From: a virus
Strand: one strand, 5' to 3'
IMG/VR virus record: IMGVR_UViG_3300032093_000340
Span: 1 to 39,179 of that record
DNA: 39,179 nucleotides
Both the position numbers and the translations under genes were made by a program. This document shows, piece after piece, positions 1 to 39,179 of the stretch (positions within the stretch are counted from its first letter, which is position 1; every line of letters begins with the position of its first letter). The notes beneath the pieces are model-generated. The model did not search any database and was not told the DNA's origin. It saw only the letters and a list, made by a program, of their open reading frames with translations.

Positions 1-652
1 TTGTTTTTCCCATCAACGGGATAGCGTTCTGTCGAAGAGCAATTGCATCGAACATTCCTTCGCACAGAATAATTGGTTCTTCCCAATCAATCATATTTTC
101 AAATATAATAGTATTCTTGCTGACCGGAGGATTCTTATATTTCATTCCGCCGTCATAGAACGACCGTGCGGTAAAATAATTTAATTGGTTATTACTGTCA
201 TACGAGGGAACAATGATTCGACCAGCGTAAGTCCCCGTTTCACAATATCCCATTCTATACCGAAGAATATCTTCCGCTGTGATTCCTCTATTCTTCAGAT
301 AGGTCAATGCGTGAAGATACGGGTAACTTTTCTCTGACTTCCACAACGGTTTATATTCGGCGGGTAATGTAAGATGTTGTGGTTCATCTGTACTAATGTA
401 TTTACTACGACTTTCTTCTCCCAACAATTCTTTAAATTTAGTAATAACTTGTTTGGGGAGATTCATCCGCTTTAATAGCGATATAAGTCGAGCACCCTTT
501 GCATCACATATCCAACACTTCCACTTATTACTTACTATATTGATAGATAGTTTTTTCTTGTGATGGTGGCAGAACGGACAACGGAACAAATATTCGTCCC
601 GTTGTTGTGTGTGTTGTCCAAGATATTCGTCGAGTAAAGTTAATATAGTCAT
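1..652 (-). CDS. DNA primase, DnaG/T4 gp61 type (C-terminus outside window)
   Basis: I translated this frame directly; it is open to the window edge, so only the first 217 residues are seen. A zinc-binding domain sits at the N-terminus, with Cys25/Cys28 (CPFC) and Cys46/Cys49 (CWIC). This is the CHC2-type finger that primases use for template recognition. A Toprim start lies at about residues 195-205 (LCEGMFDA), where the Glu would bind catalytic metal. Between them are residues typical of the primase catalytic core (GRIIVPSYD). It would make RNA primers for lagging-strand synthesis at the phage fork. The ATG at 652 lies 18 bases past the stop of the nuclease-like gene upstream, so the two are probably co-transcribed. 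The zinc finger and Toprim motif together make the family assignment firm. Whether it is a stand-alone primase or fused to more domains cannot be seen. Confidence 0.88.
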   Translation of the reverse strand, partial: MTILTLLDEYLGQHTQQRDEYLFRCPFCHHHKKKLSINIVSNKWKCWICDAKGARLISLLKRMNLPKQVITKFKELLGEESRSKYISTDEPQHLTLPAEYKPLWKSEKSYPYLHALTYLKNRGITAEDILRYRMGYCETGTYAGRIIVPSYDSNNQLNYFTARSFYDGGMKYKNPPVSKNTIIFENMIDWEEPIILCEGMFDAIALRQNAIPLMGKT

Positions 653-670
653 ACTCGAAACCTAATATCT

Positions 671-1033
671 TTATTCGGTTTTGTCAATAGGTTTTGGTCG
701 CTTAATTAGTTCGAAAAAATGTTCGGCATCTAACGCCACGTACATCTTACTGCGGTTTCTCTTAAAAAATAATATAGGATGTGTTTCTTCCTTCGTATTT
801 TTTTCCGCTTGTTCAAGTGACGACCATACATTCAATTTTTCTTGATTCTTACATTCAACGGAATATGGAAATTGTTGACGAGCGGCGTGGGACAATTTAA
901 TATCTGTACCACTATCACCCATCAATGTCGATACAACGTCATCTTCATGCAAATTAGGGAAATGAGAGAGTATCATTTCCCTAATCATATTTTGGGCACG
1001 TTTACCCTTATTTTTTGCCGATCTTGCTTTCAT
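671..1033 (-). CDS. PD-(D/E)XK nuclease-like protein (Holliday-junction-resolvase-like)
   Basis: 120 residues. The N-terminus is basic (KNKGKRAQNMIREMI), followed by GDSGTDI with Asp44 and then VECKN with Glu60 and Lys62. The D...ExK spacing, with a following amphipathic helix (WSSLEQAEKN) and a hydrophobic strand (HPILFFKRN), matches small PD-(D/E)XK nucleases of the archaeal Hjc/VRR-Nuc type found in phages. A role in resolving branched phage DNA or in DNA repair is inferred from the fold motifs and from its place just upstream of the primase. No experimental homologue can be named from sequence alone. It is an ordinary ATG-started gene that reads into the primase gene with an 18-base gap. 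Confidence 0.6.
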   Translation of the reverse strand: MKARSAKNKGKRAQNMIREMILSHFPNLHEDDVVSTLMGDSGTDIKLSHAARQQFPYSVECKNQEKLNVWSSLEQAEKNTKEETHPILFFKRNRSKMYVALDAEHFFELIKRPKPIDKTE

Positions 1034-1058
1034 AAAATAACCCTTTGTTTAAATTGTA

Positions 1059-1511
1059 TTAACCGCCCAAACCAGCCGGCGATGGTCCTACTGCACCACC
1101 GTTTACTTTACCTTTTGAAAGTTCACCTAACTTTGTGATAAAATCTTTACCAGACAATCCATTATATTTTTGTACGATTGTGTTAGCGTTACGAACATCA
1201 TTAATTGTAGTAAATCGGTTGTTGGTTAAATAGGTATCACCTTTATCTACACCTTTTTGCAACCAACGGCTGAGTGAGTATGTACCTGCTACTTTACCAC
1301 CACCACCGTAACGGAAATCTCCCGCGGCGTTTTTAGTAAATTCAGTTTGTACTTCATCTGGTGCTGCGGTTGCGTCGGGCGACCAGGCACCACGACCATC
1401 ACCGTCCAAGAAATTTACACCTGCACCAGCTTCACCACCAGCCTGAAATGATTTTACTCGACCAACATATGTTTCATTACCAGCTGCGTTATATCTTTCT
1501 TCTAACGTCAT
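1059..1511 (-). CDS. Hypothetical protein, probably late or virion-associated
   Basis: 150 residues, rich in Gly and Ala, with no transmembrane segment and no motif I recognise. The ATG at 1511 is chosen over an in-frame TTG at 1523, because a GGAG box lies five bases upstream of the ATG (MTLEERYNAAGNE start). A TATAAATA-class box on the opposite strand (1548-1555) lies about 36 bases upstream. This is the same arrangement seen before three other rightly spaced genes and suggests late expression. It is the last gene of the tail block before the replication genes. The C-terminus is a flexible Gly/Pro tail (GGAVGPSPAGLGG). Function unknown. Confidence 0.7.
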   Translation of the reverse strand: MTLEERYNAAGNETYVGRVKSFQAGGEAGAGVNFLDGDGRGAWSPDATAAPDEVQTEFTKNAAGDFRYGGGGKVAGTYSLSRWLQKGVDKGDTYLTNNRFTTINDVRNANTIVQKYNGLSGKDFITKLGELSKGKVNGGAVGPSPAGLGG

Positions 1512-1526
1512 ACGAATCTCCAAAGG

Positions 1527-2456
1527 TTATTCGGTATCAAACCTAACTATAAATATCTGTTCCGCATCAAAAGTACGTTGAATTGGACCACTTAATTTTG
1601 CAACCGCCAGTAATTCATACTGGTCGTTGTATAACCCAATTGTTGTTATATACGGCTTAATTATTTCTGCACCCATTAGATTGTATAACGACCAACTATT
1701 TTCTGTCTTTGGATCGATATTATTTTCTATAAAGGATGCGGTTACACTACCAGTACTACTATATATTGATTTTATTGTTGGATTGAAGGCTGAAAAATTA
1801 AAATCATTTGCTCCCAATCTTACGTTTATCTGATATTGTTGAAACTCTACATTACTATTGTATGTTAGTTCTACTGAAGAACCGCTGACAATTTGTATAC
1901 CATCAGTTGACACAGTTGGGGATAGTGACGCGGTGTTTTGTTTTATTATTGCAATTCCCCGTGAATAAATAATACGACCAACGTAGTTTGTTGCTCCAGA
2001 CTGTGTATAATACAGATTTCCTATTGAGTCATCTACAATTTTTGGTAAAGACGAAGAACTTACGATTAATTCAAATGATCCAGGTTTTATTTTGTCACCA
2101 TATAAATTTTGCGCAATGCTTATTACAAAAGCATCATTAGGAAGTGCCACTACACTTTCTGTAACTAGTCTGGTACCGCTAACGAACGCATTGTGTTTAG
2201 AATTATAAAACAAATGTTTCAACGATCGATGTAAAACATACCCACGGGTACCCGTATCTACGTTTACAAAATCCTCATATTCATTTGCTGTGGCTCTGTT
2301 AATCGTTATAGTGCCATCCAATCCATTAATAGATTCAGTTGGATACGTTATTTCCATGCCATTTGAAGATGACAAAAACTGCCAAGTTAAATTAGCATAT
2401 GTAGTATACGTTCTTTCTGTTATATCTTTTTTATCTATCGTGCTAAATGTTTTCAT
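1527..2456 (-). CDS. Virion structural protein with shared C-terminal module
   Basis: 309 residues, Ser/Thr/Asn-rich and beta-strand-like throughout, as expected for tail or fibre proteins. Its last 40 or so residues (ITTIGLYNDQYELLAVAKLS, then a Pro and RTFDAEQIF) closely match the C-terminus of the next gene upstream (2541-3716). The two genes therefore share a terminal module and are paralogous at least there. This module recurs in structural proteins of T4-like environmental phages, where it sits in proteins of unknown exact position in the virion. A perfect 7-bp hairpin (2481-2512) lies between the two genes. The exact role (fibre, whisker or baseplate decoration) is not determined. Confidence 0.65.
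   Translation of the reverse strand: MKTFSTIDKKDITERTYTTYANLTWQFLSSSNGMEITYPTESINGLDGTITINRATANEYEDFVNVDTGTRGYVLHRSLKHLFYNSKHNAFVSGTRLVTESVVALPNDAFVISIAQNLYGDKIKPGSFELIVSSSSLPKIVDDSIGNLYYTQSGATNYVGRIIYSRGIAIIKQNTASLSPTVSTDGIQIVSGSSVELTYNSNVEFQQYQINVRLGANDFNFSAFNPTIKSIYSSTGSVTASFIENNIDPKTENSWSLYNLMGAEIIKPYITTIGLYNDQYELLAVAKLSGPIQRTFDAEQIFIVRFDTE
1548..1555 (-). promoter_or_regulatory. Candidate late-promoter box
   Basis: The minus strand reads TATTTATA here, 36 bases upstream of the ATG at 1511. The box overlaps the end of the preceding coding region. It shares sequence and spacing with boxes at 4399, 19506 and 28372. It is the exact reverse complement of the T4 late promoter TATAAATA, so its orientation needs testing. 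Confidence 0.35.
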
Positions 2457-2480
2457 TGATAAATATGTCTTATAGTATTA

Positions 2481-2512
2481 TGACCACTCCCCTATAACTA
2501 GAGTCGTGGTCA
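2481..2512 (-). other. Intergenic hairpin between two structural genes
   Basis: TGACCAC (2481-2487) pairs perfectly with GTGGTCA (2506-2512). The inner TC/GA bases can extend the stem. There is no U-run on either strand, so it is more likely an mRNA-processing or stability hairpin than a terminator. Confidence 0.45.
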
Positions 2513-2540
2513 CAATACGTTTCAGATTGTCCTTATTTTA

Positions 2541-3716
2541 TTAGAAGTCTAATCTAACTCTTAACAATAATTCTTCGTCAAACGATTTTTGAACCGGCTT
2601 ACTTAACTTAGCCACTGCCAATAATTCACTAGAATCATTATACAAACCGACAGTAGTAATGTATACTCTAGGATCTTTTCTAAATTCAGAGAATACTAGT
2701 GTTCCAGTATCTGCGTTATAGAAGGTAGGATTGTTAGAGTAATTATATTCTTTGTTACGAAGTCTTACAAAGTAATGTGTTGAAGAAATTGTTTCTGCTG
2801 AACGTGCTTTAAATTGATAATCTTCATCTCGTAACAATGCTTGTTTCATAGAAACAAACAATGATGCGTGATTATACGTTGATTCTGTTGTACCCCAAGT
2901 TAATGAATGTGTTACCGGAGCATATGGTTTGGTTGCAGAAGCAATAGTAGCTTTTGTGTACAAAGCTGTTGGGCTTGTTATTGAACTCGTAGCAGCAGAT
3001 CCTGTAGTTATTCCTGAACCCGATGTGAAGAATCCAACCATTGGTCCAATTGCATTTGGATTAAGTATGATAATACCTAAATCTGGATAGACAAGTCCGT
3101 ATCCCGACCCATTAAATGAACTACTGACTGTACCCGTTGCTAGGGTAGAACCAGATACACCTGTTAATGAACCAGAAACTACGTTATAAACTCTTCCTGC
3201 TTTTGTGTTTGAGGTAAGTGCGCCGCGAGTTTGACCACTATCGTCAATAAATAAATGAACACCATTTGCACCTGATAATGGTAATACCCAATTACCTGGA
3301 TCTAGTTGTTCACGAATACGTGCACGTTGTATGTTAATTACATAAAAATGATCAGACGAATCACCTTGTGAGAAAGTAAATTTGGTATCGCCTGGATCTA
3401 ATAATAAATTACGATATTGACTGTATATTGCTTTAGTTGCTAAAGTTGCTTGCTCATTGTCCGTTAACGTTGGCGAACCACCTCCGTTAACGTGTCCGTA
3501 TGCTACAGCAAATTGTACTTCTGCTAAACTATCCGTGGTGTCTTTGTTATATACATCAAAATAATATAATCCGGAATCACCGTTAACTTGTGAATCTTTT
3601 AAATACATTGAAGTACTAACCAATGAACCCGTATCACCTGACCAAAGCCCAGTAGTTACTACTGTCGGGTTTGCTTCAACTATGTCGTCAGGACTAAAAC
3701 GTGTATAAATACTCAT
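2541..3716 (-). CDS. Virion structural protein (tail/fibre-associated)
   Basis: 391 residues, low in charge and rich in Ser, Thr, Gly and Asn, with many alternating hydrophobic residues typical of beta-rich virion proteins. The N-terminus begins MSIYTRFSPDDIVEANPTVV. The C-terminal 40 residues (ITTVGLYNDSSELLAVAKLS, then KPVQKSFDEE) are nearly the same as in the adjacent 309-residue protein. Such proteins occur in the structural clusters of T4-like cyanophages, usually annotated only as virion structural protein. It lies between two other structural genes on the same strand, with a 15-base gap to the upstream gene. The precise role is unknown. Confidence 0.68.
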   Translation of the reverse strand: MSIYTRFSPDDIVEANPTVVTTGLWSGDTGSLVSTSMYLKDSQVNGDSGLYYFDVYNKDTTDSLAEVQFAVAYGHVNGGGSPTLTDNEQATLATKAIYSQYRNLLLDPGDTKFTFSQGDSSDHFYVINIQRARIREQLDPGNWVLPLSGANGVHLFIDDSGQTRGALTSNTKAGRVYNVVSGSLTGVSGSTLATGTVSSSFNGSGYGLVYPDLGIIILNPNAIGPMVGFFTSGSGITTGSAATSSITSPTALYTKATIASATKPYAPVTHSLTWGTTESTYNHASLFVSMKQALLRDEDYQFKARSAETISSTHYFVRLRNKEYNYSNNPTFYNADTGTLVFSEFRKDPRVYITTVGLYNDSSELLAVAKLSKPVQKSFDEELLLRVRLDF

Positions 3717-3731
3717 ATATTATTCCTAATG

Positions 3732-4370
3732 TTATACGGTGAGTCGTGGGTTAATAGTAACAGGAACACTTATAGTTGCACCAGTTTGGTTACCAACAAT
3801 TACTAATTGTGTTTCTGTTACGGTAGTGACATCTCTTGGAATTAATGTAAAGCTAGTTCCACGAACAACAATAGCATTACTTGTAACAGCGTCACCTATA
3901 AATGTTGGTACAGTTGGCGCACCGGTTAATCCTGTTCCGGTTAATAACGCAGCTTCACCGTCGTAAAGAATTGCGGTATATCCAAATGGTGCTGAGTTAA
4001 GTCCGTCTGTAGTGGTAACCGTAATAATTTGTGACGGGGTTGATGTTGCACTATATGTAAGTTCAATTGACTTTGGATTGACCTGAATTTGAGGAATAGC
4101 GTTTGCACCTCGTGCCAAAGTTACTAACTTATAACGTAGTGATTGTGTTTCATCCGGTGATGCTTCTACTAGTGGTAAATTTTCAATTGATGAACCATAG
4201 TATTCTGTGCCAAGCGGATGTGCCGGATCATATAATCCATAATCAATTTCATCATCCGCTACAGCAAATTGCGTAACGTTAAATGCCGAACGGCCTCTTG
4301 CAAGGAGCTCCCGTCCCTTTTTCGTCAAAATTGCATCAACCGTGACGCTTGAATTGTTTAAATATCCCAT
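3732..4370 (-). CDS. Virion structural protein, T4-like tail cluster
   Basis: 212 residues. The N-terminal part (MGYLNNSSVTVDAILTKKGR, then FAVADDEIDYGLYDP) is a conserved start seen in structural proteins of T4-like environmental phages. It is followed by an Ig-like or beta-rich Val/Thr tail from about residue 95 to the end. It follows the giant wedge-like gene, separated by 67 bases that hold a TATTTATATTA box 28 bases upstream of the ATG. It may therefore have its own late promoter. Its part in the tail or baseplate is not known. Confidence 0.68.
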   Translation of the reverse strand: MGYLNNSSVTVDAILTKKGRELLARGRSAFNVTQFAVADDEIDYGLYDPAHPLGTEYYGSSIENLPLVEASPDETQSLRYKLVTLARGANAIPQIQVNPKSIELTYSATSTPSQIITVTTTDGLNSAPFGYTAILYDGEAALLTGTGLTGAPTVPTFIGDAVTSNAIVVRGTSFTLIPRDVTTVTETQLVIVGNQTGATISVPVTINPRLTV

Positions 4371-4398
4371 ACTGTTAAACTCCGAGTGTTAAGAGGTC

Positions 4399-4409
4399 TA
4401 ATATAAATA
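4399..4409 (-). promoter_or_regulatory. Candidate late-promoter box
   Basis: The minus strand reads TATTTATATTA, 28 bases before the ATG at 4370. The identical 11-mer occurs before the genes at 19478 and 28336. There is no TTGACA-like -35 at 16-18 bases upstream, as expected for a gp55-type sigma factor, which does not need one. Confidence 0.45.
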
Positions 4410-4437
4410 TATAGTTTGCAAAGATTTATTCCGTTGG

Positions 4438-7400
4438 TTATTGTACTTGCAACGTTCCACCACCACCGGTTTGAATCTCTGTGTTTGTTTGTGTCGGTGA
4501 TACGACAAGTTCGTTTCCTTCACCAATAAATACTTGTACCGGCGGTAAACCATCAATTGTTGTATCTACGGTATTTTTACATCCTTCATAGTTTCTACGT
4601 TTAGTTGCTGTAGATGTGTCTCTGTAGAACCGATAATGTTTTGGTAGATATCCAAATGGAATTCTTGGTTCAATTTCAAGTGCGAAATAAAATGCATATA
4701 TTGTTGTACCAAGTTTATCTGTTCCTGTTAGATTGTTAATTGTGTAGTATATTGTGGCATTTGGTGGGAACTCTCCAGCAACAACAAGAGGTATTGGATT
4801 TGTTAATGTCAACTGACTAACGTTCGGTAATACTGTATCAAGTAGTACACCGTGTGACCCTGTTGGAAGTGTTGTAATTGAACGATTAATATCATTAGTC
4901 CGTGCTTCGTCTGTACTATAGAATCGTACTCTTATGTCCGATGTGTTAGATTGAAGTGCAAATAAAACTAATGTATTTTGAAGAACCGCTTCACCTATTG
5001 CGTAAGATCCAGAACCAATACTTGCTACTCTAATAGTATCAACATAACGATCTGGAATGTCTACTATTCTGTCTACAGAAACCGTTGTTGTTCTGTAGTT
5101 ATTTAATTCCGGCTGCGATACTGTAAATATATCGTATACAATTTTTCTAGGTTCTCGTACTTCGGTTGGCTTAAACTTTAATAACTGCCAATTATTTCTA
5201 TCCAACGATGGTGGCAAATAACTTGGAGTTCCACCTAAATAATAGGAAGTTCCATCAGAAGGAGCGGCATACGCAGCTCTTGTGTTAAATACATAGTATC
5301 TACCATTACCACCTTGTGCGGTTGATGCCACACTCTCTAAATTTTGATCATATAATGATACGTCTTGATATACTACATCATAAATATTGTATGTTTGCCC
5401 GTAAGACCAAGTAGTTGCTGCTTCAAAATTAATTGGTTTAGGATATACTGGTAGTTTTTCTGTCTTAGCAAAGAGATATACACCTTCTGGGTTATTGAAA
5501 TATGTTCTGGTACCAACATCTGTCAAATCCGCTATTGGTTTGATTTCACGCAATGCAGGGATATACAGACTTGTTACTCCACCAGTTCTATTAATTTCAA
5601 TTTCTTGTTTAAATAATTTTCTTGTGTATACTCTTCTATAAGGCTCAGCTCCCTCACTACCATAATTAATATCGTTGTACTTGATTTTATTTCCTATATC
5701 ATTTTCTAAATTAATTATAGTTTGTGGTTTTGGACGATTCCACGCATATCCCGGCGAACCCTTATAGGAACCAGTAACGTCCGAGTCAACTTCATTCATC
5801 AGTCTGTATGTGGCTGATTCTCCAATAAATCTAAAATCATCATATCTGTTTATTACTGAGCTGGTGTAATAGTTTACCGTAGCATAAGGTATTTGTTGAA
5901 CTATACTATTAGTCACATATCCTTTAATAGTATTGTTTGCGTTAGATTCAATTGTAAGTGGTTGTTCTAAACTACCGCTAATTTTTTGTAAATCTGCTGA
6001 AGTCTCTGCTACAAGGTTTGGTAACGTAGTTTTTAAACTACTAGTAACGGTTGTTAGTGCTGTAGACTGTAGTACTTGTATCGGCGTTGACGGTACCGTT
6101 GCTAATAATTTTCCGTTTTGAGAAGCAATGGAAGATTCTATACTAATATCCGATGACTTACTAATTGCTGATTGATATGAATTGTATTGTGCTGTTAATC
6201 TATTTTCCGCTGATTGCGACAATGATGTTCTGTAATCTGCGTATTTTGCATTAACTTCTGTTTCTTGTAAAAATTCAATTTCTGTTTTAAAGTTACTTGG
6301 TTTACCGGACATCGACAACAAATCGTTACTGATATCAATATCTGTTTTATATGATGTTGACGAACCGAGTACCGTTCTTTCTTGTTCTAAATCAATTTGT
6401 TGGCTAAGATTAAATGTTGCCGCATAGTCAGGTTTACTTCCAGTTAATGACGATGCAGCGTTTAATGTTTTTCTTGTACCAGCACCGTAAACACGAAGAT
6501 TTTTTGTCAACGGAATTGTTGTTCTTTCTAGAATATTTGGTTCTATTAGTATGCCCTTAAATAATGTAGCTTTTGATGGAATAAAATAATTCAAAGTTTG
6601 ATCGAGTACAGAACTGATACCGGAGAGAATTCTTATAAATTTATTTATGTTTATTGGGGCATAGTAGAACTGGCTATAATACTCTTGTAAAGTGGAAATT
6701 GTTGGATTTCCTGTTCTATAAAAATCAACTGGCAATCCTAATATATTATTAATATTTTCTGCGCCAAGATTTCTTATGATATTTTGATTGACGAAATCTG
6801 TTGGTGATAACGCAAGTAGTATCTCGTTTCGTGTAGCTTGTAGTCGTTTTTTCTCAACACTAACAATACTAGTTGATCGTGATAATTTTTTCACACCACC
6901 AGTTGTTAAGTTTTCTGCATTGAATACTGGTTCTGGTGCTATTCTAATTTTATTTGTGACATAAGTTTGTGATCCGACAGTCGGCGCAATCTGTCGAACT
7001 ATTCTACTGTATCTGTTAAACGATCCTGTATTAATGTTATATGTTTCAAATTGCTCAATAGACGGTGAATCGGTAAGTTGTGCATATGGACTTTCATTTA
7101 TTATATAATTTGGCGCAGAACCAGTTAATAGAGAGTTGTCAATTCTATTAAACGATAACTGTGCATATAAGTAATCAGATGGATCGGAATACTCATCTCC
7201 AGCGTTAGAACCAGGATCATATGCATTTGTTTCTATTGTGCCCTGTGATAATGTTTTACCCCACATTCTAAACTCATCTACCGTTCCGTCCATTCGAGCT
7301 TGTACTGCTGATCCAGATCCACCCAAATACAAATATTGAGTATTATTCCAAACAGAATTCAATGGTGCAGTAGATGTTATTTGTGGAGATTTAAATATCA

Positions 7401-9333
7401 TCGTATCACCTTCAGTTGACATTAACTGTAGTGACACCGCTCCTGCTATATTTTGTACTGTGATATTGATTAAATCGTTTGTAAATATTGGGTAGTAGTC
7501 TGTTAGTATCGTGGCTGTACTTCCAGACAATAACATTAATCTTCCTTGTTCTGTTATTGTTGGATGTGGCAATGTGTGTAATCCCCAAGAATCATCACCT
7601 GTTAAGATTGTATTAACTTGTGATGTGGGCAACAGTATGTTAAATTGTATTGCTTTTGGTTCTCTTAATGATGCGGAAAACGGTATTTTTACATACGAAG
7701 TTGTAGTGCTATCAAAATCTAAACCAGTACTAAATTCATCAAATATTTTATACGAACTAGTTGTTGCCGTACCAACTTCTCTAACTGATATAAATTCAGG
7801 CGGGAGTCCAAATGATCGAAGTAGTGTATTTAATGAACTTCTTGTACCTTTAGATTTTGCAAACAAAGAAAGATTATGTAGTAATCTCTTGTATGTTTGT
7901 GCAGTATAAAGTCGTCTTGAATCATTATTTCCAGTACCCAGTACAGTAGAACTTAAATCATATACCGAATCTAATGTTGGTAATTTAAATCCGTATGATT
8001 CTGCTACTTCATTAATTAAATCTTTTGCTAATTCTTCATCAGGATTTAATGCTCTACTATTGATGTCACCAAACTTATCAATATAAGGTTTAATTGTATC
8101 AAAGAAGTGACCAATCATAGACACAAACGTAATATATGCTTGTGAATTTTCATCTTCTCTGATGTGTGTTGGTATTGTGTTGACTAGATTATTTTGATTG
8201 AATTCGTCATATCGTTGTGCAATTTCAAATTGAGTGTCAAACCAAGTTAATGCAGTACTACTAGTTACTGGCCACAATGCACTTCCAGATTTTGGCCAGT
8301 ATCCCAGAGAGTTATATTCAACACCACCGTCCACATAATCAAACGATGCAGTATACGGACTATTTGATCCGGACAAAGTAAAATACAGATATTGTTCGTA
8401 TTTATCAAATGCTCTAATAATTGATTCTTTTTCTTTTGCTAATTCCGCAGTTTGTTCTTGAACGTAGATACTACCAGCACTTGATATACTACCTGTAAAT
8501 GATGAGCTGATAAATTGCGTTCGTTGTGTTTCTATTTTTTCTATGCGCTTAAGCTTTTCCCTAAACGCCACCAATCGTAATGCTGCTGAACTGTAAAATA
8601 TAAAATTATTATAGTCGGTAAAATCAATGTTTATGTCAGCGGAATTAAAATCGTCAGTATACCATTGTCTGAATATCTGATCTTCAAATGATATATTATT
8701 GTAATTATCCGTTGTCCCGATTGAGCCGGAGTTTAATGACAACCGTTGTAAAGTTATATTTTTTAATCGTTTTCCTAAATTTGGATTAAACGGAATTTTT
8801 GTATTTTTTGGACGTAAAAATGGAGTGTTGTCGATGGGTGGAGCAAATCGTATCTTAACCGTATCAATTAATGATTTAACAACTTCACGACTTAAGAATA
8901 CGGAATCGTTCAGATTTACATCGTCGGGTACAGGTTGTAGTAGTTTTAATTGAATAGACTTTTCTCGTGCACCAGATCTGTATGCTAGCACAACCGACTG
9001 TCTATCTTCACCGTAATTTAATAAAGTTTTTAACTCTCTATCTTCATCAATATAATTAAGAATCGCATCATTGACGAATCTACTAGCGACAGATATGAGT
9101 GGATCAGAAATATTAATATTAATTGGTAACGTTGTAATATTAAACGGATATACCAATCGTGTGGTAGCCTCTGGTGTAGCTATCGGTGTTATACTAACCA
9201 CCACCGGCGCTACTACGTTTATTGCAGGTAACGGTGGGGCAATCTGAACAACAATACTTGCATTAAATGTGATAGTATTTACTACTTTTGGTGATATTTC
9301 AACTACTATTTGTGCTGTATAGTTGTATGCCAT
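4438..9333 (-). CDS. Giant baseplate wedge protein, gp7-like, with LamG-like domain
   Basis: 1631 residues, the largest gene of the window. Residues 1-60 are a repetitive Val/Ile/Pro beta segment. Around residues 430-520 lies a helical stretch with YKRLLHNLSLFAKSKGTRS and SFGLPPEF, resembling the phage P2 gpI/T4 gp7 wedge fold. Around 540-700 a jelly-roll, LamG/concanavalin-like insert ends with GTVDEFRMWGKTLS. The rest is long, Ser/Thr/Tyr-rich and beta-like. In T4, gp7 binds a gp6 dimer to form the wedge, and a gp6-like and a gp25-like gene lie in the same cluster here. The gp7 assignment is inferred from context and the gpI-like segment. T4 gp7 has about 1030 residues, so this protein carries roughly 600 extra. 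The LamG-like insert suggests carbohydrate contact at the cell surface. Confidence 0.62.
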   Translation of the reverse strand: MAYNYTAQIVVEISPKVVNTITFNASIVVQIAPPLPAINVVAPVVVSITPIATPEATTRLVYPFNITTLPININISDPLISVASRFVNDAILNYIDEDRELKTLLNYGEDRQSVVLAYRSGAREKSIQLKLLQPVPDDVNLNDSVFLSREVVKSLIDTVKIRFAPPIDNTPFLRPKNTKIPFNPNLGKRLKNITLQRLSLNSGSIGTTDNYNNISFEDQIFRQWYTDDFNSADINIDFTDYNNFIFYSSAALRLVAFREKLKRIEKIETQRTQFISSSFTGSISSAGSIYVQEQTAELAKEKESIIRAFDKYEQYLYFTLSGSNSPYTASFDYVDGGVEYNSLGYWPKSGSALWPVTSSTALTWFDTQFEIAQRYDEFNQNNLVNTIPTHIREDENSQAYITFVSMIGHFFDTIKPYIDKFGDINSRALNPDEELAKDLINEVAESYGFKLPTLDSVYDLSSTVLGTGNNDSRRLYTAQTYKRLLHNLSLFAKSKGTRSSLNTLLRSFGLPPEFISVREVGTATTSSYKIFDEFSTGLDFDSTTTSYVKIPFSASLREPKAIQFNILLPTSQVNTILTGDDSWGLHTLPHPTITEQGRLMLLSGSTATILTDYYPIFTNDLINITVQNIAGAVSLQLMSTEGDTMIFKSPQITSTAPLNSVWNNTQYLYLGGSGSAVQARMDGTVDEFRMWGKTLSQGTIETNAYDPGSNAGDEYSDPSDYLYAQLSFNRIDNSLLTGSAPNYIINESPYAQLTDSPSIEQFETYNINTGSFNRYSRIVRQIAPTVGSQTYVTNKIRIAPEPVFNAENLTTGGVKKLSRSTSIVSVEKKRLQATRNEILLALSPTDFVNQNIIRNLGAENINNILGLPVDFYRTGNPTISTLQEYYSQFYYAPININKFIRILSGISSVLDQTLNYFIPSKATLFKGILIEPNILERTTIPLTKNLRVYGAGTRKTLNAASSLTGSKPDYAATFNLSQQIDLEQERTVLGSSTSYKTDIDISNDLLSMSGKPSNFKTEIEFLQETEVNAKYADYRTSLSQSAENRLTAQYNSYQSAISKSSDISIESSIASQNGKLLATVPSTPIQVLQSTALTTVTSSLKTTLPNLVAETSADLQKISGSLEQPLTIESNANNTIKGYVTNSIVQQIPYATVNYYTSSVINRYDDFRFIGESATYRLMNEVDSDVTGSYKGSPGYAWNRPKPQTIINLENDIGNKIKYNDINYGSEGAEPYRRVYTRKLFKQEIEINRTGGVTSLYIPALREIKPIADLTDVGTRTYFNNPEGVYLFAKTEKLPVYPKPINFEAATTWSYGQTYNIYDVVYQDVSLYDQNLESVASTAQGGNGRYYVFNTRAAYAAPSDGTSYYLGGTPSYLPPSLDRNNWQLLKFKPTEVREPRKIVYDIFTVSQPELNNYRTTTVSVDRIVDIPDRYVDTIRVASIGSGSYAIGEAVLQNTLVLFALQSNTSDIRVRFYSTDEARTNDINRSITTLPTGSHGVLLDTVLPNVSQLTLTNPIPLVVAGEFPPNATIYYTINNLTGTDKLGTTIYAFYFALEIEPRIPFGYLPKHYRFYRDTSTATKRRNYEGCKNTVDTTIDGLPPVQVFIGEGNELVVSPTQTNTEIQTGGGGTLQVQ

Positions 9334-9342
9334 CTAATTTCC

Positions 9343-9843
9343 TCAAACAAACTGTATATTATTTGGCAACGTAATTTTTTCCAGTGGCCCCAGTTCACTA
9401 GCTTTTCTGATTAATTCGTTGTTTGGATTAAACTTAACAATAACTTCCATATTTGTGTTTACGTTTTCCATCAATTCCATAGAAACATCGTTTGATACCA
9501 GTATTTGTATTTGTTTTTTTTGTTTCGGTGGCAACGTAATAGTTGATTTATACTTTCCAGAGTCGGTTAATTGTGATGATGCTCCAGAATTTATATTTAG
9601 CATAGATTTATTATAGAGAATATCTACGATAAGATTTGCATTTTGTGTTAAATTTAGTAATTCTAAAGTACCGACAACCGGCGTTTTATTGGTTGTACCA
9701 ATAGAATACTGTATTGAGGTTGGTGTTGGGACGATGTTATATGAAAACATATTATTTATATTTTCTTCTAATTCTACGTCGGTATATACCTCAAACTTTT
9801 GTAAAAAATCTACAGTACCCGTTGGTGTGGTTTTAATAGGCAT
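9343..9843 (-). CDS. Hypothetical structural protein of the baseplate/fibre block
   Basis: 166 residues from the ATG at 9843 (MPIKTTPTGTVDFLQ). An in-frame upstream TTG overlaps the previous gene and is less likely; a GGAA box precedes the ATG by seven bases. The protein has a mixed alpha/beta look with many Asn and Thr, no Cys and no transmembrane segment. It starts one base after the stop of the repeat-rich fibre-like gene and ends nine bases before the giant wedge gene. It is thus translationally linked to both and probably co-assembled. I do not recognise the family. Confidence 0.6.
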   Translation of the reverse strand: MPIKTTPTGTVDFLQKFEVYTDVELEENINNMFSYNIVPTPTSIQYSIGTTNKTPVVGTLELLNLTQNANLIVDILYNKSMLNINSGASSQLTDSGKYKSTITLPPKQKKQIQILVSNDVSMELMENVNTNMEVIVKFNPNNELIRKASELGPLEKITLPNNIQFV

Positions 9844-9844
9844 A

Positions 9845-10999
9845 TTAGCGTTCCGTTGCTTCAATATTCATATTTAACGTAGACACACCATCTGCTAACT
9901 TATCAAGTAACTCGGGTGTTACTGATACGATTACAGTTTGTGATGCTCTTGGTCCTATGTTAAACGAAGCTACTCCGTTACGTTCTACACCATTTACTGA
10001 AATTTTTACACTATCGTTAGTTCTAATTTGTATTCCGTATGTAATTCCAAATGACGGATTAATAACCTTAAATAATTTAGTCTCTGGATAAATTGACGAT
10101 CCTCTTCTCCAGGTAAATCTTAATGCCTCACTCAAACTTGGTTCAAATGCAATTTCAGTTCTAGGTTCCCAACACGTTCCACCACCCGCACCTTGAAATG
10201 CAGATTGTACGTATCCATCTGGAATATTACCTTCTTTTATTAACCCATCTATGCAACTTCTCCAGGTAAAAATTGGTGCAGGAGTTGGTGCCGGTGTTAT
10301 TGGCGCCGGAGTTATTGGAGCCGGGGTTGTTGGTGAAGGCGTTACATTTGGTGCATTTGGTGATGGAGTTATTGGTGAAGGCGTTGGTATTAATTCAAAT
10401 TCTGCTTCAAAAGTTTCCCCAGATATAAATCCTAATCCATTTGATAACGTATTAGCTGTTTGTGGGGTAAATGTTAATGTATTATCAGATGTAAATGTAC
10501 CTCCTGCTTTTTTCCATCTAACAAATCTCCACCCAACTGTAGGAGTTGCTAGTGCGGTAACTGTTTCTCCAATTTGTCTACCTACAATAATTTCATTGGT
10601 AATTTCTTGACCATCTATAGTAAATTTACCAGCATTTGAATTTGCAGGAGTTACTCGAAGTCTAAATGAATAAATTACTGCTTCAGGTGATGGAGTTGCA
10701 ACTGCTTCAGGTGATGGAGTTATAGGTGATGGAGTTGCAACTGCTTCAGGTGATGGAGTTATAGGTGATGGAGTTATAGGTGATGGTGTTGTAGCTATTG
10801 GCGACGGAGTTACCGGCGACGGAGTTACCGGTGATGGTGTTACCGGCGACGGAGTTACCGGCGACGGAGTTACAGGTGATGGCGTTACAGGTGATGGCGT
10901 TGTAGCTATTGGCGACGGAGTTACCGGCGAAGATGTTACTCGTTCAAATACTGGTGTTATTTCGTAATTAGCATCTACTGTTATAGTTAATTGTGCCAT
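9845..10999 (-). CDS. Repeat-rich fibre-like protein with TPSP repeats
   Basis: 384 residues. After a short N-terminal beta segment, residues about 23-107 are an almost pure Pro/Thr/Ser repeat built on TPSPV and TPSPI units. A domain of about 85 residues with the GWRFVRWKKAGG motif follows, resembling the InlB B-repeat/Listeria-type bacterial repeat. A second Pro-rich linker (TPAPITPAP) leads to a C-terminal beta domain containing Cys and Trp (WRSCIDGL, CWEPRTEI). The architecture is a rigid stalk carrying adhesin-like modules, which fits a fibre or receptor-contact protein. That function is inferred. The neighbouring 302-residue protein has the same style. The DNA repeat makes this gene prone to length change. 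Confidence 0.62.
   Translation of the reverse strand: MAQLTITVDANYEITPVFERVTSSPVTPSPIATTPSPVTPSPVTPSPVTPSPVTPSPVTPSPVTPSPIATTPSPITPSPITPSPEAVATPSPITPSPEAVATPSPEAVIYSFRLRVTPANSNAGKFTIDGQEITNEIIVGRQIGETVTALATPTVGWRFVRWKKAGGTFTSDNTLTFTPQTANTLSNGLGFISGETFEAEFELIPTPSPITPSPNAPNVTPSPTTPAPITPAPITPAPTPAPIFTWRSCIDGLIKEGNIPDGYVQSAFQGAGGGTCWEPRTEIAFEPSLSEALRFTWRRGSSIYPETKLFKVINPSFGITYGIQIRTNDSVKISVNGVERNGVASFNIGPRASQTVIVSVTPELLDKLADGVSTLNMNIEATER
10263..10390 (-). repeat. Short Pro-Ala/Ser-Pro coding repeats
   Basis: Degenerate 15-base units encode TPAPI/TPSPI in the second linker of the fibre-like gene. They are less regular than the array at 10681-10930. Confidence 0.6.
10681..10930 (-). repeat. Tandem 15-base coding repeat array (TPSPV units)
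   Basis: About a dozen near-identical 15-base units (plus-strand form GGCGACGGAGTTACC or GGTGATGGAGTTATA) lie head to tail. They are interrupted twice by a unit encoding Ile/Ala/Thr-Thr and, nearer the 3' end, by Glu-Ala-Val-Ala. Neighbouring units are identical at base level, so recent duplication and slippage are likely. Confidence 0.9.
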
Positions 11000-11002
11000 A
11001 AA

Positions 11003-11911
11003 TTACTCCGCGAATTCAATGCCGTCATTACGAACACAAACATTATTAATACATCTAAATGTATTAAAAGCTTCACCACTTAACGGATCTTGACAATCAA
11101 AATCAGATGCACAAGATACTTCCGTAGGACCACCACCGTTTCCTACAGGTGGAAGTGAGAATACCGGCGCGGGCGTTGGTGCCGGCGTTGGTGCCGGTGC
11201 TGGTGGTGGTGCTGCGACACATCGTGATGCTGGTATTGGGAATCCAAATGTGGTATATCCTACATTTACAATTTGACAAGTAAATCCTGATGGGCAGTTT
11301 TGTAGGAAAATATCACACTCGTCATTATTTGATATAGGAGCTGGTGTTATTGTAATAGGCGGTGGCGTTGGTGCTATTGGTGATGGTGTTGGTGCCGGCG
11401 GTGTACACGGTACACATCCAGATGGACATGGTCTATTTGGTGCATATCCATCAACACATCCATTACCACAGTTACAATATCCGTATGACAACGCAGCTGG
11501 AGCAGGTGTTGCGGGTGGTTGTGTTATTCCACACGGAAATGGTCCATTTAATCCACCAGCATCAAGCGTATAGTATTGACCACTACCTGCGCCATAAATT
11601 CCATATGGAGCAGGTTGTGTTCCATTTGCATCTGTATAGTATGAACGGCCGTCAGTCCACAACCAACGAGAAAGTTCAGTTTGTAAATTTCCGTAGCAAA
11701 TAGAATCTACTGTTGTAGAATATCCGCCAACTGCAATTTCTTCAAATTGTACTGGAGTTTTAGTAGTTTGAAATCTGACAAATCTCCAACCAGCTTCTGC
11801 TTCTGCTGATATGGTAACTTGGCGTCCATAATTTCCAGTTGCCTGACCAGCACTAATATATGCGCGGCCGCCTTCTGCTCCATTTACTAGTACGCTTGTT
11901 TGTATAGCCAT
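11003..11911 (-). CDS. Cys-rich, Pro-linker fibre-like protein
   Basis: 302 residues. The N-terminal 50 residues contain GWRFVRFQTTK, the same InlB-like repeat motif found in the next gene. Residues about 140-175 are Cys-rich (CNCGNGC, CPSGCVPC). Pro/Thr linkers (TPSPIAPTPPP) separate two more small Cys modules near the C-terminus (CPSGFTC, CASDFDC). The paired Cys suggest small disulphide-knotted or metal-binding domains strung on stiff linkers, similar to EGF- or dickkopf-like repeats in extracellular proteins. Such folding would suit a tail appendage that meets the cell surface. It lies four bases upstream of the TPSP repeat protein and is probably its partner. The function is inferred from architecture only. 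Confidence 0.58.
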   Translation of the reverse strand: MAIQTSVLVNGAEGGRAYISAGQATGNYGRQVTISAEAEAGWRFVRFQTTKTPVQFEEIAVGGYSTTVDSICYGNLQTELSRWLWTDGRSYYTDANGTQPAPYGIYGAGSGQYYTLDAGGLNGPFPCGITQPPATPAPAALSYGYCNCGNGCVDGYAPNRPCPSGCVPCTPPAPTPSPIAPTPPPITITPAPISNNDECDIFLQNCPSGFTCQIVNVGYTTFGFPIPASRCVAAPPPAPAPTPAPTPAPVFSLPPVGNGGGPTEVSCASDFDCQDPLSGEAFNTFRCINNVCVRNDGIEFAE

Positions 11912-11929
11912 GTATATTTTCCTATGCTG

Positions 11930-12808
11930 TTAAGTTACAACAATACGACGATCAATTGTTTGTTGTAACTGATGTATGTTACTTTTTACTATTCGTTCTA
12001 TGATGCTGAACATTTCATCTTGCTGAATTCGTTCATCACCACCCAATCCTTTAATAATTATTTCTTCCCTAGCCATTTCAAACAGTTTTGGTATGAACTC
12101 GTTTAGTTTATTAGAAAAATCTTGATTAATTGACACACGTTCAAGTTTACCAATAGTTTCGTCATATGTCTGTTCAGGTACTACACTTATTGCTCCAATA
12201 ACATTATTCGCAGTTGCTCCTTCGGTGTCATCAGAAAATTGAACTCCAGATTTAAATATTTTTTCCAAAACACCCACAGCATCAGCTCTATTAAAAGATT
12301 TTTGTAGAAATTCACGCAATAACAACGAGTTTTCAACTACGGCTACTTCACTATTATATTCATTGTTGAATATCAATTCAACTTCAGTTCGAGACGGTCC
12401 CATTTCCACCATAGACAATCTACGGTCTGCGTATGAACCAATTTCGTCAGAAAAAAAGTTCATAACAAGTTTATATGTGCCTGGTATTAGTACTAAATTG
12501 TTTATTTCGAATAGCTTTGTAAAATCTATCTGTAGGTAATTTTTATATGTTCCGTCCGTATATCCTACAATATGTAATTTTACTATTCCATCGGACAATT
12601 TTGTAACTACACTTAATATTAAATCATTTGAGTTTACAATAGTACTATAGAAATGAAATTCTACATTATCTTCGTTATCGTAACCAAAGCTTCCTGGCAG
12701 TTCTTCCAATAAAACTCCATCTTCTGGATATTTTACTATTCTTGATGCTAGAAATCTTGGTTCTGTTTTTGTAGTTATGTCACTTCTAAAGTTATTTTGA
12801 TTTGGCAT
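11930..12808 (-). CDS. Hypothetical baseplate/tail structural protein
   Basis: 292 residues. The N-terminal two-thirds is beta-rich (for example GYDNEDNVEFHFYSTIV and LVLIPGTYKLVMNFFSDEIG). The C-terminal third is helical and charged (EFIPKLFEMAREEIIIKGLG and FSIIERIVKSNIHQLQQTI). The order gp6-like, two structural genes, this gene, fibre-like genes resembles the region between gp6 and the short-fibre genes in T4-like phages, where attachment proteins for fibres lie. It overlaps neither neighbour (8- and 18-base gaps) and is probably part of one long late transcript. No specific family recognised. Confidence 0.6.
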   Translation of the reverse strand: MPNQNNFRSDITTKTEPRFLASRIVKYPEDGVLLEELPGSFGYDNEDNVEFHFYSTIVNSNDLILSVVTKLSDGIVKLHIVGYTDGTYKNYLQIDFTKLFEINNLVLIPGTYKLVMNFFSDEIGSYADRRLSMVEMGPSRTEVELIFNNEYNSEVAVVENSLLLREFLQKSFNRADAVGVLEKIFKSGVQFSDDTEGATANNVIGAISVVPEQTYDETIGKLERVSINQDFSNKLNEFIPKLFEMAREEIIIKGLGGDERIQQDEMFSIIERIVKSNIHQLQQTIDRRIVVT

Positions 12809-12816
12809 AATTTAAC

Positions 12817-13230
12817 TTATAAAGGTGGTAACCCGTCACCAGAATCATTAAACTCTGCGTTATCTAATTCTGTAAAGGTCTTGTCTAAACTTAAAATAAC
12901 AGATGGTCTATATCTTTCAAAATATACTGGTGCGTAATAATGTTGCGATGCGGTTGGTACGTTTTCTATTGTTGGGGTTAGTATGATCGTTGACCCATCA
13001 ATATCAACAGGTGTTACTACTTTAAATGGATAAACTGATGACACTTCTGGTTGCAGTTCATTTAATGACTGTGTTGTTTGTATTACGTTTGGCGAAATAG
13101 CACGTTTATCTAGTGTATAAACGTCTCCTAAAGCAGAAAAATTGCTAGAGGAAACAAATATTATATCTTCATTTTCCCGATTTACATTTACTAAAAATTT
13201 AGGTATGTAAGTGTTAAACGTATTACTCAT
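12817..13230 (-). CDS. Small hypothetical structural protein
   Basis: 137 residues with no Cys, beta-rich, beginning MSNTFNTYIPKFLVNVNRE. Its ATG lies inside the end of the upstream 346-residue gene (8-base overlap), so translation is likely coupled. The short Asp/Gly/Pro C-terminus (NDSGDGLPPL) looks unstructured. The position within the baseplate cluster is the only functional hint. Confidence 0.58.
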   Translation of the reverse strand: MSNTFNTYIPKFLVNVNRENEDIIFVSSSNFSALGDVYTLDKRAISPNVIQTTQSLNELQPEVSSVYPFKVVTPVDIDGSTIILTPTIENVPTASQHYYAPVYFERYRPSVILSLDKTFTELDNAEFNDSGDGLPPL

Positions 13231-14263
13231 TGCTGTCTATTTTAAAAGTATAATTAAATTCTGGGAAGAATACTAAATTTTGTGATTGTATTTTTAAATC
13301 TATATTGTAGTATCTATTGATGTTTAATCCGTTTGTGTCTAGAATAATATATGAACCAGAAGCGTCACAGTTTATTGCAGAATATGCATCAAATCTAAAT
13401 AATTCAACATCAGCAGCGACATCCCGTATTCTAAAATACGATTGGGACGGAAGATAGTACATATTTCGATAACGTTGTACCGCATCAAATCGTTTATCAG
13501 GATATAAGTCTCGAACTACCAAATAAATCTTATCAACCTCACCACTAGTGTATGATTGTTTAATATTTTTTGGTACAATTGAAAGATTACTATTTGGAAT
13601 AGGCTTTAAACTTCCTGTTATAAACACTTGGTCGTTCCACACGACTTCTAGTAACGGTTCATATACCGTATGCGTGTTTCCAGAAAAAAATTTAATGTTA
13701 CCTTTGTTGCTCTGATCTATTTCGTCTACATTTGGTAACTTAACTATAAGTCCATTCCACGGTGTTGTATTTACACCTTGTATTACCGGTCCAATTAAAT
13801 TTGTTACATTAATTCTTATGTTGGATGATATTGGAACTTCTGAAAACGTATAGGATGCGGTTGTGGTCGTGGTAAAATCACTTCCAGCATTACTCCATGA
13901 TGTTAATCGTGTTGCTTTTTCCCACGTTACACCATCTTCCACATTTCTATTATCTTGATAAAAATATCCACTACCTTCAATCCAACTACGAGATATTGGA
14001 CAAATTTCTATAGCTTGATATCTATTTACAAATTTTGCATCAGCAATGTGTAAATTCAAATAATATTGCGCACTTGATGTATATGAACCGCTTACTAAAT
14101 TAAAATTAAGTAGTGTGCGCACGGAACCGGTAGCGTACATTTTATCAGCATCTGTCGGTTTTACCCACTTACCAACTTCTAATATTTCATCTAATCCAGA
14201 ATTATCAAATGGTAATCTTTGATAGATACTAGCGTCTTGTGTAGTTTTAACAAAAGTTCTCAT
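13223..14263 (-). CDS. Virion structural protein next to gp6 (beta-sandwich, DNRLRE-like)
   Basis: 346 residues. The segment at about 80-135 (ISRSWIEGSGYFYQDNRNVE, then GVTWEKATRLTSW) resembles the signature of DNRLRE-type beta-sandwich domains found in secreted and surface proteins. A typical closing strand pattern follows (NIRINVTNLIGPVIQG). The C-terminal half is Tyr/Asn-rich beta (YSAINCDASGSYIILDTNG). It lies 12 bases downstream of the gp6-like gene, the place held in T4-like phages by other wedge or fibre-attachment proteins. The domain call rests on a pattern only. A structural role is well supported by context. Confidence 0.58.
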   Translation of the reverse strand: MRTFVKTTQDASIYQRLPFDNSGLDEILEVGKWVKPTDADKMYATGSVRTLLNFNLVSGSYTSSAQYYLNLHIADAKFVNRYQAIEICPISRSWIEGSGYFYQDNRNVEDGVTWEKATRLTSWSNAGSDFTTTTTASYTFSEVPISSNIRINVTNLIGPVIQGVNTTPWNGLIVKLPNVDEIDQSNKGNIKFFSGNTHTVYEPLLEVVWNDQVFITGSLKPIPNSNLSIVPKNIKQSYTSGEVDKIYLVVRDLYPDKRFDAVQRYRNMYYLPSQSYFRIRDVAADVELFRFDAYSAINCDASGSYIILDTNGLNINRYYNIDLKIQSQNLVFFPEFNYTFKIDSNE

Positions 14264-14275
14264 AGTAATTCTCTA

Positions 14276-16264
14276 TTATTGTCGAGCACTTCCGATAATA
14301 TCCGTTTCTGGATAACGTATCTCGAAGATACAAGGGTCTAACGATGGATAAATAACATCATCTTCTATTGCTTCGTCCATCGGATAACGGTATTCTTGAT
14401 AATCACGACCATCTTGGAACTTATATTTATTAATTATTTCTACATTTGTCACGGTTTGTACACCGTCCACCGAACCAATTGTCAATCGTAAATCATTAAG
14501 TATGATTGGTTGATTGATTTGCCAACGGTCAATATCAAAAAATTGTTTAACTGCATCAATTGCTCTAGCTAATACATCATTCATATTGTAATTACGATAA
14601 ACTACAATATCAAATTTTACAGCAATATTAACTACGAACGCATCGACAATATTCACATCATCAGTTAAAACACGATATTGTTCTAAATAATTCGCTAAAT
14701 TTTTCTTTACTAACGAATTTAATGTAGTAAGTTTTTTCTGTGCGTTGTATCCTAATACATAAAGATTTACAGCATTTGGAGAAACTGGATCGTTTACGTA
14801 TGCTCTGTTGTTAAATGGATTTTGGTCATTATTTACTACCAATTTTGTTGCATCTTGTTCCATTACTGAATTAATTTGTTCGTCACGTACAACAAATACT
14901 TTAGCAACTGCGCCAAATTTTGACGGCATTGCTAAACTACGAACAATATAATCTGCGTCTGTAACTACTCTATTTTGTGCATTAAAGTAGGCTAGTGCAT
15001 TTTGACGAAGTTCTTCTATAGTCTCAATTCCGGCTCCACCAGTTGCGGGTTCATCATTTGTAATTGCTACACTTTCTACACTACGTGCAAAAAGATTTTG
15101 TTCTGATGAAGCGTAATCAACTGCTCTATTTGCTATTAGCACCGAATCGACATTTACAATTGTATTAGATGCAACATTTGATTCTACACCGCCACCAACC
15201 GTATATGTAATTGTTAACGTAGTATTTGCAGGTGCGACACCAAACGTATCTGACGCTAAAAAGTCTGAAGGGTCTATTGCCGTATTTGCTACATTTTGAT
15301 TGTATTTTGTATTTGCAATTTGAATTGGTCCAAGTGTCATAATATCTTGATCAGCAGATGTAGCTCCACCTGACCCAAACCACACTTCCAATTTTAAATT
15401 ATTGTTTATTCTAGTAGTAAATCGACGCGACTTTCGTATAAAGCGTGCTATTTTTGCCGGAGGTAACGAACCGGTGGTCATTAATTCTGCTTGTAAAAAG
15501 GCAGAAGAGGCTCTTGGTGAAATATCACGTTCTTCAATTACAATATCTTGACCTAGATAATCAACTTCATACCAATCATTTCCATCAGAATCGACAATAC
15601 TAACAATACTAATTACGTCATTTTCTGGAAGTTCTATTCTGGTGAACGGTTCGGGTGATCCAAATGTATATGTAGCAGTTTTTATATCCGCCGATATTAA
15701 TTTAATTTTTTTAGACACGACATAAGACGTAGGTGCTAATGACGCATCTCTCGTTAAAATTCTTATAGTACGATTACGTTCATCTGCGAAGTCTACATCT
15801 TCTATAGACCGAAATGATTTGATAGGCGGTGTGTTGGTAGAAAATTTAGAGTTAGTTAATATCTTTAAGAAGAATCTTTTATCTGGATCGTAATTGTTTG
15901 CGACACCAAGAGCTGGAACAATTTGATGTACCGTTGCTTCTACCGTCGCGGCCGCGGTCAATCTTGGTTTATATCCCATAGCCTGTGAGATAGCGATGAT
16001 ATTTTGACGCTCTTGTGCAAATAATAAAAGATTTTCTCTAAATTGTGTATCAATATAGTATGTTAAAACGTCACCGACGTATGCTGCCATTTCCATAAAC
16101 ATCATACCCGGTGAAGTTTCATTAAAATCCGTATATGTGTTTGGATAATATGCTTTAGCAAACTCAATTAAATTACTTCGAAACTCGGTAAAGTTTTTAG
16201 CAAGATAACTTACGTCTTTTGTATTCGGTATGAATTTTTTAATTATCGGTTGCGTTACCGCCAT
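14276..16264 (-). CDS. Baseplate wedge protein, gp6-like (baseplate J family)
   Basis: 662 residues, the length of T4 gp6 (660). The N-terminus carries the family pattern FNETSPGMMFMEMAAYVGDVLTYYID (about residues 43-70). The middle has the baseplate-J core (IETIEELRQNALAYFNAQNR followed by VVTDADYIVRSLAMPSKFG, about 395-440). The C-terminus carries the strand-helix pattern of the gp6/gpJ core (NVEIINKYKFQDGRDYQEYR). In T4 two gp6 chains embrace gp7 and form the inner ring of the baseplate. The gp25-like gene lies directly upstream, as in T4-like cyanophages. Confident assignment. Confidence 0.86.
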   Translation of the reverse strand: MAVTQPIIKKFIPNTKDVSYLAKNFTEFRSNLIEFAKAYYPNTYTDFNETSPGMMFMEMAAYVGDVLTYYIDTQFRENLLLFAQERQNIIAISQAMGYKPRLTAAATVEATVHQIVPALGVANNYDPDKRFFLKILTNSKFSTNTPPIKSFRSIEDVDFADERNRTIRILTRDASLAPTSYVVSKKIKLISADIKTATYTFGSPEPFTRIELPENDVISIVSIVDSDGNDWYEVDYLGQDIVIEERDISPRASSAFLQAELMTTGSLPPAKIARFIRKSRRFTTRINNNLKLEVWFGSGGATSADQDIMTLGPIQIANTKYNQNVANTAIDPSDFLASDTFGVAPANTTLTITYTVGGGVESNVASNTIVNVDSVLIANRAVDYASSEQNLFARSVESVAITNDEPATGGAGIETIEELRQNALAYFNAQNRVVTDADYIVRSLAMPSKFGAVAKVFVVRDEQINSVMEQDATKLVVNNDQNPFNNRAYVNDPVSPNAVNLYVLGYNAQKKLTTLNSLVKKNLANYLEQYRVLTDDVNIVDAFVVNIAVKFDIVVYRNYNMNDVLARAIDAVKQFFDIDRWQINQPIILNDLRLTIGSVDGVQTVTNVEIINKYKFQDGRDYQEYRYPMDEAIEDDVIYPSLDPCIFEIRYPETDIIGSARQ

Positions 16265-16276
16265 GTAAGTCTCCTA

Positions 16277-16657
16277 CTAAAACGTTAATACGATTGTATC
16301 TTGTATATTTGGATTAGTTCGTAATCGATATCCAACATACAATCGCAACCTATTTTGATCTAAATCTTCTGGTGCAGCGTTTAACTCAAACCTAATTAAT
16401 TCTAAAAACGGCATCCATTTTTCAACCGCATCTAAAACCGAAAGTTTAGCTCCTTCTATGTTTTCCGGAGTCAACTGCTCAAAAAGATAGTCGTGAATAC
16501 CACACCCAAACTCCGGTTGATGAACACGCTCCCCCTTTCTAGTAAGTATCAAATTTATAAAATTTGATTTAACTTGAGTGAGAGTATCGAGTGATTGTTC
16601 AAAATAACCTGTATTTCCTATTTGTAATGGTAGTGTTATTCCGATACCTTTAGCCAT
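16277..16657 (-). CDS. Baseplate wedge protein, gp25-like (GPW/gp25 family)
   Basis: 126 residues, close to T4 gp25 (132). It has the family core SNFINLILTRKGERVHQPEF followed by GCGIHDYLFEQ, where the EFG(C/S)G turn is the hallmark of the gp25/W fold shared by contractile tails and type VI secretion TssE. In T4 gp25 sits at the tail-tube/sheath junction and starts sheath assembly. It lies 12 bases before the gp6-like gene and has a typical late-cluster arrangement. Confidence 0.88.
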   Translation of the reverse strand: MAKGIGITLPLQIGNTGYFEQSLDTLTQVKSNFINLILTRKGERVHQPEFGCGIHDYLFEQLTPENIEGAKLSVLDAVEKWMPFLELIRFELNAAPEDLDQNRLRLYVGYRLRTNPNIQDTIVLTF

Positions 16658-16669
16658 AAAAATCTCCTA

Positions 16670-17050
16670 TTATACGATTTTCATCGCTTTCATTAATTGC
16701 GAATAATCTTTTGTCAAAGCGTCTCGAACGTTCGGATCTACAGAGGTGGCTGGGACTTGTATTTTATTTCCTGCAGAATCCACTGTAGTAAACGTATTAT
16801 GCGCAGTAATATTAGATGTATTCGCACTAATAGTTCCAGATTCACGATTATAGTCAATACCCATTAATTCTGCAAGTCTACCTCTATCAATTTTAGGTTT
16901 GACTGCTTTAGGTTTTTCTGTTATAGATTCATTTAGTTTGGATACGTTTTTTACTTCTGCAACGGCTTCCGCTAACAATTCAGGTAAAATACGTTGTACT
17001 TCTTCTTCGACTATAGTTCTTATATATGCTTTTAATAATTGTTTATCCAT
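16670..17050 (-). CDS. Hypothetical protein of baseplate cluster
   Basis: 126 residues. It begins with an amphipathic helix (MDKQLLKAYIRTIVEEEVQR) followed by a second helix (LPELLAEAVAEV), a Lys/Pro linker and a short C-terminal domain (DALTKDYSQLMKAMKIV). Proteins with this start lie next to gp25 in T4-like cyanophages and related viruses, without known function. A gp25 partner or small assembly factor is possible but inferred. A good AGGAG box precedes the ATG. Confidence 0.6.
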   Translation of the reverse strand: MDKQLLKAYIRTIVEEEVQRILPELLAEAVAEVKNVSKLNESITEKPKAVKPKIDRGRLAELMGIDYNRESGTISANTSNITAHNTFTTVDSAGNKIQVPATSVDPNVRDALTKDYSQLMKAMKIV

Positions 17051-17073
17051 ATATATCTCCTTACGTAGACGAT

Positions 17074-17589
17074 TTATGTTAATGTGGATGGAAACGGTAA
17101 CGCTGGTAACGGTGGTATTTTTGGTGCTTGTACTACTGTACTTGGTGGGGTTAATGGAAATTTAAATAATTCTTTTCCTTTTGCCAAATTTTGTTTTCCT
17201 GCATTTCTTTTTTCTTTTGCTAAATCTTTTATTTGTTTTAATGCGGATAGTGTAGCTAAAATTTTAGGATCAACTAATGGGGGTTTTGGTATTTTTGCTA
17301 ATAATCCAGCTACAGCTGCACCCGCTGCGGCAGTAGCAGCACCTTGTAAATTACCTGCAGCAGCTTTTGCTTTATTTACTGCTTCTTCTTTTGCTTTTAA
17401 CGCAGTTTCTTTTGCTTCGGTAACTTTTAACTGTGCTTCTGCTTCCAATTGCCGTTTTACTAAATTTGGATCAGGAACTACAGGAACTTTTGCTTTAATA
17501 TCAGTTAATGTTACTGGCGGAATTGGTGGTGTTGGAATTGACGTTATGGTTCCTGCCTTTTGTACTGCTGCTTGAATTGGGTCTAACAT
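17074..17589 (-). CDS. Ala/Lys/Pro-rich coiled-coil protein of tail cluster
   Basis: 171 residues with strongly biased composition. There is a Pro-rich N-terminus (ITSIPTPPIPPVTL), then a long Ala/Lys/Glu helix (about residues 45-105), a second Lys-rich helix (about 110-145) and a Pro-rich C-terminus (PPLPALPFPSTLT). The helices look like coiled coil. The gene sits between the gp5-like hub gene (1-base gap) and the gp25-side genes, so a tail-hub or assembly role is inferred. No catalytic motif is present. Confidence 0.55.
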   Translation of the reverse strand: MLDPIQAAVQKAGTITSIPTPPIPPVTLTDIKAKVPVVPDPNLVKRQLEAEAQLKVTEAKETALKAKEEAVNKAKAAAGNLQGAATAAAGAAVAGLLAKIPKPPLVDPKILATLSALKQIKDLAKEKRNAGKQNLAKGKELFKFPLTPPSTVVQAPKIPPLPALPFPSTLT

Positions 17590-17590
17590 A

Positions 17591-19093
17591 TTAGGTTACC
17601 TTGTAATAAGATTCTGATAGTATCCATTTATTATTTTCTGTTTTTACTTGTTGACCTTGTTCAAATTCGTTTAGTTCAATTTTTGGTTCTTCATTCTGTA
17701 ACATTACATAATTATCTTCGCTGTTGAACGGAGCTTTCTTAAATGTACCTGTTTTTAACTCGTTGTATAACGTTAGTAACGCAGTTTCTATAGCTGGATT
17801 TAGTTTACCAGGACCAGTGGGTGTAATCACATGAAAATTTGATGCAATGGCCGGCTTTCCACCGGACAAAGTTATTCTAGAATTTGCTTGTGTCTGTGCA
17901 CGTATTCCTGTTGGAACACCCATCAACGCCTCTATCAATCTAGCTAAGAATATTGCAATACTTGTACCACCCACAAGTGGTTCATCTTCATTTTCTACAC
18001 TTCCTACATAGATTTTATCAGCAAGAAATGAAGTCTTTTTAATTGAAATAGATAGTATGTCGTTTCCGGCATTTATGATATGATCTTTATCTGCAATATC
18101 TTGTATGTTGTTAGTAGCTTTTTGTATTATATCAACAAATGCGGTTAGTATGATATTACTATCTGTATCTATGGATGTATTTTTAAAGCTATTGAGGTAT
18201 ATTTCTTCGTTAGCGAACATCATAATATGTGTTAGTTTTGAATCTAACACAATTCTATCTGAATTTAGTAGTATCGTTGCTTTGTCAAATTTTTGTGGTG
18301 GGTTTTGTATAGAACGATAAAAAGCACCTATATTAATCGTAATAGGTTCAAACGGTATTACTTGATCAGAAGTCATCCAAATTGACGATGCATCTTTGTT
18401 TACATCTTCAAGTATTAATCCAAAAGGACTTTGTTTAGTTGCATCAGTTTTTTCTAAATCCTTACCTTGACCAGTGCGCAAGATAATATTTGGCGCCAAT
18501 CCTTTGCTACTCGGGTCAATTTGACTTGAACCAAATCGTATACTATGCCCCATTCTACCTTGAAAAATTACATCACCTTCAAAATGTTTTAATGGGCGAA
18601 CTCGACTGTCTGGTTTAAAGTATTTACCAAACTGATGTCGTTCTACACTTAATTCATCACCCGATGCTACTGCAGCAGCTAACGTATTTGTCAATCGTTT
18701 ATTTAACGCATCGTTTAGTTTTAACATACCGTTTTCGGGTACTCTATGTGCTAACGGAACTCTACGACCATAAAAAAAGTTACCTCTAATTTTTTGAAGA
18801 ATTACTAACTCTCCAATTAGGGGTAACTGTTGCACTTCAAAATCTATTGGGTCTGCCCAAGGCAATAATTCTTGGTCTACTGTATGTGATACAGAGAAAA
18901 TACGTACTTTTGCTGCTCCTACGTTATATCCGTCTTTAGGTGAATACTCTGGATGTGTATGATCTACTATTATGTCTACGACAAGACCCTCATATACAGA
19001 TTCTTGTATACTTCTAGCTGATTCTGTGTTGCCGGAGATCGCCATATCTCCAGTAGGTCTACCTCTATAAACAATACGATCACCGGATGCCAT
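17591..19093 (-). CDS. Baseplate hub protein, gp5-like, lacking lysozyme domain
   Basis: 500 residues. The N-terminal 130 residues have the OB-fold-like pattern of T4 gp5 (YEGLVVDIIVDHTHPEYSPK, and LPLIGELVILQKIRGNFFYG). The pattern FEGDVIFQGRMGHSIRFGSS at about 170-190 begins the region leading into the needle. The T4 lysozyme-like middle domain is not seen, as in cyanophage gp5 proteins. A C-terminal helical and beta part follows. In T4, gp5 trimers form the central spike of the hub. Here the spike would rely on another protein to cut peptidoglycan. The similarity is by motif; position in the cluster supports it. Confidence 0.7.
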   Translation of the reverse strand: MASGDRIVYRGRPTGDMAISGNTESARSIQESVYEGLVVDIIVDHTHPEYSPKDGYNVGAAKVRIFSVSHTVDQELLPWADPIDFEVQQLPLIGELVILQKIRGNFFYGRRVPLAHRVPENGMLKLNDALNKRLTNTLAAAVASGDELSVERHQFGKYFKPDSRVRPLKHFEGDVIFQGRMGHSIRFGSSQIDPSSKGLAPNIILRTGQGKDLEKTDATKQSPFGLILEDVNKDASSIWMTSDQVIPFEPITINIGAFYRSIQNPPQKFDKATILLNSDRIVLDSKLTHIMMFANEEIYLNSFKNTSIDTDSNIILTAFVDIIQKATNNIQDIADKDHIINAGNDILSISIKKTSFLADKIYVGSVENEDEPLVGGTSIAIFLARLIEALMGVPTGIRAQTQANSRITLSGGKPAIASNFHVITPTGPGKLNPAIETALLTLYNELKTGTFKKAPFNSEDNYVMLQNEEPKIELNEFEQGQQVKTENNKWILSESYYKVT

Positions 19094-19094
19094 A

Positions 19095-19478
19095 TTACTT
19101 TCTCAATTGTGTTATCGTATTATCTAATTCGTCTTGTTCTGCTAAAACTGCATCGAAGTCCGATTTTATATTGTTTAATAACTGGTTTTTTTCCTCTTCT
19201 GATAGCAGTTCCGTACTTGCAGATTTACTATTAACTGATACCAATCGTTGTGCTATCTGTACTAGTCGGACAATGTGTTCATCGTTCTTTACGTTTACTT
19301 CTAAAAAGTCTTTAACTACCGGTCCAAGTACAGCAGCATCCTCTGGAGTACGAATTAGTTTGACCATACTTGCTACAAATTGATTTATTTGGGCACGTTT
19401 AGCTTCTGTGTTCTTATACACATCAGAAAACAAATCCGCTAAGGTCTTTCCATCAAAAATAACGTTATCAAATGCCAT
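19095..19478 (-). CDS. Hypothetical helical protein, first gene of baseplate block
   Basis: 127 residues, nearly all helical (LADLFSDVYKNTEAKRAQIN, then QFVASMVKLIRTPEDAAVLG), with an acidic and Leu-rich C-terminus. No Cys, no transmembrane segment. Proteins like it lie near gp5 in T4-like environmental phages, function unknown. It ends one base before the gp5-like gene. It has a TATTTATATTA box 27 bases upstream of its ATG and is therefore probably the first gene of a late transcript that runs through the whole tail block. Confidence 0.62.
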   Translation of the reverse strand: MAFDNVIFDGKTLADLFSDVYKNTEAKRAQINQFVASMVKLIRTPEDAAVLGPVVKDFLEVNVKNDEHIVRLVQIAQRLVSVNSKSASTELLSEEEKNQLLNNIKSDFDAVLAEQDELDNTITQLRK

Positions 19479-19505
19479 ATTTTACTCATTTATGTAAACA
19501 GTCTA

Positions 19506-19516
19506 TAATATAAATA
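19506..19516 (-). promoter_or_regulatory. Candidate late-promoter box for the baseplate block
   Basis: The minus strand reads TATTTATATTA and ends 27 bases before the ATG at 19478. It falls in the only sizeable gap between the sigma-factor gene and the tail genes. The identical 11-mer occurs at 4399, 28372 and (plus strand, other orientation) 38264. Confidence 0.5.
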
Positions 19517-19517
19517 T

Positions 19518-20279
19518 TTACTTCTCGTACTTATAGACAAAATGCATGGACGGATCTGATAAATGTCCAGTTTTTCGGTATTCTTTCATTTGTTCGAGTA
19601 CGTGGACTTTCATTTTGTTGATAACTTTCGTAATATGAACAGTTTTATGATTAGTCATTTCACGAATTAACAAATATAAAGCTTTTTTGTTAAAATTTTC
19701 TATGGAATTTGAACGCCGGAGAAGTTCTACGACAGCGTTAGCAATTTCTACATCCTTTTTCTTTCTAAAAATCTTGGTAAGATTGAAATCCCAATACTGC
19801 ACCAATAAATTGATAAAATCTTTGGCATCACTGTGAGCTGTTTCTGTCTCTGGTGCAACCATTAGTACTTCTTCAAGAACAAACGAGTCATCGCCAGCTG
19901 AATCAGTTAGGTATGCTGAACGCATGCCATCCCGATATGCGTTGTTGTTGTGTAAAATAAGATAGTTTTTTGCAACTACAGAAAAATACGAAAAGGCTTT
20001 ACCTTTATCTTCCGTAAATTTGTGTAAATTCAACACTAAAAATGATACTACTTGATTTTTAATATCATCAAAACTCTCTTCAATATACGGGAACTTAAAT
20101 CTATTAATGATATTTTCTGCTAGTTTGTTAAACGCAGGGTGAATACGTTTTTTAAAAATTAGTTCTCGTTCAAATTCATCTGTACATTTATTATATTCAA
20201 TAATTGCAGCTTCTGTATCCGAACTAAAGTAAATTTTTCCGGCTGGCTTTGGTTGTTCAATTTTTGCTGGTTCCGTCAT
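19518..20279 (-). CDS. Late-transcription sigma factor, T4 gp55-like
   Basis: 253 residues from the ATG at 20279 (MTEPAKIEQPKPAGKIYFSS); longer versions overlap the upstream gene out of frame. Region-2-like features are clear: NKCTDEFERELIFKKRIHPA, then LAENIINRFKFPYIEESFDD and, most typical, HKFTEDKGKAFSYFSVVAKN (about residues 104-123). These match gp55 of T4-like cyanophages, a highly diverged sigma70 relative that directs host RNA polymerase to late promoters together with a sliding clamp. It lies directly upstream of the structural genes it would activate. It is the best guide to reading late promoters in this genome. Confidence 0.85.
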   Translation of the reverse strand: MTEPAKIEQPKPAGKIYFSSDTEAAIIEYNKCTDEFERELIFKKRIHPAFNKLAENIINRFKFPYIEESFDDIKNQVVSFLVLNLHKFTEDKGKAFSYFSVVAKNYLILHNNNAYRDGMRSAYLTDSAGDDSFVLEEVLMVAPETETAHSDAKDFINLLVQYWDFNLTKIFRKKKDVEIANAVVELLRRSNSIENFNKKALYLLIREMTNHKTVHITKVINKMKVHVLEQMKEYRKTGHLSDPSMHFVYKYEK

Positions 20280-20532
20280 CCGATGCCCCATATAAAAGTG
20301 GACGCAAATCATTGACGGTATCTGTTATTTGTTGGAACACGGTGCCCACATCGTCATCAGATTCAAACATTTGCTTTTCGTCAATCATTCGCATAGTATG
20401 TAATGTAATATTCAATCTAGAATAAAAATCTTCTATTGTCTGTTCATAAAATTCATTTTTACGAAACAGATTGGTTGTAACAAATACAAAAATTATGTTT
20501 AGTATTATTGAGATTATCAGTATAGTAATCAT
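20257..20532 (-). CDS. Small membrane-anchored protein
   Basis: 91 residues. Residues 1-22 form one very hydrophobic segment (ITILIISIILNIIFVFV), a probable N-terminal membrane anchor. A helical, acidic soluble part follows (TIEDFYSRLNITLHTMRMID). The start overlaps the upstream lytic-enzyme gene by four bases (ATGA), and the stop lies inside the sigma-factor gene, so it is translationally linked to both. The function is unknown. A role with the upstream exported enzyme is possible. Confidence 0.55.
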   Translation of the reverse strand: MITILIISIILNIIFVFVTTNLFRKNEFYEQTIEDFYSRLNITLHTMRMIDEKQMFESDDDVGTVFQQITDTVNDLRPLLYGASDDGTSKN

Positions 20533-21062
20533 ATAGTTTTACTGTTTAGTGATGGTAAATAAAAACTACTAAAATACGACATATACTTGGTTATAGTAGT
20601 TCCATTTGCATCAGAAGTAACTCGACCGTTAAAAAATTGTTGAATGCCGCCGGCGCCAGCAAAGTGTGCTCCAGCTAGAATTCCCGCTCGAGTAATTTTA
20701 ATTCCACGAACAGTCTTTCCTTCGTATTTTTCAATATAACGAGAAAGTTTGTTTTCATGTAACTTCATAAGACGAACCATTGCTGTATCTTGTAATGTCG
20801 GATTATTTAAAAACTCTCGCTGAGAGGTTCTGATACCAACGGCTCGAATTGCCGGCATACTAAATTGATACTTACCCATCATTCCGAATCGATTCACAAT
20901 ACGATGGTTGCCACCGCTTTCAATAGTGGCGACCCGTTCAAGAAACTGTTCCACTGGCGTTGGTTCCGACAATGGTAATGATTTTATTGAAATTTTTGTA
21001 GAATTTTCTGTAAGATATATAGAACTAAGCAGTGCTATAATTAGTATAATAAATTTTTCCAT
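20529..21062 (-). CDS. Exported lytic-transglycosylase-like protein
   Basis: 177 residues. Residues 1-19 look like a signal peptide or signal anchor (EKFIILIIALLSSIYL). The motif ATIESGGNHRIVNRFGMMGK, followed by YQFSMPAIRAVG, matches lysozyme-like transglycosylases: the ES dyad with Glu48 as presumed catalytic acid, then the G-x-Y-Q-F/M block. It would cut glycan strands in the periplasm, either during DNA entry or with the lysis genes at 34.5-35.7 kb. It is located far from the lysis cassette and beside the late sigma gene, so the timing is uncertain. AHFAGAGGIQQFF is consistent with the same fold. Confidence 0.65.
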   Translation of the reverse strand: MEKFIILIIALLSSIYLTENSTKISIKSLPLSEPTPVEQFLERVATIESGGNHRIVNRFGMMGKYQFSMPAIRAVGIRTSQREFLNNPTLQDTAMVRLMKLHENKLSRYIEKYEGKTVRGIKITRAGILAGAHFAGAGGIQQFFNGRVTSDANGTTITKYMSYFSSFYLPSLNSKTI

Positions 21063-21072
21063 ACTTATATCC

Positions 21073-22107
21073 TCATAGAAGATGTGGGCGGGCTTCGTTA
21101 ATCCCAGCGTTTGTTACACGCACATAATCAGGATAAAACTCTGCTATGTTATTAGCTCCCGCATAAGAAAGTGCTGAGCGCAATCCGTCTAGTAGACCTT
21201 CAACGATAAACTTCACTCCACCCTTAAAAGGTACAACCGTAGACTCTCCCTCAACGTTCCTAATTGATTGCCCATGCACACTCTTTGTTTCAAGTGATGC
21301 AGCACCACGATACCGCTTATATAATCCATTCGACTTCTCAATAATTGCTCCAGGTGCTTCTTTTGTTCCTGCGATAAGTGAACCTAAAATAACAGAATCA
21401 GCTCCAACAGCCAAAGCTTTTGCAATATCACCACTATTACGAATACCGCCGCACGCAATAATGGGTACATTTGCCTCTGTAGCACAGTGCTGTAGTGATG
21501 TTACGTTTGGTACGCCGAACCCCGTCTTTACTCTAGTCGTACACAAAGAGCCACCACCAATTCCTACTCGAATTGCATCTGCACCCCAAGACTGTAATGC
21601 GTGGGCTGCTTCTCCAGTAGCTACATTTCCAGCAATAACATCTACTTTAGACGGTAACGTTTTTTTCAAATTTTCAATAGCGTCCTTTACAAATTTGTGA
21701 TATCCGTGTGCTACATCAATCAATATAATATTGACCCCAGCATCTACAAGTGCCTGAGCACGTTCCAGATAATCACCGTTTGCCCCCACCGCTGCCATAA
21801 CAGGAATAGGACAATTCCACTCCTTATGCAAATCTTCGTCATTTATTGCAGAAATAACATGCAAGACTTCTACGATTTGTTCCGAAACCGTATTAAATCT
21901 GTGGATACATCCAACTCCACCCAATCGTGCCATTGCTACTGCCATATCGCTTTCACAGACAGTATCCATTGGTGATGCAATAAGAGGGACCATTAACTTA
22001 TAATTAGTGGTCAATCGTGTTGATAAATCAATTTTCTGTCTAGATTCAATCTCCGAATACCTCGGAATTAATTGAATATCATCATAAGTTAGCGATTCAT
22101 TAGCCAT
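21073..22107 (-). CDS. IMP dehydrogenase / GMP reductase family enzyme
   Basis: 344 residues, a TIM barrel without a CBS insert. Family blocks are clear: SLTYDDIQLIPRYSEI at the start, ASPMDTVCESDMAVAMARLG (about 44-63), GIGGGSLCTTRVKTGFGVP with presumed catalytic Cys189, IACGGIRNSGDIAKALAVGA and KRYRGAASLETK. The length equals that of GMP reductase (about 345) rather than full IMPDH (about 490). Features are mixed: CTTRVKTG and VPFKGGV recall GMP reductase, while GTKEAPG and YRGAAS recall IMPDH. It would convert IMP to XMP, or GMP to IMP, and so tune the guanine pool for phage DNA synthesis. It ends 10 bases before the lytic-enzyme gene and follows the glycosyltransferase by two bases. Confidence 0.85.
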   Translation of the reverse strand: MANESLTYDDIQLIPRYSEIESRQKIDLSTRLTTNYKLMVPLIASPMDTVCESDMAVAMARLGGVGCIHRFNTVSEQIVEVLHVISAINDEDLHKEWNCPIPVMAAVGANGDYLERAQALVDAGVNIILIDVAHGYHKFVKDAIENLKKTLPSKVDVIAGNVATGEAAHALQSWGADAIRVGIGGGSLCTTRVKTGFGVPNVTSLQHCATEANVPIIACGGIRNSGDIAKALAVGADSVILGSLIAGTKEAPGAIIEKSNGLYKRYRGAASLETKSVHGQSIRNVEGESTVVPFKGGVKFIVEGLLDGLRSALSYAGANNIAEFYPDYVRVTNAGINEARPHLL

Positions 22108-22109
22108 AA

Positions 22110-22736
22110 TTACCTCTGTATTGTTCCATAATAGTCGTTCTGTTTGCGTTGTCTTTCAATATCTTTCACATGATACAAAGACCACTCTTCTTCCGGTGGT
22201 AAATTTGCTATAGTTTTACATCCGACAATTCGTTCGTGGACTTTTCCTTCCCATTTGATATCTTTAGAATTTCTATATAGTCGAGTTTGATAATCTGGGA
22301 ACATTACCCATCCTAATTCATTTACTTGCCATCCCCAACGACGAATATCTTCTTCAGTCAATCCACTGACGACATTAACACGCGGAATTAAAAATAAATC
22401 TACGTTAGTATTATTATACACAATATCATGCATGTATGTCAAGAGGTTTGAATGAAATTTTTCATCAGCGTCTACTTGAAAAATATAATCACCTCGACAC
22501 AAAGAGTTTAGATAATTTTTGTGCTCAGAAAAATCGTTGTCTAACGAGTGACTATATAACCGAATTCTGTCGGCGTCAAAATGTGTGTATAAAATTTGTG
22601 ATGTGAACTCATCTGTGGAGTTGTCATCAACGACGACAATCTCATCTCCCGTATTTTCGCAGTGGGGGATGAGTTGATCGAGAAGGTCTTGGATATATAG
22701 TCCTTCGTTGTGTGTTGTTATCGCAAATGAAATCAT
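22110..22736 (-). CDS. Family 2 glycosyltransferase
   Basis: 208 residues. The fold starts MISFAITTHNEGLYIQDLLD, with EIVVVDDNSTDEFTS at about 32-46 for nucleotide-sugar binding and FQVDADEKF (Asp89-x-Asp91) as the metal-binding DxD. The later part WEGKVHERIV is typical of short GT2 enzymes that add a single sugar. There is no membrane segment. In phages such enzymes may glycosylate DNA, capsid or host glycans; the target is unknown. Its ATG overlaps the stop of uvsE by four bases, so the two are co-translated. Confidence 0.78.
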   Translation of the reverse strand: MISFAITTHNEGLYIQDLLDQLIPHCENTGDEIVVVDDNSTDEFTSQILYTHFDADRIRLYSHSLDNDFSEHKNYLNSLCRGDYIFQVDADEKFHSNLLTYMHDIVYNNTNVDLFLIPRVNVVSGLTEEDIRRWGWQVNELGWVMFPDYQTRLYRNSKDIKWEGKVHERIVGCKTIANLPPEEEWSLYHVKDIERQRKQNDYYGTIQR

Positions 22737-23632
22737 ACCAACTCTCTGTATTTAAATAATGCCAGTTCTTTTGCTTTCGCTTCAAGGTCAACATCAATTG
22801 TCAGTCCAAAATCATCAATCACAGTAAACACATAATCGGCATGAGCACGTGGATTACCTTTGACGTTTTCGTTGATATTTTTACTTTCACTATAATGAAA
22901 CAATGGAGTGATACCTTCTGGCCAAGTTCCAGCGGAAAGTTCTGCAGCGTCTTGTGTGGTTAATCCATCTGAATGAAACTGGTGATGAAAATAGTCGAAG
23001 GTAAGTGGAATACCAAGCTCTGTATGTAGATATGTAAACAGTTGAATAATAGAGAATGCCGATTCCTTGTCATCGTTTTCGACGACCATACGTGCTTGAA
23101 GATTCGGTGACAAACGACGATAGTTGTCAATCCAACGTTGTGCGGTTTCTTCGGAAAAGTTCATACCAACGTGGATATTGATGGCGTTGTACGGACTGGC
23201 TTCCAGACCCATATAGTCAAATACGGTAGAATGAAGTTCCAAATCCTTTATAGAATTCAATACAACCGACTCTTTCTCCGAACCCAACTTTACAAAGTGA
23301 TCGGGGTGTGCGGTGATACGTTGACCAGTTGCCTTGGCAAAATCACCACATTCCTTCAACTTACTGACAATCGCAAAATAGTCGGGGAGGTGCGTTTCTT
23401 TGTATTCTGTACCCCACGGGAAAATACCCGACCCCATACGGAACACCTTGACACCATTATCGGCGTTCCACTTTAGAATAGTCAGTAGGTCATTAGCGTT
23501 AGCAAGTGCGAGTTCAGATGCGTACTTCAACCCCTTAGCTTCAAAGGTTGCTTTACGCATAGCGCGACCTGTAGTAATTTTTTTCTTTTGTAGTGTAGTA
23601 TTGATACAACAATAACCAACGTTATGTGGCAT
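22733..23632 (-). CDS. uvsE: UV damage endonuclease, UvsE/UVDE family
   Basis: 299 residues, a TIM-barrel endonuclease that nicks 5' to UV photoproducts. Family motifs run in order: GYCCINTTLQKKK (residues 6-18), FRMGSGIFPWG, RITAHPDHFVKLGS, INIHVGM, MVVENDDK, TFDYFHHQFHS and FHYSESKN followed by RAHADYV. The His, Asp and Glu residues of these blocks form the metal cluster. It allows repair of phage DNA in sunlit habitats. A strong sigma70-type promoter lies just upstream (23660-23688), so it is probably an early gene. The gene is visibly richer in G and C than its neighbours, and its codon use differs. Confidence 0.88.
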   Translation of the reverse strand: MPHNVGYCCINTTLQKKKITTGRAMRKATFEAKGLKYASELALANANDLLTILKWNADNGVKVFRMGSGIFPWGTEYKETHLPDYFAIVSKLKECGDFAKATGQRITAHPDHFVKLGSEKESVVLNSIKDLELHSTVFDYMGLEASPYNAINIHVGMNFSEETAQRWIDNYRRLSPNLQARMVVENDDKESAFSIIQLFTYLHTELGIPLTFDYFHHQFHSDGLTTQDAAELSAGTWPEGITPLFHYSESKNINENVKGNPRAHADYVFTVIDDFGLTIDVDLEAKAKELALFKYRELV

Positions 23633-23659
23633 GAAAACCCCGCTTAAAAGTATAAGTTA

Positions 23660-23688
23660 AATATACTCGTAAGCGGAGTGTTTGTCAA
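23660..23688 (-). promoter_or_regulatory. Sigma70-type promoter of uvsE operon with inverted repeat
   Basis: The minus strand has TTGACA (23688-23683), a 17-base spacer and TATATT (23665-23660). The transcript would start about 20 bases before the uvsE ATG. CCGCTTA within the spacer is repeated inverted (TAAGCGG) just past the start site, flanking the -10. This arrangement is like an operator or a leader hairpin. Confidence 0.75.
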
Positions 23689-23693
23689 GACTT

Positions 23694-24809
23694 TTATCTA
23701 TTTGGAGCTATACGTTGATTATAATAATTAACTGCTATAGGGTCATTTTCCCATTCATGTTTTTTACTCCAATCGAAATCTCCACGCAAATAGTACTGTG
23801 GATCGTTTCTGTTTACCGCACCGTGAAGTTTAGGTTCTTCTACTATTACTTGTTCGGATTCCGGTTCTATGGGTTCTTCTTTAATAAATACTTTATAAGG
23901 TTCGTCGTCTTTTAATAATTGTTTAAGTGCTTCGGTTGGTTCCGGTGGATTTTCTATTAACTCTTGTATTTTATCAAATGCCTCGTCACTTACAATAATA
24001 TTTTTATTTTCTATATTATTAATCAATGTTTTTTCTTCTGTTTTGTTTTTTAATAGAAAATTTACCGCGATAACCAACGCTACGGCAAGTGGGTCAAACA
24101 CCAATACAATAACAAGTGTAAACCACTTTACTACAACATCGAGTGGAACGCCAAACATCTTTGCAATATATACGAACGTACCAATGTCACCGTTTGTTTC
24201 AATTTCTACTTGCTTTCCAATGGTGATACCACGGAGACTGTCTCGTTGTTCCGACAGTTTTGATATTTCGTTTTGTAATGTCGTTACGTTTCTATCTGCA
24301 GCAGTTAATGCTGATTGAGCAGAACGAATAGTCGTATTATTACCCGTTGTGGAACGAGATACTAATTGGTCAAGTCGAGTTTCCTGTTGTGCTCGTAAAG
24401 AAATTAATTGATTTAATCTATCTTCTTTACGTTTAATATCTTGTTCAATACTTCCAATACGACCATCGGTAGCTTGGATATCCGCACTTAATTGTAATGG
24501 TGTAGCAGCAACTTTTGCATACGCTGACGACAAGTATCCATAGATACCTGCTGACGTAATAATCATTAAAACCAGTGCGGCAATTGATAAATAACTTTTT
24601 AATGCTCTCGGTATCTCCTTCCAATATTGATACAAGAATGAAATACTTACGACTTTACCCAGTTCCAATGCCGATGCCATAATAGCCGCACTTAATGCAG
24701 CTCCAGCAAAGAGTTTAGCAATACCCGTCACCGAAAACACTGCGGCACAGAGTGCGACAAATGTTGCGGTCAACGAGGTAATAGCTATTAAAGAATTTCG
24801 TGTGTTCAT
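23694..24809 (-). CDS. Multi-pass membrane protein with central coiled coil
   Basis: 371 residues. Three hydrophobic segments lie at about 8-60 and 73-95 (SLTATFVALCAAVFSVTGIA; SIAALVLMIITSAGIYGYL). A long charged coiled coil follows at about 105-200 (RIGSIEQDIKRKEDRLNQLI), then a further membrane segment at about 228-250 (FTLVIVLVFDPLAVALVIAV), then an acidic, Pro-rich tail. Similar membrane proteins with the fixed FDPLA turn occur in many environmental T4-like phages, with no function shown. It could sit in the inner membrane and affect host physiology or superinfection. It is set off from the Hsp20 unit by a terminator upstream and from uvsE by a new promoter. Confidence 0.65.
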   Translation of the reverse strand: MNTRNSLIAITSLTATFVALCAAVFSVTGIAKLFAGAALSAAIMASALELGKVVSISFLYQYWKEIPRALKSYLSIAALVLMIITSAGIYGYLSSAYAKVAATPLQLSADIQATDGRIGSIEQDIKRKEDRLNQLISLRAQQETRLDQLVSRSTTGNNTTIRSAQSALTAADRNVTTLQNEISKLSEQRDSLRGITIGKQVEIETNGDIGTFVYIAKMFGVPLDVVVKWFTLVIVLVFDPLAVALVIAVNFLLKNKTEEKTLINNIENKNIIVSDEAFDKIQELIENPPEPTEALKQLLKDDEPYKVFIKEEPIEPESEQVIVEEPKLHGAVNRNDPQYYLRGDFDWSKKHEWENDPIAVNYYNQRIAPNR

Positions 24810-24821
24810 ATTAGTTGTATT

Positions 24822-24859
24822 GAAAAACGCGACTGACGTTGAGAACCCATCAGTCGCGT
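24822..24859 (-). terminator. Rho-independent terminator after the hsp20 / Cys-rich unit
   Basis: On the minus strand a perfect 10-bp stem (ACGCGACTGA / TCAGTCGCGT) is followed directly by TTTTT. It would end the transcript carrying hsp20, the Cys-rich peptide and the SD-like element. Confidence 0.82.
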
Positions 24860-24901
24860 ATTATTCTCCAAAGTAGGGTTACTATTTTGACGTAACTGTT
24901 A

Positions 24902-24913
24902 GGATCACCTCCC
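24902..24913 (-). promoter_or_regulatory. Extended Shine-Dalgarno element without a start codon
   Basis: On the minus strand the base run GGGAGGTGATCC pairs over 11 bases with the typical bacterial 16S rRNA 3' end (GGATCACCTCC). It directly follows the stop codon of the Cys-rich peptide. No ATG, GTG or TTG lies at 5-10 bases downstream. Only a GTG inside the element opens an eight-codon frame. See findings. Confidence 0.6.
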
Positions 24914-24979
24914 TTAATAAGTTACGTTGTTGATGGTGGAAATACAGCATTTGCAACTACAATTACCACATCCACACAT
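24914..24979 (-). CDS. Cys-rich 21-residue microprotein
   Basis: A very short gene with a near-perfect ribosome site: GGAGG five bases before the ATG. The peptide starts MCGCGNCSCKCC and has seven Cys in 12 residues, followed by an ordinary tail (ISTINNVTY). The spacing CxC-xx-CxC-x-CC is like the metal-binding part of metallothioneins or of small zinc/copper chelating peptides. It lies between hsp20 (28 bases) and a strong terminator, so it would be co-expressed with the chaperone, and its stress-related metal binding is a plausible inference. The strong start signal argues that it is really translated. No family is recognised. Confidence 0.62.
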   Translation of the reverse strand: MCGCGNCSCKCCISTINNVTY

Positions 24980-25007
24980 ACTAACCTCCATTTAATTTAA
25001 GGTTTGA

Positions 25008-25511
25008 TTACTTAATAGAAACCTTTTTAACTTTACTTTCTGGTTCGACCGGCTTTTTCCGCGGAATTACTAGTGTAAGCAGACCGTCCCTAAAAGATGC
25101 ATCGATACTATCGGTGTCCAACTGATCGTCGAGCCTAAATGAACGACTAAACGAACTACGTTTAAGTTCTCGTAAAAGATAAACACATTTATCGGTTTGC
25201 TCGTTCAGCTGGGACGCCTTTCCAACAATATGTAAAACATCCTTTTCTACTTCGACAGAAACATCGTCTTTATTGTATCCAGCAATTTCTGCTTCAATTT
25301 CAATTCTATCGTCAAATGATACTACGTTAACTTTTGGAAATGCTGCTTTACTAAATGGGTCAATTCCAAATGTTTTATATACTTCTGGGAATTGTCCACG
25401 AAAAGCTTCATCAAAAAACCTATCGAATGTGTTCAACAAATTGTCTCGGTTGAATTCGATTTCCTTCTCAATAACACTTTTAGGTACACGTTGTACTGTC
25501 CATCTGGTCAT
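25008..25511 (-). CDS. Small heat-shock protein, Hsp20 family
   Basis: 167 residues. The alpha-crystallin domain covers about 58-150: a start FPKVNVVSFDDRIEIEAEIA, then GYNKDDVSVEVEKDVLHIVG, and the end block ASFRDGLLTLVIPRK, where the (D/N)GxLxxxxPR motif is the family signature. The N-terminus has a phage-type FDRFFDEAF motif. A final V-S-I-K can serve as the C-terminal anchor. It is an ATP-independent holdase, found in many T4-like cyanophages, proposed to protect scaffolding or host proteins during late growth. AAGGAG eight bases upstream fixes the start. A small Cys-rich gene and a terminator follow. Confidence 0.88.
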   Translation of the reverse strand: MTRWTVQRVPKSVIEKEIEFNRDNLLNTFDRFFDEAFRGQFPEVYKTFGIDPFSKAAFPKVNVVSFDDRIEIEAEIAGYNKDDVSVEVEKDVLHIVGKASQLNEQTDKCVYLLRELKRSSFSRSFRLDDQLDTDSIDASFRDGLLTLVIPRKKPVEPESKVKKVSIK

Positions 25512-25602
25512 AAGATTTCTCCTTATTATGTGTTACCATTTCCACTATCGGACAATGGTGCGTAAGACCCTTGCGGCGTCGTACTAAAGATAAATATAAC
25601 AA

Positions 25603-25642
25603 AACGGACAAAAAGTAAACGTTATGTTACCTTTTGTCCGTT
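25603..25642 (-). terminator. Strong hairpin, possible bidirectional terminator
   Basis: AACGGACAAAA (25603-25613) pairs with TTTTGTCCGTT (25632-25642), with an inner 4-bp extension past one mismatch. On the minus strand it is followed by TTTGTTATATTTA, an imperfect U-run. It lies five bases after the HD-protein stop and before hsp20. Confidence 0.6.
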
Positions 25643-25647
25643 AGTTA

Positions 25648-26283
25648 CTAAAATCGAGTTTTGTCGTTTTCTACTCGACTTGAAATATGATCAGCCCAAT
25701 GAATGATATATGGGAGATTTGTTTTCATCGCATATGGTGCGAAGTTAATTAGGTAAGATTTGTTACCTTCGTCGTAGATACCATCGGAGAGCTTGATAGC
25801 CAACCACTCGTTCTGTGTTACCTGTACACCGTACTTCTGTAGGAGGAAGAGTCCACGTTCTGGGGCCTTCATGTACTGAATATTCTCATTCTGACGGTAA
25901 AGTTCACCACGCTTCCGATGCCAATCACTATCTTGCTCAACGTAGTATGGGCCCTCTTCGGGATTTCCAAGTTTACCAAGGTCGTGATGAAGGGCGGCAA
26001 AGATAAGTTCTTGCTTGGTGAAATTGATATCACCTTCCATTCCCTTATATAGACCAGCAATCTTCAACGCGGTATCGGTAACACGGAGAATGTGGTCGAG
26101 GTATCCGCCGGGAAAAGCATTGTGAAAATGAACCTTTCCAGATGCGGGCGCAATCAAAAGTTCATCTTGTAGTACATCATAGAGTGGCTTCAACTGTTCC
26201 CAACGGGGATCAGCTTGGAGATACTCCATAAATTTGTTATAATTTTCTTGAATTTTTTCTTCTGAATTTTCGATTGTAAACAT
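25648..26283 (-). CDS. HD-domain phosphohydrolase
   Basis: 211 residues. The HD metal site is readable: His64 (GGYLDH), the double motif LHHDLGKLG with His100-Asp101, and a later Asp in IIHWADHISS. The first 60 residues form a helical lead with WEQLKPLYDVLQDEL. HD proteins of this type hydrolyse nucleotides or cyclic nucleotides; the substrate here cannot be told. In a phage a nucleotide-pool or anti-signal role is possible (inference). The gene is richer in G and C than those around it. It is followed by a very strong hairpin. Confidence 0.75.
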   Translation of the reverse strand: MFTIENSEEKIQENYNKFMEYLQADPRWEQLKPLYDVLQDELLIAPASGKVHFHNAFPGGYLDHILRVTDTALKIAGLYKGMEGDINFTKQELIFAALHHDLGKLGNPEEGPYYVEQDSDWHRKRGELYRQNENIQYMKAPERGLFLLQKYGVQVTQNEWLAIKLSDGIYDEGNKSYLINFAPYAMKTNLPYIIHWADHISSRVENDKTRF

Positions 26284-26310
26284 AGTAACCTTTTAATTTG
26301 TTGTGATGAT

Positions 26311-26844
26311 TTACGATATAAGATGTTTTTCAAACATATGACGCTTATTGGAATGCTTCATCCATAGTTCAAATATAGTCGGTGTGGTTGGAATTTTCAA
26401 GAGGGTCATATTAGTATCATCTAACATATAATGTGCTTTTTTATTGTTGCACGTAGAACAAGCGGTAACAAGATTATCCCAGGTAGATTTACCACCCCTA
26501 TATTCTGGAATAATATGATCTCTAGTCAAAAACTCTCTAGTTCTAAATTCAGATTTATGTCTACCGCAGTATTGACATGTATTATTATCTCTAGTAAAAA
26601 GATTTTTCTGTGTCAATGTCGCTTTGGTTTGAAAGATTTTTCTACACTTTACAAATTCTTTCAAAGCTACCATAACTGGTACTTTAAAACTTTGACGTAC
26701 AGAACGGACTACTAGATGTGGATGTTCTTCAACCACAGTAGCCTTGCCTTCAAAAATAAGGAGTAACGCACGTTTGGCGGTTACAATAGAAAGTGGTTCA
26801 TAACTAGCATTTAGAACCACACACCGTGAACTTTCGAATTCCAT
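26311..26844 (-). CDS. HNH endonuclease
   Basis: 177 residues. The N-terminus (CVVLNASYEPLSIVTAKRAL, then LLIFEGKATVVE) is the lead domain seen in bacterial and phage stand-alone HNH enzymes. The zinc site Cys90-x-x-Cys93 (CQYCGRHK) pairs with Cys129/Cys132 (ACSTCNNKK). The HNH core has Asp109-His110 (TRDHIIPEYRGG), Asn124 (WDNLV) and His138 (KKAHYM). It cuts double-stranded DNA and may be a free-standing homing nuclease or part of host-DNA breakdown. Start codon at an ordinary ATG; it ends 27 bases before the HD gene. Confidence 0.85.
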   Translation of the reverse strand: MEFESSRCVVLNASYEPLSIVTAKRALLLIFEGKATVVEEHPHLVVRSVRQSFKVPVMVALKEFVKCRKIFQTKATLTQKNLFTRDNNTCQYCGRHKSEFRTREFLTRDHIIPEYRGGKSTWDNLVTACSTCNNKKAHYMLDDTNMTLLKIPTTPTIFELWMKHSNKRHMFEKHLIS

Positions 26845-26848
26845 AAAA

Positions 26849-27160
26849 CTAAACCTCGTTGGACTCTTTAATCAATTTATTTATGTGATATTCATCGATA
26901 ATCTTTTTTGTTTTTCCTGCGTACTCGTAATCTTCTACCTTGATAAATTCTTTTAACGCATCTTCTAACATAGGTAGATAGTGCCTTTGCTGAACTACTC
27001 TAGGTTCAGATTCATCACCAAATTTAAATAACTCTACTGTATCTAAATTTTGCTGAATTGCTTTTTTAATCTGTTTTACTGTATATTTGTATACTATAAT
27101 TTTATTTTCTTTAAAGAACCGTTGCCAAACTACTGCAGTTTTATCTGGAAGATTTAGCAT
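26849..27160 (-). CDS. Hypothetical basic protein
   Basis: 103 residues from the ATG at 27160 (MLNLPDKTAVVWQRFFKENK), which has AGGAAGG just upstream. A longer TTG-started form is less likely, because it would overlap the zinc-ribbon gene by 59 rather than 20 bases. The protein is helical and charged (VKQIKKAIQQNLDTVELF; LPMLEDALKEFIKVEDYEYA). It has no Cys and no membrane segment. The C-terminal VEDYEYAGKTKKIIDEY resembles the UVR-like two-helix pattern in small phage proteins, but this is weak. Likely co-expressed with the zinc-ribbon gene. Confidence 0.58.
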   Translation of the reverse strand: MLNLPDKTAVVWQRFFKENKIIVYKYTVKQIKKAIQQNLDTVELFKFGDESEPRVVQQRHYLPMLEDALKEFIKVEDYEYAGKTKKIIDEYHINKLIKESNEV

Positions 27161-27530
27161 TAGCCTTCCTCGGTTTTTTCGATTTCGTTTTTTTAACAAC
27201 CGTTTTAGGTTTTGATGATGTGTGGGTTTTTCTTAACCGTGCAATTTCATCTTCTTCGACAATTTCCACACCCCTCACATAAACCTTTCCTTCGTGTTCA
27301 AAATAAGCTTTGAAGTGCCAACCTTTAGGTTTATCGGACTTTTCCTTTTTAACATAGTTATCTGGCGGAGCTACCATACGTTGTACACAATATGCACATA
27401 TTACTTTACCTATGTCCATATTAACTTCTAATTCTTCTTCACCACACTCACTACACATTAACCATTTTGTACCCGTTATTTTGGCTGCTTGTGCTTTTGA
27501 TAACTTACGAGTTCTTCTACGCAATGACAT
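27141..27530 (-). CDS. Zinc-ribbon protein with basic tail
   Basis: 129 residues. The zinc ribbon is formed by Cys26/Cys29 (CSEC) and Cys45/Cys48 (CAYC). The N-terminus is highly basic (MSLRRRTRKLSKAQAAK), the middle is beta-like (WHFKAYFEHEGKVYVRGVEI), and the C-terminus is a Lys/Ser-rich tail ending KKPRKANAKSSR. Nucleic-acid binding is a reasonable inference, possibly a transcription or translation accessory. It has a good ATG and a short gap to the next gene. I recognise no named family. Confidence 0.6.
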   Translation of the reverse strand: MSLRRRTRKLSKAQAAKITGTKWLMCSECGEEELEVNMDIGKVICAYCVQRMVAPPDNYVKKEKSDKPKGWHFKAYFEHEGKVYVRGVEIVEEDEIARLRKTHTSSKPKTVVKKTKSKKPRKANAKSSR

Positions 27531-27533
27531 ATA

Positions 27534-27803
27534 TTAACCTCTTGATTTCCACAATCGATATTTTTTATTCCAATATCTTACAACTACTTGAACCTTTCCC
27601 CGTGCCCAAGGTGGATTCCCAAGTCGTTCAATATGGTTTCTAAACGCCTTAAGGTCTTGCCGTGCTGATAGTAGTTCGGTAAGCGTTGTTGCAAAGAATA
27701 TTGTTTTTAACAATTCCTTATACTTTTCTTCTACAATCTGTTGTTCAGACACAGTTGTGTATCCGAATACAAAAGCCAGAAAGCGTTTAAATTTCTCATA
27801 CAT
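27534..27803 (-). CDS. Small helical hypothetical protein
   Basis: 89 residues from the ATG at 27803, with GGAG eight bases upstream; an in-frame TTG four codons earlier is less likely. The N-terminus is amphipathic or weakly membrane-associated (YEKFKRFLAFVFGYTTV). The rest is charged helix (EEKYKELLKTIFFATTLTEL) ending in a Trp/Arg/Lys-rich segment (VVVRYWNKKYRLWKSRG). It lies between the tmRNA and the zinc-ribbon gene. Function unknown. Confidence 0.58.
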   Translation of the reverse strand: MYEKFKRFLAFVFGYTTVSEQQIVEEKYKELLKTIFFATTLTELLSARQDLKAFRNHIERLGNPPWARGKVQVVVRYWNKKYRLWKSRG

Positions 27804-27845
27804 AGTACTCTCCAACTAAAATTTAAACACTAACCGTCTTTTTTA

Positions 27846-28183
27846 TGGACCCGGCGGGAATCGAACCCGCGTCCGAGATTGCTTCCTATCAAGGATTTAT
27901 GTGTGTAGTCAGTTATTGAAATTCATCCAGTTCTCGTTAACTAACAAACGTAAACTGAACATAGAACCGAAGTATCACCTTGAATACGGTTCCTATCAAG
28001 GCTATACCGTATGAATAAACAAATTAACCGTATACGGTCTATCGGGTTAATTCGTCAGGCTGCAATTAAGCAGCGAGGGCTAAATTATAGTTGCCAGTTA
28101 GATTTTTTGGTCTGTTTTACTCGTCTTACCAAACGAGACACAAAGCTTAATCATCCACACCCCGTCGAAACCAAGACGGGCCC
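27846..28183 (-). ncRNA. ssrA: Transfer-messenger RNA (tmRNA), tag GNYNLALAA
   Basis: 338 nt. The 5' end GGGCCCGTC(TTGG)TTTCGACGGGG has the tmRNA hallmark. The 3' end carries the T-arm CGCGGGTTCGATTCCCGC and then CGGGTCC plus discriminator A. Seven acceptor pairs form (one G-U), and CCA is not encoded. The mRNA-like part reads GGC AAC TAT AAT TTA GCC CTC GCT GCT TAA (28095-28066), that is GNYNLALAA, ending in the ALAA proteolysis signal. It would free stalled ribosomes and tag nascent proteins for ClpXP-type proteases. The tag start at Gly is chosen by comparison with tags beginning with Gly in other phyla and is not proven. It lies between the genes at 28190 and 27803 and is probably processed from a longer transcript. 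Confidence 0.93.
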
Positions 28184-28189
28184 GTAAAC

Positions 28190-28336
28190 TTATATTTGAA
28201 ATTTTGTATTATCGTTATTATCACCATCAGTACCACCACCGCCGCCACCGCCGGAAACTACAGTCTTAACATCTTTCTTAAATCCAAACTTCCAAATTAA
28301 CACTGCTGCAACAGCTATTATCAATAGTACTTTCAT
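28190..28336 (-). CDS. Small membrane protein with Gly-rich tail
   Basis: 48 residues from the ATG at 28336 (MKVLLIIAVAAVLIWKFGFK). A longer frame starts inside an upstream promoter-like segment and is rejected. Residues 2-15 make one membrane helix, then a short basic stretch and a seven-Gly run followed by an acidic Asp/Asn tail. A TATTTATATTA box lies 35 bases upstream, so late expression is likely. It ends six bases before the 5' end of the tmRNA and may share its primary transcript. Function unknown. Confidence 0.58.
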   Translation of the reverse strand: MKVLLIIAVAAVLIWKFGFKKDVKTVVSGGGGGGGTDGDNNDNTKFQI

Positions 28337-28371
28337 ATACGTTTCTCTGTTGGAGTAAAAGTTTATACTAC

Positions 28372-28382
28372 TAATATAAATA
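28372..28382 (-). promoter_or_regulatory. Candidate late-promoter box (or sigma70 -10)
   Basis: The minus strand reads TATTTATATTA, ending 35 bases before the ATG at 28336. A TTGACT lies 18 bases upstream of the TATATT inside this box, so a host-type promoter is an alternative here. It may drive the small membrane gene and the tmRNA. Confidence 0.5.
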
Positions 28383-28409
28383 GTAACTATAATAAAAGTC
28401 AAGTGGTTT

Positions 28410-28877
28410 CTACTGATTATGCACCGTGGTAATTTGTAGTATTTTGTACTCTACTGTACTCGACGGTAGTTTAACTTTTACCACATCCTTTACTTTTTTT
28501 CCTTTCATCGATTGTCCAATTGGTGAGGAAATCGTGACATGATTATATTTTTCATCACCATCGTCGATATCACCTAATACAAACTTAAAATATTCAATTT
28601 TACTAGTATTTAAATTTCTAGCTTTAACTATGGAACCAATATGCACCGCATCTTTCGGTAATAAATTTATATCTATTTTACGATATGACTCCAAACGTTC
28701 TAATAACTGGTGTAGCCTGACGCCGATGAAATGTTGACGTTCTGCTATAGCAGAATAGTCGGAGTTTTCTCGTATGTCACCCATTGACACTGCCGAATCA
28801 AACTCTTGTGGGATAGTAACAGATAATTCATATTTTAACTGTTCTATTTCTTCTATTAAATTTTTTAATGGATCCAT
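28410..28877 (-). CDS. GreA/GreB-like transcription elongation factor
   Basis: 155 residues, the size of GreA (158). The N-terminal coiled coil has MGDIRENSDYSAIAERQHFI with the acidic tip residues (Asp34, Glu37) that would reach the RNA polymerase active centre. The C-terminal FKBP-like domain shows ISSPIGQSMKGKKVKDVVKV, the family block. Gre factors rescue backtracked polymerase by stimulating transcript cleavage. A phage-encoded copy could alter host polymerase or support late transcription with gp55. A 14-bp perfect hairpin lies in its leader (28899-28941). Distinction between GreA and GreB cannot be made. Confidence 0.86.
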   Translation of the reverse strand: MDPLKNLIEEIEQLKYELSVTIPQEFDSAVSMGDIRENSDYSAIAERQHFIGVRLHQLLERLESYRKIDINLLPKDAVHIGSIVKARNLNTSKIEYFKFVLGDIDDGDEKYNHVTISSPIGQSMKGKKVKDVVKVKLPSSTVEYKILQITTVHNQ

Positions 28878-28898
28878 AAAAACACCCTATACAAAGTA

Positions 28899-28941
28899 AT
28901 ACAGAATGGAAACGAGTTATATACCCATTTCCATTCTGTAT
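28899..28941 (-). other. Perfect 14-bp hairpin in the greA-like leader
   Basis: ATACAGAATGGAAA pairs without mismatch with TTTCCATTCTGTAT across a 15-base loop. On the minus strand it is followed by TACTTTG, not a U-run. It separates the winged-helix-like gene from the Gre gene and may protect or cut the mRNA. Confidence 0.6.
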
Positions 28942-28978
28942 AAGTATTTCGAGAGTTTTTTAAACTATCGTAATTATA

Positions 28979-29287
28979 TTACGCGATAGTCCACTCTGAA
29001 ATAGCACGTCCACGAGCCGCCGGTCGAGTCGAAGCCGTCATACCAACGTACTCAAAGTTAGGTTCACGGAGAACCGAGTTGATGAACGAAAGACGGGTAC
29101 GAACCTGCTGTGGACGGACCCCTTCACGGTCAAGATAACGATGAGCGTCATCAGCCGTAACAGTACCCTCTGTACGCTTACGAGCGAGACTATAAAGATA
29201 CGAACGCATCCGGTTAGCGGTACGGTCGAACTCTTCGTTCGTGAAGGTCTTGACGGTGAAACGGCGAGTAGTGTTCTTGTTAGCCAT
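28979..29287 (-). CDS. Small basic, probably DNA-binding protein, strongly expressed
   Basis: 102 residues from the ATG at 29287, fixed by GGAGG at the usual distance. The N-terminus is basic (MANKNTTRRFTVKTFTNEEF). A helix-turn-helix-like stretch (TVTADDAHRYLDREGVRPQQ, then VRTRLSFINSVLR) is followed by a wing-like hairpin with FEYVGMTAS and RAISEWTI. A winged-helix fold is inferred. Codons are much richer in G and C than in the neighbours and look optimised for a fast-growing host, and promoter and ribosome site are both near consensus. These features point to an abundant early protein, perhaps a host-takeover or nucleoid-binding factor. No family recognised. Confidence 0.6.
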   Translation of the reverse strand: MANKNTTRRFTVKTFTNEEFDRTANRMRSYLYSLARKRTEGTVTADDAHRYLDREGVRPQQVRTRLSFINSVLREPNFEYVGMTASTRPAARGRAISEWTIA

Positions 29288-29362
29288 ACTTCCTCCTAAA
29301 AATAACATTTATACAAGGTTGATATTATAGTATCTTGATGCCTTGTTCATCAAAGATACTGA

Positions 29363-29391
29363 ATCTTAATCAAATTACTGTGTCTTGTCAA
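29363..29391 (-). promoter_or_regulatory. Sigma70-type promoter
   Basis: The minus strand has TTGACA (29391-29386), a 17-base spacer and TAAGAT (29368-29363). It drives the basic small-protein gene starting at 29287 and perhaps the Gre gene after it. Confidence 0.75.
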
Positions 29392-29409
29392 GGGGGTATT
29401 TAAACTATA

Positions 29410-29658
29410 TTAAATACACTCAACAAAATTAAAGTCAGAATCTACAATATATACCTTCTGTTGAATTTTCTGACCTAGAGAAACACACTTGGCGGCCAAC
29501 GTGTCACGGTCTGTATCGCCGTACCAAATCTTACCAAATTCACGGGTACCAATACCGATATTCATTACGCCGCTGTTGTGTACCATACGTCCAGTAGGTC
29601 CAAACTCTTCAATTGCTGCATTTACTGCAGGCTGTACATCTTCTTCTGTCCAAAACAT
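29410..29658 (-). CDS. Hypothetical protein
   Basis: 82 residues (MFWTEEDVQPAVNAAIEEFG at the start). A small alpha/beta protein with GVMNIGIGTREFGKIWYGD and a C-terminal YIVDSDFNF. It has no membrane segment or metal motif; the only Cys are at 58 and 81. It follows the CxxC-type gene by seven bases and comes before a new promoter. I do not recognise it. Confidence 0.55.
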   Translation of the reverse strand: MFWTEEDVQPAVNAAIEEFGPTGRMVHNSGVMNIGIGTREFGKIWYGDTDRDTLAAKCVSLGQKIQQKVYIVDSDFNFVECI

Positions 29659-29665
29659 AATAACC

Positions 29666-30004
29666 TCAATTTGAGATTGTTGCAGTGTCCGCTTGATCTA
29701 GGGCATCTACCTCTAGAGCGTAACACCTCCAGCAGAGACACATCGTTTCAGGAAGATAGGAATCTCTGCGTGTTCCGTATTTCCCACAAATTTCACATAT
29801 ACGTGCAGATTCACGTTCTATTTTATATGTTACGCAATTTATAACATATTGGCGGTCTTTGTCAATAGCCTCTATTTCTATTCGCAACATTCCTAAATGT
29901 CTTTTAATAGATAATACTTTACTTTCTGGAAATAGAGTTAATAACGTTTGTATCTTTTGTTCAAACGCTTCTACCCATCCTGTTTTAAAATTGCGTAATA
30001 TCAT
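29666..30004 (-). CDS. Zinc-binding hypothetical protein
   Basis: 112 residues. An N-terminal alpha/beta domain (VEAFEQKIQTLLTLFPESKV, then LRIEIEAIDK) is followed by a Cys cluster CEICGKYGTRR (Cys70, Cys73) and CLCWRC (Cys89, Cys91, Cys94), which would make one zinc site. This layout is frequent in small phage and bacterial proteins of unknown role. No Shine-Dalgarno precedes the ATG at 30004. Instead a folded leader (30055-30111) and a sigma70 promoter (30146-30173) lie upstream, so its translation may be controlled. Confidence 0.6.
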   Translation of the reverse strand: MILRNFKTGWVEAFEQKIQTLLTLFPESKVLSIKRHLGMLRIEIEAIDKDRQYVINCVTYKIERESARICEICGKYGTRRDSYLPETMCLCWRCYALEVDALDQADTATISN

Positions 30005-30054
30005 GTTGTTTATTATTTTAGCGTTTTCTTTTTGCTACTTTTTCTTTTATAAGA

Positions 30055-30111
30055 GTTTACTATAGCGCAAACGATTCCTGCACGGGAAGTTTAGCAAATC
30101 CCGTAGTAAAC
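30055..30111 (-). ncRNA. Structured 5' leader (candidate regulatory RNA)
   Basis: On the minus strand an 8-bp outer stem (GTTTACTA with TAGTAAAC) encloses a flush 5-bp stem (CGGGA/TCCCG) and a small second arm (GCA/TGC). This makes a compact three-way junction. It sits between the promoter and a gene with no ribosome site. It matches no riboswitch consensus that I can recall. Confidence 0.4.
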
Positions 30112-30145
30112 GTAATAATTGTCATTTCGGCGCCTAGTTTTACTT

Positions 30146-30173
30146 AATATACTGACTAATTTTTTGTTGTCAA
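30146..30173 (-). promoter_or_regulatory. Sigma70-type promoter
   Basis: The minus strand has TTGACA (30173-30168), a 16-base spacer and TATATT (30151-30146). The -35 overlaps the stop codon of the small gene at 30170. The start site would lie near 30139, upstream of the structured leader. Confidence 0.75.
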
Positions 30174-30334
30174 GAGGTGAATGGTAATTTTTTCATTTCA
30201 TTGAAGATTTCACTCGACGTATCTTCTACCACATCTTCTTTTTTAACCTCAACTTTCTTCGGTGCTGGTTTTTGAGCTACCTTTTTTTGAATTTTCTTGA
30301 TAAGTGAGGCTACCTCTTTATCGGTTGGAAACAT
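30170..30334 (-). CDS. Short Lys/Glu-rich hypothetical protein
   Basis: 54 residues, translated by hand: MFPTDKEVASLIKKIQKKVA at the start and FNEMKKLPFTS at the end. AGGA lies eight bases upstream of the ATG at 30334. The middle is a Lys/Pro/Val stretch, then an acidic one, so it is probably disordered or a single helix. It follows the membrane gene by 13 bases. The stop overlaps the -35 of the next promoter. Function unknown; a good ribosome site supports it as real. Confidence 0.58.
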   Translation of the reverse strand: MFPTDKEVASLIKKIQKKVAQKPAPKKVEVKKEDVVEDTSSEIFNEMKKLPFTS

Positions 30335-30347
30335 TAATCATCCTTTG

Positions 30348-30773
30348 TTAAAGTATATTTTCTTCTTCGTCGTCATCTTCTTCAAATAACTTACGAAGTC
30401 CATCAATCTCTTCTTCTGAAAGATATGATTTTTCTTCACCATTATCTTTGATTTTATCAATCAAATCTTCTAACGATGTGGCCGCGTACTTACCATCTAT
30501 AGTTCTGTATAACATACCACCACGCGGGCCCATCTGATCATTCATTTTGTCTACCAAGTTTTCTACCATAGCAGTAAACTGTCCAAACCCGTTACCCAAT
30601 TTATTTAAGAACATATCTTGTTGTTGCATTCTATTAAGAATATTACCCAATCCATTGTGCATCTGTGACGATAAGAACTTTATACCGACGATATCACGAA
30701 TTAAAAGAATCACAGCAAACAATAAAACTATGTTCACTACTACTAAAAAACCTACAATTAAAGTTATATTCAT
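30348..30773 (-). CDS. Membrane-anchored coiled-coil protein
   Basis: 141 residues. A single N-terminal membrane segment (ITLIVGFLVVVNIVLLFAVI) is followed by an amphipathic helix with Gln/Asn/Met (GNILNRMQQQDMFLNKLGNG) and a soluble part with GPRGGMLYRTIDGKYAATSL. The C-terminus is strongly acidic (EEDDDEEENIL). AGGAAAA precedes the ATG. The function is unknown. The Met/Gln-rich helix after the membrane anchor recalls small phage membrane proteins of T4-like viruses. Confidence 0.6.
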   Translation of the reverse strand: MNITLIVGFLVVVNIVLLFAVILLIRDIVGIKFLSSQMHNGLGNILNRMQQQDMFLNKLGNGFGQFTAMVENLVDKMNDQMGPRGGMLYRTIDGKYAATSLEDLIDKIKDNGEEKSYLSEEEIDGLRKLFEEDDDEEENIL

Positions 30774-30789
30774 ATACTTTTCCTATAAA

Positions 30790-31104
30790 TTAACCGATAC
30801 CAAATCCATACAATCTTGATATTTGTGGTGGTACTTTTGATACATCAATTTGTTCAAACTCATCAAGTATTGTATTGTGCTTAAACCAAAGTTTTTCACC
30901 TGATTGTATATACGGACGAACTGTGTTCAACAAAGTTTCCTCAATAACAGCATATTGATATAAATTATTATCTGCTAAATCAGATTCGTTTTCACGAACA
31001 GTTTGTATTGCTCGTTCAAGAGATGTAAATATTGCTGGAGTTCGTCGATTACCTAAAACTGGATCACCTAACACATCCAGAACTGTTATCGCATATACAA
31101 TCAT
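30790..31104 (-). CDS. Hypothetical phage protein
   Basis: 104 residues, MIVYAITVLDVLGDPVLGNR at the start, then TPAIFTSLERAIQTVREN. A small alpha/beta fold typical of proteins found in many T4-like phages, where a strand (YQYAVIEETLLN) is followed by KLWFKHN. No catalytic residues stand out. Its ATG overlaps the stop of the coiled-coil gene (ATGA), so the two are coupled. Confidence 0.58.
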   Translation of the reverse strand: MIVYAITVLDVLGDPVLGNRRTPAIFTSLERAIQTVRENESDLADNNLYQYAVIEETLLNTVRPYIQSGEKLWFKHNTILDEFEQIDVSKVPPQISRLYGFGIG

Positions 31105-31484
31105 TTAAGGTACTCGTCTTGCGAAGGCCAACCATTATTTTTACGTTCTCCTTCGGCTGGAAAAATACCACTTATACGTTTATACTCGTCCAACTCATCT
31201 GTTAATTGTAACATACTCAATCGTAATTGATTTGTCAACTCTAACTGATGATAATATTTTTCTTTCCATTCATCTAGTTCTTTTTGAAGTTGATGCAATT
31301 CTTCTTTTACTGCGTCTAACTCTTCCCGAAGTTCCTTTCGCAATTCAAGGTGTTCAGTAAAATCTTGTTTACGTTTGTCAGAAGGTTTATTTATAAACTT
31401 AAATATTGCCCCGACAAATAACCCCGCGACTGTGGCTAAAATTGCAGAATTAAATTCTTGTATAAAATGTGGGGTCGATACCAT
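31101..31484 (-). CDS. Membrane-anchored long coiled-coil protein
   Basis: 127 residues. One membrane segment lies at about 13-30 (AILATVAGLFVGAIFKFI). An uninterrupted coiled coil of about 70 residues follows (RKELREELDAVKEELHQLQK, then ELDEWKEKYYHQLELTNQLR). Such an anchor plus rod resembles spanin inner-membrane subunits, but it lies outside the lysis cassette, so that is only a possibility. An imperfect version of the late-promoter box (TTTATATTA on the minus strand, 31507-31515) lies 22 bases upstream. Confidence 0.6.
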   Translation of the reverse strand: MVSTPHFIQEFNSAILATVAGLFVGAIFKFINKPSDKRKQDFTEHLELRKELREELDAVKEELHQLQKELDEWKEKYYHQLELTNQLRLSMLQLTDELDEYKRISGIFPAEGERKNNGWPSQDEYLK

Positions 31485-31543
31485 AGTTTCAATTTCTCCA
31501 GTAGGGTAATATAAAGTTATTTACCTTTATAAAACCGTAATGT

Positions 31544-31726
31544 TTACTTTCGAAACCATCCTTTTGAACGATGTGATAAGTGAAAAGTTAAAGTGGAAAC
31601 TCCTATAATAAATAGAGTATGCCAATGAGAATCTTCCACCGATACCACAAAAGAACCTATCAGTAATCCGAGTAAAAATATCATTGTACTACAAAACCCG
31701 TTATTACTGGACTCTTGTGTGTTCAT
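31544..31726 (-). CDS. Small two-helix membrane protein
   Basis: 60 residues from the ATG at 31726 (MNTQESSNNGFCSTMIFLLG), with GGAG six bases upstream. Two hydrophobic segments (TMIFLLGLLIGSFVVSV and LFIIGVSTLTFHL) are joined by a short acidic loop, and the C-terminus is basic (SHRSKGWFRK). Function unknown. It has holin-like topology but the wrong neighbourhood. Confidence 0.55.
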   Translation of the reverse strand: MNTQESSNNGFCSTMIFLLGLLIGSFVVSVEDSHWHTLFIIGVSTLTFHLSHRSKGWFRK

Positions 31727-31769
31727 ACGATTCTCCAAGAAAAACGTCACAACAATATATAGATGGAAA

Positions 31770-32024
31770 TTATTTCAAATTATCAAGAACAAATGAATTA
31801 CACAAATTTTCTGCCTTCATAACAATTAGAGTATCTCTCGCTGAACGTGAAATACTCAATAGAGATGGACAGATTGCTTCCCGACGTGCCATCTGTCTAC
31901 CAGTAAATTTGTCAAACGCAACTAAACTAATTTTATAACCAAGAATCACGATCGATATAATTACAATATAAGTAAACAACTTACTAGCACTACGCGATAG
32001 GGATTCTACACTAATAGGACTCAT
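31770..32024 (-). CDS. Small membrane protein
   Basis: 84 residues with one membrane segment (LFTYIVIISIVILGYKISLV), a short basic helix (FDKFTGRQMARREAI) and a C-terminal helical domain (SRSARDTLIVMKAENLCNSF). It directly follows the small acidic gene (3-base gap) and belongs to the operon that starts at the promoter at 32248-32276. Function unknown. Confidence 0.52.
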   Translation of the reverse strand: MSPISVESLSRSASKLFTYIVIISIVILGYKISLVAFDKFTGRQMARREAICPSLLSISRSARDTLIVMKAENLCNSFVLDNLK

Positions 32025-32027
32025 AGT

Positions 32028-32216
32028 TTATTCCTCTTCTTCAAGTTCATCGTCGTTTAACTCAATATCATCGATAACTTCGATACCAACGATACCATCT
32101 TGGTCTAATAAATCACACATATCAACAGCAGAATATAATGTGTCTAACGCATCTTCTTCAGTTTCTCCTTTAATTATAAGTTTAACATACGCGTTATAAT
32201 TGTTTAATTTGTCCAT
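32028..32216 (-). CDS. Small acidic protein, first gene of the leftward operon
   Basis: 62 residues from the ATG at 32216 (MDKLNNYNAYVKLIIKGETE), preceded by GAGGAAA. A longer frame would start inside the promoter and is rejected. A beta-alpha-beta pattern (AYVKLIIKGETEEDALDTLY, then GIVGIEVIDD) ends in a run of Asp/Glu. It resembles small ACT-like or ferredoxin-like folds only in length. Function unknown. Confidence 0.6.
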   Translation of the reverse strand: MDKLNNYNAYVKLIIKGETEEDALDTLYSAVDMCDLLDQDGIVGIEVIDDIELNDDELEEEE

Positions 32217-32247
32217 AATTAATTTCCTCAAAAATTTGGATGTAATA

Positions 32248-32276
32248 AGTATACCCCCCAAACAAATAAATGTCAA
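32248..32276 (-). promoter_or_regulatory. Sigma70-type promoter, leftward
   Basis: The minus strand has TTGACA (32276-32271), a 17-base spacer ending in a run of six G and TATACT (32253-32248). It starts the leftward small-gene operon. The rightward promoter at 32301-32329 lies 25 bases away. Confidence 0.78.
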
Positions 32277-32300
32277 CCTTTGTTAAATTAAATTTTAAAC

Positions 32301-32329
32301 TTGACATCGAAGGGTCACACCGTTATATA
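32301..32329 (+). promoter_or_regulatory. Sigma70-type promoter, rightward
   Basis: TTGACA (32301-32306), 17-base spacer, TATATA (32324-32329). It is divergent from the leftward promoter and forms the switch point between the two gene directions in this window. Confidence 0.72.
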
Positions 32330-32367
32330 TAATGTACGCGAACGTTAAACACTGACTTGGAGTTGAT

Positions 32368-32589
32368 ATGGAAACGTTGTACGTCATTGGTATTATAACT
32401 TTATTTATTTGTATTAGTTATATGGTTATATTACCTATATTATGGAAACGTATGAATAAATTTAATCAAAGTTTATTTGAACGTTGTTGGGAGCACGAAA
32501 AGTTCTTAATGACTATTTATGATAGGTGTGACGAGCAGATTCAAGAAGAAATAGAAAAATATCTTAATAACGTACCTCCTTTACGATAA
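32368..32589 (+). CDS. Small membrane protein
   Basis: 73 residues. One membrane segment at about 5-25 (YVIGIITLFICISYMVILPI) is followed by a soluble helix (FNQSLFERCWEHEKFLMTIY, then DRCDEQIQEEIEKYL). TTGGAG lies six bases before the ATG. It is the first rightward gene and lies 12 bases before the HExxH gene. Function unknown. Confidence 0.58.
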   Translation: METLYVIGIITLFICISYMVILPILWKRMNKFNQSLFERCWEHEKFLMTIYDRCDEQIQEEIEKYLNNVPPLR

Positions 32590-32601
32590 CATGGAGTTTG
32601 T

Positions 32602-33072
32602 ATGCCACCACGCAAAAAGCGAATCACCAAAAAAGCATTGTTTCAAAAAACTATCGAAATTATCCAACCCATCCTGCGATTGAGTGACTGGAAGATTATG
32701 GTGGTTTTTTCCCATTCTCAGCGGATGAAAGAGACGGCAACGTGTGAAGCTGCACCAGAGTATAAAGTAGCTAAAATTAGATTAAATTCATACGAAATGC
32801 CCAATCTATCTCATGAAGAAATCGTATCCACCGCCATTCACGAAATGTTGCATTGTGTCTTGTGGGAATTGGGAGAATGGGGATATAAACTTAGCCGAAA
32901 GGACGAGACTAAATTAGAATTGAGTAGAAAATATGAAGAAGCAGCCGTCACCAATCTAGAAAAGATTTTTTTACCTCTTCTAGAAGAAACCATCAACGCT
33001 GAACTTAAGGTACACGGATATTATGGGGTTGACTTGACTTTTACTGATTTCGGTGTGTCTACCGAAAGATAA
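32602..33072 (+). CDS. HExxH metallopeptidase-like protein (SprT-like)
   Basis: 156 residues. The zinc-protease motif is AIHEMLHCVLWELGE (His80, Glu81, His84), with a preceding strand AKIRLNSYEMPNLSHEEIVS. This arrangement is like SprT and other small zincin-like phage proteins. The third metal ligand is not obvious, although acidic residues lie further on (ELSRKYEEAAVTNLEK). The basic start MPPRKKRITKKAL may bind nucleic acid. If active, it would cleave phage or host proteins. The gene is relatively rich in G and C and is followed by a strong terminator. Confidence 0.66.
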   Translation: MPPRKKRITKKALFQKTIEIIQPILRLSDWKIMVVFSHSQRMKETATCEAAPEYKVAKIRLNSYEMPNLSHEEIVSTAIHEMLHCVLWELGEWGYKLSRKDETKLELSRKYEEAAVTNLEKIFLPLLEETINAELKVHGYYGVDLTFTDFGVSTER

Positions 33073-33096
33073 ATAATACTTATATAGGTAAGTTTA

Positions 33097-33143
33097 GAAA
33101 GGGTTTATGTAACAGAAATGTTATATAAGCCCTTTCGTTTTTT
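33097..33143 (+). terminator. Rho-independent terminator
   Basis: GAAAGGG (33097-33103) pairs with CCCTTTC (33130-33136), with further pairing of TTAT/ATAA and TAAC/GTTA inside. It is followed by G and then six T. It ends the early rightward transcript before the lysis genes. Confidence 0.88.
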
Positions 33144-33167
33144 ACACACTTTAATGTATTGTATATT

Positions 33168-33344
33168 ATGATACACACTATTATTGATGTTTGGGGATAC
33201 TTAAACATTATAATGGTTATAGTACTAATACTGTTTGGGTTAAACCCCAGCGGGTTTCTTGATGTGGTAGATTGGGTTCATCGTCGTTATGTTAACATAC
33301 ACAAATGGATACGAAATCTATGGCAAAAGAACAAAGTAATTTAG
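33168..33344 (+). CDS. Small membrane protein before the lysis cassette
   Basis: 58 residues from the ATG at 33168 (MIHTIIDVWGYLNIIMVIVL); an earlier TTG is less likely. One membrane segment (LNIIMVIVLILFGLNPSGF) is followed by a basic, Trp-rich amphipathic helix (WVHRRYVNIHKWIRNLWQKN). No clear ribosome site precedes it, and its end overlaps the next gene by 40 bases, so it is less secure than the others. Its topology would fit a holin-type or pinholin-like peptide. Confidence 0.42.
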   Translation: MIHTIIDVWGYLNIIMVIVLILFGLNPSGFLDVVDWVHRRYVNIHKWIRNLWQKNKVI

Positions 33345-33814
33345 ATCCAAAGATGGCACTTAAGAAAACCCAAATCGAAGCATCTATTGACCTCAAACGC
33401 CAAGAGTTGATGGCTGATTTGGAACTTAAGAAAACTGAAAATGAATTGCGTAAAATGGAAGCTCATTCGACGGCAAAAGATGTCGCCAGTAAGTTTATTG
33501 GTAAGACGGCAATTCCGTGGATTGTACTATTAGTTATTGTCGGCGTTGTATCAAGTGCATTCCTCCCATCTGAATCACTCCCGGCAGTTATCGGATTAGT
33601 GTCTACTGCGGTAATGGCATTTATCACGATGTTGAGTGGTATCACGGGGACTAGAGAAAAAGAAGAGAAGCCGGAAATTGAAATCATCAAGAGCCTTATC
33701 AAGCAATTGGATGAAGCTCGTGAACCAATGAACGTAGAATTGGATGGTGATAATGTAGTAGTGTCAAAAGGCAACACCACAATGAAAACCACAGGCAAGA
33801 AAAGAGGAAGATAA
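33305..33814 (+). CDS. Putative holin / lysis membrane protein
   Basis: 169 residues from the ATG at 33305; the ATG at 33320 (MAKEQSNLDPK) is an equal candidate. A charged helical N-terminus (IDLKRQELMADLELKKTENE) is followed by two membrane helices at about 78-97 (IPWIVLLVIVGVVSSAFL) and 102-122 (VIGLVSTAVMAFITMLSGI), then a soluble tail. It is directly followed, with TAATG overlap, by another membrane/coiled-coil gene and by two lysins. This supports a role in lysis, by inference from position and topology. Confidence 0.55.
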   Translation: MDTKSMAKEQSNLDPKMALKKTQIEASIDLKRQELMADLELKKTENELRKMEAHSTAKDVASKFIGKTAIPWIVLLVIVGVVSSAFLPSESLPAVIGLVSTAVMAFITMLSGITGTREKEEKPEIEIIKSLIKQLDEAREPMNVELDGDNVVVSKGNTTMKTTGKKRGR

Positions 33815-34179
33815 TGTTCATACCAAATAAAACCTTTCATGCAATAAGAGTAAGCATACTATCGGTTATTACTGTTTTGTTGCTTGTCATTGCCGTCGAA
33901 TCGGTTTTATATATTCAGTTGTCACAAGACACTAATAAAAAACTTACGGATTTATCTGCAACGTTAGATTCAATATCAAATAAAACATCTAACAAGCATA
34001 GAGTTGTAGATAATCAAATAACAGATGCCGTAACATCTATCAGAGAAGTGTCAACTGGTATAAACGTTATCAACGAACAACTAACTACCAACAAGCGATT
34101 AGTCCAAATACTCATCGATAATGAATGTAAAGTTCAGCCATATTATATGGATAGTCGATTGAGGGAGTTTTGTCAATAA
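33814..34179 (+). CDS. Membrane/coiled-coil protein of lysis cassette (spanin- or antiholin-like)
   Basis: 121 residues. One membrane segment at about 14-36 (SILSVITVLLLVIAVESVLY) is followed by a coiled-coil ectodomain (NKKLTDLSATLDSISNKTSN, then VTSIREVSTGINVINEQLTT). A short Cys-containing end (CKVQPYYMDSRLREFC) could form a disulphide. A one-pass membrane helix with a periplasmic coiled coil is the layout of inner-membrane spanins and of T4 RI-like antiholins. The start overlaps the stop of the preceding gene (TAATG). The role is inferred. Confidence 0.5.
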   Translation: MFIPNKTFHAIRVSILSVITVLLLVIAVESVLYIQLSQDTNKKLTDLSATLDSISNKTSNKHRVVDNQITDAVTSIREVSTGINVINEQLTTNKRLVQILIDNECKVQPYYMDSRLREFCQ

Positions 34180-34196
34180 TCTTTTTGGAGAAAGGT

Positions 34197-34547
34197 ATGC
34201 TTAAAGGCTTTACACAAATTTTCAAAGACAGTAATGATTGGAATGAAAAAACAATTATTGGGTTTATGTCATTTGCTGTAATGGTTGCGATTGCAGTTGT
34301 AGATTTGGTCACAGGATTGGAAGGGGTAAATCTAGAAATTAAAGATTATATCTATCAATCGTTTGTGTACCTTACAATCGGTTCTTTTGGTATTGCCGGT
34401 TTGGAAAAGTTTTCACCTGTAGCTAAGGCACGTGCTGAAGCAGAAATTTCTAGTGGTGATTCTTCTAGTTCGGTTGACGTAGATGTAAACATAGGAACGG
34501 GTAACTGTACTTGCCCAAGTTGCGGTACTGAATTTAACAACGGATAA
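34197..34547 (+). CDS. Holin-like small membrane protein with C-terminal CxC/CxxC motif
   Basis: 116 residues from the ATG at 34197, preceded by GGAGAAAGG. Two membrane helices (IGFMSFAVMVAIAVVDLVTG; IYQSFVYLTIGSFGIAGLEK) are joined by an acidic loop. A hydrophilic Ser/Asp stretch and a C-terminal zinc-ribbon-like CTCPSCGTEF follow. Related two-helix proteins are common in T4-like environmental phages near lysins. It is a strong candidate for the holin, although the gene at 33305 competes for that role. Confidence 0.58.
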   Translation: MLKGFTQIFKDSNDWNEKTIIGFMSFAVMVAIAVVDLVTGLEGVNLEIKDYIYQSFVYLTIGSFGIAGLEKFSPVAKARAEAEISSGDSSSSVDVDVNIGTGNCTCPSCGTEFNNG

Positions 34548-34551
34548 TACT

Positions 34552-35157
34552 ATGTTTACCCGAGAACAGATAGAAGATGCTGTAAAGGAAAACGGTTATG
34601 TGTGGTTCGAGGGCCCTAAAGATTTTGACTTAAATATAGTTGGTGTTCGTAATCTTATGCCGACTATAAATAAAAAAGTTACAAATCTTTTTGATGATTG
34701 GATGACCGTCTCCTATAAAGCAGGTGGCGTGTGGAAGTTTCATTGTTGGCCATGCACCACAGATCCCGGCACAAAAGCCGTCAAGGAATTCAGTAATCCA
34801 AAAGGTGTGGCACGGTTGGTTCCAGGACAATATCGTGGTTCGCATACAATTGGATTGCATCAAGGAAAATACGAAGCACTTCGGCAACATCGTCCAGTTA
34901 AAGTATTTCGTGATGCAAACAAAGATATGACGTTTGATGAGAACGTAATTGACGTTGGAATCTTTGGTATTAACATTCATCGTTCAAATCCAAAAACAGA
35001 ATCCACTTATGTAGAAAATTGGAGTGAAGGATGTCAAGTATTTAAACGAGTCAAAGATTTTGATTTGTTTATGAGTATTTGTAATAAAGCAAAGGTTATT
35101 CACGGTAATAGTTTTAGTTATACGTTATTAACCTCTGGAGATATTCGATGCAATTAG
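34552..35157 (+). CDS. Lysin-like protein with L,D-transpeptidase-type H...SxGC motif
   Basis: 201 residues with no signal peptide. The C-terminal third has FGINIHRSNPKTEST followed by WSEGCQVF: His143 and Ser158-x-Gly160-Cys161 mimic the HxxxN/SxGC catalytic pattern of the YkuD L,D-transpeptidase fold. Earlier segments (GVWKFHCWPCTTDPGTKAV; GSHTIGLHQGKYEALRQHRP) are conserved-looking and rich in His and Gly. Proteins with this signature are annotated as phage endolysins or carboxypeptidase-like. Here it sits between the holin candidates and the GH19 lysin. Activity on peptidoglycan cross-bridges is inferred, not shown. Confidence 0.6.
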   Translation: MFTREQIEDAVKENGYVWFEGPKDFDLNIVGVRNLMPTINKKVTNLFDDWMTVSYKAGGVWKFHCWPCTTDPGTKAVKEFSNPKGVARLVPGQYRGSHTIGLHQGKYEALRQHRPVKVFRDANKDMTFDENVIDVGIFGINIHRSNPKTESTYVENWSEGCQVFKRVKDFDLFMSICNKAKVIHGNSFSYTLLTSGDIRCN

Positions 35158-35750
35158 ATAAACTAAAAGGACACGTTCCCGATGCGGTATTAAGTCAAAT
35201 TCCACAAGTAATGGAAAAATTCCAAATTAATACCCCATTGAGATTGTGTCACTTTTTAGCACAATGTGCACACGAAAGTGGTAACTTTAAGGCAGTAACA
35301 GAAAATTTAAATTATAGTCCCGTATCATTACTAAAAGTATTTGGTAAATATTTTAATGAAAAGAACGTAGAAGCATATGCACGTAAACCAGAAAAGATTG
35401 CTAACCTCGTATACGGAAATAGAATGGGTAATGGTCCAGAAAGTAGTGGTGATGGATTTAAGTATCGAGGCCGTGGATATATCCAACTAACGGGTAAAGT
35501 CAACTACCAATCATTTGATAAAGTAGTAGATGAAGATATTACCACAAACCCAGACTTGGTAGCAACAAAATATCCATTATTATCTGCGGCATGGTTCTGG
35601 AACTCCAGAGCGTTGAATGCGTTAGCTGACAAGGGTGCAAGTGAATTAGATGTAACCGCTATTACCAAAAAGGTAAATGGTGGGACACACGGATTGGTTG
35701 ATCGTATTGAGAAATTCAATAAATTCTACGGGGTCTTGACAAAAAATTAA
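35148..35750 (+). CDS. GH19-type endolysin (chitinase-like muramidase)
   Basis: 200 residues. The family core is clear: LCHFLAQCAHESGNFKAVTE with catalytic Glu43 and Glu52, NLVYGNRMGNG, YRGRGYIQLTGKVNYQSF and SAAWFWNSRALNALAD. GH19 lysins cut glycan strands of peptidoglycan. There is no signal peptide, so export depends on a holin. The gene starts inside the last codons of the L,D-type lysin gene (10-base overlap). The -35 of the next promoter overlaps its stop codon. Confidence 0.88.
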   Translation: MQLDKLKGHVPDAVLSQIPQVMEKFQINTPLRLCHFLAQCAHESGNFKAVTENLNYSPVSLLKVFGKYFNEKNVEAYARKPEKIANLVYGNRMGNGPESSGDGFKYRGRGYIQLTGKVNYQSFDKVVDEDITTNPDLVATKYPLLSAAWFWNSRALNALADKGASELDVTAITKKVNGGTHGLVDRIEKFNKFYGVLTKN

Positions 35751-35763
35751 TTTAGTCTATATT
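35736..35763 (+). promoter_or_regulatory. Sigma70-type promoter for the macro-like gene
   Basis: TTGACA (35736-35741), 16-base spacer, TATATT (35758-35763). The start would lie about 20 bases before the ATG at 35793. The -35 overlaps the stop of the GH19 lysin. Confidence 0.7.
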
Positions 35764-35792
35764 TAAAGTTGTATGACTAAATGAGGTTACTT

Positions 35793-36158
35793 ATGAAAAA
35801 GAAAATATTTGTATTCGGAAGTAATCTTGCGGGGCGACACGGAAAAGGTGCCGCCCTTCGAGCTTATCAAGAACACGGTGCGATATACGGTCAAGGTGTG
35901 GGATTACAAGGTAATAGTTACGCCATACCAACAAAAGACGAAAACATACAATCGTTACCATTAAATAAAATTGAAAGATATGTACAACAGTTTATCAAAT
36001 TCGCAAAACTAAACCCAGATTTACAATTTGAAGTAACACGGGTTGGGTGTGGACTTGCTGGATACGAGGACAACGATATTGCTCCGATGTTCACCGAAGC
36101 GCCTTCTAATTGTATATTACCGGTAGGATGGAGAGCATATGCCAGTACGTCAAACTAA
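35793..36158 (+). CDS. Macro-domain-like protein
   Basis: 121 residues from the ATG at 35793 (MKKKIFVFGSNLAGRHGKGA); GAGG six bases upstream decides this start over the ATG at 35781. Family blocks: FGSNLAGRHGKGAALRAYQE, GQGVGLQGNSYAIPTKDE and FEVTRVGCGLAGYED. These match a family of small bacterial and phage proteins related to macro domains, which bind ADP-ribose or similar nucleotides. It may reverse or sense ADP-ribosylation, or process NAD-derived compounds (inference). It could serve as a counter-defence factor. Confidence 0.66.
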   Translation: MKKKIFVFGSNLAGRHGKGAALRAYQEHGAIYGQGVGLQGNSYAIPTKDENIQSLPLNKIERYVQQFIKFAKLNPDLQFEVTRVGCGLAGYEDNDIAPMFTEAPSNCILPVGWRAYASTSN

Positions 36159-36435
36159 AGAATTTTTACAACAGAAGCCGGTGACCTTGACAGAAACGGA
36201 AGAACATCTTATTGTTAAGCGTAAGTGGTGGGCCGTCACGTTGTTAATTATCGGTGGCATTATATTAGCAGGACGATTACCGCTTCCACTTTCTCTTCCT
36301 TATGTCTTGTTTTTCTTTGGTCACGGTGGTATGCTACATTCGTTCTATTTGAAACGAGATATTCCAATGGTCATCGTAAATTCCGTATGGTTATTGATTG
36401 ATGCCGTTGGAGCGTATCGGTGGATTGGGTCGTAA
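36139..36435 (+). CDS. Membrane protein
   Basis: 98 residues. A soluble N-terminus (VRQTKEFLQQKPVTLTETEE) is followed by three hydrophobic segments (WWAVTLLIIGGIILAG; LPYVLFFFGHGGMLHSFYL; MVIVNSVWLLIDAVGAY). It overlaps the end of the macro-like gene by 20 bases. Function unknown. Confidence 0.58.
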   Translation: MPVRQTKEFLQQKPVTLTETEEHLIVKRKWWAVTLLIIGGIILAGRLPLPLSLPYVLFFFGHGGMLHSFYLKRDIPMVIVNSVWLLIDAVGAYRWIGS

Positions 36436-36587
36436 AATCTCCATGCATCAAAATCTGTAAGATGGATAATAATATCTGTATAGGATGTTATCGTACTATT
36501 TCAGAGATTTCTAGATGGAAAACGCATAACGGCTTGACAAAAGTTTGGATATGGTGTAAGATACTAATCCGAAAAATTTGGAGTTAG
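36420..36587 (+). CDS. DUF1289-like Cys4 mini-protein, GTG start
   Basis: 55 residues, translated by hand. The peptide reads MDWVVKSPCIKICKMDNNIC, then IGCYRTISEISRW. The four Cys (9, 13, 20, 23) and the CxGC-x-RT-x-xE-I-xxW block match the DUF1289 family of small proteins thought to bind a metal or iron-sulphur centre. The GTG start has GGAG seven bases upstream, inside the overlap with the preceding membrane gene. The C-terminal 20 residues (VWIWCKILIRKIW) lie under the next promoter and look atypical. It is a real small gene by motif and ribosome site; its role is unknown. Confidence 0.68.
   Translation: MDWVVKSPCIKICKMDNNICIGCYRTISEISRWKTHNGLTKVWIWCKILIRKIWS
36534..36562 (+). promoter_or_regulatory. 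Sigma70-type promoter for the phosphoesterase gene
   Basis: TTGACA (36534-36539), 17-base spacer, TAAGAT (36557-36562). It lies inside the DUF1289-like gene, 27 bases before the ATG at 36590. Confidence 0.72.
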
Positions 36588-36589
36588 AT

Positions 36590-37117
36590 ATGCCAAATGT
36601 TTTTTTAATTTCTGATACGCATTTCGGACATGACAATATGTACCGATTTACGAACGCAGATGGAACACGGGTACGCCATCAGTTTGCGAACGCAGCTGAA
36701 GGTGACCAAACGATGATTGAAAATTGGAATAACGTAGTAAAACCTACGGATAAAGTATACCATTTGGGTGATGTCTTTATAAATCGAAAAGCTCGATTTA
36801 TTTTAGAAGCACTTAATGGTAAAAAAGTACTTATCAAAGGTAATCACGACATCTTTGATTTGGATAATTATGTACCTTATTTTAAAGACATTCGTGCTTA
36901 CCATGTACTAGATAAATTCATAATTAGTCACATCCCGATTCATAAAGATTCAATCGAACGCTTTAGGGGGAATGTACACGGACATCTTCACAGTAATGTG
37001 GTACGGCTTGACAATTCGAGCAATCCAGATGTACATTACAAGTCGGTATGTGTAGAACATATTAATTACACACCAATTGAATTGTCGGAAATACAAACTT
37101 ATTTTAATAGTATTTAA
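36590..37117 (+). CDS. Calcineurin-like metallophosphoesterase
   Basis: 175 residues from the ATG at 36590, preceded by TTGGAG; an upstream ATG at 36578 lacks a good site. The five metal blocks are in order: LISDTHFGH, YHLGDVF, IKGNHDIFD, ISHIPIH and NVHGHLHSN. These phosphoesterases bind two metal ions and cleave phosphodiesters. Phage members have been linked to nucleotide recycling and to reversal of nucleotide signals. The substrate cannot be told. It is the last protein gene before the tRNA and ncRNA segment. Confidence 0.87.
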   Translation: MPNVFLISDTHFGHDNMYRFTNADGTRVRHQFANAAEGDQTMIENWNNVVKPTDKVYHLGDVFINRKARFILEALNGKKVLIKGNHDIFDLDNYVPYFKDIRAYHVLDKFIISHIPIHKDSIERFRGNVHGHLHSNVVRLDNSSNPDVHYKSVCVEHINYTPIELSEIQTYFNSI

Positions 37118-37137
37118 TACTTATTTAAGATTGGGAC

Positions 37138-37166
37138 TTGACAAACTCAACACGCTGGTGTATAAT
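37138..37166 (+). promoter_or_regulatory. Perfect consensus sigma70 promoter of the RNA segment
   Basis: TTGACA (37138-37143), exactly 17 bases, TATAAT (37161-37166). This is a textbook E. coli-type consensus with no mismatch, driving the tRNA and ncRNA segment. Confidence 0.88.
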
Positions 37167-37172
37167 TAAAGT

Positions 37173-37319
37173 GTGGTCGGAATTACCCCCGAGTAATCGG
37201 GCAGTCCAAAAGACGGTTAGATAATCTCCTTCCACATAAAAGGTTTACTTTCCGAGTTCCCGGCCTCCGACAACGAGGAAATAACTCCGACGTATGGCTC
37301 ACGACACGAGCCACTCTAC
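37173..37319 (+). ncRNA. Structured leader RNA before tRNA-Glu
   Basis: No protein gene is seen. Hairpins include CCCGA-GTAA-TCGGG (37188-37201, a GNRA-type loop), CCTC/GAGG (37264-37278) and TGGCTC/GAGCCA (37295-37313). A longer pairing of GTGTGG with CCACAT is possible near the start. It begins just after the consensus promoter and ends at tRNA-Glu. Confidence 0.4.
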
Positions 37320-37391
37320 GCCGCGTTCGTCTATCGGTTAGGACATAGCCCTTTCAAGGCTAGAAGGCGGGTTCGATTCCCGCACGCGGTA
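37320..37391 (+). tRNA. tRNA-Glu (UUC)
   Basis: 72 nt. The acceptor pairs GCCGCGT/ACGCGGT (one G-U) plus discriminator A. The anticodon stem TAGCC/GGCTA closes the loop CTTTCAA, with anticodon TTC. The T-arm is canonical (GGTTCGATTCC core). CCA is not encoded. Confidence 0.95.
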
Positions 37392-37644
37392 CTTGGTGCA
37401 CCGAAGCGCAGTCGAGGTGATGAAATGAAAGAACGTGCAAAATCTTTCAGCCAAAAGTTCCCGTCAGCTTCAATGGTTGTCTGACGTTAAACAATGAATC
37501 ATTCCGTTTCCACGACACGGGATACGCTGTGGGGTTGGTTAGTGCTTTCTTACCAAACAAGAAACGCAAAGGTTAAGGGGAGCGGGTCTAGACCGCGCGA
37601 CATCCTTGGGTAACTGGAAACTACCTCAATTGTCACCCCTCTGA
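37392..37644 (+). ncRNA. Structured spacer between tRNA-Glu and tRNA-Gln
   Basis: 253 bases without a credible protein gene. Hairpins: TGAAAGA/TCTTTCA (37426-37449), GTCAG/CTGAC (37463-37485) and TTGGT/ACCAA (37535-37556). A domain closed by AGGGG/CCCCT (37576-37640) contains the palindrome GGTCTAGACC (37585-37594). Its density of stems suggests a folded RNA rather than plain spacer. No known family is recognised. Confidence 0.4.
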
Positions 37645-37715
37645 TGCCCACTCGTATAATGGCAATACAGTTGACTTTGGATCAACGAATCGTGGTTCGA
37701 TTCCATGGTGGGCAA
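37645..37715 (+). tRNA. tRNA-Gln (UUG)
   Basis: 71 nt. Acceptor TGCCCAC/GTGGGCA plus A; anticodon stem GTTGA/TCAAC with loop CTTTGGA, anticodon TTG; regular T-arm with GGTTCGATTCC. CCA is not encoded. Confidence 0.94.
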
Positions 37716-37719
37716 TAAC

Positions 37720-37836
37720 AGATGTGCAACGAGGGCAACGCCTGTGGTGGGGGCTACGTTCGAGTAACATAGTTGTCTAGTAACATTGGTGTGTGAACGA
37801 CACGTTGAGCGACCTGGTCACATCTACTCTTTTTGT
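37720..37836 (+). ncRNA. Structured RNA domain closed by a 7-bp long-range stem
   Basis: AGATGTG (37720-37726) pairs with CACATCT (37819-37825), followed by a short T-run. Inside are GGGC/GCCT and GTGT/ACAC hairpins and a CTA-GTT/AAC-TAG arm with loop CGAGT. It lies between tRNA-Gln and the lipoprotein gene and might end or separate the upstream transcript. Confidence 0.4.
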
Positions 37837-37875
37837 TCCTAGCAGTTCCTAATTAACTTTTAAATGGAGTACAAT

Positions 37876-38028
37876 ATGTACAAGTTTCTTCTTGTTCTTA
37901 CTGTTGCTACGTTGACCGCTTGCAGCACAAAGGAAGTTGCCGAAACTACGGCAGATTCTACTGCTGTAGCTATCGATTCGGTCAAGGTAACTACCGACAG
38001 TGCTGTTGTTGATTCAACCGCTAAGTAA
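37876..38028 (+). CDS. Small lipoprotein embedded in the tRNA cluster
   Basis: 50 residues, translated by hand: MYKFLLVLTVATLTACSTKE at the start. A signal peptide with the lipobox LTAC places the lipidated Cys at residue 16. The mature part is only 35 residues, with Asp/Ser/Thr/Val repeats such as DSTAVAIDSVKVTTDSAVVD. GGAG lies six bases before the ATG. Small phage lipoproteins often cause superinfection exclusion or change the outer membrane (as T5 Llp does), but no such role is proved here. Codons look well adapted and uniform. A hammerhead ribozyme begins at the base after the stop codon. Confidence 0.8.
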   Translation: MYKFLLVLTVATLTACSTKEVAETTADSTAVAIDSVKVTTDSAVVDSTAK

Positions 38029-38137
38029 GCAATACTGATGAGGCCTTAATGGCCGAAAGGTTTCCCACGGCGATTCTAGAGCATGGGGAAATTAAAATGG
38101 GACACACTCATAGAACGCCGGTCCCTACCTCTATTGC
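38029..38137 (+). ncRNA. Hammerhead ribozyme, type I, with extended stem III
   Basis: The catalytic core reads CTGATGA (38035-38041), stem II GGCC-TTAAT-GGCC, then GAAA (38055-38058). Stem I is GCAATA (38029-38034) with TATTGC (38132-38137). Stem III begins AGGT (38058-38061) with ACCT (38127-38130), so that A15.1 pairs with U16.1, and continues through CGGCG/CGCCG and TTCTA/TAGAA. The predicted cut is after C38131. All invariant core bases are present. The long stem III arm is unusual. It would cut the lipoprotein mRNA 3' end away from the downstream tRNA transcript. Confidence 0.84.
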
Positions 38138-38222
38138 AAGGAGACTTCCTCGTAAACGTATGTACGAGAATTAGTCTAATCAATGATGGTAAATGGTAAG
38201 CGCACCAGACTCATTGGCCCAC

Positions 38223-38251
38223 TTGACAAGTATTTTACTGACGTTTATACT
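38223..38251 (+). promoter_or_regulatory. Sigma70-type promoter
   Basis: TTGACA (38223-38228), 17-base spacer, TATACT (38246-38251). It would start RNA near 38258, upstream of the structured leader and the tRNA-Gly-like, CAU and Leu tRNAs. A TAATATAAATA box follows at 38264-38274. Confidence 0.78.
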
Positions 38252-38263
38252 TAAGAGTGATAC

Positions 38264-38274
38264 TAATATAAATA
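38264..38274 (+). promoter_or_regulatory. TAATATAAATA box (T4-late-like sequence)
   Basis: Contains TATAAATA, the T4 late promoter core, in the rightward direction just after a sigma70 promoter. It is the same 11-mer that occurs reversed before three leftward genes. A second, late start site for the tRNAs is possible. Confidence 0.4.
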
Positions 38275-38289
38275 AAAATAAAAATTTCA

Positions 38290-38335
38290 GGGGAGTTATG
38301 GTTGTCCCCACAGAAGTGCGCACTTCAACAACCAT
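38290..38335 (+). other. Leader hairpin with competing pairings
   Basis: ATGGTTGT (38298-38305) pairs with ACAACCAT (38328-38335), enclosing a perfect hairpin GAAGTGC/GCACTTC. GGGGA (38290-38294) can instead pair with TCCCC (38305-38309), giving either a pseudoknot or a switch. It lies directly before the tRNA-Gly-like sequence. Confidence 0.5.
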
Positions 38336-38338
38336 CCT

Positions 38339-38409
38339 GCGGTTCTAGTGTAATAGCTAGCACGGTTGGCGTCCAGCTAACAGGTCCGGTGCAACTCCGT
38401 GGAACCGCT
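38339..38409 (+). tRNA. Degenerate tRNA-Gly-like RNA (UCC)
   Basis: 71 nt with a perfect acceptor stem GCGGTTC/GAACCGC and the Gly discriminator U. The D-stem is GTGT/GCAC, the anticodon stem GTTGG/CTAAC, and the loop CGTCCAG reads UCC. Several invariant bases are lost: U33 is G, the D-loop AATAGCTA lacks G18-G19, and the T-loop TGCAACT has G in place of U55. One T-stem pair is a mismatch. It may be a decayed tRNA, or a special tRNA not used on the ribosome. Confidence 0.55.
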
Positions 38410-38414
38410 CTTGT

Positions 38415-38486
38415 CGCAGGGTAGAGCAGAGGCAGCTCGCCACGCTCATAATGTGGAGGCCGATGGTTCGAGTCCATCCCCTGCTA
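38415..38486 (+). tRNA. tRNA with CAU anticodon (Met, fMet or Ile2)
   Basis: 72 nt. CGCAGGG pairs with CCCTGCT except for a C1-U72 mismatch, which recalls the unpaired first position of initiator tRNAs. The anticodon stem CCACG/TGTGG has no GGG/CCC triplet, against initiator identity. The loop CTCATAA gives CAT. The T-arm is GATGG-TTCGAGT-CCATC. The exact charging cannot be told. Confidence 0.88.
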
Positions 38487-38497
38487 TTTGAAATAAC

Positions 38498-38579
38498 GCG
38501 TTCGTGGCGGAACTGGCAGACGCACCAGATTTAGGCTCTGGCGATGTAAATCGTGTGGGTTCAAGTCCCTCCGAACGCA
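38498..38579 (+). tRNA. tRNA-Leu (UAG)
   Basis: 82 nt with a long variable arm, as in class II tRNAs. Acceptor GCGTTCG/CGAACGC plus A; anticodon stem CCAGA/TCTGG and loop TTTAGGC, anticodon TAG; canonical T-arm GTGGGTTCAAGTCCCTC. It starts 11 bases after the CAU tRNA. Confidence 0.95.
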
Positions 38580-38588
38580 TAGTAAGGC

Positions 38589-38617
38589 TTGACAACTTGA
38601 TAGAATTGATGTAAGTT
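38589..38617 (+). promoter_or_regulatory. Candidate promoter of the large RNA
   Basis: TTGACA (38589-38594), 17-base spacer, TAAGTT (38612-38617). The -35 is perfect and the -10 is weak (three of six). It would start the large structured RNA near 38624. Confidence 0.5.
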
Positions 38618-39015
38618 GAATATGTTGTTTGACAACAATCGGCGTGACGATGGTATCCATCCTAATTAATACCGTCACGCATCCGATTAGTAATCCCGCT
38701 GGGGTTACTGTAAACGGGGCACGGCGCCCGGGGTAAAAGTCCTCTATAAACCGCAGTGGTATCCATCGTGTCTTAACCTACGATGTAAAATACAAACCTT
38801 CGGGTAATACGTTAAGCGGTCGTATTGTCGAGACGAATACGCGGTACCCAATAGCCGATAAGTATTGGGAAGAGTGGTCCTCTTGTTGACGGCATAAGGC
38901 CGTTCATCTTAAATCAGCTGGTGTAGATGTGGCTACACCGTCCTGTCAGAATTCACAGGCGAATAGATGGCGTGATACACCATCTACCACAGTCTCCATA
39001 TCCACGATGGATATT

Positions 39016-39042
39016 GGGACGGGCGCTCTAGTCCCGAAGCGC
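39016..39042 (+). other. Interleaved stems (pseudoknot or antiterminator)
   Basis: GGGAC (39016-39020) pairs with GTCCC (39031-39035), and GCGCT (39023-39027) pairs with AGCGC (39038-39042). The two stems cross. The first shares bases with the terminator stem and could compete with it. Confidence 0.5.
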
Positions 39043-39064
39043 ACAACAAGTCTCGGGATTTTTT
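39032..39064 (+). terminator. Rho-independent terminator or attenuator
   Basis: TCCCGA (39032-39037) pairs with TCGGGA (39053-39058), followed directly by six T. It ends one base before tRNA-Lys, so unless read through it would cut off the downstream tRNAs from upstream promoters. Confidence 0.75.
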
Positions 39065-39065
39065 A

Positions 39066-39139
39066 GCCTCCATAACTCAATTGGTCAGAGTAGCTGGCTT
39101 TTAACCAGTAAGTTCTAGGTTCGAGTCCTAGTGGGGGCA
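39066..39139 (+). tRNA. tRNA-Lys (UUU)
   Basis: 74 nt. Acceptor GCCTCCA/TGGGGGC plus A; anticodon stem GCTGG/CCAGT and loop CTTTTAA, anticodon TTT; T-arm CTAGG-TTCGAGT-CCTAG. It begins one base after the terminator T-run. Confidence 0.95.
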
Positions 39140-39143
39140 CTAT

Positions 39144-39179
39144 CCGCCGATGGCCAAATGGTGAAGGCAGCGGTCTTAT
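39144..39179 (+). tRNA. tRNA-Ile (UAU), 3' part outside window
   Basis: Only 36 nt are seen. U8, A14 and G18-G19 are in place, the D-stem GCC/GGC is formed, and the anticodon stem GCGGT is followed by CTTAT, with anticodon TAT (39177-39179). A UAU tRNA would read the AUA codon, frequent in this AT-rich genome. The 3' half is cut by the window edge. Confidence 0.72.

Follow-up and report, generated by a model that had tools for sequence, protein, structure and literature searches.

Phage-encoded tmRNAs are already known, and one survey counted them in 402 of 18,146 phage genomes (PMC9004378), so that the description "rare in phages" in the first-pass annotation of the DNA studied here stands and can be refined to about 2%. 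The precedent named there, that of the cluster C mycobacteriophages, holds as well. The tmRNA of phage Wildcat is reported to be the most highly expressed lytic gene of that phage (PMC7474061), which is evidence for the use of phage tmRNA genes. As for the peptide tag, the C-terminal ALAA, recognised by ClpX/ClpA, is described as conserved, with Mycoplasma as the exception: its tag ends in AFA, and it lacks ClpXP (PMC3985003). Phage tmRNAs have so far been counted and hardly explained. The tmRNA described below is a new example, and its wider family holds more of interest than this one gene.

Detection and anatomy of the tmRNA gene

The window, i.e. the whole stretch of DNA analysed (39,179 bp), comes from a freshwater virus of bacteria and is a viral record of IMG/VR. 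ARAGORN found one tmRNA and five tRNAs in it. The tmRNA was called at exactly 27846-28183 on the minus strand, as the complete phage-encoded gene claimed by the first-pass annotation, which gave no strand. Comparison with the Rfam tmRNA model RF00023, suggested there as a check, covered the whole model (1-374) with 141.2 bits (E 1.7e-55) against a gathering cut-off of 47 bits; a riboswitch was not found in the window with Rfam. The motif TTTCGACGGGG and the tRNA-like 3' end, the latter with its T arm, are present as previously described, and ARAGORN read the same tag, GNYNLALAA. The parts of the gene are the following.

27846..28183, minus strand: tmRNA gene (ssrA), one-piece, 338 nt (ARAGORN; RF00023, 141.2 bits)
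28177..28183, minus strand: acceptor stem, 5' strand GGGCCCG, including G3 (script reading of 11 clade members)
27847..27853, minus strand: acceptor stem, 3' strand CGGGUCC, pairing with GGGCCCG and giving G3-U
27846, minus strand: discriminator A, followed in the genome by TAA
28138..28164, minus strand: helix H2, 5' side (drawn structure, alignment)
27874..27904, minus strand: helix H2, 3' side (drawn structure, alignment)
28107..28137, minus strand: pseudoknot PK1, upstream of the resume codon (RNA stems 47-51/60-64 and 52-56/73-77)
28066..28095, minus strand: tag reading frame GGC...GCT TAA, peptide GNYNLALAA (ARAGORN; alignment of 11 relatives)
28056..28077, minus strand: hairpin H5, with the tag stop codon UAA in its loop (RF00023 match; pair test)
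28006..28055, minus strand: pseudoknot PK2 (both-side pair changes in both stems)
27964..28001, minus strand: pseudoknot PK3 (drawn structure, pair test)
27908..27960, minus strand: pseudoknot PK4 (drawn structure, pair test)
27854..27870, minus strand: T arm GCGGGTTCGATTCCCGC (RF00023 match; pair test)

The resume codon is GGC, at RNA position 89. The RF00023 score, G3-U, T arm, resume codon, stop in H5 and four pseudoknots are those of a standard one-piece tmRNA, whose tRNA-like end is defined by G3-U and a T arm with no anticodon arm. Alanylation, SmpB binding and tagging in the cell are predicted for this RNA. Since the genome goes on TAA after the discriminator A, the 3' CCA is not encoded, as the earlier reading had stated. 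This is ordinary, because a crude end check, whose filter was passed by 60 of 140 loci, found an encoded CCA in merely 11 of the 60 Bacteroidota tmRNAs. A CCA-adding enzyme was not found over the cut-off in any of nine records of the lineage, with one sub-threshold match in G022.

Conservation of structure and frame

The window tmRNA was aligned with ten others of its freshwater clade, giving 11 tmRNAs of which 10 are distinct. Over 85 pairs, four pseudoknots included, 95.6% of the cells are paired (10 distinct rows). Changes on both sides occur at 38 pairs, against a shuffled mean of 20.0 (none of 500 shuffles reached 38) and 5-9 pairs for slid structures, the count being made on the structure drawn on the window sequence, which it somewhat favours. 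Further pair types were in no excess over the shuffles (145/500). Both-side changes are present in each of PK1-PK4, and in PK1 they concern two pairs in the one stem, of two, that varies.

As MAFFT misaligned the acceptor stem of the clade tmRNAs, the stem was read by script. G3-U is kept in 11/11 of them, pair 5 being C-G, G-C or A-U and pair 6 C-G, U-A or U-G by compensating changes; G3-U is also present in the five marine relatives' tmRNAs (5/5) and in all 214 Bacteroidota tmRNAs read. The alignment of the 11 phage tmRNAs keeps the frame that starts at the proposed resume codon, with GNYNLALAA in nine and GNQNLALAA and ANNTLALAA in the other two, and the Leu and Ala codons for LALAA differ silently among them. 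The degree of pairing, together with both-side changes beyond those of shuffled and slid structures, excludes a chance match. An assembly accident is excluded as well, because the tag is shared by 11 viral stretches, each time (11/11) inside a tmRNA. The window tmRNA is thus confirmed as a complete, conserved gene whose structure is held by selection.

Phage lineage and gene neighbourhood

Genes of the window include those for a baseplate wedge protein, an IMP dehydrogenase (IMPDH)/GMP reductase-like protein, UvdE, a GreA-like protein, Hsp20, and HD and HNH proteins. Two loci of a 166,598-bp contig (L214 and L078) match the window at 99.99% over 12.5 and 10.7 kb, and by this match the contig is taken to be the long contig of the window's own phage. 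Next to the tmRNA are:

28410..28877, minus strand: GreA/GreB-like transcription factor, retained next to the tmRNA on its upstream side in the freshwater clade (Pfam PF01272 and PF03449; synteny)
28190..28402, minus strand: 70-aa ORF separating greA from the tmRNA, present only in the window's own phage among the compared loci
27534..27815, minus strand: 93-aa ORF directly downstream of the tmRNA, kept in the clade (synteny)
26311..26844, minus strand: HNH endonuclease, kept near the tmRNA in the freshwater clade (PF01844; phrog_16726)
25648..26283, minus strand: HD-domain phosphohydrolase (PF01966), with an ortholog downstream of the tmRNA in marine relatives too

Elsewhere in the window, a 19-pair hairpin followed by a T-rich stretch (28899-28941), strongly terminator-like, lies between a 109-aa ORF and the GreA-like gene. 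Inside the 384-aa ORF at 9845-10999 there are direct repeats (10685-10939; self-matches to L122), which are about 75-180 bases long and 80-90% alike. The IMP dehydrogenase/GMP reductase-like gene (21073-22107, 348 bits) had a counterpart in just one of the compared relatives, L140; UvdE (22733-23632) is more widespread in them.

Relatives were found through the baseplate protein (80 loci), and 28 records with longer contigs were searched for the tmRNA. It scored above the cut-off in nine of the 28, and G002 holds its 3' part, cut by the contig end. By a hand count from positions, 14 of the 28 records reach the tmRNA site, 10 carrying the gene and four (G023, G024, G025 and G028) being without it; the 14 records ending before the site were not scored as tmRNA-negative, and G019 is borderline. 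Complete copies of the gene share the strand of the baseplate gene and stand 8-14 kb upstream of it.

Cultured relatives by the baseplate protein are Microcystis phage Mel-JY01 (41%) and Flavobacterium phage immuto (38%). Neither complete genome contains a tmRNA, and none was found in the 844-nt gap that Mel-JY01 has at the corresponding position. This annotation-free stretch (L225:6473-7315, Mel-JY01 149966-150808), which precedes the baseplate gene by about 12.7 kb, has no notable Rfam match, and the literature search found no publication on Mel-JY01. Being missing from these two phages and from the four records named above, the tmRNA is dispensable in some of the kin.

Phage genes in the same record, the 99.99% match to the long contig and the same site in relatives mark the tmRNA as phage-encoded. 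Blastn of the tmRNA against 50,697 phage records gave a match in a single record, over 31 bases only. SmpB was found over the cut-off in none of 19 lineage records, so that use of the tmRNA would depend entirely on the SmpB of the host; a sub-threshold match in G009 (17 bits) was a 116-aa ORF judged to be another kind of protein. The tyrosine integrase PF00589 was likewise found in 0/19 records. A quickly built tree of 113 tmRNAs placed the nine included members of the freshwater clade on one branch (support 99) and five marine tmRNAs on another (support 99); the two branches were not joined, and both stood near Bacteroidota, weakly. With 10 of 14 records sharing the site, covarying stems, silent changes in LALAA and neither integrase nor SmpB, the tmRNA is a stable part of the phage genome and no stray host gene.

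The tag GNYNLALAA and the host

The tag was searched for with a codon pattern that allowed all codons, admitted Phe at the Leu positions and ended in TAA or TAG. Exact GNYNLALAA turned up in 11 viral stretches, each of them within a tmRNA of the window's clade; the 84,980 species genomes searched contained no copy (TAA/TAG stops only). The two pattern matches in species genomes were tmRNAs with GNYNFALAA, in a Chitinophagaceae MAG, and GNYNFAFAA, read by eye, in a Patescibacteria MAG; since both have Phe for one or both Leu, no host was named from the tag. Blastn of the window tmRNA matched 24 of 147 Chitinophagaceae genomes, in the T arm only.

For comparison, 225 Bacteroidota tmRNA loci were collected, 214 called by ARAGORN and 11 without a call, as a non-random set made of top and low scorers of profile searches plus Chitinophagaceae. 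Tags ending in AA made up 210 of the 214 (107 MAA, 102 LAA and 1 FAA); of the remaining four, CII, RRL and AGN look like misreadings and one is MTA. For L362, which had two ARAGORN calls, the AA-ending one was used. The first residue was A in 98 tags, G in 77 and D in 36. The comparison with host ssrA tags, proposed earlier for naming the host phylum, showed no exact copy in the species genomes searched. The window tag is of the Bacteroidota form, and the exact peptide is seen only in phages. This lineage of large, contractile-tailed phages probably infects Bacteroidota, in favour of which count the form of the tag, the weakly supported place of its tmRNAs in the tree and the baseplate kinship with Flavobacterium phage immuto; against such a host counts that the closest cultured phage by baseplate is recorded from Microcystis.

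Tags of the marine relatives

Five marine tags were read without bias: GTQFNYAYA, GNTANYAYA, GTQANLTYAYA, GTYSNVAYA and one of 38 residues. A pattern requiring AYA added GNYANVAYA, GNTANFAYA and GTEFNYAYA, 14 of its 21 stretches being such tags in tmRNA context; the tag of L205, misread by ARAGORN, was taken from the alignment. Short AYA-ending tags are present in the tmRNAs of L206, L207, L208, L209, L297, L298, L303 and L307. A search of 395 Bacteroidota genomes for AATTGGC followed by AYA-stop gave five matches against six in the reversed control (4 reverse, 2 forward), which is chance.

A search with the HD protein (80 loci) and a profile of the marine tmRNAs disclosed tmRNAs in 17 of 160 loci. 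Ten long forms were read, giving eight different tags, all with the core SLxGLx[IV]DWHLA. These long-tag tmRNAs measure about 405-415 nt (L142:1313-1720, L503:1992-2407, L504:6980-7383, L518:1913-2325, L524:2814-3228, L529:2526-2935, L563:1179-1587, L570:996-1401; further ones in L575-L694). The core pattern occurs in at least 120 viral stretches, and 117 of the 120 matches listed lie inside tmRNAs. Two of the tags are truncated at contig ends and were excluded (117 to 115), and among the matches listed the 115 tmRNAs yielded 88 distinct frames and 85 peptides, mostly of 34-42 residues, with one of 49. A C-terminal motif, which is outside the pattern, stands in the same frame in 88/88 of the listed frames despite the differences in length; the ends among the matches listed are YAA 35, AYA 29, ANA 6 and others 15.

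Codon differences were counted over pairs of related sequences, which are non-independent. Among the matches listed, WHLA shows 5105 silent differences against 172 not silent, the pattern having forced most residues, and the unforced C-terminal seven codons show 5686 against 5747, where chance would make about a quarter silent. The codons TCG, GGG and TTG barely vary among the matches listed, and for this reason an RNA element may overlap the long-tag frame. The long-tag core was found in none of 164 genomes of one Bacteroidota order; homologs of the long tags were found in neither PDB nor Pfam, with merely an E 7 match in phages, and the open-access literature searched yielded no description of long or AYA marine tags.

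It is possible, and is proposed here tentatively, that the tag of the tmRNA has become, in this lineage, a trait of the phage with a selection of its own, the freshwater clade keeping LAA, a marine sister group having AYA instead, and a large marine group having 34-42 residues with the SLxGLxIDWHLA segment and a QPTYAYA(A) end, and that it can add something beyond a degradation signal. If so, the tags would let the phage add more to stalled chains, e.g. adaptor docking or a chosen protease, and the latter could be the phage ClpP-like enzyme described below.

A ClpP-like peptidase on the long contig

In two of nine records searched (G031 and G033), the long contig of the window's phage and one relative, there is a gene for a ClpP-like protein, 192-195 aa in length (PF00574, 103 and 98 bits).

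L696:1489-2067 (166,598-bp contig) and L697:1492-2079: stand-alone ClpP-like serine peptidase (PF00574)

Ser, His and Asp align with ClpP in both proteins, and these we take to be the ClpP triad. The gene beside it is read as a clamp loader. The best PHROG is phrog_94, head maturation protease (101.6 bits), all NCBIfam ClpP cut-offs are missed by far, and the best phage matches are in Sinorhizobium phage Phosso (56%) and Synechococcus phage BUCT-ZZ01 (48%). The protein may be a ClpP of the phage or a protease of head maturation.

Proposed function

The ordinary partners of trans-translation are SmpB, EF-Tu and alanyl-tRNA synthetase. To the observed presence, structure, frame, conservation and place of the window tmRNA we add the proposal, which we consider likely, that it is a working tmRNA of a contractile-tailed lineage, by which trans-translation with host enzymes frees ribosomes and tags chains for ClpX/ClpP. 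Its transcription, charging, use of host SmpB, protease and benefit to the phage would be as follows. Host enzymes would trim the transcript and then add CCA, and G3-U would let the host alanyl-tRNA synthetase charge it. Host SmpB and EF-Tu would bring it to ribosomes stalled on broken messages, where translation would resume at GGC, so that alanine and GNYNLALAA are added, and would stop at the UAA in H5. The rescued ribosomes would go back to phage translation, and the LAA end would mark the unfinished chain for ClpX with ClpP. The phage would benefit through ribosomes freed when host messages are cut and through removal of partial proteins. Rescue during takeover and delivery of chains to a chosen protease, both put forward in the first-pass annotation, are putative roles in this sense.

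The same RNA might instead act as a decoy, tying up SmpB or alanyl-tRNA synthetase and so weakening host trans-translation, as proposed for the RNA of mycobacteriophage DS6A; a DS6A-like molecule is reported to inhibit tmRNA, perhaps by titrating SmpB (PMC4131195; PMC11915505). The lack of an own SmpB in the window's phage is in line with this. However, the DS6A RNA has little beyond the tRNA-like domain, whereas here tag frame, stop codon, H5 and four pseudoknots are under selection, none of which a decoy needs, and we regard such a role as unlikely.

A different fate of the tagged chains, which would be diverted to the phage ClpP-like peptidase or altered otherwise, and not given to host ClpXP, also appears improbable. 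It would agree with the aligned Ser-His-Asp of the protein in G031 and G033, with the exact tag being found in none of the species genomes searched, and with the changed tag end or length in sister clades, but the peptidase is closest to a head maturation protease by PHROG and far below every NCBIfam ClpP cut-off, and the window's own tag keeps the ordinary LAA end.

Last, it is very unlikely that the gene is a passenger without a role, i.e. a host ssrA caught by chance or left at an attachment site, since, although host ssrA is described as a common integration site with fragments in prophages (PMC9004378; PMC10865867), this gene is whole, has an internal position and shows synteny over a divergent clade, tyrosine integrase was found in none of 19 records, the clade tmRNAs form their own branch and the covariation requires long selection; the narrower case of a prophage attachment-site fragment, a 3' piece beside an integrase, is ruled out by the complete gene and by PF00589 in 0/19. 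A working tmRNA served by host enzymes is accordingly the reading that we retain.

Comparison with known systems

Cluster C mycobacteriophages and Wildcat are described as likewise being large phages that have tRNAs besides a complete tmRNA; they differ in the host phylum, the window tag being of the Bacteroidota form. The OM43 phage Melnitz and pelagiphages resemble the present case as aquatic myophages with a phage-lineage ssrA, but the tmRNA of Melnitz is reported as two-piece, permuted and linked to a glutamine riboswitch (PMC9004378), whereas that of the window is one-piece. Phage tmRNAs are reported from Bacteroidota phages too, in the flavobacterial phages Calle and Panino (PMC8776804, PMC11590407); by these descriptions Panino is set apart through its integrase, of which none was found in the 19 records of the window's lineage. 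The TLD-only RNA of DS6A is also phage-encoded and tmRNA-derived. As described, it has little beyond the tRNA-like domain, whereas the window tmRNA keeps a conserved tag frame and pseudoknots, by which a TLD-only RNA of the DS6A type is ruled out.

The AYA ends of the marine relatives recall the AFA end of Mycoplasma, which reportedly also has long tmRNA tags, like some of these relatives. The hosts of the marine phages, however, are not known to lack ClpXP as Mycoplasma does. For the window a tag of the Mycoplasma type is ruled out, as it ends in LAA and not in AFA.

Here one tmRNA can be followed through a phage lineage, with an ordinary degron, an altered end or a greatly lengthened tag according to the clade. 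Why phages carry a tmRNA thereby becomes testable, by asking what tags are produced and by which protease they are taken, and the phage ClpP-like peptidase makes the protease idea testable without showing it.

Follow-up and report, generated by a model that had tools for sequence, protein, structure and literature searches.

GOLLD and ROOL are RNAs of phage tRNA islands that form cages, and some of the bridges in these cages are symmetric kissing loops (PMC12286853). ROOL has an Rfam model, and no function has been settled for either RNA (PMC12286853). Here we describe a 39,179-bp IMG/VR virus record (IMGVR_UViG_3300032093_000340, hereafter the window) whose tRNA array contains a structured stretch that, judging from sequence comparison, is a real non-coding RNA and represents a new family among the RNAs of phage tRNA islands.

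The window carries genes typical of tailed viruses (baseplate wedge, endolysin and phosphoesterase) and also encodes a UvdE-like nuclease and a tmRNA. Compared by baseplate protein, the closest named phages are Microcystis phage Mel-JY01 at 41% and the immuto group of Flavobacterium phages at 38%. The 3′ end of the window runs into a tRNA array. A 166.6-kb relative (L002/G001) extends this array and carries the RNA stretch with 100% identity. In the window, 486 bases separate tRNA-Leu(UAG) from tRNA-Lys.

A first-pass annotation of the DNA had proposed that this gap contains no gene but at least nine strong hairpins, packed more densely than expected of plain spacer. We scanned positions 38618-39064 (447 nt) for perfect Watson-Crick hairpins (stem of at least 6, loop of 3-12) and identified seven, at 38623, 38764, 38806, 38847, 38920, 38964 and 38998. 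Sixty dinucleotide shuffles gave a mean of 1.0 and a maximum of 3, and 20 coding segments of the window contained at most three each. The dense packing is thus borne out, although only seven perfect stems reach 6 bp and a count of nine needs shorter or imperfect ones. The folding energy is lower than that of all dinucleotide shuffles (MFE z = -3.5 and -3.4 in two runs). Elsewhere in the window, positions 33001-33447, a region read as coding, fold with z = -8.3 on one of the two strands tested. Folding of one sequence alone can mislead, which leaves some room for chance hairpins in plain spacer or for a coding gene that has degenerated.

Scanning with the window's endolysin led to one divergent homologue, in the 23.9-kb viral contig IMGVR_UViG_3300047550_002510 (L125, positions 3511-4001, nhmmer 4.7e-50). 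The match spans the whole RNA; 157 of 477 aligned columns differ, for an identity of ~67%. It is likewise flanked by tRNA-Leu(UAG) and tRNA-Lys, so the RNA has the same pair of tRNA neighbours in both of these diverged viruses. The two sequences share no open reading frame, as every frame has stops in at least one of them; this agrees with the proposed absence of a gene and argues against a degenerate one. The Leu-Lys junctions of three relatives (L091, L098 and L099) measure about 10 nt and lack the RNA, which makes it an optional cassette. In these three, the tRNA-Leu anticodon is UAA, versus UAG in the window and L125.

The first-pass annotation had recommended a search for homologues with covarying pairs and had held that a lack of compensatory changes would count against a structured RNA. 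L125 carries many such changes, in counts that all come from two distinct sequences and so represent one evolutionary comparison, below R-scape-grade statistics. When the structure predicted from the window alone was placed on a sequence-only alignment, its 139 pairs comprised 73 unchanged, 10 one-sided, 16 two-sided, 35 broken and 5 gapped. Column permutation of the substitutions (n = 2000) produced a mean of 6.3 two-sided pairs and a maximum of 15. Sixteen compensatory pairs were reached in 0 of 500 shuffles, and slid pairings yielded 1-4. RNAalifold on both sequences returned 107 pairs, 20 of them with compensatory change. In our curated structural alignment, 18 helices with 94 pairs are conserved in L125: 70 pairs are unchanged, 19 compensatory and 5 one-sided, and 0 are broken. 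These counts overstate the agreement, since both sequences guided the fitting. When the window sequence and the curated structure of P8-P14 were turned into a covariance model, L125 scored 92 bits; 43 of 43 pairs are standard and 15 compensatory. One-sided changes give G-U on the + strand and would be A-C mismatches on the other, which identifies the + strand as the RNA.

Since paired mutations have preserved the fold in a distantly related second virus, we regard the stretch as a real RNA. At the level of sequence comparison, it shows a fold conserved by compensatory change, at least one covarying pseudoknot, + strand orientation, a lack of coding capacity and constant tRNA neighbours. Unless the alignment is wrong, the compensatory changes refute a plain spacer, and we consider that explanation and the degenerate gene highly improbable.

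Table 1. Predicted features of the RNA locus. Positions refer to the window; comments on conservation refer to the comparison with L125.
Feature	Positions	Strand	Support or conservation
tRNA-Leu (UAG), upstream neighbour	38498..38579	+	ARAGORN; same neighbour in L125
Candidate promoter TTGACA - 17 nt - TAAGTT (consensus match; predicted start near 38624)	38589..38617	+	L125 keeps -35 and spacing
Predicted structured non-coding RNA gene, about 440 nt	38624..39064	+	Fold, hairpin excess, homologue, covariation
P1 CGTGACG/CGTCACG	38643..38679	+	Invariant in both sequences
P2	38688..38710	+	1 compensatory pair, 1 one-sided
P3 hairpin GGGGC-ACG-GCGCCC (L125 GAGGC-ACG-GCACTC)	38716..38729	+	1 compensatory pair
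P4 GGGG-TAAAAGT-CCTC	38730..38744	+	Invariant
P5 domain (ACCGC/GCGGT) around P6 (38764-38785) and UUCG-capped P7 (38796-38805)	38750..38820	+	1 one-sided change to U-G
Pseudoknot pk1: P6 loop CUUAAC (38772-38777) with J7/5 GUUAAG (38811-38816)	38772..38816	+	Complementary in both sequences
P8	38821..38841	+	3 of 6 pairs compensatory
P9	38847..38869	+	4 of 6 pairs compensatory
P10	38870..38884	+	1 one-sided change to G-U
P11, one bulge	38887..38906	+	2 compensatory pairs
P12	38920..38939	+	1 compensatory, 1 one-sided
P13, self-complementary loop hexamer GAAUUC (38949-38954)	38942..38959	+	Stem 3 compensatory, 1 one-sided; loop GAAUUC kept
P14, loop CGUGAUACA	38964..38986	+	2 compensatory pairs; loop invariant
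P15 of window, variable hairpin	38992..39020	+	Not conserved; L125 has a longer, different hairpin region
3′ element: P16 GCGCU/AGCGC interleaved with P17 GUCCCGA/UCGGGAU, then U6	39023..39064	+	P16 invariant; P17 2 compensatory pairs
tRNA-Lys (UUU), downstream neighbour	39066..39140	+	ARAGORN; same in L125

Hairpins P1-P14 follow one another along the RNA; the single long-range helix, P5, encloses P6 and P7 (Table 1). The P5 domain is the best-conserved part. Its pseudoknot pk1 reads CCUAAC/GUUAGG in L125, with one compensatory pair (U-A to C-G), and P17 reads CCCCCGA/UCGGGGG there. We rejected a long-range closing helix in the window's minimum free energy fold (38723-38729/39021-39027) because it breaks in L125, whereas the local hairpin P3 covaries. 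The perfect hairpin at 38806/38821 is superseded by 38821-38826/38836-38841 on comparative evidence, and those at 38623 and 38998 are not conserved in L125.

Several loops are kept while stems change, including CGUGAUACA (P14), UAAAAGU (P4) and GAAUUC (P13). Such exposed conserved loops could serve as a decoy for a host protein or nuclease, in counter-defence or translation control. The only repeated identical motif is UGGUAUCCAUC, however, which occurs twice in the RNA and of which the second copy alone is largely kept in L125; we think a decoy quite improbable. The GAAUUC loop of P13 would also suit a symmetric kissing contact between chains, as in cage-forming RNAs. Because such hexamers arise in loops by chance, the palindrome is weak evidence for this contact.

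Both the candidate promoter and the predicted terminator proposed by the first-pass annotation are present. The TTGACA box lies at 38589, 17 nt ahead of a weak -10 (TAAGTT); L125 has TTGACA-17-TATGTT, in which the -35 and the spacing are kept and the spacer letters are largely changed. The terminator candidate consists of GTCCCGA/TCGGGAT and six T (39031-39064) and falls outside our simple hairpin scan because its loop is 15 nt. The 3′ element is predicted to form an H-type pseudoknot or an intrinsic terminator. It ends 1 nt short of tRNA-Lys, and L125 shows a similar abutment (one nucleotide or none).

This arrangement points to the chief rival of an independent RNA gene, a cis-acting leader in which a promoter, a long structured sensor and a switchable terminator set read-through into tRNA-Lys-Ile-Met-Leu-Gly. 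The order of promoter, structured RNA, hairpin with U6 and genes matches that of a riboswitch or attenuator, the interleaved P16 and P17 could compete, and a run of U immediately upstream of tRNA-Lys would likewise be consistent with action in cis. Since no promoter-like site of 10/12 or better is listed between the RNA and tRNA-Lys, the downstream tRNAs would need read-through. On the other hand, two predicted promoters farther upstream, at 37138 and 38223, likewise drive read-through of tRNAs into the RNA, attenuated tRNA operons are unusual, and 440 nt with some 18 helices exceeds the needs of a switch. A cis-acting leader is therefore unlikely, if still the strongest competitor. Its more specific form, in which the leader senses a signal and P16/P17 with U6 would set the output of the downstream tRNAs in a riboswitch-like manner, strikes us as doubtful; if true, it would represent riboswitch-like control of tRNA genes.

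The hairpins might instead merely shape and protect the transcript of the tRNA array and present its ends to RNases. Both ends of the RNA adjoin mature tRNA ends, and other spacers in these arrays carry structured RNAs too, several closed by long terminal stems. Yet ~10 nt between tRNA-Leu and tRNA-Lys suffices in relatives, and neither invariant loops nor a pseudoknot nor a -35 box of its own would be required of a processing spacer or insulator. We judge this role improbable. It and the decoy are both less likely than either a trans-acting particle or a cis-acting leader.

We identified several further RNA elements in these arrays. An uncatalogued structured RNA lies between tRNA-Glu and tRNA-Gln in the window (37393-37645) and in four relatives (L088 4620-4845, L091 6852-7027, L098 11842-12025 and L099 11690-11863); across the five sequences, RNAalifold predicts 43 pairs, of which 17 show compensatory change. 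A stem-closed RNA of ~200 nt follows tRNA-Gly in L002 (10894-11087) and L004 (10858-11090), with 73% identity and 60 pairs (8 compensatory, 0 broken). Another stem-closed RNA lies between tRNA-Pro and tRNA-Val (L002 15530-15650, L091 8031-8155; 26 pairs, 11 compensatory, 0 broken). A short element (L002 15651-15724, L004 10209-10282) has an acceptor-like stem of 7 bp, is ~95% identical in the two viruses and is not called as a tRNA. We also detected an aberrant tRNA-Gly-like gene (window 38337-38412, L088 5149-5220, L091 7115-7185, L125 3345-3416) with a UCC or ACC anticodon, an odd anticodon-loop position 33 and a T-loop with GUGCAAC. This gene is conserved in many relatives despite the presence of normal tRNA-Gly genes. 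It joins tRNA-Met directly in the window; in L088 the two are separated by a 337-nt RNA-like insert (5223-5559) with a ~20-bp terminal stem.

A candidate type I hammerhead ribozyme is located directly after a small lipoprotein gene in the window (38029-38138) and L125 (3039-3150). It comprises stem I GCAAUA/UAUUGC, the core CUGAUGA...GAAA, stem II GGCC-UUAAU-GGCC and stem III AGGU/ACCU with an insert of ~70 nt, and cleavage is predicted after C38131. The L125 copy has CUGACGA and a compensatory stem II (GCCC/GGGC). Rfam hammerhead models gave no match in the window, and just these two copies emerged when 2.5 Mb of loci were searched under constraints. The stem III insert forms a conserved RNA of ~80 nt (window 38053-38135) that looks pseudoknotted, with UUUCCC/GGGAAA interleaved with CGGCG/CGCCG. 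It also occurs in L124 (4690-4770) and L131 (9780-9860), without the hammerhead core. Since these arrays combine a candidate ribozyme with several additional RNAs that are conserved yet uncatalogued, they make the viruses a good hunting ground.

No third distinct member of the family was found in IMG/VR motif scans, GTDB genomes, named phages and plasmids, or a covariance model search of related records. Real matches to the motif pair TAAAAGTCC..GTCNTAACCTA in IMG/VR were confined to the known contigs; those in GTDB genomes were Nostoc repeats that lack the remainder of the RNA. In IMG/VR, the pair GGCGTGATACACC..TACCACA occurred only in the two known contigs, and other matches of the GGGGTAAAAGTCCTCT scan were due to chance. 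BLAST (blastn) of named phages and plasmids gave no match. Across 97 loci, plus two groups of 50 related records each, a covariance model (R2) matched just the two known contigs. We also rejected a candidate homologue in L004: the spacer that precedes its tRNA-Lys, at the syntenic position, is protein-coding. The family may be rare, or may evolve too fast for these searches.

We favor, at a probability of about 0.5, a trans-acting, highly structured RNA gene of ~440 nt that is an optional cassette in the tRNA array of an uncultured group of tailed viruses. Its own promoter would start the RNA near 38624, or the RNA may be left over from trimming of tRNA-Leu. The 3′ end would come from the U6 hairpin, from RNase P cleavage at the 5′ end of tRNA-Lys, or from both. 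The RNA would then accumulate as a stable folded molecule and, in the manner of GOLLD and ROOL, work as an RNA particle during virus replication, with self-association perhaps via the P13 loop. The case for a role in trans is argued by analogy with those RNAs.

Very few large structured RNA families are known from bacterial viruses, and this RNA adds a smaller family with independent covariation support. It occupies the same kind of genomic site as GOLLD and ROOL, is compact enough for probing, cryo-EM and deletion, and bears on the reason phage tRNA islands gather large RNAs.

The first-pass annotation had left open whether the RNA is a new class or a divergent member of GOLLD or ROOL, and had suggested Rfam covariance models as a check. 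These models, including GOLLD, ROOL, HEARO and raiA, gave no match. In the Rfam scan of the window nothing other than tRNA or tRNA-like models matched, whether at gathering thresholds or even at E<=5, and the L125 homologue likewise matched no family. The same library does detect GOLLD in the tRNA array of a related 382-kb jumbo virus, L093, at 187 bits (3514-3976), which favors a new family; we rejected a divergent GOLLD, ROOL, HEARO or raiA.

Skipping-rope RNA (RF02924) is also present in the L093 array (9419-9510), but its model is only 80 nt long and has no match in the window. OLE, HEARO and raiA, which the first-pass annotation or the literature names, are large structured RNAs of bacteria; the RNA stretch matches no Rfam family. 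ROOL is a phage or prophage RNA found near tRNA islands, with many stems and pseudoknots and no known partner protein (PMC12286853). Very high abundance and an RNA-only complex are further marks of ROOL. It differs in that Rfam 15 scans gave no match to it, and the window RNA is shorter than the 659-nt ROOL example. GOLLD (RF02032) is a large, ornate phage RNA near tRNA islands with multiple hairpins and pseudoknots that forms a homo-oligomeric cage, and the window RNA shares its setting as a phage gene in a tRNA island. In contrast, the covariance model of the GOLLD 3′ conserved domain is unmatched at E<=5, we recognized no shared conserved part, and many GOLLD RNAs exceed 800 nt, versus about 440-490 nt between the flanking tRNAs here. 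Judged by sequence, the window RNA thus has no defining feature of GOLLD or ROOL and resembles them in location and build only.
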